A stretch of 29,886 nt of DNA from a virus: positions 1-29,886 of IMG/VR virus record IMGVR_UViG_3300025929_000040. The stretch is one strand, 5' to 3'. The notes under the pieces were generated by a model. That model did no database searches. It was not told the origin of the DNA and saw only the letters and a program-made list of their open reading frames with translations. This document shows, in pieces, positions 1 through 29,886 of the stretch (within the stretch, counting starts at the first letter, position 1; each line of letters starts with the position of its first letter). The position numbers and the translations under genes were made by a program.

Positions 1-71
1 TGGCGTTCGCTGAGCGCGAAGGTCTGGGACTTGGCCCGGTTTCTGTCAGAGGGTCGCTCTAGGCTCGCTAC

Positions 72-755
72 GTGGCCAGAATCTGCCAGGGCTGCGAGCG
101 GGAGATCGTCCCTGCTGCGCGACAAGGCAACCCGCGCTTGTGGTGTTCCGACGCATGCAGAAACCGGTCGACCTACCTGGCTCGCAAGGCTGCGGGCAAG
201 GTGTATTTCCCGCGGTCGAGCGTGTACCCGCGAGGGTGTAACGAGTGCGCCGCCAGCTACGTGGCGAGATCGGCACGCGGGAGGTTCTGCTCGACGGCGT
301 GTCAGGCGGCGGACAAGAATCGCCGGCAGAACGCGCAGTATGCCGAGAACCCGCAGAGGTTCGTGGAGATGTCTCGACGCAACCGGCGGACCATGACAGA
401 GGCGCAGCGAGCGGCAGTCAAGCTTCGCGTTCGGCAATATCGCCAGCGCGTTGGCTACCTGGAATGCGCCAGGGCTGCCGACCAACGGCGGCGAGCACGA
501 AAGGCCAGCGCAGCGGTCGAGAAGTTCCGACCGGTGGAGATCTTCGAGCGCGACGGCTGGCGTTGCGGGATCTGTACCCGCAAGGTCAACCGGCTGCTGG
601 CTTGGCCCGATCCGAGGAGTCCGAGCCTGGATCACATAGTCCCGCTGTCACTGCACGGCGACCACACCCGAGCGAACGTGCGTCTAGCCCATCTGGACTG
701 CAACGTAAAGCGCGGCAACCGGATCGAGAGTGAGCAACTGGCTCTCATCGGTTGA
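72..755 (+). CDS. HNH endonuclease next to the terminase genes
   Basis: A 227-residue protein with a C-terminal HNH (beta-beta-alpha-metal) nuclease domain. The visible motif is C165-x2-C168, D187-H188 (SLDHIVPL), N202, H207 and C210-N211. The N-terminal half carries further Cys pairs (C5/C8, C25/C29, C56/C59, C73/C77) that look like small zinc knuckles, followed by a basic helical stretch at about 100-150. The GTG start at 72 is chosen because the cysteine-rich N-terminus begins directly after it; no good ribosome site is visible. In many cos-type phages an HNH protein sits beside the terminase genes and is needed together with them for DNA cleavage and packaging; that role here is inferred from position. 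A homing endonuclease is the alternative. Confidence 0.85.
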   Translation: MARICQGCEREIVPAARQGNPRLWCSDACRNRSTYLARKAAGKVYFPRSSVYPRGCNECAASYVARSARGRFCSTACQAADKNRRQNAQYAENPQRFVEMSRRNRRTMTEAQRAAVKLRVRQYRQRVGYLECARAADQRRRARKASAAVEKFRPVEIFERDGWRCGICTRKVNRLLAWPDPRSPSLDHIVPLSLHGDHTRANVRLAHLDCNVKRGNRIESEQLALIG

Positions 756-801
756 CGCGACTGCCCGCCAAGGGCATCCGTTCCCGACATGGGAGGCACC
801 A

Positions 802-1236
802 ATGGCCGGACGTGGTCCTGCTGGCAAGGAGCGGCACTCCCGCTCCCGTGACGACGCCGAATTCGAGCAGCTTGTCGACGCCGGCGTCCTGTACGGCGAC
901 CCGCTGCCGGAAGGTGTTCTGCCTGACGACGAGGAATGGCACCCGCAGACGCTGGCGCTCTGGGATTCGCTTCGCCGTTCCCCGCTTCTCGCGGGTGAGC
1001 ACGCGATGGGTTGGCAGTTCCTGATCGACACGGCCCTGATGCATCACGTCATGTGGACGAAGGGCCGGTGGGAGTTCGCTTCCGAGGTTCGGCTGCGCGT
1101 GGCGAAGTTCGGCGCGACTCCTGAGGACCGAATGCGGCTGAAGGTGAAGATCGAAACCCCACAGCAGCCCTCGGCCGGTGTGTCCTCACCGTCGGTGACG
1201 AATATCCGGTCGCGCCGGGACCGCCTGACGGGCTGA
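802..1236 (+). CDS. Terminase small subunit (probable)
   Basis: A 144-residue protein directly upstream of the large terminase (TGA at 1234-1236, next ATG at 1238). The ATG at 802 is preferred over an upstream in-frame ATG at 730 because GGGAGG lies at 791-796, a normal spacing. The N-terminus is basic and charged (AGRGPAGKERHSRSRDD), the middle is helical with a Trp-rich stretch, and the C-terminus is Ser/Pro/Arg-rich. Small terminase subunits recognise the packaging site on phage DNA and regulate the large subunit. No single diagnostic motif is visible, so the call rests mainly on gene order and size; both fit actinophage small terminases well. Confidence 0.7.
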   Translation: MAGRGPAGKERHSRSRDDAEFEQLVDAGVLYGDPLPEGVLPDDEEWHPQTLALWDSLRRSPLLAGEHAMGWQFLIDTALMHHVMWTKGRWEFASEVRLRVAKFGATPEDRMRLKVKIETPQQPSAGVSSPSVTNIRSRRDRLTG

Positions 1237-1237
1237 G

Positions 1238-2941
1238 ATGCCCCGCGAGCTGATCCGCTCGACGGATCACGACCGGAACCGGTCACTCGGGTGGCTGGGC
1301 CTGGCGTGGCTCGAGGCGCTGACCGTTCACGGACCCGGCGATGTGCAAGGCGAGCCGGTGGTTCACGGCGACGAGATGTCGCAGTTCGTGGCCGACTGCT
1401 ACGGCCTGGACGATGATGGCCGACGGTTGTACGATTCGGCGTTCTTCTCCCGGCCGAAGGGTGGCGACAAGTCCGGTCTGATCGGACGCGTCGGGCTGCT
1501 GGAGGCTCTCGGGCCGGCCAGGTTCGCCGGCTGGGCCAAGGGTGGCGAGACGTACCGCGACCCGTGGGGGCTCGGCTTCGAGTACGTGTACGAAGAGGGC
1601 GAGCCGATGGGTCGGCCGGTCAAGGTGCCGTTCATCCGGTGTATGGCGACCGAAGAAGGACAGACCGGCAACGTCTACGACACGATCTATTTCAACCTGA
1701 CCGAAGGCCCGCTGGCCGAGGCGATGCCCCGCCGCGACGACGCGGGCTTGACGCGGGTGCTGCTACCTGGTGGCGGTGAGATAACCCCGTCGACAGCGTC
1801 GTCGGCGTCGAAGGACGGCGGCAAAGAGACTTTCGTCGGATTCGACGAAACCCACCTGTACAACACGCCGGAGTTGCGGCGCATGTACGCCACGGTGACC
1901 CGGAACCTGCGTAAGCGGAAGAAGATCGCGGAGACGTGGTTCCTTGAGGGCACGACGATGTTCGCGGCCGGTGAGGAATCGGTCGCAGAGTCGACGTACA
2001 GGCTCGCGGAACGCATCCGTGAGGGTCGCGCGAAGCGGCAGCGGCTGCTGTTTGACCACCGCTGGGGCGACTGCGAAGACCTCACCGACGAACCTGGCCT
2101 CCGGGCCGCGATCGTGGAGGCTTACGGCGACGCGATGGCGTGGAACGACCTAGACGGGCTCGTGGATGAGTTCTTCGAGGGCCGCTCCGCGACCGTTGAC
2201 TCTCGCCGTTACTTCCTGAACTCGCCGTCATCGAGCGTGGACGCGTGGCTGACCGAATACGAGTGGGCATCCCGCGGACCCCGGCAAGGCGGCGACGGCG
2301 CACCCGTAGCCGCTCCGGGGGACACGATCACGGTCGGGTTCGACGGCTCCCGGAAACGAGCTCGGGGCGTCACCGACGCGACCGCGCTCATCGGCTGCCG
2401 CGTCACCGACGGGCACCTGTTCCAAATCCGCGTCTGGGAACAGCCATCCGCGGAGCCTGACTGGCAAGTGCCAGCGACTGAGGTTGAGGCGGAAGTCAAA
2501 GCCACGTTCGACCGGTACCGGGTGGTCGGGTTCTACGCCGACCCGGCGAAGTGGGAAACCTACGTCGCCGAGTGGGAAGCGGCCTACGGCGGCCGGCTGA
2601 AGGTGAAAGCCACCCAGCAACACCCGATCCAGTGGTGGATGACCGGCGGCAGGGCCTCGATGACCGTCCGCGCGTTGGAGAAGTTCGAGTCCGCGGTCGT
2701 GGACGGCGAACTGACCCACGACGGCGCTTCCGAACTGACCAGGCACGTGTTGAACGCCCGCCGGATGCTCACCCGCACCGGCATTCAGATCCGTAAAGAG
2801 AATCCCGACTCGCCGAAGAAGATCGACGCCGCAGTGGCGGCCGTTCTGGCGTGGCAGGCCCGCGTGGATGCGGTCGCTGCCGGTGTCGGGGCACAGAAAG
2901 CCAAGGTCACGCCGAGACGGCTGGACAAACCGAGACGATGA
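1238..2941 (+). CDS. terL: Terminase large subunit
   Basis: A 567-residue DNA-packaging motor protein. The N-terminal ATPase has a Walker A-like loop SRPKGGDKSG at 71-80 and a Walker B motif TFVGFDETH at 198-206, whose D203-E204 would be the metal and catalytic acids. The C-terminal RNase H-like nuclease shows VGFDGSR at 366-372 (D369), D380, YAD at 433-435 and a late acidic residue D530 in KKIDAAVA. Length is normal for the family. It would pump DNA into the prohead at the portal and cut the genome ends. The ATG at 1238 follows the small subunit stop by one base, so the two are probably translationally coupled. All key residues of the two domains appear present. Confidence 0.95.
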   Translation: MPRELIRSTDHDRNRSLGWLGLAWLEALTVHGPGDVQGEPVVHGDEMSQFVADCYGLDDDGRRLYDSAFFSRPKGGDKSGLIGRVGLLEALGPARFAGWAKGGETYRDPWGLGFEYVYEEGEPMGRPVKVPFIRCMATEEGQTGNVYDTIYFNLTEGPLAEAMPRRDDAGLTRVLLPGGGEITPSTASSASKDGGKETFVGFDETHLYNTPELRRMYATVTRNLRKRKKIAETWFLEGTTMFAAGEESVAESTYRLAERIREGRAKRQRLLFDHRWGDCEDLTDEPGLRAAIVEAYGDAMAWNDLDGLVDEFFEGRSATVDSRRYFLNSPSSSVDAWLTEYEWASRGPRQGGDGAPVAAPGDTITVGFDGSRKRARGVTDATALIGCRVTDGHLFQIRVWEQPSAEPDWQVPATEVEAEVKATFDRYRVVGFYADPAKWETYVAEWEAAYGGRLKVKATQQHPIQWWMTGGRASMTVRALEKFESAVVDGELTHDGASELTRHVLNARRMLTRTGIQIRKENPDSPKKIDAAVAAVLAWQARVDAVAAGVGAQKAKVTPRRLDKPRR

Positions 2942-2954
2942 AGGGTGGTCACGC

Positions 2955-4484
2955 GTGGCGATCGACGTGACCGTTCCCGGGTCGGCCGGATGGTGGATGC
3001 AGCAGCTCTGGCGCCAGCTGGCAGCCGAGCAGACCCGCCTCCGGCGGCTCGAGAAGTACCGCCGCGGGGAGCCGGACATCGTTCTCGGGACGGAACGGCT
3101 CCGGTCGGCGTTCTTCCGGTTCCAGAACATGTCCCGGTCGAACTTCGCTGACCTGATCGTGTCTGCGCGGACGAACCGGATGGCTGTCCGCGCGATCCGC
3201 ACATCAGCCAGCGACGACGACAACGGCGACCAGGCTGCGTGGCGTATCTGGACCGCCAACGGGCTCAACGTGTGGCAGACGGACCTGTACCGGTCGATCT
3301 GCACCTTCGGGTGCGGCTACGCCGCCGCTGGGACACCGGAAACGCCGGAAGGTGAACCGGTCATCACAGTGGAGGACCCGCGGCAGACGATCACGGCACA
3401 GGACGCGCTGCGGCCATCGAAGACGATCGCAGCGTTCAAGCTCTACCACGACCCGCAGGCCCAGATGGACTACGCGGTGCTGTGGCTGCCCGGCCAGAAG
3501 TGGGTCAGCCGACGTGCGCGTAAGGCGCGCGTGGCGGCTCTGGGGGACGCGGGACCGGTCCCTGTGAACTTCTCCCCGGCGACATTCGACATGCTCCCCG
3601 TCGGCTCCACGGACGGCGACACGATCACGTGGGCCGACGAGCAGCCCGACGGCGTCCTCGACCCGGCACTGCTGGGTGGCGACGGGTACGACGGGATCAC
3701 GTCCGAGCAGTACGACCTCCAGGACGTCCCGGTCGTGAAGTTCGGCAACCGTGACGGTGTCGGCGTGTTCGAGCTCCACACCGACCTTCTCGACCGGATC
3801 GCGCACATCACGTTGCAGCAGATGGTCATTGCCACGTTGCAGGCGTTCAAGCAACGCGCGATCAAGACCAGCGAAGCCGCCGGCGAGGACGGCGGGCTGC
3901 CGGACGAGGACGCGAACGGCAACCCGATCGACTACAACGAGGTCTTCGAGGCCGACCCCGGCGCCTTGTGGCGACTCCCGGTCGGCGCCGAGATCTGGGA
4001 GTCCGGGCAGGTTGACCTGTCCGGCATCCTGTCCGCGGCGAAGGATTGGGTGCTGCACCTCGCAGCTTGCACTCAGACCCCGTTCCCGATGTTCTCCCCG
4101 GACTCGGCGAACCAGTCCGCGAACGGCGCCTCTCTGTACCGGGAGGGGTTGACGTTCAACGTCGAGGATCTGTGCCGCATCGCCGGCGCGGGCATGGCGC
4201 AACTCTTGGCCGTGGCGTTCCAGATGAAGGGGGACGCGCAGCGCGGCGTCGCTGCGGACATCATCATCGATTGGGCGCCGGCCGACCGGTACTCGATCCT
4301 GGAGATGGCGCAGGCGGACGCGCAGTCGTCGCTGCCGCTGGCCCAGAAGGCGGCACGCATCTACGGCATGTCGCCGTCTGAGGTGAAGATCGTTCTGGCG
4401 CAGGCGGCGCAGGAGTCGTTCGCGCAGGCCGCGCTCGCACCGAAGCCGCCGGAACTTCCACCGTCTGATGTCGCAGCCAGTTGA
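2955..4484 (+). CDS. Portal protein
   Basis: A 509-residue protein of the SPP1 gp6-like portal type common in actinophages. Portals form the twelve-subunit ring at one capsid vertex through which terminase packs DNA and to which the tail connectors bind. The family signature visible is the N-terminal WWMQQL/LRRLEKYRRGEP stretch, then RTNRMAVRAIRT, and a C-terminal helical region with many Gln and Ala residues. The GTG at 2955 is selected over an upstream in-frame start at 2868 because that would overlap terL by 74 bases, and AAGGGTGG lies at 2941-2948. The 3' end overlaps the next gene by 17 bases. Confidence 0.92.
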   Translation: MAIDVTVPGSAGWWMQQLWRQLAAEQTRLRRLEKYRRGEPDIVLGTERLRSAFFRFQNMSRSNFADLIVSARTNRMAVRAIRTSASDDDNGDQAAWRIWTANGLNVWQTDLYRSICTFGCGYAAAGTPETPEGEPVITVEDPRQTITAQDALRPSKTIAAFKLYHDPQAQMDYAVLWLPGQKWVSRRARKARVAALGDAGPVPVNFSPATFDMLPVGSTDGDTITWADEQPDGVLDPALLGGDGYDGITSEQYDLQDVPVVKFGNRDGVGVFELHTDLLDRIAHITLQQMVIATLQAFKQRAIKTSEAAGEDGGLPDEDANGNPIDYNEVFEADPGALWRLPVGAEIWESGQVDLSGILSAAKDWVLHLAACTQTPFPMFSPDSANQSANGASLYREGLTFNVEDLCRIAGAGMAQLLAVAFQMKGDAQRGVAADIIIDWAPADRYSILEMAQADAQSSLPLAQKAARIYGMSPSEVKIVLAQAAQESFAQAALAPKPPELPPSDVAAS

Positions 4485-5331
4485 CGGGCAGGCCGCGGTC
4501 ATCGCGGCCTACCAGCAGCAGACAGCGGCGACACGGGCACAGTTGGCGGCCTACATCGCGGCCCTGTGGGCGTCTCTGCCGCAGTACCGCAACGCCAACG
4601 CACGCGACTTCACCGCACAGGCCGTTCCGGTCGTAGAGGCGGCGATGGGGCACATGCAGGCCGCTACTGCTGCCTACCTCGCCACCATGAACGGGCTCGC
4701 AGGCGGGTCCGGGACACCGCTCACGTATCAAACCGCGACCATCGCGGCAGTACGGAACGACGCCGACCCGGCGGACGTGTACTCGCGTCCGTTCAACCTG
4801 GTGTGGCGCCGGCTGCACGACCTGGCGCCGCTTGACGAAGCGAAGATCCAATCGGCGATTGAGTCCGGGCAGAACCGGGCCGTCCAGACCGCCGTCACGG
4901 ACCTTCAGTTGGCCAAGACGCACACCGCGAAGGCGCAGATGGGCCGCAACCGGAACGTGGTCGGGTACCGGCGGCAGTTGGAAGGCGCCCACTCCTGCGC
5001 GCTGTGCATCGTCGCCTCGACGCTGCGCTACCACAAGGCGGACCTGATGCCGATTCACCCGGCCTGCGACTGCCTACCCGTCCCGATCATGGCCGGCGAG
5101 AAAGCCGACATGACTCTCGACCCGGCGCTGCTCGAGGCCGCTCACGCGACCGTCGCCGACACGTTCGGCGCCGACTCCACCGCCGCACGCAACATCCGCG
5201 GCGCGTTCAAGGACAACGGCAAGTCGGTCCTGTACCGCGACGTCCTCATCACGCACCAGCACGGCGAACTCGGGCCGGTCCTCGCCATCCGTGGCCAGAA
5301 GTTCACCGGCCCGCACGACATCGCCGCATAA
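4468..5331 (+). CDS. MuF-like minor head protein
   Basis: A 287-residue protein following the portal, as Mu F / SPP1 gp7-like head morphogenesis proteins do. The diagnostic part is the centre: C177-x2-C180, then H197-x2-C200-x-C202 in MPIHPACDCLPVP, a conserved cysteine/histidine cluster of this family that probably binds a metal. The N-terminal 160 residues are alpha-helical. It likely binds the portal inside the prohead and may be ejected with the DNA. The ATG at 4468 overlaps the portal stop by 17 bases, indicating coupled translation. No toxin domain is visible at the C-terminus (only about 85 residues follow the Cys cluster). Confidence 0.8.
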   Translation: MSQPVDGQAAVIAAYQQQTAATRAQLAAYIAALWASLPQYRNANARDFTAQAVPVVEAAMGHMQAATAAYLATMNGLAGGSGTPLTYQTATIAAVRNDADPADVYSRPFNLVWRRLHDLAPLDEAKIQSAIESGQNRAVQTAVTDLQLAKTHTAKAQMGRNRNVVGYRRQLEGAHSCALCIVASTLRYHKADLMPIHPACDCLPVPIMAGEKADMTLDPALLEAAHATVADTFGADSTAARNIRGAFKDNGKSVLYRDVLITHQHGELGPVLAIRGQKFTGPHDIAA

Positions 5332-5380
5332 CCGCCCGTCAGGGCAGCACCACCCACCACAACCCGACAGGGGAGCCGAC

Positions 5381-6097
5381 ATGGCACGCACCACCGATCT
5401 ACCCGTCCACTTCCGCACCGGCCTCCGCGCCGTCGGAATCGTCAACGGACGCCCCGTGTGGCCGATCCTCGGCGGCGACGACTCCGACGACGCAGCAGCA
5501 CAAGCCGCAGCGGCTGCCGCAGCCGCTGGCAAGTCGTCCGAATCCGACCCCGGATTCCCGGCGAACACCGCGCTCGAGCAGATGACCGTCGAGCAGCGCG
5601 AGTCCTACTGGAAAGACAAGGCCCGCAAACACGAGGACCGCGTCAAGTCCTTCGGGAAACTCACCCCGGAAGAACTGACCGAACTACGCGCGAAAGCCGA
5701 TAAGCACGACGCGCTCGAGTTCGAGCTCGGCAGCGAGGCGGACAAGAAGGCCGCTCAGGCGCGCAAAGACGCCGAGCAGGCCGCTGACGCCAAGTACCAG
5801 CCGATGCTCGCCGAGACGGCATTCCGTATCGCCATCGGCGACCGCCGAACGCAGGACGAGGTCGACGAGTTCATCGGCGACCTGAACCTGCCCCGATTCT
5901 TGACCGACGACGGACGAGTCGACACCGCCAAGGTGCTCGCCCGCGTCGATCAGTTCGCGCCCGCCACGGGCACCGCACCGCCACGGAAGCCGGGGCCGTC
6001 ATCGAACGGCATGGGCTACCGCGGCAACAGCACACCCGGCGCCGGGTCAGTCGCCGCCGGCCGCGACCTCTACGCGGAGACACACCCGAAGAAATAG
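5381..6097 (+). CDS. Capsid scaffolding protein (probable)
   Basis: A 238-residue protein with ATG at 5381 behind a good ribosome site (AGGGGAG at 5369-5375). After a short N-terminus come an alanine run (about 44-53), then a highly charged helical stretch rich in Lys, Glu and Ala (about 65-145) predicted to be coiled coil, and a Gly/Pro/Ser-rich C-terminus ending ETHPKK. This composition and its place just before decoration and capsid genes match phage scaffolding proteins, which direct capsid assembly and then leave. No protease motif is seen here or in the neighbouring gene, so exit without proteolysis is possible; that is inference. Confidence 0.8.
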   Translation: MARTTDLPVHFRTGLRAVGIVNGRPVWPILGGDDSDDAAAQAAAAAAAAGKSSESDPGFPANTALEQMTVEQRESYWKDKARKHEDRVKSFGKLTPEELTELRAKADKHDALEFELGSEADKKAAQARKDAEQAADAKYQPMLAETAFRIAIGDRRTQDEVDEFIGDLNLPRFLTDDGRVDTAKVLARVDQFAPATGTAPPRKPGPSSNGMGYRGNSTPGAGSVAAGRDLYAETHPKK

Positions 6098-6161
6098 CCC
6101 CACCCCAGCCGAAGCCTCTCCTGGCCCTGCGCTGGCCCAAAACCCTTGAAAGGGGATCGCA

Positions 6162-6560
6162 ATGGATCTCGCCCTCACCATCGACACGATCGGTCAGGAC
6201 GACCAGCGTTGGCTCGGTACTGCTCACGGCACCTCCGCTGGTGACTCGATCACGCTGGACGCTGCGGCGTTCACGGCCGGCACCCACTTCCCGAACGGCT
6301 ACCTGCCGTCCGGGACGTGCGTGTCGCTCAACACCTCCACCCAGAAGTACGGGCCTTACACCACGGGCGGCGCCAACGGCACCGGCACCGCGGCTGGGTT
6401 CCTGCTGACGCCGGTGCAGGTCAAGACCGCCTCTTCCACCCCGTCCGGCGCCCTCTACTGGCACGGCGAGGTCGTCACGGCATACCTCCCGTTCCAGTCC
6501 GGCACCGGGTCCATCGACGCGACTGGCAAGGGCCAGCTCGCTCAGATCAAGTTCGTGTAA
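6162..6560 (+). CDS. Head decoration protein (probable, lambda gpD-like)
   Basis: A 132-residue, Gly/Thr/Ser-rich protein with little helix, preceding the major capsid gene by 15 bases. The ribosome site GAAAGGGGA sits before the ATG at 6162. Sequence features such as SITLDAAAFTAGTHFPNGYLPSG and a C-terminal region reading GALYWHGEVVTAYLP resemble small beta-rich capsid decoration proteins, which trimerise on the expanded shell and stabilise it against internal DNA pressure. The assignment is by fold-like composition and gene order (scaffold, decoration, capsid), as in lambda Nu3-D-E. A minor structural role cannot be excluded. Confidence 0.72.
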   Translation: MDLALTIDTIGQDDQRWLGTAHGTSAGDSITLDAAAFTAGTHFPNGYLPSGTCVSLNTSTQKYGPYTTGGANGTGTAAGFLLTPVQVKTASSTPSGALYWHGEVVTAYLPFQSGTGSIDATGKGQLAQIKFV

Positions 6561-6575
6561 GGGAGGTAGCCGAAC

Positions 6576-7628
6576 ATGTACATCTCAACCGACTACATCC
6601 TGCCCTCGGTTCTCACCGGGTACGTGCGGGAAGGCCTCGCGGACTACCCGCAGAACCAGTTCACCCTCGACCGGTGGCTGCCGAACCGCACCGTGCCGGA
6701 CATCCAGTACCGGTTCGCCGCTGGTGGCACGGGACTCGCCGACGCGGCGGTGTTCCGCACCTACGACGCCGAGTCCCCCGTGGGGAAGCGTCAGGGCCTG
6801 ATCCGGGTGACTGGCGAACTGCCCCCGATCTCGCTGAAGACGCGACTGTCGGAATACGACTCGCTTCGGATGCGGGCCGCAGTGCAGCCCGGCAACCAGG
6901 AAGTCGTGCGCGCGATCATGAACGACGGGTTGAAGAACTCCCGTTCGATCGCGGCACGGCTCGAGATGGCCCGCGGCGACGCGCTGGTCAACGGCTCCGT
7001 CACCATCTCGGAGAACGGCGTCACTGCGGCCGTCAACTTCGGTCGCGCCGGCGGCATGTCCGTCACTGCGGGTGTGCTGTGGTCGACCATCGCCACCGCT
7101 GACCCGTTCGGCGATCTGGACACGTGGCGCAACGCCTACGTGGCCCAGAACGGCGCGGAGCCGGGCGCGATCGTCATGTCCCGCTCGACGCTGGCGCTGA
7201 TGCGTCGGTGCGCGAACGTGGCCAAGGCGGTTTTCCCGTCCGCGGCGCAGGTTCCGACGCTGCTGTCGCAGCAGGCCATCTCGGATGCGCTCGTCGCGTT
7301 CGGGCTGCCCCCGCTGTACGTGTACTACGCGCAGGCCAACACCTACGCCGGCTCGGCGACCCCGATCCTGCCGGCCAACAAGGTGCTGCTCCTGCCGGAG
7401 CCGGGCGACCCCAACTCCCCGGAAGACACGCAGCTCGGCGGCACGTTCTGGGGCACCACTGCGGAGTCGCAGCTGCCCGAGTACGGCATCGATCTCAGCG
7501 ACCAGCCGGGCATCGTCGCCGGCGCGTACCACGACCCGGACCCGGTCGGGATCTGGACCAAGGCGTCAGCGATCGCGCTGCCCGTCCTGGCCAACCCGAA
7601 CCTGGCGATGGCTGCGACGGTCGCCTGA
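6576..7628 (+). CDS. Major capsid protein (lambda gpE-like family)
   Basis: A 350-residue protein with ribosome site GGGAGG 10 bases before ATG 6576. It has the hallmarks of the lambda E-type capsid family used by many actinophages: N-terminus STDYILPSVLTGYVREG, an extended arm, then GELPPISLKTRLSEYDSLRMR in the E-loop/P-domain region and a C-terminal beta-rich end. It has the HK97 fold by family knowledge and forms the icosahedral shell. Its length is normal. The stop (7626-7628) overlaps the ATG of the next gene by one base, so the following connector gene is likely co-translated. Confidence 0.92.
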   Translation: MYISTDYILPSVLTGYVREGLADYPQNQFTLDRWLPNRTVPDIQYRFAAGGTGLADAAVFRTYDAESPVGKRQGLIRVTGELPPISLKTRLSEYDSLRMRAAVQPGNQEVVRAIMNDGLKNSRSIAARLEMARGDALVNGSVTISENGVTAAVNFGRAGGMSVTAGVLWSTIATADPFGDLDTWRNAYVAQNGAEPGAIVMSRSTLALMRRCANVAKAVFPSAAQVPTLLSQQAISDALVAFGLPPLYVYYAQANTYAGSATPILPANKVLLLPEPGDPNSPEDTQLGGTFWGTTAESQLPEYGIDLSDQPGIVAGAYHDPDPVGIWTKASAIALPVLANPNLAMAATVA

Positions 7629-7885
7629 TGGGCCGCCGACTGAACTCCTACGTCCACATCCCCGACGAAGAGGGCGGCTACGCTATCTTCGGCCCGGATG
7701 ACGAGGTCCCATCGTGGGCCGCGGCGAAGGTCGGCGACCACGTGTGGGCCGATGACGCGGGCAGCAAGCCCGCGAAGTCCGCGGCGAAGGCCGAGTGGGT
7801 CACGTTCGCGGTCAGCCAAGGCGCGGAGGAATCCGACGCCGAAGCGATGACCAAGGACGAGCTCATCTCGTCGTTCGGCGAGTAG
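7628..7885 (+). CDS. Small unknown protein between capsid and connector genes
   Basis: An 85-residue acidic protein whose ATG overlaps the capsid stop (TGATG). The first half contains beta-type sequence (SYVHIPDEEGGYAIFGPDDEVP); the C-terminal AMTKDELISSFGE resembles the short helical tail of Rho-N/LEM-like modules seen in small phage head-tail genes. Function is not known; by position it may be a capsid-associated or connector accessory protein. An in-frame extension upstream exists but lies wholly within the capsid gene in another frame and is rejected. Confidence 0.7.
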   Translation: MGRRLNSYVHIPDEEGGYAIFGPDDEVPSWAAAKVGDHVWADDAGSKPAKSAAKAEWVTFAVSQGAEESDAEAMTKDELISSFGE

Positions 7886-7915
7886 CAACAACAGACCGAG
7901 AGGTGGTGAGAGGGC

Positions 7916-8476
7916 ATGGTGTCTTCCGACCCGTTCGCCGATCCTGACGACGTGGCGGCCGTTCTGCTGCGTCCTCTCACCACACTCGAGGCGCAGTACG
8001 TTCCGACGCTGATCGATCAGGCGTCGTCGCTGCTCCGCAACTCCGCACCGGCGATCGACATGCGGATAGCGAAATACCAGGCCGACCCGACCGATCCTGC
8101 CGGGGTTTCGATGACCACCGTCACGGCGGTCATCGCCGGGGCGGTGAAGCGGTACATGGTCAACCCGACCGGCATCGCGTCCACGTCGGACACTGTCGGG
8201 CCGTTCTCGCACTCCACCTCTTACGCGTTGCGTAGCGAGAAGGAGCGGCGCGGCGCGCTTGAGATCACTAGCGATGACCTCGCTGTCCTGTTCCCGACCC
8301 GCAAGCGGCTTCGTGCAGGGACACTCCGGACCCGTCCGGCGCTCGCGCCGCGACCGGTCGGTCGATACGGACCCATCCCATCAGTCGGGCAGGCCGTGGA
8401 CGCCGAGATCACCTACTCCGAGCGGGTCGGGAACCTCGACGCCGAATGGCTCAACATCCCGGACGGCGCCGGGTGA
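7916..8476 (+). CDS. Head-tail adaptor (Gp15/Gp19/Gp42-like)
   Basis: A 186-residue protein resembling the Phage Gp19/Gp15/Gp42 family, the first connector that docks under the portal. Visible features are the N-terminal helical segment DPDDVAAVLLRPLTTLEAQ, then IDQASSLLRNSAP, and a middle stretch TVTAVIAGAVKRYMVNPTGIAS, with the pattern VKRYMVNP typical of these proteins. The ATG at 7916 lies a few bases after an AG-rich ribosome site (GAGGTGGTGAGAGG); a GTG at 7919 is an alternative start. The stop overlaps the next start in a GTGA arrangement. Confidence 0.82.
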   Translation: MVSSDPFADPDDVAAVLLRPLTTLEAQYVPTLIDQASSLLRNSAPAIDMRIAKYQADPTDPAGVSMTTVTAVIAGAVKRYMVNPTGIASTSDTVGPFSHSTSYALRSEKERRGALEITSDDLAVLFPTRKRLRAGTLRTRPALAPRPVGRYGPIPSVGQAVDAEITYSERVGNLDAEWLNIPDGAG

Positions 8477-8814
8477 CGTACCCGTTCGCCACTCCGGTGC
8501 AGTGGATCCGCCGCACCAAGAACAGCGGCGGCACCGCCTACGCCGGTACTGAGTGGACCGAAGCGGCTGCCGTCGCTACGGCGGCTGTGTTCGCTCCTGG
8601 CGGCTCAACAGAGCTGACCCAGGGCGGTGACACGGTGACGACGCAGCCGACCCTCTACGGGCTCGACGCGACGTTGGGTGTGTCGGCGTTCGACAAGTTC
8701 ATCGTCAACGGCCAGCCCTACGAGGGCGACGGGGATCCGCAGGACGGATACCAGTCGCCATTCACCGGATGGGCTCCTGGCGTCGTGGTGAAACTCAAGA
8801 AGGTGACGGGCTGA
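8473..8814 (+). CDS. Head-tail stopper / head closure protein (probable)
   Basis: A 113-residue beta-rich protein beginning TYPFATPVQWIRR. The GTG at 8473 overlapping the previous stop (GTGA) is preferred to an upstream ATG at 8446, because the extra residues in between are basic and unlike the rest. Internal pattern EAAAVATAAVFAPGGSTE then LYGLDATLGVSAFDKFIVNGQPYEGDG is typical of stopper proteins that plug the connector until tail joining. It is called by position (between adaptor and gp10-like gene), size and these features. Confidence 0.72.
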   Translation: MTYPFATPVQWIRRTKNSGGTAYAGTEWTEAAAVATAAVFAPGGSTELTQGGDTVTTQPTLYGLDATLGVSAFDKFIVNGQPYEGDGDPQDGYQSPFTGWAPGVVVKLKKVTG

Positions 8815-9131
8815 TGGCTGACTACACCCTCGACCCCGCGGCCTTCCAGGAACACCTACTCAACGCGCCGTTCATGGTCGAAGAGATGCGGGGCCGCGCC
8901 GAACGCGGCGCCGAGTTCGCGCGGTCGATCGCGCCGGACGCCCCGCCTCTAGGCGAGGGTTACATCGCGTCGTTCGACGTCGACTCCGGCACGCACGGCG
9001 GGATCCACAAGGACCGCGCCTACGCGATCCTGTCGAATTCGGACGACGCTGCCCGGTTCCTCGAGTTCGGTACAGAGCGGACCGACGCTCAGCATGTGCT
9101 CGGTAAGGCGCTCGACGTGATGGGCGGCTGA
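8814..9131 (+). CDS. HK97 gp10-like head-tail connector/neck protein
   Basis: A 105-residue protein with the typical C-terminal pattern ARFLEFGTERTDAQHVLGKAL, a signature of the HK97 gp10-like / tail-completion group. The N-terminus contains RGRAERGAEFARSIAPDAPPLG, also usual in the family, followed by a beta section ASFDVDSG and a HKDRAYAILS turn. It joins the head connector to the tail. ATG 8814 overlaps the stop of the preceding gene (TGATG), so the connector genes form one tightly coupled operon. Confidence 0.82.
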   Translation: MADYTLDPAAFQEHLLNAPFMVEEMRGRAERGAEFARSIAPDAPPLGEGYIASFDVDSGTHGGIHKDRAYAILSNSDDAARFLEFGTERTDAQHVLGKALDVMGG

Positions 9132-9133
9132 CC

Positions 9134-9529
9134 GTGACCGCCCCGCTGACGGTCGACGTGACGGGCTGGCTCATCACCCGCCTCGCCGCCGCCCTGACCG
9201 CAACCGTCGACTCCGAAACGCCCGGCGACACCGTCGGGAACAGCAGTTGGGTTCCGTTCGTCCGAGTCGTGCGGATCGGCGGCCCGAACGACGGCTACAT
9301 CCTCGACATCCCCACCGTCGCGTTCCACTGCTTCGCCGCGTCGCAGCAGGCAGCGAACCAGCTCGGCTACACCGTCATCAGCACCGTCAACGCGCTCCGC
9401 GGTGCCGTGCATGACGGCGCGGTCATCACCCGCACGGCAACCCTGTCCGGCCCGTCATGGGCCGCCGTGGAGAACCAGAACCTGCGGCACACCGTCGTGC
9501 TGATGCAAATCCGAATCAAAACCGCCTGA
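9134..9529 (+). CDS. Tail terminator protein (probable)
   Basis: A 131-residue protein with a GTG start at 9134, two bases after the previous stop. The mix of an N-terminal amphipathic helix (TGWLITRLAAALTATV), central beta strands (VPFVRVVRIGG, DIPTVAFHCFA) and a helix with AANQLGYTVISTVNALRG matches the alpha/beta fold of tail terminators (lambda gpU-like / HK97 gp10-adjacent), which cap the tail tube and join it to the head. It lies between the neck gene and the tail tube gene, where terminators are found. No operon continuation follows: a hairpin and a new ribosome site separate the tail tube gene. Confidence 0.75.
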   Translation: MTAPLTVDVTGWLITRLAAALTATVDSETPGDTVGNSSWVPFVRVVRIGGPNDGYILDIPTVAFHCFAASQQAANQLGYTVISTVNALRGAVHDGAVITRTATLSGPSWAAVENQNLRHTVVLMQIRIKTA

Positions 9530-9564
9530 CCGTCCCACCCAAGTAGGCCCCTTCCGAATCCGGC

Positions 9565-9586
9565 TGGGGCATTTCTTCATGCCCCA
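9565..9586 (+). terminator. 8-bp perfect hairpin before the tail tube gene
   Basis: The arms TGGGGCAT (9565-9572) and ATGCCCCA (9579-9586) are perfectly complementary around a 6-nt loop TTCTTC. It lies between the connector operon and the tail tube start. No T-run follows. It could be a weak terminator of the connector transcript, or a 5' leader structure that stabilises or tunes the abundant tail tube mRNA. Confidence 0.5.
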
Positions 9587-9604
9587 ACACCGAAGGAGCA
9601 CCCC

Positions 9605-10477
9605 GTGAGCAAGACCAGCGCGAACATCAACGTCTTCAACGACCAGAACTACGCGGTGTGGTCGGCCATCGCCGGCACCGCCAACCCGAACAGCCTGCCG
9701 CCGACCAACCCTGGCGCGGCGTGGTACGAGACGGGCCTGCTGACCGCTGCGGGCATCACCGAGGCGCACACGGTCAACGAAACGAAGATCTACGACATGG
9801 CGGGGAAGTTGCAGCGCATCGCCCGCAACCAGGAGGAACGGCCGTTCACCTTCTCGGCGCTCGAGGGCAACAACGTGGTCGACTCGCTGCGGTTCCCGGG
9901 CACGTCGGACTCGAACGCTGGCGGTACCGGGGAAGTGCAGACGATCACGATCTCTGGCACCCCGACCGGCGGCACGTTCACTCCGGCGCTGTCCGGCTAC
10001 GCGTCGGTCGGCGCGCAGACGTACAACGTGACGACGTCGGCGTTGCAGACGGCGTTGCGGGCCGCGTGGAACATCCCCGTGACCGTCAGTGGCACGGCTG
10101 GCACGTCCTACGTCGTCACGTTCGTCGCCGCTGAGGGTGACGTGCCGCTGATGACCGTGACGTCGGCGCTCACCGGCGGCACGTCACCGACGGCGACGGT
10201 CGCAACGACCACGCCCGGCGTGACCGGGGTCAACACGCGCGCGGTCGCCGCCGGCACCGGCCGGAACCTCCGCGCCTGGTGCATCGACCTCGTCGACGGC
10301 AACCTGCACAAGCGGTACTACATCCCCAACGGGGAAGCGGTGTGGACCGGCACCACCACGTACAGCGGCGGTGCCGCAGCGGAGTATCAGTTCACGTTGC
10401 AGCCGTTCCCGGACGCCAACGGCAACTACTTCTACATCATGGACGACTCCGGCGCTGACGCCGAGTCGTTCGCGTAA
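9605..10477 (+). CDS. Major tail (tube) protein with an inserted Ig-like domain
   Basis: A 290-residue protein with ribosome site AAGGAG (9593-9598) before a GTG start at 9605. The tail tube core is split: residues 1-106 hold FNDQNYAVWSAIAGTANP and RNQEERPFTFSALEGNN, and residues 210-290 hold GTGRNLRAWCIDLVDGNLHK and PDANGNYFYIMDDSGADAE. Residues about 107-207 are a separate Thr/Gly/Val-rich beta domain starting EVQTITISGTPTGGTFTPAL and ending TGGTSPTATVATTTPGV, a module seen in many actinophage virion proteins. The core polymerises into the tail tube around the tape measure; the inserted domain should sit on the tail surface. A strong hairpin follows the stop. Confidence 0.88.
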   Translation: MSKTSANINVFNDQNYAVWSAIAGTANPNSLPPTNPGAAWYETGLLTAAGITEAHTVNETKIYDMAGKLQRIARNQEERPFTFSALEGNNVVDSLRFPGTSDSNAGGTGEVQTITISGTPTGGTFTPALSGYASVGAQTYNVTTSALQTALRAAWNIPVTVSGTAGTSYVVTFVAAEGDVPLMTVTSALTGGTSPTATVATTTPGVTGVNTRAVAAGTGRNLRAWCIDLVDGNLHKRYYIPNGEAVWTGTTTYSGGAAAEYQFTLQPFPDANGNYFYIMDDSGADAESFA

Positions 10478-10487
10478 CCCCTCGACG

Positions 10488-10528
10488 GGACGGAACGGCC
10501 TGCCTCGGAGCGTCAGGCCGTTCCGTCC
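10488..10528 (+). terminator. 15-bp perfect hairpin terminator after the tail tube gene
   Basis: GGACGGAACGGCCTG (10488-10502) pairs perfectly with CAGGCCGTTCCGTCC (10514-10528) around an 11-nt loop, followed by TCTTC. It begins 10 bases after the tail tube stop. A terminator here would keep tail tube mRNA in excess over the chaperone and tape measure, as is usual in siphophages; read-through would supply the downstream genes. Confidence 0.75.
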
Positions 10529-10533
10529 TCTTC

Positions 10534-10567
10534 ACGCTCCGAACGCTCCCGCCTGGAAGGACGCTCC
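10534..10567 (+). repeat. Three ACGCTCC repeats complementary to the terminator loop
   Basis: ACGCTCC occurs at 10534-10540, 10543-10549 and 10561-10567, the last copy abutting the ATG of the next gene at 10568. The loop of the preceding hairpin contains CGGAGCGT (10506-10513), which can pair with ACGCTCCG at 10534-10541 (8 bp) and with the other copies (7 bp). The ribosome site AAGGA (10557-10561) runs into the third copy. Loop pairing would make a pseudoknot and could affect termination or translation of the chaperone gene. Confidence 0.6.
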
Positions 10568-10918
10568 ATGCCTGCACAACCCCGCAAGCCCGCACAGAAG
10601 AAGCCAACTGCGGCGGTCGCCGCGCGCCGTGAGGTCCGGGGCGAAGGTGGCGCCGTGGAGCCGCTGTCGGTGAAGTTCCGCGGCGACACGTTCGACATTC
10701 CCCGCGACCGGCTCGGCTCGGCCCGCGTCTACATGCGGCAGCAGCACCTTCGCCGTTTCCGCACGGTGGAGAGCGAAGTCGAGTTGCTGTTCGAGGTACT
10801 CGGGCAGGCCGACTCGGGCCGGTTCATCGCCCTCTGCGAGCCGGGCGACTCCATCGACGGAGCGGCCACGGAGTTCTTCGCCGCGTTGAACAAGGCCAGC
10901 AACGTCCCAAACTCCTGA
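10568..10918 (+). CDS. Tail assembly chaperone, short form (gpG-like)
   Basis: A 116-residue protein with ribosome site AAGGA and ATG at 10568. The first 30 residues are basic and Ala/Pro/Lys-rich; the rest is helical (YMRQQHLRRFRTVESEVELLFEVLG, then AATEFFAALNKASN). It sits between tail tube and tape measure, the invariant place of the lambda G/GT-type chaperones that coat the tape measure before tube polymerisation. Its last codons contain a canonical slippery heptamer, so a fraction of ribosomes is expected to continue in the -1 frame and make a 250-residue fusion with the next frame. The reverse-strand lipoprotein gene lies between this pair and the tape measure gene. Confidence 0.85.
   Translation: MPAQPRKPAQKKPTAAVAARREVRGEGGAVEPLSVKFRGDTFDIPRDRLGSARVYMRQQHLRRFRTVESEVELLFEVLGQADSGRFIALCEPGDSIDGAATEFFAALNKASNVPNS
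10906..10912 (+). promoter_or_regulatory. Programmed -1 frameshift site CCCAAAC
   Basis: In the reading frame of the short chaperone the bases read C CCA AAC, exactly the X XXY YYZ pattern, two codons before the TGA at 10916-10918. Slipping back one base puts ribosomes into the open frame that runs to 11319. The direction (-1), position near the 3' end and gene context are all as in lambda G-GT. Confidence 0.88.
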
Positions 10919-11319
10919 GCCTCGTGGCGCTCGTCGTCGAGTACCACGAGGAACTAGAGATCGACCTTCTCGGCCAGGGCGTTGATCTGCTCGACTTCTG
11001 GCGCGGCACGCTCACGCCGCGCCGGCTGGATCTGCTGGTGAAACACCTACCGCCCGGGTCCGCGACGTTGCAGGCGATGGACCCCGACATTGCCCGGGTG
11101 GCGGCGTGGGGACCGACGAACGAGCAGCTCGCCGACCTGTACGACGTGACAGTCGTAGCGGGCCGGTTGACAGCCAAGGGCGGCGGCGCGCTCCCGCCGT
11201 ACCCGCGTCCCGCCGACGCGTTGCACGCGAAGCGCATGGAACAGGCCCGCTACGCGGCGCTGGAAGCGCAGCGAGAGCGGGCGCGGGCTCGCCTAGCCGC
11301 CGATATGGATCTTCGGTGA
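10912..11319 (+). CDS. Tail assembly chaperone, frameshift extension (gpT-like part)
   Basis: This is the downstream frame of the G-GT pair. After slipping at 10906-10912 translation continues LLSLVALVVEYHEELEIDLL and ends at TGA 11317-11319, adding 135 residues to give a fusion of about 250 aa. Independent initiation at the GTG 10924 would give a 131-residue protein, but no ribosome site precedes it and the frameshift is the usual mode. The segment includes DLLDFWRGTLTPRRLDLLVKH, typical of this family, where it contacts the tail tube protein, and an Arg/Ala-rich C-terminus. Its end overlaps the 3' end of the reverse-strand lipoprotein gene by 27 bases. Confidence 0.82.
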   Translation, partial: LLSLVALVVEYHEELEIDLLGQGVDLLDFWRGTLTPRRLDLLVKHLPPGSATLQAMDPDIARVAAWGPTNEQLADLYDVTVVAGRLTAKGGGALPPYPRPADALHAKRMEQARYAALEAQRERARARLAADMDLR

Positions 11320-11715
11320 CGCCATCTCGGCTTCCGGCATCTTCACGGTGCCGCGGTGCGTGACGGTGACGCCGTAGAACTTCTTTCCGGCTGGCACGGA
11401 TGCGGTGAACGTGAAATCGCAGTCGTGAGGCACTCCGGTGGTCACGGTCGGTGTCTGTCCGGCGGATAGGGCGGCGATGGTGAGCGTCTTGCCGCTGTCG
11501 TCGGAGATCACGACCTGACCGCCCTGCGTGACGTCGCTGTACCCGCCGACCCCGGCGCAGTCGTGCGTCCCGGTCAGTAGCGCGTTGAGCGTCGATTGCG
11601 GGTCGGTCAGCACCACCGTCCCCCGCACGGCGATAGGCGGTGCGGCCTTCGCCCTGCCGCTCGAGGAACAGCCGGCCAGGACAGCCACGCAAAGCAAGAT
11701 CGCCGCCATTTTCAT
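11293..11715 (-). CDS. Reverse-strand lipoprotein (moron)
   Basis: A 140-residue secreted lipoprotein encoded against the tail operon between chaperone and tape measure. It has a short signal peptide MKMAAILLCVAVLAGC with lipobox LAGC (lipidated C16), a Ser/Ala linker, and a beta-rich domain with two further cysteines (C53 in HDCAGVGGYSD and C99 in PHDCDFTF) placed to form a disulfide. The domain pattern (GTVVLTD, CAGxGGYSDV, SDDSGKTL, CDFTFTASVP, HRGTVKM) resembles small lipoproteins of actinobacteria and their phages, function unknown. The start at 11715 is the only one giving a complete signal peptide. Orientation and export suggest expression from the prophage, with superinfection exclusion or altered host surface as possible roles (inference). 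Confidence 0.85.
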   Translation of the reverse strand: MKMAAILLCVAVLAGCSSSGRAKAAPPIAVRGTVVLTDPQSTLNALLTGTHDCAGVGGYSDVTQGGQVVISDDSGKTLTIAALSAGQTPTVTTGVPHDCDFTFTASVPAGKKFYGVTVTHRGTVKMPEAEMASPKIHIGG

Positions 11716-11722
11716 GGCGCGA

Positions 11723-11751
11723 ATCGTAGACCGACACGGAAAGGAGGTCAC
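11723..11751 (-). promoter_or_regulatory. Predicted leaderless promoter of the lipoprotein gene
   Basis: On the minus strand GTGACC (11746-11751) is followed by a 17-nt spacer and TACGAT (11723-11728); seven bases later comes the ATG at 11715. Transcription would start at or next to the start codon, giving a leaderless mRNA. The -35 overlaps the AAAGGAGGTCACG ribosome site of the tape measure gene on the other strand. Confidence 0.5.
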
Positions 11752-11756
11752 GCCTG

Positions 11757-14700
11757 ATGTCAGACGGCGTGATCGGTTCCGTCGGTGTTGCGGTCGTCCC
11801 TGACGCTCGTGCGTTCTGGGAACGGTTCCGGGCTCAGACTGAGGGTGGCGCGGCTGAGGCTGGCCGTCGTGCCGGTGAGGATTGGCGGCGCGGCTTCGAT
11901 GAAGCGACTCGCGGCGCTGGCCCGTCCGGGCGCGGCGGCGCACCGTCATCTGGCGGCTCGCCTTCGTCCTCGTCGTCCTCGAATGGTGGCGGTGGTGGCC
12001 CGCTGGCTGGGCTCATCAGCGCGGCGATCACTCTCGCCCCCGCCCTCGTGCCCCTCGGCGCGGCGGCGGCGGCGGCCGGTTCGGAGTTCGCCGTCCTCGG
12101 CGCCACGGCCGCGCTCGCCGTCAAGGGCATACAGGCCGAGATGGCGTCGGGCACCCCAACTGGCGCTGCCTATTCGACGCTGCTCAAGGGGCTGAAGGCA
12201 GACCTCAGCGGCCTTGAATCGACCGCGGCTCACGGTGTTCTCGGCGGCTTTGAGCAGTCCGTCGTCAAACTGCGGGGGGATCTCCCCGAGCTGAACTCGG
12301 TCATCGCCGAGCAGTCGACTCTCCTGGGTGACACGGTTTCGCATCTGACCGGTGGGCTCATCGGTGGATTCAAGACGTTCGGTCCACTGCTGAGCCAAGT
12401 AGGCGGGTCCGTAGATCGCATCGCGGCGCACTTCGAGTCGTGGGCCACCGGGCCGGGTGGGGCGAAGTTCTCCAGCGCACTGTCGTCGGACTACGCCAAG
12501 GTCGCACCGATCATCGACGACTTGGCGCACACCATCGCCCGAGTCGTCGCGGCGTCGAACGGTGTCGGGCTCGGGATCCTGTCCGAACTCGGGGTGCTCG
12601 CCCGCGTGCTCGACACCTTCCCCACGCCGGTCCTGACAGCGATCGTCGCCGGGTTCGTCGGATTCCGCACCATCAACAGCATCAACGGCGTGCTGACCGG
12701 GCTCTCCGGAAACATGTCCCTGCTGGGCACGCGGGCCACCGCTTCCGCGGCGGCCGTGACGGCGGCGAACCTCCAAATTGAGGCCAGCGTCGCGCAGACG
12801 GCCGCCGAGGTTGCCACTGCCCAAGCGGCCGAAGCGGCGGCAGTAGCACAGGCGCAGGCCGAGATCGCGGAGGCTCTCGCCGGTACCGGATCGGTACTGG
12901 AAAGCGGGGCGGCCATTGCCGCACAGACGGCAGCCGAAGAGGCAACGTCGTTCCAGGTAGCTGCCGAAGCGGCCATCGCCGCTGCCGCGGAAATCTCGGC
13001 AGCGGCAGACGCTGCCGCCGTCGAATCTGCTACAGCCGGCGCCGCGGCCTCTGCTAGTTGGTCCGCGATGCTAGGCCCCGTCGGCATCGGAGTGGGGCTG
13101 CTAGCCATATTCGGCCTCTCCATGCTGACCACGTCGGACGACACGAACAAGGCGGCGGGGTCGCTACAGACCTTCACGTCCGCGCTGGAGCAGTCGCAGG
13201 GCGTCATCAACGACACGGTCCGCGCGAACCTCGCGAACACGCTGACCAAGGCGATCAACCCGGACGAACTCAAGAAAACCGGCCTGACGATCAAGGATCT
13301 CACGGACGACATTCTCGGCGTGCCGGCGGCGGTGGCGAAGTACAACAACATCCCGCTCGGGAAGTTCAGCAACGGGCTCATCACCGACATACACAACGTT
13401 CGCAAGGCGTTCGCTGATGCGCAGACGGCGGCAGAGACGGAAGCCCAGGCGCTGACCGGCGTCGGCGCGGCCACCGCCGCGACCTCAGTGCAACTCAGCG
13501 AAGGCAACACGGCGATCCGCGGCTACGTCGCAGCGATGGACACGTTCAACAAGTCCACCGACACCGCGGCCGACCGGGGGAAGTTGATCGGGTCGGTTCT
13601 GGTCGCCGCGAACGGTGACGCGCTGTCTTACGTGGCGTCGATGACCGCTGCCGCCGGTGCCGGGCGCGCCCTGTCGGACGCGTTCACGTCCGATCGGCAG
13701 AAGATCCAGGATCTTCGGCAGCAGATCGCGCAACTGACCGGGCAGCACGGCTCGGCCGCGACATCTTCGGGTGTGTTGGCGGCGCAGATCAACAAGACCG
13801 GTGCCGCTATCGCAGCGAACAAGACACGGGTCGAGCAGTTGCAGAATTCGATCGACACGGGGACGTTGTCGTCGAAGCAGCTTGCGTCGGCGCAGTCCGC
13901 GTTGGCGAACGCGGAAGCGTCGGGCGGGGTCAAGACCGCGACCCTGGCCGCGCAGCGCGCGAAGCTCAACTCGGCTCTCGGCGGCGGGACGGTGAATGTC
14001 GCGCAGTTGACGAAGCTCCAGCAGGAGTTGGCGAAGGCTTACGAGGACAGCGAACTCGCCGCGATCAATCTCAATAAGGGAACGATCGACTACACCAAGG
14101 GTGGCGCACCTGCCCTGGTGGGGCAGTTGCAGGCGATCCAGACCGCCTCGGAGAACGCCGCCGCAGCCGTCTACCAGCACGAACTCAGCCAAAAGGGCGG
14201 GACGAAGGCCGCCGACGACGCGTTCAACGTCTACAAGAACGAGACGCGAGGCGCGCTGATAGACCAGGCGAAGCAGCTCGGGCTCACCGTCCCGCAGGCG
14301 AAGAAGCTTGCTGACCAGTACTTCGGGCTCAAGAACTCCGGCGACATCAAGAAGAAGATCGAACTGATTGGTGAGGACAAGGTCGTCGATGCCTTGAAGG
14401 GCATCCTCCAGGATCTCGACATTCTCATCGGTAAGACGACTGTGCTCGACTTGGCGATTGCGAAGGCGAACGCGAACGCGCCGAAGAACCTTGGCAGCCC
14501 TGGTGCGGTGTTGCACCAGTCGGCTGGTGGATTCATCTCCGGGCCGGGGAGCGGGACGTCGGATTCGATCCCGGCTCGCCTGTCCAACGGCGAGTTCGTC
14601 GTCAACGCCGCCGCGACCGCGCGGAACCGGCCGGCGCTCGAGGCGATGAACGGCGGCGTCCAGGCTTTCCGTGACGGCGGTATCGCCACCGTCGTGCCGT

Positions 14701-14810
14701 CCCGGTCGATCTCGCAGACGAACAACTACTACTACCCGGTGCCGGAGCGGGTCACGTCCAGCCCAACAGCGCACCGCGCGGCAGCGTCGAAACTCGGCAG
14801 GCTCGGATGA
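11757..14810 (+). CDS. Tape measure protein
   Basis: The longest gene of the window, 1017 residues, with a strong ribosome site (AAAGGAGG) before ATG 11757. It shows the usual build: helical N-terminus, a Ser/Gly linker at about 60-82, hydrophobic segments (about 83-125, 285-305 and 438-459, the last reading LGPVGIGVGLLAIFGLSML), a very Ala-rich helical region at about 340-435, long coiled-coil stretches, and a C-terminal GGFISGPGSGTSDSIPARLS / NGEFVVNAAATARNRP motif found in many tape measures of actinophages. The protein sets tail length; by the rule of about 0.15 nm per residue the tail would be roughly 150 nm. No peptidase or lysozyme domain is visible. Confidence 0.93.
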   Translation: MSDGVIGSVGVAVVPDARAFWERFRAQTEGGAAEAGRRAGEDWRRGFDEATRGAGPSGRGGAPSSGGSPSSSSSSNGGGGGPLAGLISAAITLAPALVPLGAAAAAAGSEFAVLGATAALAVKGIQAEMASGTPTGAAYSTLLKGLKADLSGLESTAAHGVLGGFEQSVVKLRGDLPELNSVIAEQSTLLGDTVSHLTGGLIGGFKTFGPLLSQVGGSVDRIAAHFESWATGPGGAKFSSALSSDYAKVAPIIDDLAHTIARVVAASNGVGLGILSELGVLARVLDTFPTPVLTAIVAGFVGFRTINSINGVLTGLSGNMSLLGTRATASAAAVTAANLQIEASVAQTAAEVATAQAAEAAAVAQAQAEIAEALAGTGSVLESGAAIAAQTAAEEATSFQVAAEAAIAAAAEISAAADAAAVESATAGAAASASWSAMLGPVGIGVGLLAIFGLSMLTTSDDTNKAAGSLQTFTSALEQSQGVINDTVRANLANTLTKAINPDELKKTGLTIKDLTDDILGVPAAVAKYNNIPLGKFSNGLITDIHNVRKAFADAQTAAETEAQALTGVGAATAATSVQLSEGNTAIRGYVAAMDTFNKSTDTAADRGKLIGSVLVAANGDALSYVASMTAAAGAGRALSDAFTSDRQKIQDLRQQIAQLTGQHGSAATSSGVLAAQINKTGAAIAANKTRVEQLQNSIDTGTLSSKQLASAQSALANAEASGGVKTATLAAQRAKLNSALGGGTVNVAQLTKLQQELAKAYEDSELAAINLNKGTIDYTKGGAPALVGQLQAIQTASENAAAAVYQHELSQKGGTKAADDAFNVYKNETRGALIDQAKQLGLTVPQAKKLADQYFGLKNSGDIKKKIELIGEDKVVDALKGILQDLDILIGKTTVLDLAIAKANANAPKNLGSPGAVLHQSAGGFISGPGSGTSDSIPARLSNGEFVVNAAATARNRPALEAMNGGVQAFRDGGIATVVPSRSISQTNNYYYPVPERVTSSPTAHRAAASKLGRLG

Positions 14811-15262
14811 CGTCGCCGAAGACGCTGATCGTGCAGAGCGTCGACCTGAGCACCATAACGGGCGTCACGATCACCGACATGAACTGGCTCGCCGTGTATG
14901 CGGCGGGGGTGCGGAAGGGCAACCACGACGACCCGCAGGACGCGCAGGGGCTTCTCGGTGCCTACCTGCCGCTGACGGCCTACAACTTCACCGTGCCCGT
15001 GGCGGTGACGGGCACCGACGAGGCGGACCTTGAGGCGAACCTCGACGCGCTCGGCGCGGTCGTGATCGGCAACAACGGGCTCGTCACGCTCGCCCGCCGG
15101 CGCGCTGCGGTCGGCGGCGGCTACACCACCAACACCGCTCACGGCGCGTTCAACGGCTTCGCCAATTTCAGTTCACCCGGCCTGCTCGACATCGAGGTCG
15201 ACCTGCAATTCACCAATCTCGACGGTGGCTGGTGGAACGGCTCCGCCTGGCTCGTCCCATGA
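14807..15262 (+). CDS. Distal tail / minor tail protein (Dit-like, small)
   Basis: A 151-residue protein overlapping the tape measure stop in an ATGA arrangement. It resembles the N-terminal ring domain of distal tail proteins: an N-terminal strand TLIVQSVDLSTITGVTITDM, a central PLTAYNFTVPVAVTGTDEAD with a helix EANLDALGAVV, and a C-terminal strand LDIEVDLQFTNLDGGWWNG. Dit proteins form the ring joining tail tube to hub. It is shorter than most Dit proteins, lacking a C-terminal galectin-like domain. Assignment rests on position right after the tape measure and this partial pattern. Confidence 0.7.
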   Translation: MTSPKTLIVQSVDLSTITGVTITDMNWLAVYAAGVRKGNHDDPQDAQGLLGAYLPLTAYNFTVPVAVTGTDEADLEANLDALGAVVIGNNGLVTLARRRAAVGGGYTTNTAHGAFNGFANFSSPGLLDIEVDLQFTNLDGGWWNGSAWLVP

Positions 15263-15275
15263 TCTCGGAGGCGTC

Positions 15276-15719
15276 GTGACCAGCTCGCACACCTACACGA
15301 AGATGTACCTGTCGCTGGGGACCAAAAAGATCGACTTCACGGCCGACACGTTCAAGGTGATGCTCCTGTCGGCCTACACCGTCGGGTCGACTCAGGACAC
15401 GGCGCAGTTCGTCGCCGACGTGAAAGCGGTCGCCACCGAAACGTCAGGGTCCGGCTACACAGCCGGCGGATACACGCTGGCGGGGAAGTCGTTCACCGAG
15501 TCGGGGCACGTCTACACCTTCACCAACAGCGCCGACCCGTCCTGGGCGACGTCGACCATCAGCGCGGCCTACGCCCTGTTCTACGACGCCACCCCGGGCA
15601 GCGACGCGACGAACCCGGTGTTGTGCTTCTGGGATCTCGGTGGGACGCAGACAACCGCAGGGACGACGTTCACGCTCGCCCTAGATGCTGGTGGCATCGT
15701 CACGCTGACCGGGAGTTAG
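15276..15719 (+). CDS. Minor tail protein (beta-rich)
   Basis: A 147-residue protein. The GTG at 15276 behind GGAGG (15267-15271) is chosen over an upstream ATG at 15225 that would overlap the previous gene. Sequence elements TKMYLSLGTKKIDFTADTFK, VMLLSAYTVG, SGSGYTAGGYTL, AAYALFYDATPG and FTLALDAGGIVTLTG correspond to a small beta-sandwich module widespread in actinophage tail-tip and fibre proteins. It probably decorates the tail tip; receptor or scaffold role is not determinable from sequence. Confidence 0.75.
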   Translation: MTSSHTYTKMYLSLGTKKIDFTADTFKVMLLSAYTVGSTQDTAQFVADVKAVATETSGSGYTAGGYTLAGKSFTESGHVYTFTNSADPSWATSTISAAYALFYDATPGSDATNPVLCFWDLGGTQTTAGTTFTLALDAGGIVTLTGS

Positions 15720-15720
15720 C

Positions 15721-17499
15721 GTGTCGGTCAGCGTCACCGCGCCCCCGGCGAATACGACCGCTGCCGCGCCGGTTTCCACGATCCTCACGGCCCCACCAGC
15801 AGGGACGCGGGCAGCGGCGCCCGCGGGTCGCGGAGTAGCCGACGTTCGCGTCACCGCCGCGCCGGCCGCGACGGTCGTCGCGGGGGTGGAGGGTCAGGCA
15901 CTCACCACCCTGGCGAAGATCACCGCATCCGTCTGGGATCCGAGCAACAACCTGCTCGCGTCGCTGCCGCACGTCATGAACCACTCGTGGCTTGACGAGT
16001 TCTCCAAGATTGGGGACGCGTCGTTCGAGGTTCCGCTAGACGACGCGTCGACCGCGCTGATTCAAGAGCGCTGCATCGTGAAGTTCGCGTGGCACGGCGG
16101 GAAGCGGTTCGCCTGCCGCATCAACTCCGAGGGTGTGGAGATCGTCCGCGCCGGCCGTCGTTGGTTGCGGTTCGAGTCGCAGCCGGGCGTCATGTCCGTG
16201 TTGGCTGATCTGCAGATGTACCCGGAGTACCCGCTCGAGCGGCAGTCGTCTCCCGACCGGAAGTTCGACTGGACCGCGGGCGCGGACGTGTGGCTGGTCG
16301 ACTCCGAGTGGACCGAACCCGACGGGGCCGTGACGCCGCTGAATGTGCGCGCCGACTACCCGCTGGACCTGCGGCACCTGGACAAGACGGCGCAGTGGAT
16401 CTCTCACGACCTGACCGACTACGCGCCGATCGGGCAGCGGGACTTGTTCCGCGGCACGTTGACGATCGAGGATGACAACACCCCGATCCTGATTCACGCC
16501 GCCGCGTCGGGGCCGCTGAGCTTCAACATCGACGGCGTCGAAGTGATCTCACCGCAGAGCGGGCAGCCGAACGACTCGTCGGTGGTGATGACGCTCGATT
16601 CGGGCGGCCACACGATCGCCGTGTCGGCGAGCAACTCGCCTTACCCGCGGTCCACTCATGGTGCGCGGATCATGTTCATTGCTTCGATCTGCCGCTACGA
16701 CAACCGCAAACCCGGTGAGTTGCTGTATCACACGGGGACGTCGTCGTGGAAGGTTGCGGGGAACTCGATCAAGCCTGGCTGGTTCGACGCGCAGATCCTG
16801 GCGCGCGTCATCGAAGAGGCGCGACTGACCCACACCGGCCGGCACGTCCTAGGCCCGCTCGCTGTCACATTCGGCTACACCGACTTCGTCGACTCGCACG
16901 GTGAGGCGTGGACGAAGCGGACGACGGCGTCGTTCCCGGTGGGGCAGATCAACGGCGCCGATGTTGCGATGCAGCTCGCGGAGCAGCCGCAGTTCGAGCC
17001 GTGGATGTCACCGAACCTGCGGATCTACGCGTGGAAGCGGCGCGGCTCGGACCTGACGGGGACGGTGGCGCTCGAGCACGTCGCCGATGGCGGGAACATC
17101 CTGTCCTACCAGCAGTCGCGTGACGCGCAGCGGCAGACGGTGATCCTGACGCAACTGCACGACGGGTCATTCCAGGAGACGCCGGACGGGGACGCGCTCG
17201 CCGATATCGGCCGCATCGAAGCGGGCCTGTCGATGGGGTCGGCGCTGGGTGCGGAGACTGCGGAGCGCGCGGCGACGGCGCAACTGAACGAGTCGGCGCA
17301 TCCGCTGACGAAGATCACCGTCGTCCTGTCCACCCTGACGGGGCCGCAGCCTTACGTCGACTTCAACATCGGCGACACCATGCCGGTGCTCGGCCGGCGC
17401 GACTCGGGGTCGATGAAGGCTCGGGTCATGTCGATCAGCCCGGACGCGTCGGTGTTCCCGCCGCGGGTGACGGTCGAGCTGGTGGAGGATCTGTCGTGA
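15721..17499 (+). CDS. Tail hub protein, Gp37-like
   Basis: A 592-residue baseplate-hub/tail-tip protein. The segment beginning at about residue 85 (SWLDEFSKIGDASFEVPLDD) and the C-terminal half (ILARVIEEARLTHTG, FPVGQINGADVAMQLAE, YVDFNIGDTMPVLGRRD) match the Siphovirus ReqiPepy6 Gp37-like hub family. Two oddities: the first about 60 residues are a low-complexity Ala/Pro/Thr/Val tract (APPANTTAAAPVST type), and residues about 220-325 look like an inserted beta-sandwich (TLTIEDDNTPILIHAAASG, VVMTLDSGGHTIAVSASNS) in PA14/carbohydrate-binding style. The hub likely contacts the cell envelope. GTG start at 15721, one base after the preceding stop; GTGA overlap with the next gene. Confidence 0.82.
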   Translation: MSVSVTAPPANTTAAAPVSTILTAPPAGTRAAAPAGRGVADVRVTAAPAATVVAGVEGQALTTLAKITASVWDPSNNLLASLPHVMNHSWLDEFSKIGDASFEVPLDDASTALIQERCIVKFAWHGGKRFACRINSEGVEIVRAGRRWLRFESQPGVMSVLADLQMYPEYPLERQSSPDRKFDWTAGADVWLVDSEWTEPDGAVTPLNVRADYPLDLRHLDKTAQWISHDLTDYAPIGQRDLFRGTLTIEDDNTPILIHAAASGPLSFNIDGVEVISPQSGQPNDSSVVMTLDSGGHTIAVSASNSPYPRSTHGARIMFIASICRYDNRKPGELLYHTGTSSWKVAGNSIKPGWFDAQILARVIEEARLTHTGRHVLGPLAVTFGYTDFVDSHGEAWTKRTTASFPVGQINGADVAMQLAEQPQFEPWMSPNLRIYAWKRRGSDLTGTVALEHVADGGNILSYQQSRDAQRQTVILTQLHDGSFQETPDGDALADIGRIEAGLSMGSALGAETAERAATAQLNESAHPLTKITVVLSTLTGPQPYVDFNIGDTMPVLGRRDSGSMKARVMSISPDASVFPPRVTVELVEDLS

Positions 17500-17816
17500 C
17501 GACCTACCCGCCACCAGGGCGTAACCCGCCGGACCCGTCCGAACGGCTGCTGGTGCAGACGCGCCGGTCGTTCGGCGGCGGCAACGACGGCGGGTCACGC
17601 TGGGCGCAGCCGGTCAAGAACACCGACCCGATCGCGTCGCCCTACGTCGCCGGACAGATCGTGTACGTGTTCCACGGTGACGACCCGACCGTGGAGCGGC
17701 CGGACGCGGTGCTGGTCCGATGGGTCGGCGCTGCGATGCCGGACAACAAGATCCTCACCGACGACTACTTGAACGTCACCCTCACGGATGAGGAGATCGC
17801 GGGGATGTTCGGCTGA
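17496..17816 (+). CDS. Small minor tail protein
   Basis: A 106-residue protein in GTGA overlap with the hub gene and one-base overlap with the following gene (TGATGG). The N-terminus is Pro/Gly-rich (TTYPPPGRNPPDPSERL); the C-terminus contains VLVRWVGAAMPDNKILTDDY and ends EEIAGMFG. No domain is recognised. Its place between two tail tip genes and tight coupling suggest a minor structural or assembly protein. Confidence 0.7.
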   Translation: MTTYPPPGRNPPDPSERLLVQTRRSFGGGNDGGSRWAQPVKNTDPIASPYVAGQIVYVFHGDDPTVERPDAVLVRWVGAAMPDNKILTDDYLNVTLTDEEIAGMFG

Positions 17817-19237
17817 TGGCGACGTGGGTCGCGAACTCGTGGCAAGGCGGCTACGTCGCTGATCTCGGCCCGTACATCGGGCCGCTGCCGTCAGCGTCAC
17901 CGATCCCGGCGAACCTGCCCGACACGGCAGGCCAGATCGACTACCTCATCGGCGTCCCAGACGGCGGCATGGCGTCGGGGTTCGTAGATAACACGTTCAT
18001 CGACCACTGGCGCGGGTGGAACGGCACCCCCGGCGACCTGGCCGACACCTATTGGAGCAACCAAGGCAACGGGCTCGACATCACCACGCCGGGTCTGCAC
18101 CTGATGGTGCTGTGGTACGACCTCACGTTCGACGACCCGGGAGACTACGCCGCACCCACGGTCGACCCGCGCGCGCTTGTCCCGCCGTCCTTCGTCGCCG
18201 GTGGCGCTGGCTCACCAGTGGGCGATCCAGCCGCCGGGTCATGGACCGACGTCTACCCCGCGGGTACGTGGCGGTTCGGGGTGGGAGTCGACGAAGGCAT
18301 GACCTACGTGGCGGGTGGAGCAACTCACCCGACAGACGTCACCGTCGCGGAAAGCGACGTCGTGACTGCATTCATCGCCGCGACCTCGGGCACCTTCACG
18401 CGCAGCGGTAGCCAGTTTGCTGGCTTCGGGTTGCACACGCTTCAGGCTGGCGACTGGGAGGCCGGCGGCGAGATTCTCACGTCGAGCCTTGGGGACTTCG
18501 TCGCTGGCGGCTACACGCAGCAGCAGCAGACGTTCAGCCTGCCCGGATCGCTACCGGACACGCCCGACTGGGACACCATCGCCCAGGACCCCGGATTCTT
18601 CGTTCTCCCCCCGGAACTCGAAGGGCTCATCGAGGGCATCGACTTCTGGATGAAGCCGGGCGCCGACTACACCGATCCCTACCGCTACAGCGACTTCCCC
18701 GACTCCGCCGCCACGGCGTTCGACTCGTGGGAAGACATCAGCCTGACGATCGACCCGATCGAGGGGCACGTCGTCGGCACGGCGGGGCAGCTCTACACGA
18801 GCCTGAACATTCAGCTGATGCGCGTTGATCGGCTCGTCACCACCGGCGAGATCGTCGCCGACGGCGACGGCACCGTGATCGACACCGTCACTCCCGACAC
18901 GGGCGTCGGAATCACCGGGCCGCACACCACAACAGTCTCCATACCGAGCACCGATACCGACGTCGGACTCGTGCTCCGCGTCCCGAAATCGACCCTCGGG
19001 ATACCGCGCAGCTCCTCCGGGGCGACCGGTGACTACGTCGCATGGGTGGCGCGCATGGCCAGCTTGGGTACCGCGTTCGCTGACCTCGACATGTCGCCGT
19101 TCCGGCTCTGGAAGCCCGGTTCGCTGCTGGCCTGGCACAACTTCACCGGCCACTGGCAGACGTTCACCGGGGGGACGCTCTACATCTTCACGCCGGGCCT
19201 CGGGCCGGTGCCGATGGCTGACGGATTCCCGCCCTAG
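17816..19237 (+). CDS. Minor tail protein (tail tip, large, beta-rich)
   Basis: A 473-residue protein following the hub. It is rich in Gly, Thr, Ser, Asp and aromatic residues, with no predicted membrane span or coiled coil, as in tail-tip adhesion proteins. Parts that read like separate beta modules are about 1-200 (GGYVADLGPYIGPLPSASP, IDHWRGWNGTPGDLADTYW, WYDLTFDDPGDYAAP) and about 300-473 (FDSWEDISLTIDPIEGHVVG, GLVLRVPKSTLGIP, FTGGTLYIFTPGLGPVPM). No enzyme motif is seen. Its TAG stop shares the palindrome CTAG with the stop of the convergent gene on the other strand. Confidence 0.75.
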   Translation: MATWVANSWQGGYVADLGPYIGPLPSASPIPANLPDTAGQIDYLIGVPDGGMASGFVDNTFIDHWRGWNGTPGDLADTYWSNQGNGLDITTPGLHLMVLWYDLTFDDPGDYAAPTVDPRALVPPSFVAGGAGSPVGDPAAGSWTDVYPAGTWRFGVGVDEGMTYVAGGATHPTDVTVAESDVVTAFIAATSGTFTRSGSQFAGFGLHTLQAGDWEAGGEILTSSLGDFVAGGYTQQQQTFSLPGSLPDTPDWDTIAQDPGFFVLPPELEGLIEGIDFWMKPGADYTDPYRYSDFPDSAATAFDSWEDISLTIDPIEGHVVGTAGQLYTSLNIQLMRVDRLVTTGEIVADGDGTVIDTVTPDTGVGITGPHTTTVSIPSTDTDVGLVLRVPKSTLGIPRSSSGATGDYVAWVARMASLGTAFADLDMSPFRLWKPGSLLAWHNFTGHWQTFTGGTLYIFTPGLGPVPMADGFPP

Positions 19238-19497
19238 ACATGGAGCGCTGACCGCTCCACCCGTACCCGCGTCCAGAACTCGGCCTCAAGCGTCGACAGG
19301 ACGGCGGGGATCAGCGGGCACTCCGCAGCTTCATGCCGAACAGCCGGGTCTAGGTGCCGGTCGGCGACGGTGGCGAACGCTGCCGCCAGGTTGTGTCCGT
19401 TGACTGCCCATTGGGGGTAGAGGGCGTCCACCAACTCGCCCGCCAGCGCGACGCTGTTGGAAGTGATTCCCGTTGTCAGATCGGTGTCGACCATCAT
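19234..19497 (-). CDS. Reverse-strand 87-aa protein of unknown function (moron)
   Basis: An 87-residue soluble protein encoded against the late operon between tail and lysis genes. It is not a mirror of a plus-strand gene: it fills an otherwise empty interval, has its own ribosome site (AAGGAC at 19506-19511, 8 nt before ATG 19497) and a promoter-like sequence upstream. It reads as mostly helical (SVALAGELVDALYPQW, NLAAAFATVADRH, LIPAVLSTLEAEFWTR) with several His and one Cys. An in-frame ATG at 19494 is an alternative start. No family recognised. Convergent placement and independent promoter suggest expression in the lysogen. Confidence 0.72.
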   Translation of the reverse strand: MMVDTDLTTGITSNSVALAGELVDALYPQWAVNGHNLAAAFATVADRHLDPAVRHEAAECPLIPAVLSTLEAEFWTRVRVERSALHV

Positions 19498-19537
19498 GCT
19501 TGCCCGTCCTTATTGAAAGTCATAACGGGAACCATCC

Positions 19538-19578
19538 CCGATAGGCAGCAACACTATTCCTCTATCGGTCTAGGTCAA
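19538..19578 (-). promoter_or_regulatory. Promoter with an inverted repeat centred on the -10 element
   Basis: On the minus strand TTGACC (19573-19578) and TAGTGT (19551-19556) are spaced by 16 nt and point at the 87-aa gene. A 7-bp inverted repeat, CCGATAG (19538-19544) and CTATCGG (19562-19568), is centred at 19553, inside the -10 element, and looks like an operator for a dimeric regulator. The surrounding stretch is less GC-rich than the rest of the window. Confidence 0.6.
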
Positions 19579-19653
19579 TAGATATGGACCTGCGGCTTTG
19601 TGTACGAATATCGCCGAACCAAGGCGCACCCCCCGGAAAGGAAGGCGGCCCGC

Positions 19654-20073
19654 GTGGTTCTCATCCGCACCCGCTGGTACTCCCTGTCACGGCGCGGAGC
19701 TGTGCTCGCACTGTTCGGCACCGTGTTCGCCCTGCTCGGCTACTCCTACCTCAGCATCGACGCCCGCCTGACCGCCGTCCTGCACGCGCAACTGCGGTTC
19801 GCGCTCGACGTCGCCCCGGTCGAGTTCTACGGCTGGGCGTGGGTCGTCTGCGGACTCCTAGCGATCCTCGGTGGCCTGGTGCATCCGCTCGACGGGTTGG
19901 GGTTCGCCGCCGCCGTGTTCATGCCCGCCCTCTGGTCCGTCGTCTACTTCCTCGCCTGGTTCCACGACGACGCCCCACGCGCATGGGTGAACGGCTGCCT
20001 GTTCGGCGCCATCGCCCTCGTCCTCGTCGTGGTGGCGGGGATGGCTGACCCGCTCGCCCGTGAGCCGAAATGA
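19654..20073 (+). CDS. Four-TM membrane protein, lysis cassette (holin candidate)
   Basis: A 139-residue membrane protein if started at the GTG 19654, which follows AAGGAAGG by about nine bases; an upstream GTG at 19600 would add 18 basic residues and has no ribosome site. Four hydrophobic segments are visible at about residues 15-34, 58-78, 82-101 and 112-130, separated by short loops, with a basic N-terminus and the end DPLAREPK. It opens the lysis cassette and overlaps the next gene in ATGA. Actinophages often have more than one holin-like protein beside the endolysin; a role in membrane permeabilisation or its control is likely but unproven. Confidence 0.72.
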   Translation: MVLIRTRWYSLSRRGAVLALFGTVFALLGYSYLSIDARLTAVLHAQLRFALDVAPVEFYGWAWVVCGLLAILGGLVHPLDGLGFAAAVFMPALWSVVYFLAWFHDDAPRAWVNGCLFGAIALVLVVVAGMADPLAREPK

Positions 20074-20474
20074 ACGTCGCTGACGGGGCGTGGACCACGC
20101 TCGCCGCCGCCGTCCCCGCCGGACTGTCCTACCTCGCCGGCCAAGCCTCAGCACGCCGCCGGGAACGCGCCCGCACGGCGGCGGGAAGCAAACGAGCCGA
20201 CACCGAAGCGATCGAACAAGCCCGCATCACCTACCAGGCGATCGTGAAAGCACAGACGGAAGAGATAGCACGGGTGCAAGCCGAAGCGCACGAAGCCCGG
20301 GTGGAGGCGGCCCGGTCCCGCGGCAACGCCCGCCAGTGCGAGGACCGCGCCGAAGCGCTCGAAGAGCAGGTGAAGTCGCTGCGCCGCATTGTCGCCCGCA
20401 TGGCCGCGATCCTCCGCGAACACCACATCGACCTACCGATCGACGCCGCCGACGTGGAAGCGCAGGGCGCCTGA
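20070..20474 (+). CDS. Anchored coiled-coil protein of the lysis cassette
   Basis: A 134-residue protein whose ATG overlaps the previous stop. The first about 25 residues are moderately hydrophobic (GAWTTLAAAVPAGLSYLAG), followed by a long charged helix from about 28 to 118 rich in Glu, Ala, Arg and Gln (EAIEQARITYQAIVKAQTEE, EDRAEALEEQVKSLRRIVAR) with clear heptad character. It ends DLPIDAADVEAQGA. It sits directly before the endolysin (TGATG overlap). Membrane-anchored coiled coils of this sort occur beside actinophage endolysins and may regulate holin action or bridge the envelope (spanin-like); function is inferred from location. Confidence 0.72.
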   Translation: MNVADGAWTTLAAAVPAGLSYLAGQASARRRERARTAAGSKRADTEAIEQARITYQAIVKAQTEEIARVQAEAHEARVEAARSRGNARQCEDRAEALEEQVKSLRRIVARMAAILREHHIDLPIDAADVEAQGA

Positions 20475-21262
20475 TGACCAACAGCACGCAGTTCGTCGAC
20501 TGCTCGTCGAACAACCCGATCCCGAACGTCGCCGCGTACAAGGCAGCCGGTCACCGGACGCTGTGCCGCAAGGTCAGCGAAGGCACCGGGTATCACTGGA
20601 TCGAGGGTGACGGGCTCACCGACGTCTGCCACAAGGCGGGACTCACGGTCGGGCATTACCACTGGTTGCGGCCGGATTCGTCGGCGACGGCGCAGGCGGC
20701 GTTCTTCGTCGCGTGCGTGAAGCCGCATTTGAAGCCGGGTGACTGGCTGATGACGGACTTCGAGCGCACCCAGGGTGCGGCGGATCCGGCTGACGTGTCC
20801 CGCGCCGCGCAGCTTCACGAGTTCAACACCTACGTCACCACCCATCTGCCCGGGTACCCGCTGTACGTCTACACCGGCAACTGGTACCTCGACGGGAAGC
20901 CGCACTGCCAGGCCGAATGCCGCCGCTGGCCGGTGGTCATGTCGGACTACTCCGGCCGCGTCGCGCTGCCGAACCCGTACCGGCTGAACTACGTCGCCTG
21001 GCAGTTCACCGACCGCGCACGGGTCGCTGGGTTCGGCGCGTCGGTCGATTACAACCGCTGGCTCGGCACCCCACCCCACGACAGTCAGGAGTTCACTGTG
21101 GACGCAGCAGCTAAGGCCCGGTTCGACGCGATCGACGCCCGGTTCCACGGCAAAGACGGGAAGCCGTGGCCGGTCGAGAACCTGATCCTCGAAGTGGTCA
21201 AGCCGATGTTCGCCAAGCTCGAGGCCGATCTCATCGCGGCGATCAAGGCGGCGAAGGCGTGA
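20474..21262 (+). CDS. lysA: Endolysin, GH25-type lysozyme
   Basis: A 262-residue glycoside hydrolase family 25 (1,4-beta-N-acetylmuramidase) protein. The barrel motifs are clear: D9 in QFVDCSSNNP, HYHW at 61-64, the catalytic pair D95/E97 in MTDFERTQ, YTGNWY at 133-138, WQFTD at 176-180 and D192 in SVDYNRWLG. The domain ends near residue 200; about 60 residues follow, mostly charged helix ending in an Ala/Lys-rich tail, with no recognised cell-wall-binding repeat. It would cleave the glycan strands of peptidoglycan to release virions. The ATG at 20474 overlaps the coiled-coil gene stop; a holin gene follows in GTGA overlap. Confidence 0.92.
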   Translation: MTNSTQFVDCSSNNPIPNVAAYKAAGHRTLCRKVSEGTGYHWIEGDGLTDVCHKAGLTVGHYHWLRPDSSATAQAAFFVACVKPHLKPGDWLMTDFERTQGAADPADVSRAAQLHEFNTYVTTHLPGYPLYVYTGNWYLDGKPHCQAECRRWPVVMSDYSGRVALPNPYRLNYVAWQFTDRARVAGFGASVDYNRWLGTPPHDSQEFTVDAAAKARFDAIDARFHGKDGKPWPVENLILEVVKPMFAKLEADLIAAIKAAKA

Positions 21263-21465
21263 CCCCGCCCGTGAAGCCGTCGTACAACCCGCTCACCTAC
21301 CGGCCAACCCAACTCTGGAAGGCGATCTACGCCGTGCTGATCGGGTTCGGTGGGTCGCTTGTCGCTGCCTCCGCTGACGGTCATTTGACGTTGACCGGCT
21401 GGGTGTCAGCCGCGGTCGCTGGGCTGGTTGCTGGCGGCGGCGTCTTCGGCATTGAAAACAAGTAG
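21259..21465 (+). CDS. Holin, two-TM
   Basis: A 68-residue protein (GTG at 21259 overlapping the endolysin stop). It has two transmembrane helices, about 17-38 (LWKAIYAVLIGFGGSLVAAS) and 42-64 (GHLTLTGWVSAAVAGLVAGG), joined by a short Asp/Gly turn, and a C-terminus VFGIENK. This build, with the second helix running into GVFGI-(E/P)-N-K, is typical of small actinophage holins. It would form membrane lesions that let the lysozyme reach the wall. It is a stronger holin candidate than the 4-TM protein at the start of the cassette. Confidence 0.85.
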   Translation: MTPPVKPSYNPLTYRPTQLWKAIYAVLIGFGGSLVAASADGHLTLTGWVSAAVAGLVAGGGVFGIENK

Positions 21466-21503
21466 CCCGCTGCACCCACGCTTCACCAACGAAGGGCCGA
21501 CCC

Positions 21504-23549
21504 ATGTCAGTGCGCATCGACAGCACCTTGCAGACTTACCTCGCTGCGGTGACGATCCCGGGGGACTTCCACGGGCTCCCCGACGGCGACTTCGAGGTAG
21601 CACTCGGGTCGTACACCGCGCCGGGGGCGTTCCAGGCACCTGACGCTGTGTCGATCAACTCCACGGTCAGCGTCACCCTGACGGGGCGGTTGGGGGCGGG
21701 GAAGTCGTTCGACCCCACTTCGGGGACGTACTGGTTGTGGGGGCGCGCTACCCGGGCACCCGACGAAACGTTGACCAGGGGGTCGACGCGGATCACCGTT
21801 GTCACTACGGGCGGGACACCTGTCGGTGCTGCGACCCATTACGTGCCGCAGCAGACCACAGCGCCGGACCCGACCGTCTACACCGGCTGGCTCGACTCAT
21901 CCACCACCCCACCGACATTGAAGGGTTGGAACGGCACGGCGTGGGTCGCTATCGGCGGCGGTGGTGGGGGCGGCGTCACGCTGTTCAACACCCGAGCCGG
22001 ATCTGTCACGCTGACGAAGGCGGACGTGACCGGCACCGGGCTCGCAGCGTCCGACGTCGGCGCTGACACGGCTGCCGCGCGGGACACGGCGATCGCCACC
22101 CAGCACACCACCGACGTCGGGCTGTTCCAGCCTGTCAACACGAACTTGACGACGATCGGCGGGCTCGACTCGGCCACGGCCGGCGCGCTGGTCACGGACG
22201 GGGCGGGTTGGTTCCGCAAGACCTACGCGCAACTGAAAACGGCGCTGGCGCTCGTCAAGGCAGACGTCGGGTTGGGGTCGGTCGACAACACCGCCGACAC
22301 CGCGAAGCCGGTGAGCACCTTGCAGGCGACCGCTGACGGGGTGGTGCAGGCGTTCGCGATCCAGCGGGCCCACCACACCGGCACGCAGTCAGCGGACACC
22401 CTCACCGACGGGACGACGAACAAGGCGTTTCTGGCGACGGAGCGGACGAAGCTCGCGGGCATCTCAGGGTCGAACACGGGGGATCAGACGATCACCCTGA
22501 CCGGCGATGTGACCGGGACGGGTACCGGCTCCTTCGCGGCCACTCTCGCGTCGGTCGCCTCGGCGGGGACGACTGGTGACGCCACCCATTCGCTGACGGT
22601 CACGATCGACGCGAAGGGCCGCGTCACGGCGGTTACGGCGAACGCGATCGTGCTGCCCGAGTCGGCGATCACGAACCTGACGACCGACCTCGCGGCGAAA
22701 GCCACGCCGCTGACCAAGCAGGCGAAGACAGCGAACTACACCGCCGTCCTCGGCGACATGGTGCTGTGCGACACCACGGGTGGCACGTTCACCGTCACCC
22801 TTCCGGCGGCGTCGGGCGGTAAGGGCCGCATCGTCGTCAAGTGGACCGCGGGCACTACCGCGCCGTCGATCGCGGTCACCGGGTCGGACCACATCGACAC
22901 GTCGACCGGTTCGACGGGTGGGCCGTTCACGTTGTTGAATCAGGCGGCGCAGTACGAGTCCGACGGGACCGCGCTGTGGGCGATCACCGCCGACAACTTC
23001 GCCCTGTCGACACTCGACAGCCGGTATGCGAACGTCGGCATAGGCGCCAAGTCAGGTGCCTACTACGGTCCGGCGACCGCGAGCCTGAGCACAGTCGTGC
23101 CGACCCTGAACCTGTTGCAGGCGAAGCTGCTGGTCGTCGCCAAGACGGTGTCGATCGTGCAGCTGCTCGCCGAAGTCACCGCGGCTGGATCGGCCGGGGC
23201 AGTTGGTCGGCTCGGGCTGTGGGCCGACGGCGCCGACGGCTACCCCGCGGCGCTGATAGTGGACGCCGGAACGATCGACTGCACCACCACGGGCGTGAAA
23301 ACCGTGACGGTGGCGCAGACCCTGACCCCTGGCCGGTACTGGCTCTCCTATACGGCACAGGTCGCCACGGCGACAGTGCGCGGCGACATCGGCCGCGACA
23401 CCACCACGCCGAGCAACCTCTCCGGGATGGCATCGGCTCGCCAGGTCGGTGTTCAATCTGCCGGAGTCACGGGTGCCCTGCCTGGCACTTTCCCGGCCAC
23501 CCTGGCCGCGGGTCAGGACATCGCGCTCGTCTACATGAAGGTGGCCTGA
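21504..23549 (+). CDS. Tail fibre protein
   Basis: A 681-residue fibre-type protein, ATG at 21504 behind GAAGGG. The N-terminal about 150 residues form an attachment/beta domain (TGRLGAGKSFDPTSGTYWLW, TPVGAATHYVPQQTT) ending in a poly-Gly hinge at about 153-160. Then follow repeated fibre-shaft motifs usual for trimeric phage fibres (ADVGLGSVDNTADTAKPVST, LTGDVTGTGTGSFAATL, SLTVTIDAKGRVTAVTA). The C-terminal about 150 residues (GPATASLSTVVPTLNLLQAK, RLGLWADGADGYPAALIVD, LTPGRYWLSYTAQVATATV) read like a distinct beta-sandwich head, the likely receptor-binding part. It lies after the lysis genes and just before a small partner gene. Confidence 0.85.
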   Translation: MSVRIDSTLQTYLAAVTIPGDFHGLPDGDFEVALGSYTAPGAFQAPDAVSINSTVSVTLTGRLGAGKSFDPTSGTYWLWGRATRAPDETLTRGSTRITVVTTGGTPVGAATHYVPQQTTAPDPTVYTGWLDSSTTPPTLKGWNGTAWVAIGGGGGGGVTLFNTRAGSVTLTKADVTGTGLAASDVGADTAAARDTAIATQHTTDVGLFQPVNTNLTTIGGLDSATAGALVTDGAGWFRKTYAQLKTALALVKADVGLGSVDNTADTAKPVSTLQATADGVVQAFAIQRAHHTGTQSADTLTDGTTNKAFLATERTKLAGISGSNTGDQTITLTGDVTGTGTGSFAATLASVASAGTTGDATHSLTVTIDAKGRVTAVTANAIVLPESAITNLTTDLAAKATPLTKQAKTANYTAVLGDMVLCDTTGGTFTVTLPAASGGKGRIVVKWTAGTTAPSIAVTGSDHIDTSTGSTGGPFTLLNQAAQYESDGTALWAITADNFALSTLDSRYANVGIGAKSGAYYGPATASLSTVVPTLNLLQAKLLVVAKTVSIVQLLAEVTAAGSAGAVGRLGLWADGADGYPAALIVDAGTIDCTTTGVKTVTVAQTLTPGRYWLSYTAQVATATVRGDIGRDTTTPSNLSGMASARQVGVQSAGVTGALPGTFPATLAAGQDIALVYMKVA

Positions 23550-23550
23550 T

Positions 23551-24009
23551 ATGAGTTCTGTCGTCGTCTACCACCTCGGCGGGTTCAAGCCCGCGGCGCC
23601 GCAGCAGAACCGCGCCGAATTCTGGGACGCCGCTACCGGTACGTATACGTCGTGGGACAGCAGCGGGGTTCAGACTGCGCAGCGTCCACTCACGGCCGAC
23701 GAGACGGCTCAACTGGCCGCGCAGGACACCGCCGCGTCAGGCGATGCGAACCGCTCCACATTCCAGCAGAAGCTGACCGCCGCCCTGGCCGCCAACCAGA
23801 ACGACGTCGCTCAAGACCAGGCGATCATGTCGCAGGCGGCGACCATCACTGCCGCGTCGATCACCAACCTCGCCACGGCGGCCACAGCGATCGGGAAGCT
23901 CGCTCAGGCTGTGTCGCTGCTCGCTGGCAACGACGTCAACACCAAAAAGGAGCTACAGGCGATCGCCTACATGCTGCTGAATAAGAATGACACCACGGCG
24001 GGCACCTAA
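23551..24009 (+). CDS. Fibre-associated protein or fibre chaperone (probable)
   Basis: A 152-residue protein starting at ATG 23551, one base after the fibre stop. The N-terminus looks like a short beta module (VVVYHLGGFKPAAPQQNRAE, FWDAATGTYTSWDSSG); from about 55 on it is Ala/Gln/Thr-rich helix (LTADETAQLAAQDTAAS, AANQNDVAQDQAIMSQAAT, LATAATAIGKLAQAVSLLAG), ending LLNKNDTTAGT. Immediate linkage to the fibre suggests an assembly chaperone or a small structural subunit at the fibre tip. No characteristic tfa signature is seen, so the function is uncertain. It is the last gene of the rightward late block and faces the convergent methyltransferase. Confidence 0.7.
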   Translation: MSSVVVYHLGGFKPAAPQQNRAEFWDAATGTYTSWDSSGVQTAQRPLTADETAQLAAQDTAASGDANRSTFQQKLTAALAANQNDVAQDQAIMSQAATITAASITNLATAATAIGKLAQAVSLLAGNDVNTKKELQAIAYMLLNKNDTTAGT

Positions 24010-24016
24010 CCCGACC

Positions 24017-24050
24017 AACTAGCCCAGCGCCCTGTCCCACACGGCTAGTT
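24017..24050. terminator. Possible bidirectional terminator between convergent genes
   Basis: AACTAGCC (24017-24024) and GGCTAGTT (24043-24050) form an 8-bp inverted repeat with an 18-nt loop. It overlaps the stop codon of the reverse-strand methyltransferase and follows the late-operon stop by 8 bases, where transcription from both sides should end. The long loop makes it only a moderate candidate. Confidence 0.4.
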
Positions 24051-24729
24051 CAGTTCCGCGGAGATGAATCGGCTTCGCATCCCCGGCGGCTGACGCTTCG
24101 TCGACCGCCCGCACCACGTCAGGCCAGAGCGGCGTGTAGTCGTCCCACACGACTACGCCGCGTTCACTCACCAGGGCAACCGCCGATCGAGTGTCCGCAC
24201 TTACGTAGTCGTAGCCGTGCCCGGCGTCCACGATCACCAGATCGCAACTGCCAGCCCACGGCGAGACGTCCAACTCTCGACTGTCGCCGTACACCTGGGT
24301 GATCCGCTCCTGCTCCGACGTGCCATGGAAGCGGCAACCGGACCGCAGCCCCGCGCCCCTGGTGTTGATCTCGGCAATGTCGTCCAGCAGGTCGACGGTG
24401 ACGATCTCGACCTCCGGCAGTAGCCGGGCCAGCCGCAGCGTGGTCGACCCGTCGAACGTGCCGAACTCGAAGATCCGCCGTGGCCGACGCAGCAAGCAGA
24501 GCAACGACAGGCAGTACAACTCGTTCGGGTCCATGTTCGACGGGTCGAACCTGACATCCCCCATCGGCACCGTGAAGCTGGCGACCTCCGGGTACTGCTG
24601 CCACACGTACCGGCTCGGCACCAACCGAGCCCGTTCCGCAGCCAAACCCGCCGCCGCCATCGTCCGCCACATCGACCGGTCCCCGGCGTGTTTCGCCAGC
24701 GCCGTGATCGCCTGCCTTGCTGTCGACAC
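24019..24729 (-). CDS. Class I SAM-dependent methyltransferase (moron)
   Basis: A 236-residue protein of the Methyltransf_24 type. SAM-binding motif I is IFEFGTFDGST (86-96), motif II acidic residue D113 in TVDLLDD, then SCDLVIVDAGHGYDYV (161-176) with the D-x-GH pattern of metal-assisted small-molecule/sugar O-methyltransferases, and GVVVWDDYTP (191-200). The N-terminal about 80 residues are helical. No DNA target-recognition domain or (D/N)PPY motif is present, so it is unlikely to be a DNA methylase; a sugar, lipid or other surface metabolite is the more probable substrate (inference). GTG start at 24729 has a poor ribosome site; TAACAT upstream could be a -10. Convergent with the fibre genes. 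Confidence 0.85.
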   Translation of the reverse strand: MSTARQAITALAKHAGDRSMWRTMAAAGLAAERARLVPSRYVWQQYPEVASFTVPMGDVRFDPSNMDPNELYCLSLLCLLRRPRRIFEFGTFDGSTTLRLARLLPEVEIVTVDLLDDIAEINTRGAGLRSGCRFHGTSEQERITQVYGDSRELDVSPWAGSCDLVIVDAGHGYDYVSADTRSAVALVSERGVVVWDDYTPLWPDVVRAVDEASAAGDAKPIHLRGTELAVWDRALG

Positions 24730-24789
24730 CCGCGCACCCTAACAAGATCCGCCACCGAGCCGCGATGTTATGTCGCGCACGATTGTTAG

Positions 24790-24819
24790 CCCGCTAGCCC
24801 TGACCCTGGGGCTGGCGGG
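24790..24819. terminator. 11-bp hairpin terminator downstream of integrase
   Basis: CCCGCTAGCCC (24790-24800) pairs with GGGCTGGCGGG (24809-24819), ten Watson-Crick pairs and one G-T pair, 8-nt loop. It lies in the 176-bp gap between the integrase stop and the methyltransferase start and probably ends the integrase transcript. The rest of this gap is G-rich with short repeats (CGGGGCTTT) and holds no gene I can support. Confidence 0.6.
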
Positions 24820-24905
24820 CGGCTTTCGTCATTTCCGGGGCTTTCGGGGCTATGCCGGTAACCCGCAACCACCGCGGGGGTTGGGGGGTACAGCCACAAC
24901 CAGGG

Positions 24906-26108
24906 CTAACGGTCGAGAATCCGTTCGGGCTCGAGCGAAGCGGCCGGAGCGCTCATCCCGTCGAGAGCTGCCACCACCTTGTCGTCGCTGTCGGAGAACA
25001 GGTGCCCGTAGCGGTCGTAGGTCGTCTGGATCGACTCGTGGCCCATGCGGCTCTGTACGACCTTGGCGTCTAGGCCGGCGCTGATGAGCCACGATGCCTG
25101 AGCGTGCCGCATATCGTGGATTCTGGGCCGTTTGGCGAGCGTCCCGGGGCATCCACACAGATCCGGGCCGGGGTGCTGCTCGCAGCGGTTTAGCCTCTCG
25201 ATCGTGGGGCGCCAGTGGCTCTTGTAGAACGCCGAGTGCTGCACCACCCGTCCGGTCGCCGTCGTGAACAGCCAGTCCGACGCGGACCGGGAGGCGACAA
25301 GCGGGATCAGCGCCTCGACCGTCGCGCCGTCGAGCGCGAGCGTGCGCCTCGATCGGCGGGACTTCGGCTCACCGATGTAGTAGGTGCTGCCCTCGTCGCG
25401 CTTCCACGCCTTCGTCACCGCCACCGTCTTGCGCTGGCCGAACAGGTCAACGTCCCCCACCTTGAGCGCGGTCGCCTCCGACCATCTCAGCCCCGTGTGG
25501 GCCAGCAGGATCACCAGCGGCCGGTATGCCTCGGCTAGCGCGGCGGCGATGCGGTCGACCTCGAGCTTGGTCAGCGGCACGATCTCTTCCGTCCGCACTG
25601 CCGGGAGTGACCGCATGGCCTTGGCGAACGGGTTCGGTCCCGGCGCCTTGCCTGACTGCATCGCGTCCTCGTAGACGGAGCTGGCGAGCGCGTGAATGTT
25701 CTTCACCGTCTTGGCCGCGAGCGCCCGCGTGCCGGGCTTGGGCTCGGTCAGCAGGATCAGCCACCGTCCGACCGTCATCGCGTCGATGCGGTCCAGGTGT
25801 AGGTCCCCGAACACCGGGTAGATGTGGTTGGTCAGGTCGCGCCGGTAGTCAGCACGGGTTCGGCGGTTCGCCTTCGAGCGGGCGTCGATCGCCCTCTCGG
25901 CCCACTGGTGGAAGGTGGGGCACATCGACTCCGCCTCACCGTAGCCGTGGCCCTTCACCCAGCCGTGGGGCCAGCGGTTCTCGCCGCCCATGTAGCCGAG
26001 GAACAGGAGCGCCTCGGCCTCGGTGGCGAACCGCTCGTACTGCTTCTCGCCGGCCTCTCGCCAGACGACGCGCCAGCCTGACGCCCCGCGGTTCTCGACG
26101 CTCGCCAT
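24906..26108 (-). CDS. int: Tyrosine integrase
   Basis: A 400-residue site-specific recombinase. The N-terminal about 60 residues form an arm-binding domain (ENRGASGWRVVWREAGEKQY), residues about 65-155 the SAM-like core-binding domain, and 175-385 the catalytic domain with R208 (HTGLRWSEA), K249 (EPKSRRSRR), H331-x2-R334 (IHDMRHA), H357 (MGHESIQTT) and nucleophile Y367 (YDRYGHLF). All catalytic residues are present. A Cys-rich insertion (C309, H312, C318, C320 in CEQHPGPDLCGCPG) precedes the HxxR box. It integrates the phage at a tRNA gene, recombining the attP that lies just upstream of its start. The ATG at 26108 lies six bases after TAGAAT, suggesting a leaderless transcript. Confidence 0.95.
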   Translation of the reverse strand: MASVENRGASGWRVVWREAGEKQYERFATEAEALLFLGYMGGENRWPHGWVKGHGYGEAESMCPTFHQWAERAIDARSKANRRTRADYRRDLTNHIYPVFGDLHLDRIDAMTVGRWLILLTEPKPGTRALAAKTVKNIHALASSVYEDAMQSGKAPGPNPFAKAMRSLPAVRTEEIVPLTKLEVDRIAAALAEAYRPLVILLAHTGLRWSEATALKVGDVDLFGQRKTVAVTKAWKRDEGSTYYIGEPKSRRSRRTLALDGATVEALIPLVASRSASDWLFTTATGRVVQHSAFYKSHWRPTIERLNRCEQHPGPDLCGCPGTLAKRPRIHDMRHAQASWLISAGLDAKVVQSRMGHESIQTTYDRYGHLFSDSDDKVVAALDGMSAPAASLEPERILDR

Positions 26109-26114
26109 AGGCCA

Positions 26115-26120
26115 ATTCTA
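26115..26120 (-). promoter_or_regulatory. Predicted -10 element of a leaderless integrase promoter
   Basis: On the minus strand TAGAAT lies six bases before the integrase ATG (26108). It matches the -10 consensus at five of six positions; no convincing -35 is seen 16-18 bases upstream. Transcription would start at or just before the start codon. The promoter lies between int and the attP core, so it stays with int after integration. Confidence 0.5.
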
Positions 26121-26152
26121 CTGCCTGCAATACGTCGGTTTGCGTCTGTCTC

Positions 26153-26169
26153 TGTCCCCCGCTGTCCCC
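26153..26169 (+). repeat. Tandem TGTCCCC repeats left of attP core (possible arm sites)
   Basis: TGTCCCC occurs at 26153-26159 and 26163-26169, spaced by one helical turn (10 bp), between the integrase gene and the tRNA-like core. The same word and its inverse occur on the other side of the core. They are candidate integrase arm-type sites. Confidence 0.45.
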
Positions 26170-26196
26170 GGGCGTCTCTACGTGCCTTATATCTAC

Positions 26197-26224
26197 TGGC
26201 GACCCAGACGGGACTTGAACCCGT
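26197..26224 (-). other. attP: attP core: 3' end of a tRNA gene
   Basis: Read on the minus strand the bases form a perfect T-arm, ACGGG-TTCAAGT-CCCGT, then a seven-base acceptor strand CTGGGTC, discriminator G and CCA. No matching 5' acceptor strand (GACCCAG) or cloverleaf is found upstream, so this is a tRNA 3' end fragment, not a tRNA gene. Tyrosine integrases commonly use tRNA 3' ends; integration would rebuild the host tRNA. The crossover core probably extends somewhat beyond these limits. The identity of the host tRNA is not settled. Confidence 0.8.
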
Positions 26225-26298
26225 TGCGAGACACCCGAACCACCGGGGCCACACTCGCTACCCCGCCTAGATCGGGCTATCCGTGGGCGGACTCGCGG

Positions 26299-26538
26299 CT
26301 ATGTGTTCGGATTCCGCCGTCGTTTGTCCCCGTGGGGGACAGGCTTAGCGATCTTGGAAGCGTCGGACGACGGGCGGCGCTGCCTGTGTGGCTTGTCCTG
26401 GCGCTGCACGTACCGCTCGAGGAACTTGCGGACCTCTTCGCCGAGTACTTCGCCCCGCGCCTCAGCCTTCGCCATCGCCGCCGCATACAGGTCATCGGGG
26501 ATGCGAAACCCGCGCACACGCGTACCGCGTCCCGGCAT
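26299..26538 (-). CDS. Ribbon-helix-helix DNA-binding protein (excisionase or regulator candidate)
   Basis: A 79-residue basic protein. Residues 5-44 fit a ribbon-helix-helix (Arc/MetJ-like) fold: strand RVRGFRIPDDL, helix YAAAMAKAEARGE and helix LGEEVRKFLERYV; the rest is a basic, disordered tail ending RRRNPNT. The ATG at 26538 is chosen since upstream in-frame codons (to 26643) read as Cys/Pro/His-rich non-protein-like sequence; no good ribosome site is visible. It lies upstream of int on the same strand with attP between them, so it could be a recombination directionality factor or a regulator of integrase transcription. The inverted arm-like repeat at 26325-26341 lies in its 3' end. Confidence 0.7.
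   Translation of the reverse strand: MPGRGTRVRGFRIPDDLYAAAMAKAEARGEVLGEEVRKFLERYVQRQDKPHRQRRPSSDASKIAKPVPHGDKRRRNPNT
26325..26341. repeat. Inverted TGTCCCC pair right of attP core (possible arm site)
   Basis: TGTCCCC (26325-26331) and GGGGACA (26335-26341) form a 7-bp inverted repeat with spacer GTG, about 100 bp right of the attP core, inside the 3' end of the ribbon-helix-helix gene. The word is the same as in the tandem pair left of the core. Confidence 0.4.
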
Positions 26539-26582
26539 GACGCGCAGTGTCCAGTGCGTCGAGGGTGGGCAACCTGGGCGGC

Positions 26583-26596
26583 GGTGTTGCAACACC
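26583..26596. promoter_or_regulatory. Perfect 14-bp palindrome GGTGTTGCAACACC (operator candidate)
   Basis: The palindrome lies 45 bp upstream of the ribbon-helix-helix gene start (minus strand) and 76 bp upstream of the membrane protein start (plus strand), in their shared divergent intergenic region. A perfect palindrome of this length at this location is a plausible operator. I see no convincing -35/-10 pair for either gene. Confidence 0.5.
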
Positions 26597-26671
26597 CGCG
26601 TAGCTAACGCCAAGCATTGCCTCATTGGATCTACCCGGGACACGCCGCTAGGGGTTCCGAATTGTCACACC

Positions 26672-27013
26672 ATGTGCTTACTGTGCCGCTTACACCGGGG
26701 GAACACCCGCCAAACAGAGAGCGGCAGCAAATTGAATATCCGAACCACCACGAAGCACATATCCATAGGCATGCTGTTCCTGTCGGCGGGGACGATGATC
26801 GGCGGGTTGATCGTCGGGGACATTCACGCCCCGCTGATGTTCCTCATCGGCTTGACGGGCTGGCTGGTCGCAGCGACCGGCTTCCTCGCCGGCCGCTCGG
26901 ACATCACCGAAGTGATGCTCGAATCGGCAAGGCAGCGCGGCTTCGACCAGGGCTACGCCGCGGGGCGGCAGGTAGCCCGCCCTGTCGTGGTGCCGATGAG
27001 CGAAGTCGGCTAG
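26672..27013 (+). CDS. Two-TM membrane protein next to the repressor
   Basis: A 113-residue protein if started at ATG 26672; a TTG at 26732 (93 residues) is an alternative because the first 20 residues (rich in Cys, His and Arg) look unlike the rest. Two membrane helices are clear, about 30-49 (ISIGMLFLSAGTMIGGLIVG) and 54-73 (PLMFLIGLTGWLVAATGFLA), followed by a soluble tail with ESARQRGFDQGYAAGRQVA. It ends four bases before the convergent repressor stop. Location within the immunity region suggests expression from the prophage and a possible role in superinfection exclusion; no known family is recognised. Confidence 0.65.
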   Translation: MCLLCRLHRGNTRQTESGSKLNIRTTTKHISIGMLFLSAGTMIGGLIVGDIHAPLMFLIGLTGWLVAATGFLAGRSDITEVMLESARQRGFDQGYAAGRQVARPVVVPMSEVG

Positions 27014-27016
27014 GTA

Positions 27017-27448
27017 TTACCCGGTCTGAAACCGTCGCCTGACTTCATCGAGCAGTAGGTCATCCGGTGTCCCGGCCAGGATCGCTCGCAACCGATCGAG
27101 GTAGGGCGGCGGCATCGGCGCCCCGGCTTCCCACTCTGCGACCGTCTTGGTTCCGGCGCCGAGCAGTTCGGCCATATCGCGTCGGGACAGTCCCAGCTTC
27201 TCGCGGCCTGCCTTGACCTCCGACCCGGGCTCGTCGCTCACGTCGAAAGGGTCCGGCAATCCGAGCGAACGTGCGACGGCGCGGAGGTTGACGTCATGCA
27301 CAGACAGGCCGTCCTCGACACGCTTCCAAGTGATTGAGCTGATGCCAGCCGCGCGGGCCGCCGCTTCCTTGGATAACCGCTGATCTCGGCGGGTCCGACT
27401 GACGACCTTGCCGAATGCTCGAAGGTCTTCCTGGTTCATGGCGCTCAC
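27017..27448 (-). CDS. Immunity repressor, two helix-turn-helix domains
   Basis: A 143-residue protein with two XRE-type helix-turn-helix domains in tandem: residues about 11-66 (FGKVVSRTRRDQRLSKEAAA, AAGISSITWKRVEDG) and about 77-125 (VKAGREKLGLSRRDMAELLG, AGTKTVAEWEAG). No LexA-type peptidase domain is present, so induction by RecA-stimulated self-cleavage is not expected. It is divergent from the Cro-like gene at 27628, in the usual position of a phage repressor. GTG 27448 or ATG 27439 are both possible starts; neither has a strong ribosome site. Tandem ACAGGAAC words lie between its -10 and start and suggest autoregulation. Confidence 0.82.
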   Translation of the reverse strand: MSAMNQEDLRAFGKVVSRTRRDQRLSKEAAARAAGISSITWKRVEDGLSVHDVNLRAVARSLGLPDPFDVSDEPGSEVKAGREKLGLSRRDMAELLGAGTKTVAEWEAGAPMPPPYLDRLRAILAGTPDDLLLDEVRRRFQTG

Positions 27449-27452
27449 AGTG

Positions 27453-27480
27453 ACAGGAACCTACAGGAACATCAATTATC
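27453..27480 (-). promoter_or_regulatory. Repressor promoter -10 with tandem ACAGGAAC sites
   Basis: On the minus strand GATAAT (27475-27480) is a good -10 for the repressor gene; no clear -35 is seen. Two copies of ACAGGAAC on the plus strand (27453-27460 and 27463-27470), spaced 10 bp, cover the predicted transcription start. Similar words, GTTC and GTTCCT spaced nine bases, recur at about 27565-27579 in front of the Cro-like gene. Confidence 0.5.
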
Positions 27481-27557
27481 GCCAGTAACTCCCCATGGTG
27501 TAGTTACGCCCTTGTGTTTCGGTACCTAGCCACTTCTAGCCCTTTCGGGGTGGGGCT

Positions 27558-27586
27558 TATGGCTGTTCTATAAGTTCCTAGCCATA
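27558..27586. promoter_or_regulatory. Operator candidate TATGGCT-N15-AGCCATA
   Basis: TATGGCT (27558-27564) and AGCCATA (27580-27586) form a 7-bp inverted repeat with a 15-bp spacer, immediately upstream of the -35 (27591) of the rightward early promoter. The spacer holds GTTC and GTTCCT words resembling the ACAGGAAC sites at the repressor promoter in inverse orientation. Confidence 0.5.
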
Positions 27587-27590
27587 GCTC

Positions 27591-27620
27591 TTGACCTGCG
27601 TGACTATGAGTGACTATGGT
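27591..27620 (+). promoter_or_regulatory. Rightward early promoter, predicted leaderless
   Basis: TTGACC (27591-27596), an 18-bp spacer and TATGGT (27615-27620), then seven bases to ATG 27628. The spacer and -10 include a 10-bp-spaced direct repeat TGACTATG (27601-27608 and 27611-27618), a further possible binding site. The transcript would start at the A of the start codon. Confidence 0.6.
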
Positions 27621-27627
27621 TGCCAAC

Positions 27628-27885
27628 ATGCCTCAGGTTGGAGCCAAAAGAACCGTCGAAATACACGGGTACGCCCTCCGGGCCATCCGTGACGCGAAGG
27701 GCATCAAGGCGGCCGATCTGGCCGACATGCTCAACTGCGACCGCAGCTACATCACGCGGATCGAGCTGGGCCACAACCGCCGCGTCAGCGTCACCTTCTA
27801 CAACGAGCTGACCGCCGCGCTCGGCATCGCCGACGCCCGCGCGCTGTACGCCGTGGCGCCCGAGCGCGACGAGGACGCGGCGTGA
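27628..27885 (+). CDS. Cro-like XRE helix-turn-helix regulator
   Basis: An 85-residue protein with a single XRE-type HTH at about 15-70 (YALRAIRDAKGIKAADLADM, NCDRSYITRIELGHNRR), typical of Cro/CI-type phage regulators. The ATG at 27628 is preferred over in-frame starts at 27610 and 27616 because the promoter -10 lies at 27615-27620, which those starts would overlap; no Shine-Dalgarno site is present. It is the first gene of the rightward early operon, divergent from the double-HTH repressor, so it probably represses repressor synthesis or controls the early genes during lytic growth. Stop overlaps the next start (GTGA). Confidence 0.82.
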   Translation: MPQVGAKRTVEIHGYALRAIRDAKGIKAADLADMLNCDRSYITRIELGHNRRVSVTFYNELTAALGIADARALYAVAPERDEDAA

Positions 27886-28103
27886 CCCGCCACGACGCAG
27901 CAGCGGTCGCCAAGGCGATCGGCAAGACACCGAACTGGGTTCGGCGGAACGCACACCGCTTGCCGCACTCCCGCGCCGGCCAGACGTACTTCTGGACCGA
28001 TGACGACCTGCGGGATCTGCTGGAGTTCTTGAAGGTCCGCCCGGTGGCTGCGGCTCCGTCGCGTGGGCCGCAGCCGATCACCGGCACCCGGCGCGCTTCG
28101 TGA
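27882..28103 (+). CDS. Small helix-turn-helix protein (excisionase/MerR-like)
   Basis: A 73-residue protein, GTG start overlapping the Cro-like stop. Residues 5-52 read as a small winged-helix DNA-binding domain of the excisionase/MerR type: DAAAVAKAIGKTPNWVRRNA, then a wing RAGQTYFWTDDDLRDLLEFL. A flexible Pro/Ala/Arg-rich tail follows. Such proteins in the early operon often act as excisionase (recombination directionality factor) or as transcription regulators. It competes with the ribbon-helix-helix gene near attP as the excisionase candidate; early-operon expression makes it the better one. The stop overlaps the next GTG. Confidence 0.72.
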   Translation: MTRHDAAAVAKAIGKTPNWVRRNAHRLPHSRAGQTYFWTDDDLRDLLEFLKVRPVAAAPSRGPQPITGTRRAS

Positions 28104-28609
28104 CCGCCGACAAGACGCTGATCTTCGCGCTGAACCGCCTGCTGCGTCGCTGCGTCCCCGCCGAGGGCGGCTGCATCGTCTGGGAAGGCTGCGTCAACTC
28201 GCGCGGCTACGGCGTCATCAGCCTCGACGGCGCCCGTGTCCTCACTCACCGGCTGTCCTACGAGGCGCACATCGGGCCGATCCCCGACGGGTTGCAGATC
28301 GACCACCTGTGCCGGAACAAGCGCTGCGTGAACCCGGCCCACCTCGAGCCCGTCACCGGCCTTGAGAACCAACGTCGGGCGGCTGCGTCCAAGACGCACT
28401 GCCCGCGCAACCACCCGCTGGCCGGGTCGAACCTGATCCTCAAGAAGCGGCCCAACGGCTCGTTCATCCGTAACTGCCGGACGTGCAACAACGCGCAGCA
28501 GCGGGCGCGGGCGTTCTTCCGCAACAACCTCGACCGGCCCGCTACCCGGGCCGAGGTCGCCGAGTGGATCGACTCGGAGTTCGCGTCTGCTCGTGGTGGT
28601 GTCGCATGA
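28100..28609 (+). CDS. HNH endonuclease (early region)
   Basis: A 169-residue protein, GTG start at 28100 overlapping the preceding stop. It has an HNH_3-type nuclease core: LQIDHLCRNKRCVNPAHLEP with D68-H69, C71, C76, N78 and H81, preceded by a GYGVISLDGARVLTHRLSYE strand/helix unit. After it comes a zinc-ribbon-like part with C101/H105 and C126/C129, then a helical tail. This is the usual form of small phage HNH proteins that behave as free-standing homing endonucleases or as DNA-processing nucleases. It is unrelated in detail to the HNH protein at the left end. It is tightly coupled within the early operon (ATGA overlap with the next gene), so it is probably a resident rather than a recent insertion. 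Confidence 0.85.
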   Translation: MTADKTLIFALNRLLRRCVPAEGGCIVWEGCVNSRGYGVISLDGARVLTHRLSYEAHIGPIPDGLQIDHLCRNKRCVNPAHLEPVTGLENQRRAAASKTHCPRNHPLAGSNLILKKRPNGSFIRNCRTCNNAQQRARAFFRNNLDRPATRAEVAEWIDSEFASARGGVA

Positions 28610-28821
28610 GCGCCCGGCCAGCGCGGTTCGCCAGCTACAACGGCGACGTCACCGAAGCTGTCGGCCGCATCGTCGGACCGAACACGCTCGGCGAATGGAT
28701 GCAGGTTGTCGCTGCTGACTACGACGCATCGACAGACAGGACGCGGCTGAGTTTCGCGTTCAACGTGCGGCGCGACGCCGACGGGCTGCACCTGATCGCT
28801 GACTTCCCGCACGCCCCTTGA
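28606..28821 (+). CDS. Unknown 71-aa early protein
   Basis: A 71-residue protein with ATG 28606 overlapping the HNH stop. Sequence such as RFASYNGDVTEAVGRIVGPN and RTRLSFAFNVRRDADGLHLI suggests a small alpha/beta fold with a C-terminal pair of strands. A longer in-frame reading back to 28483 is rejected because it overlaps the HNH gene and is Arg/Pro-rich. No family recognised. A stable hairpin follows the stop, so this may be the last gene of the first early transcript. Confidence 0.65.
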   Translation: MSARPARFASYNGDVTEAVGRIVGPNTLGEWMQVVAADYDASTDRTRLSFAFNVRRDADGLHLIADFPHAP

Positions 28822-28829
28822 CCGCTAGG

Positions 28830-28857
28830 TCGCCTCGCTCCGTCCCGAGCGAGGCGA
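28830..28857 (+). terminator. 11-bp perfect hairpin in the early region
   Basis: TCGCCTCGCTC (28830-28840) and GAGCGAGGCGA (28847-28857) pair perfectly around loop CGTCCC. It begins nine bases after the stop of the 71-aa gene, and a new ribosome site follows before 28897. It is a likely intrinsic or partial terminator, with no T-run. Confidence 0.65.
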
Positions 28858-28896
28858 ACCCAACCAAACCGAAACCGCCAACAGGAAGGAAGCCCA

Positions 28897-29295
28897 ATGG
28901 CGATCGAACCAAGTTTCGCACAGACGCAGGAGATAGACGCGCTGCCGACACCGAACCTGCCGCTGCTCCGGAAGGTGCTCGACCACATCGACGCCCACCC
29001 GGAGGAATGGCGTCAGGGCGGGTGGGCTATCGAGACCGAGTGCGGGACGGCCTGCTGCATCGCGGGCTTCGCCGTCGCGATGACCGAAGGTCTGGTCAAG
29101 GACTCGATCGGTGATCTCGAACCGGCGAGTGGGCGTGAATGGCCCGTCGCCGGACGCGCCGCCCTTGGGATCACGGAGGCCGAGTCTGGCACCGGCTCGT
29201 TCATCAGCCCGGGCCTGTTCTGTCAGGACAACTCCCGCGCCGAGGTTCAGGCGATAGCCGAGTCGATCGCTGCTCGCGGCGGTGAGCGGTTGTGA
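28897..29295 (+). CDS. Phage protein with conserved ECGTACCIAG motif, function unknown
   Basis: A 132-residue protein with a good ribosome site (AGGAAGGAAG) before ATG 28897. It contains LPLLRKVLDHIDAHPEEWRQ followed by WAIETECGTACCIAGFAVAM (C49, C53, C54), a pattern that recurs in early genes of actinophages and some bacteria, and a second helical half ending AIAESIAARGGERL. The first helix resembles a leucine/His-rich packing unit; the cysteine motif may be structural. Function is unknown. Stop overlaps the next GTG. Confidence 0.75.
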   Translation: MAIEPSFAQTQEIDALPTPNLPLLRKVLDHIDAHPEEWRQGGWAIETECGTACCIAGFAVAMTEGLVKDSIGDLEPASGREWPVAGRAALGITEAESGTGSFISPGLFCQDNSRAEVQAIAESIAARGGERL

Positions 29296-29600
29296 ACGCG
29301 GATCGGGCTATGCCGTTGCCGTCCACCCTCGCCCACCCCGAACGGGACGCGTGGATCCGGCGGGAGCTGCTCGAGCGGCTCTACGCCGACGACGAACCGG
29401 AGCGGCTTGACCCTGCGTCGCCGATCTTCGACGCGCTGGTGCTCGAATCCCTCGCCGCTGCCGCTTCCCGTCCCTCTCTGTGGCGGCGGGCCGGCGAACA
29501 GGTCGGTAGGTGGTTCGACAGTGACGCGGCCTGCGTCGTCGTCCTGCTGCTCGCCCTCGCTGCTCTCGTTGCTCTGCCCGTCATGGCCGGTCACCGATGA
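29292..29600 (+). CDS. Single-TM C-terminal anchor protein, unknown
   Basis: A 102-residue protein with a GTG start overlapping the previous stop. The first about 75 residues are charged and helical (HPERDAWIRRELLERLYADD, SRPSLWRRAGEQVGRWFDSD); residues about 80-99 form a single transmembrane helix (ACVVVLLLALAALVALPVMA) near the C-terminus, leaving GHR outside the membrane. It is a tail-anchored-like membrane protein. No family recognised. Early expression and membrane location would suit a host-takeover or exclusion role, but this is speculation. Confidence 0.7.
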   Translation: MNADRAMPLPSTLAHPERDAWIRRELLERLYADDEPERLDPASPIFDALVLESLAAAASRPSLWRRAGEQVGRWFDSDAACVVVLLLALAALVALPVMAGHR

Positions 29601-29886
29601 GCCCGACCGTCGTCACCACGCAAGCCGAGCTTGACGCGGCGCTGGCGGCGAAGGCACGCGAGATCCACATTCAGTCCGCCCCGGGCGCGTGGCTCACGCT
29701 GACCGACTCGGGATCGAGCCGCGTCGTGGCGTGGGGATCGAGCCGCGTCGTGGCGTGGGGATCGAGCCGCGTCGAGGCGTGGGGATCGAGCCGCGTCGAG
29801 GCGTGGGGATCGAGCAGCGTCGAGGCGCGGGAATCGAGCAGCGTCGAGGCGCGGGAATCGAGCCGCGTCGAGGCGTGGGGATCGAG
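29597..29886 (+). CDS. Octapeptide-repeat beta-helix protein (cut by window end)
   Basis: An open frame from ATG 29597 (ATGA overlap) that runs off the window after 96 codons. Residues 1-38 form an N-terminal cap (TTQAELDAALAAKAREIHIQ, then GAWLTLTDS). From residue 39 the protein is made of 8-residue units of the form GSSRVEAW: GSSRVVAW twice, GSSRVEAW twice, GSSSVEAR, ESSSVEAR, ESSRVEAW, then GS at the edge. The alternation of small Ser pairs, a Val and an Ala suits a regular beta-solenoid with one or more rungs per two or three units. Similar repeats occur in phage genes of unknown function. The total length, end and C-terminus are not visible. Confidence 0.8.
   Translation, partial: MSPTVVTTQAELDAALAAKAREIHIQSAPGAWLTLTDSGSSRVVAWGSSRVVAWGSSRVEAWGSSRVEAWGSSSVEARESSSVEARESSRVEAWGS
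29711..29886 (+). repeat. 24-bp tandem repeats inside the last gene
   Basis: Seven complete 24-bp units start at 29711, 29735, 29759, 29783, 29807, 29831 and 29855, plus eight bases of an eighth. Each begins GGATCGAG or GAATCGAG, and the repeat is in register with the reading frame. Differences are few and fall at fixed places (cgc/agc, gtg/gag, tgg/cgg), so units have been duplicated recently or kept alike by recombination. Confidence 0.95.

Follow-up and report, generated by a model that had tools for sequence, protein, structure and literature searches.

A gene for an exported protein lies, against the direction of the tail operon, between the tail assembly chaperone and tape measure protein (TMP) genes of a phage. 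The window, as the DNA analysed is called here, comes from IMG/VR and is a virus record 29,886 bases long; it contains the left arm of a siphophage (terminase, portal, protease, capsid, connectors and tail) and also encodes an endolysin. A tyrosine integrase gene is present, so the phage, a soil actinobacterial one, is probably temperate. The features on which the analysis bears are the following.

10568-10918, plus strand: tail assembly chaperone G-like ORF, 116 aa
10906-10912: -1 slippery site CCCAAAC, of standard type
10924-11319, plus strand: tail assembly chaperone T part (PHROG tail assembly chaperone, E 7.4e-19)
11293-11715, minus strand: lipoprotein gene, 140 aa, ATG at 11715; signal peptide, lipobox LAGC and extracytoplasmic beta domain
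11728-11723, minus strand: predicted -10, TACGAT, 7 nt from the ATG
11740-11747, plus strand: TMP Shine-Dalgarno sequence AAAGGAGG
11751-11746, minus strand: predicted -35, GTGACC, with a spacer of 17 to the -10
11757-14810, plus strand: TMP, 1017 aa (PHROG tail length tape measure, E 7.6e-17)
24906-26108, minus strand: tyrosine integrase (PF00589, E 6.6e-20)

Two other genes of the window may be mentioned. A SAM-dependent methyltransferase gene (PF13578, Methyltransf_24; 24019-24729, minus strand) adjoins the integrase gene and is another possible conversion gene, and an HNH endonuclease-like ORF (28100-28609; PF13392, E 1.9e-15) lies in the right arm.

A lipoprotein gene on the minus strand

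The G-like ORF was assigned by its position and by the slippery site, which leads into the T part; a PHROG search with this ORF gave no match under 0.01. On the plus strand the chaperone and TMP genes are separated by 437 nt, a gap occupied by a minus-strand ORF whose 3' end overlaps that of the T part convergently by 27 bp. GC content by codon position in this ORF is 0.60/0.54/0.85, and its codon score (+0.26) is like that of the real genes of the window, while the other five frames score from -1.13 to +0.07.

By inspection, the N-terminus of the product, MKMAAILLCVAVLAGC followed by SSSG, contains a type II signal peptide and a lipobox: the signal region includes LLCVAVLAGC, and the predicted lipidated residue is Cys16. 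The mature protein is charge-balanced, with 9 acidic and 9 basic residues. Cys53 and Cys99 (C38 and C84 of the mature protein) are invariant across 50 aligned sequences, and a family profile built without the window protein matches it with an E value of 5.9e-25 (nominal search of 1,000,000 sequences).

At 67% GC long reverse ORFs are common, and the ORF might have been a chance one in a high-GC gap, with no gene at all. The codon statistics, the lipobox and the homology (E 5.9e-25) refute this reading in silico and leave it next to no probability. The results above bear out the initial annotation in proposing a lipoprotein with lipobox LAGC and a conserved cysteine pair, encoded against the tail operon. 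Its extent had been given as 11293-11751; the gene is indeed there, but the start codon is at 11715, and position 11751 corresponds to the 5' boundary of the predicted -35.

A predicted promoter with a leaderless start

No Shine-Dalgarno sequence was found upstream of the lipoprotein ATG. The gene is predicted to have its own promoter, with the layout GTGACC-17-TACGAT-7-ATG. Where only 6-7 nt separate the end of the -10 sequence from the start codon, the mRNA is expected to be leaderless, here starting at 11715; such an arrangement is common in actinobacteria. When the 60 nt were shuffled by mononucleotide, 0.1% of the shuffles scored as well as the predicted promoter; a generic sigma-70 scan requiring 9 of 12 matches did not list it, because its score is 8/12. 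The -35 covers the final two bases of the TMP Shine-Dalgarno sequence, AAAGGAGG, so that the overlap originally noted between the predicted -35 and the TMP ribosome site is correct.

Of the 12 genes or cassettes adjacent to TMP, 10 have the element TANNNT at a distance of 6-7 nt from an in-frame start; the element is so placed in 2 of the 41 homologues from hosts or plasmids and at 0.28% of the start-like triplets in the window. The spacing seen in the window recurs in the phage loci L016, L060, L064 and L065 and, as annotated, in five of the six cassette types of the Gordonia CY phages described below; in the sixth, Wrigley, the spacing fits from an internal ATG, which also improves the signal peptide. 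It is absent from L058. The sequence upstream of the gene, around CGGTGATC, is common to L016, L060, L064 and L065. The gene of L065 lies on the opposite side of the TMP gene yet has the same upstream sequence, which suggests that the gene moves along with its promoter.

A 7-bp exact inverted repeat, TCACGCC-11-GGCGTGA (11748-11772), covers the TMP start codon and touches the lipoprotein -35. It may be an operator or a hairpin; a single exact copy occurs in the window, with degenerate matches at chance level.

The lipoprotein belongs to an accessory domain family of actinobacteria

Used alone as a query, the window protein found no relatives in the phages collection, the viral contigs or the genome contigs. 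The first relatives were Streptomyces plasmid proteins, 32% identical over 94% of the length, and alignment-based searches then gave 23 genome loci and, in three scans that overlap one another, 22, 19 and 10 viral loci. We define the family as an actinobacterial exported domain, 'GGYxD...FYxVEVSHRG', recognized by an anchor (a lipobox or a single N-terminal transmembrane segment), two invariant cysteines and a profile match, all of which the window protein has. The domain carries the motif FYxVxVxHRG along with the two cysteines, and no Pfam, NCBIfam or PHROG model matches the family. Matches to Spanin (PF17531), DUF4360 and NCBIfam models were weak, below the cut-off and mostly of signal-peptide type, and sequence matches in the PDB (RNF4, a capsid protein; E 0.003-1) were not credible; these were discarded.

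Members are scattered across actinobacterial chromosomes, plasmids and phages, with a homologue in one cyanobacterium. By our reading of the table, about nine of 396 Actinomycetota genomes have matches covering the domain, and the family is an accessory gene. Its presence on Streptomyces plasmids and in chromosomes suggests that its basic role may be wider. In three chromosomal versions (L070, L071 and L073) the domain is preceded by a segment of DUF732-like appearance, DUF732 being also found in the Wrigley protein described below. A type I-E cas3 gene lies roughly 1 kb away from the Streptomyces plasmid homologue L004, and the homologue L009 is near a Pycsar effector gene; both neighbourhoods are possibly defence-rich.

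Recurrent position beside the tape measure gene

Seven phages have a family member antisense to the TMP gene and adjoining it. The member lies between chaperone and TMP in the window, L016, L060, L064 and Posh, a cultured Gordonia phage in which it is gp17, and just downstream of TMP in L058 and L065. Chaperones of L016, L060 and L064 were identified by position, in L016 also by an apparent frameshifted second ORF, and a PHROG search at this position in the three phages gave no useful match; the TMP assignments are PHROG-supported, weakly so for the L060 fragment. Three TMP types are mutually dissimilar: by BLASTP the TMPs of the window and of Posh show similarity neither to one another nor to the remaining TMPs.

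On the family tree the seven TMP-adjacent members are scattered: six label changes are needed, at least three of them forced by well-supported branches. If an even spread over about 50 junctions is assumed, finding 7 of 21 members at the two TMP junctions has a p value of about 1e-5; counting just three TMP lineages, with about 50 junctions again assumed, p is about 0.03. Other members (L014, L018, L022 and L027) map either close to the integrase or to the end of the tail module.

The gene is absent from several related phages, in which the chaperone/TMP junction measures from -8 to 14 nt. It is 13 nt in L003, a case of mosaicism (major capsid protein 88% identical to that of the window, tail genes different), 9-14 nt in Dmitri and Nyceirae, and an overlap of 8 nt in L002 (major tail protein 47%). 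Judged by these sequences, the lipoprotein gene is extra relative to related phages, as a moron is. The place had been described as one normally occupied only by the G-GT/TMP junction, which does not hold for all phages: the slot is a recurrent site for cargo.

Cassette exchange in Gordonia CY phages

In every Gordonia CY phage found, gp16 (chaperone, annotated as joined) is separated from gp18 (TMP) by a gene 17 on the minus strand. Among the ten compared, DNA identity is 87-98% for the chaperones and 80-99% over the first 2400 nt of TMP, while the gp17 proteins fall into six types whose mutual identity, 14-23%, is background. Five types have lipoprotein signals: among them, Posh gp17 contains the domain of the window family (E 3.4e-9), Wrigley gp17 contains DUF732 and LonelyBoi gp17 has a sub-threshold DUF4352 match. 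The remaining type, that of Angelique and Lilas, is predicted to be a zinc-ribbon protein with two TM segments and is no lipoprotein.

Posh gp17, annotated merely as a hypothetical protein or lipoprotein, resembles the window gene in domain family, lipobox, antisense orientation, junction and promoter spacing; it differs in that its sequence similarity to the window protein is weak and its siblings have unrelated genes in the slot. A comparable exchange is seen between L060 and L064, whose exported proteins are 57% identical, against 98% for the TMP start and 100% for the major tail proteins. At 74% identity their chaperones differ as well, so the chaperone may be part of the segment that was exchanged.

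Co-variation between cassette and TMP type was tested in the CY phages and none was found. In the variable region the TMPs of Posh and Wrigley are identical, yet the gp17 proteins of the two phages are unrelated; LonelyBoi and Jablanski, with a shared gp17, differ in that part of TMP. This uncoupling excludes a required pairing with the phage's own TMP and leaves TMP as a target not directly supported; it says nothing about targets in other phages. The TMPs of closely related CY phages, as in LonelyBoi and Jablanski (L106 and L107), have hypervariable regions at about alignment columns 500-1300, with identity down to 24%, independently of the type of gene 17.

Predicted structure and comparison with known exclusion proteins

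The AlphaFold model of the lipoprotein (pLDDT 87) is an all-beta protein, a beta sandwich. Its only strong structural match is a lipoprotein of Gordonia phage Nyceirae (BFVD A0A1C9EI20; TM 0.71, Foldseek E 1.3e-6), which we assigned to gp39 by length and HMM match. Nyceirae gp39 is likewise a lipoprotein that matches the family profile, with TAAGAT 6 nt before its ATG, but its gene is in the lysogeny region, near the repressor and integrase and away from TMP. Comparison with the PDB gave generic beta-sandwich matches alone (best Foldseek E 0.03; best VIA-align Z 6.8, none reaching 8), and the likeness to CnaB, transthyretin and CBM-like sandwiches was at background level. The PDB matches being generic, no function is claimed from the fold.

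A proven exclusion protein encoded at the same junction is the moron product gp15 of Escherichia phage HK97, which is located in the membrane and blocks DNA injection, a block bypassed by the tail tube and TMP genes of HK022 (PMC10883804). The gp15 gene also lies between a frameshifted tail chaperone and the TMP gene, though on the other strand than the window gene: gp15 is a predicted inner-membrane protein of 62 aa encoded in the direction of the tail genes, whereas the window protein is an actinophage lipoprotein of 140 aa encoded antisense to them.

The window protein is also comparable to Ltp (PF07553) of Streptococcus phage TP-J34, a surface lipoprotein that excludes at DNA entry and has TMP as its target (PMC3952083). 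Both are phage lipoproteins, the window protein being a predicted surface one; however, Ltp consists of helical repeats and the window protein is predicted to be all-beta, and Ltp has a described acidic TMP-binding surface whereas the mature window protein is charge-balanced. Nor is the ltp gene between the chaperone orfs and tmp, since in TP-J34 tmp directly follows those orfs. No match to PF07553 was obtained in the window protein at E 1, and it is not a member of the Ltp family. GTE6 orf12, assigned to PF07553 (PMC4524720), was rejected as a parallel, since in the stretch examined it does not resemble a chaperone/TMP slot gene. In Cutibacterium phage Aquarius, gp41 has been proposed as a surface protein for superinfection resistance (PMC11480721); this protein, which predictions class as cystatin- or VirB8-like, has no demonstrated relation to the window protein.

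Proposed function and alternative explanations

The in silico evidence covers coding, the lipoprotein signal, the family, insertion relative to related phages, promoter-like signals and cassette exchange. From position, anchoring, promoter and cassette exchange we infer superinfection exclusion as the best-supported function, and our preferred reading, which we judge to have an even chance of being right, is that of a surface moron expressed from the prophage and excluding at DNA entry. In the lysogen, RNA polymerase would start at the promoter that the gene carries and make a leaderless mRNA, and the protein would be exported, lipidated on Cys16 and anchored to the outer face of the cytoplasmic membrane, its beta domain closed by a disulphide. 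There it would block genome entry by other siphophages, the most plausible blocked step being the crossing of the envelope by TMP. Antisense transcription across the chaperone end would be a side effect, possibly helping to silence the tail genes.

The protein might, alternatively, serve lysogenic conversion without exclusion, changing the surface for adhesion, ligand binding or stress, the junction being a tolerant place for cargo. Homologues on Streptomyces plasmids, in chromosomes and in one cyanobacterium are compatible with such a role, as are slot cassettes whose folds are not tied to phages (DUF732 and the weak DUF4352-like match), the lack of coupling to TMP type and a beta domain that resembles CnaB, transthyretin and CBM-like sandwiches at background level alone. 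The fast swapping among near-identical phages and the repeated arrival by TMP nevertheless suggest conflict more than housekeeping, and a known exclusion protein, HK97 gp15, is found at the same junction; we regard conversion alone as possible but rather unlikely.

Two other explanations concern the tail operon itself. It is improbable that the gene serves chiefly in cis, its promoter within the TMP leader and a transcript that runs on into the 3' part of the chaperone gene silencing the tail genes in the lysogen, with the protein secondary: the -35 does overlap the TMP Shine-Dalgarno sequence, there is a 27-bp overlap with the chaperone gene and the inverted repeat at 11748-11772 spans the TMP start, but the protein domain and signal peptides are kept throughout the family, many members are located elsewhere, L058 and L065 lose this geometry by lying downstream of TMP, and the BeeGee and L060 genes do not overlap the chaperone. 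Even less probable is a virion or tail-assembly role, as a membrane partner of chaperone or TMP made late in infection. Such a role would suit a gene within the tail operon; against it stand the antisense orientation to the late operon, the predicted promoter, the absence of the gene from relatives and the substitution of unrelated proteins beside near-identical TMPs.

Implications

Exclusion-type lipoprotein morons are already known as a kind of gene; the domain family, the antisense slot beside TMP and the cassette behaviour were not found described in a search of open-licence papers. The slot phenomenon is more general than the window sequence alone could reveal. We tentatively propose, at somewhat less than even odds, that the chaperone/TMP junction of temperate actinophages is a dedicated slot for swappable antisense genes with leaderless promoters, encoding membrane-anchored surface proteins that exclude competing phages at DNA entry. 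In this reading the slot would be the Gram-positive equivalent of the place that gp15 has in HK97, and the beta-domain family would be one among several occupants able to replace each other.

Little is known about the surface exclusion proteins of actinophages, and the slot would provide a genomic address from which candidates can be read off directly. The cultured Gordonia phages with like flanking tail genes and different gene 17 are natural allele-swap sets. If the proposal is true, exclusion genes beside TMP arose in phages of very different hosts.
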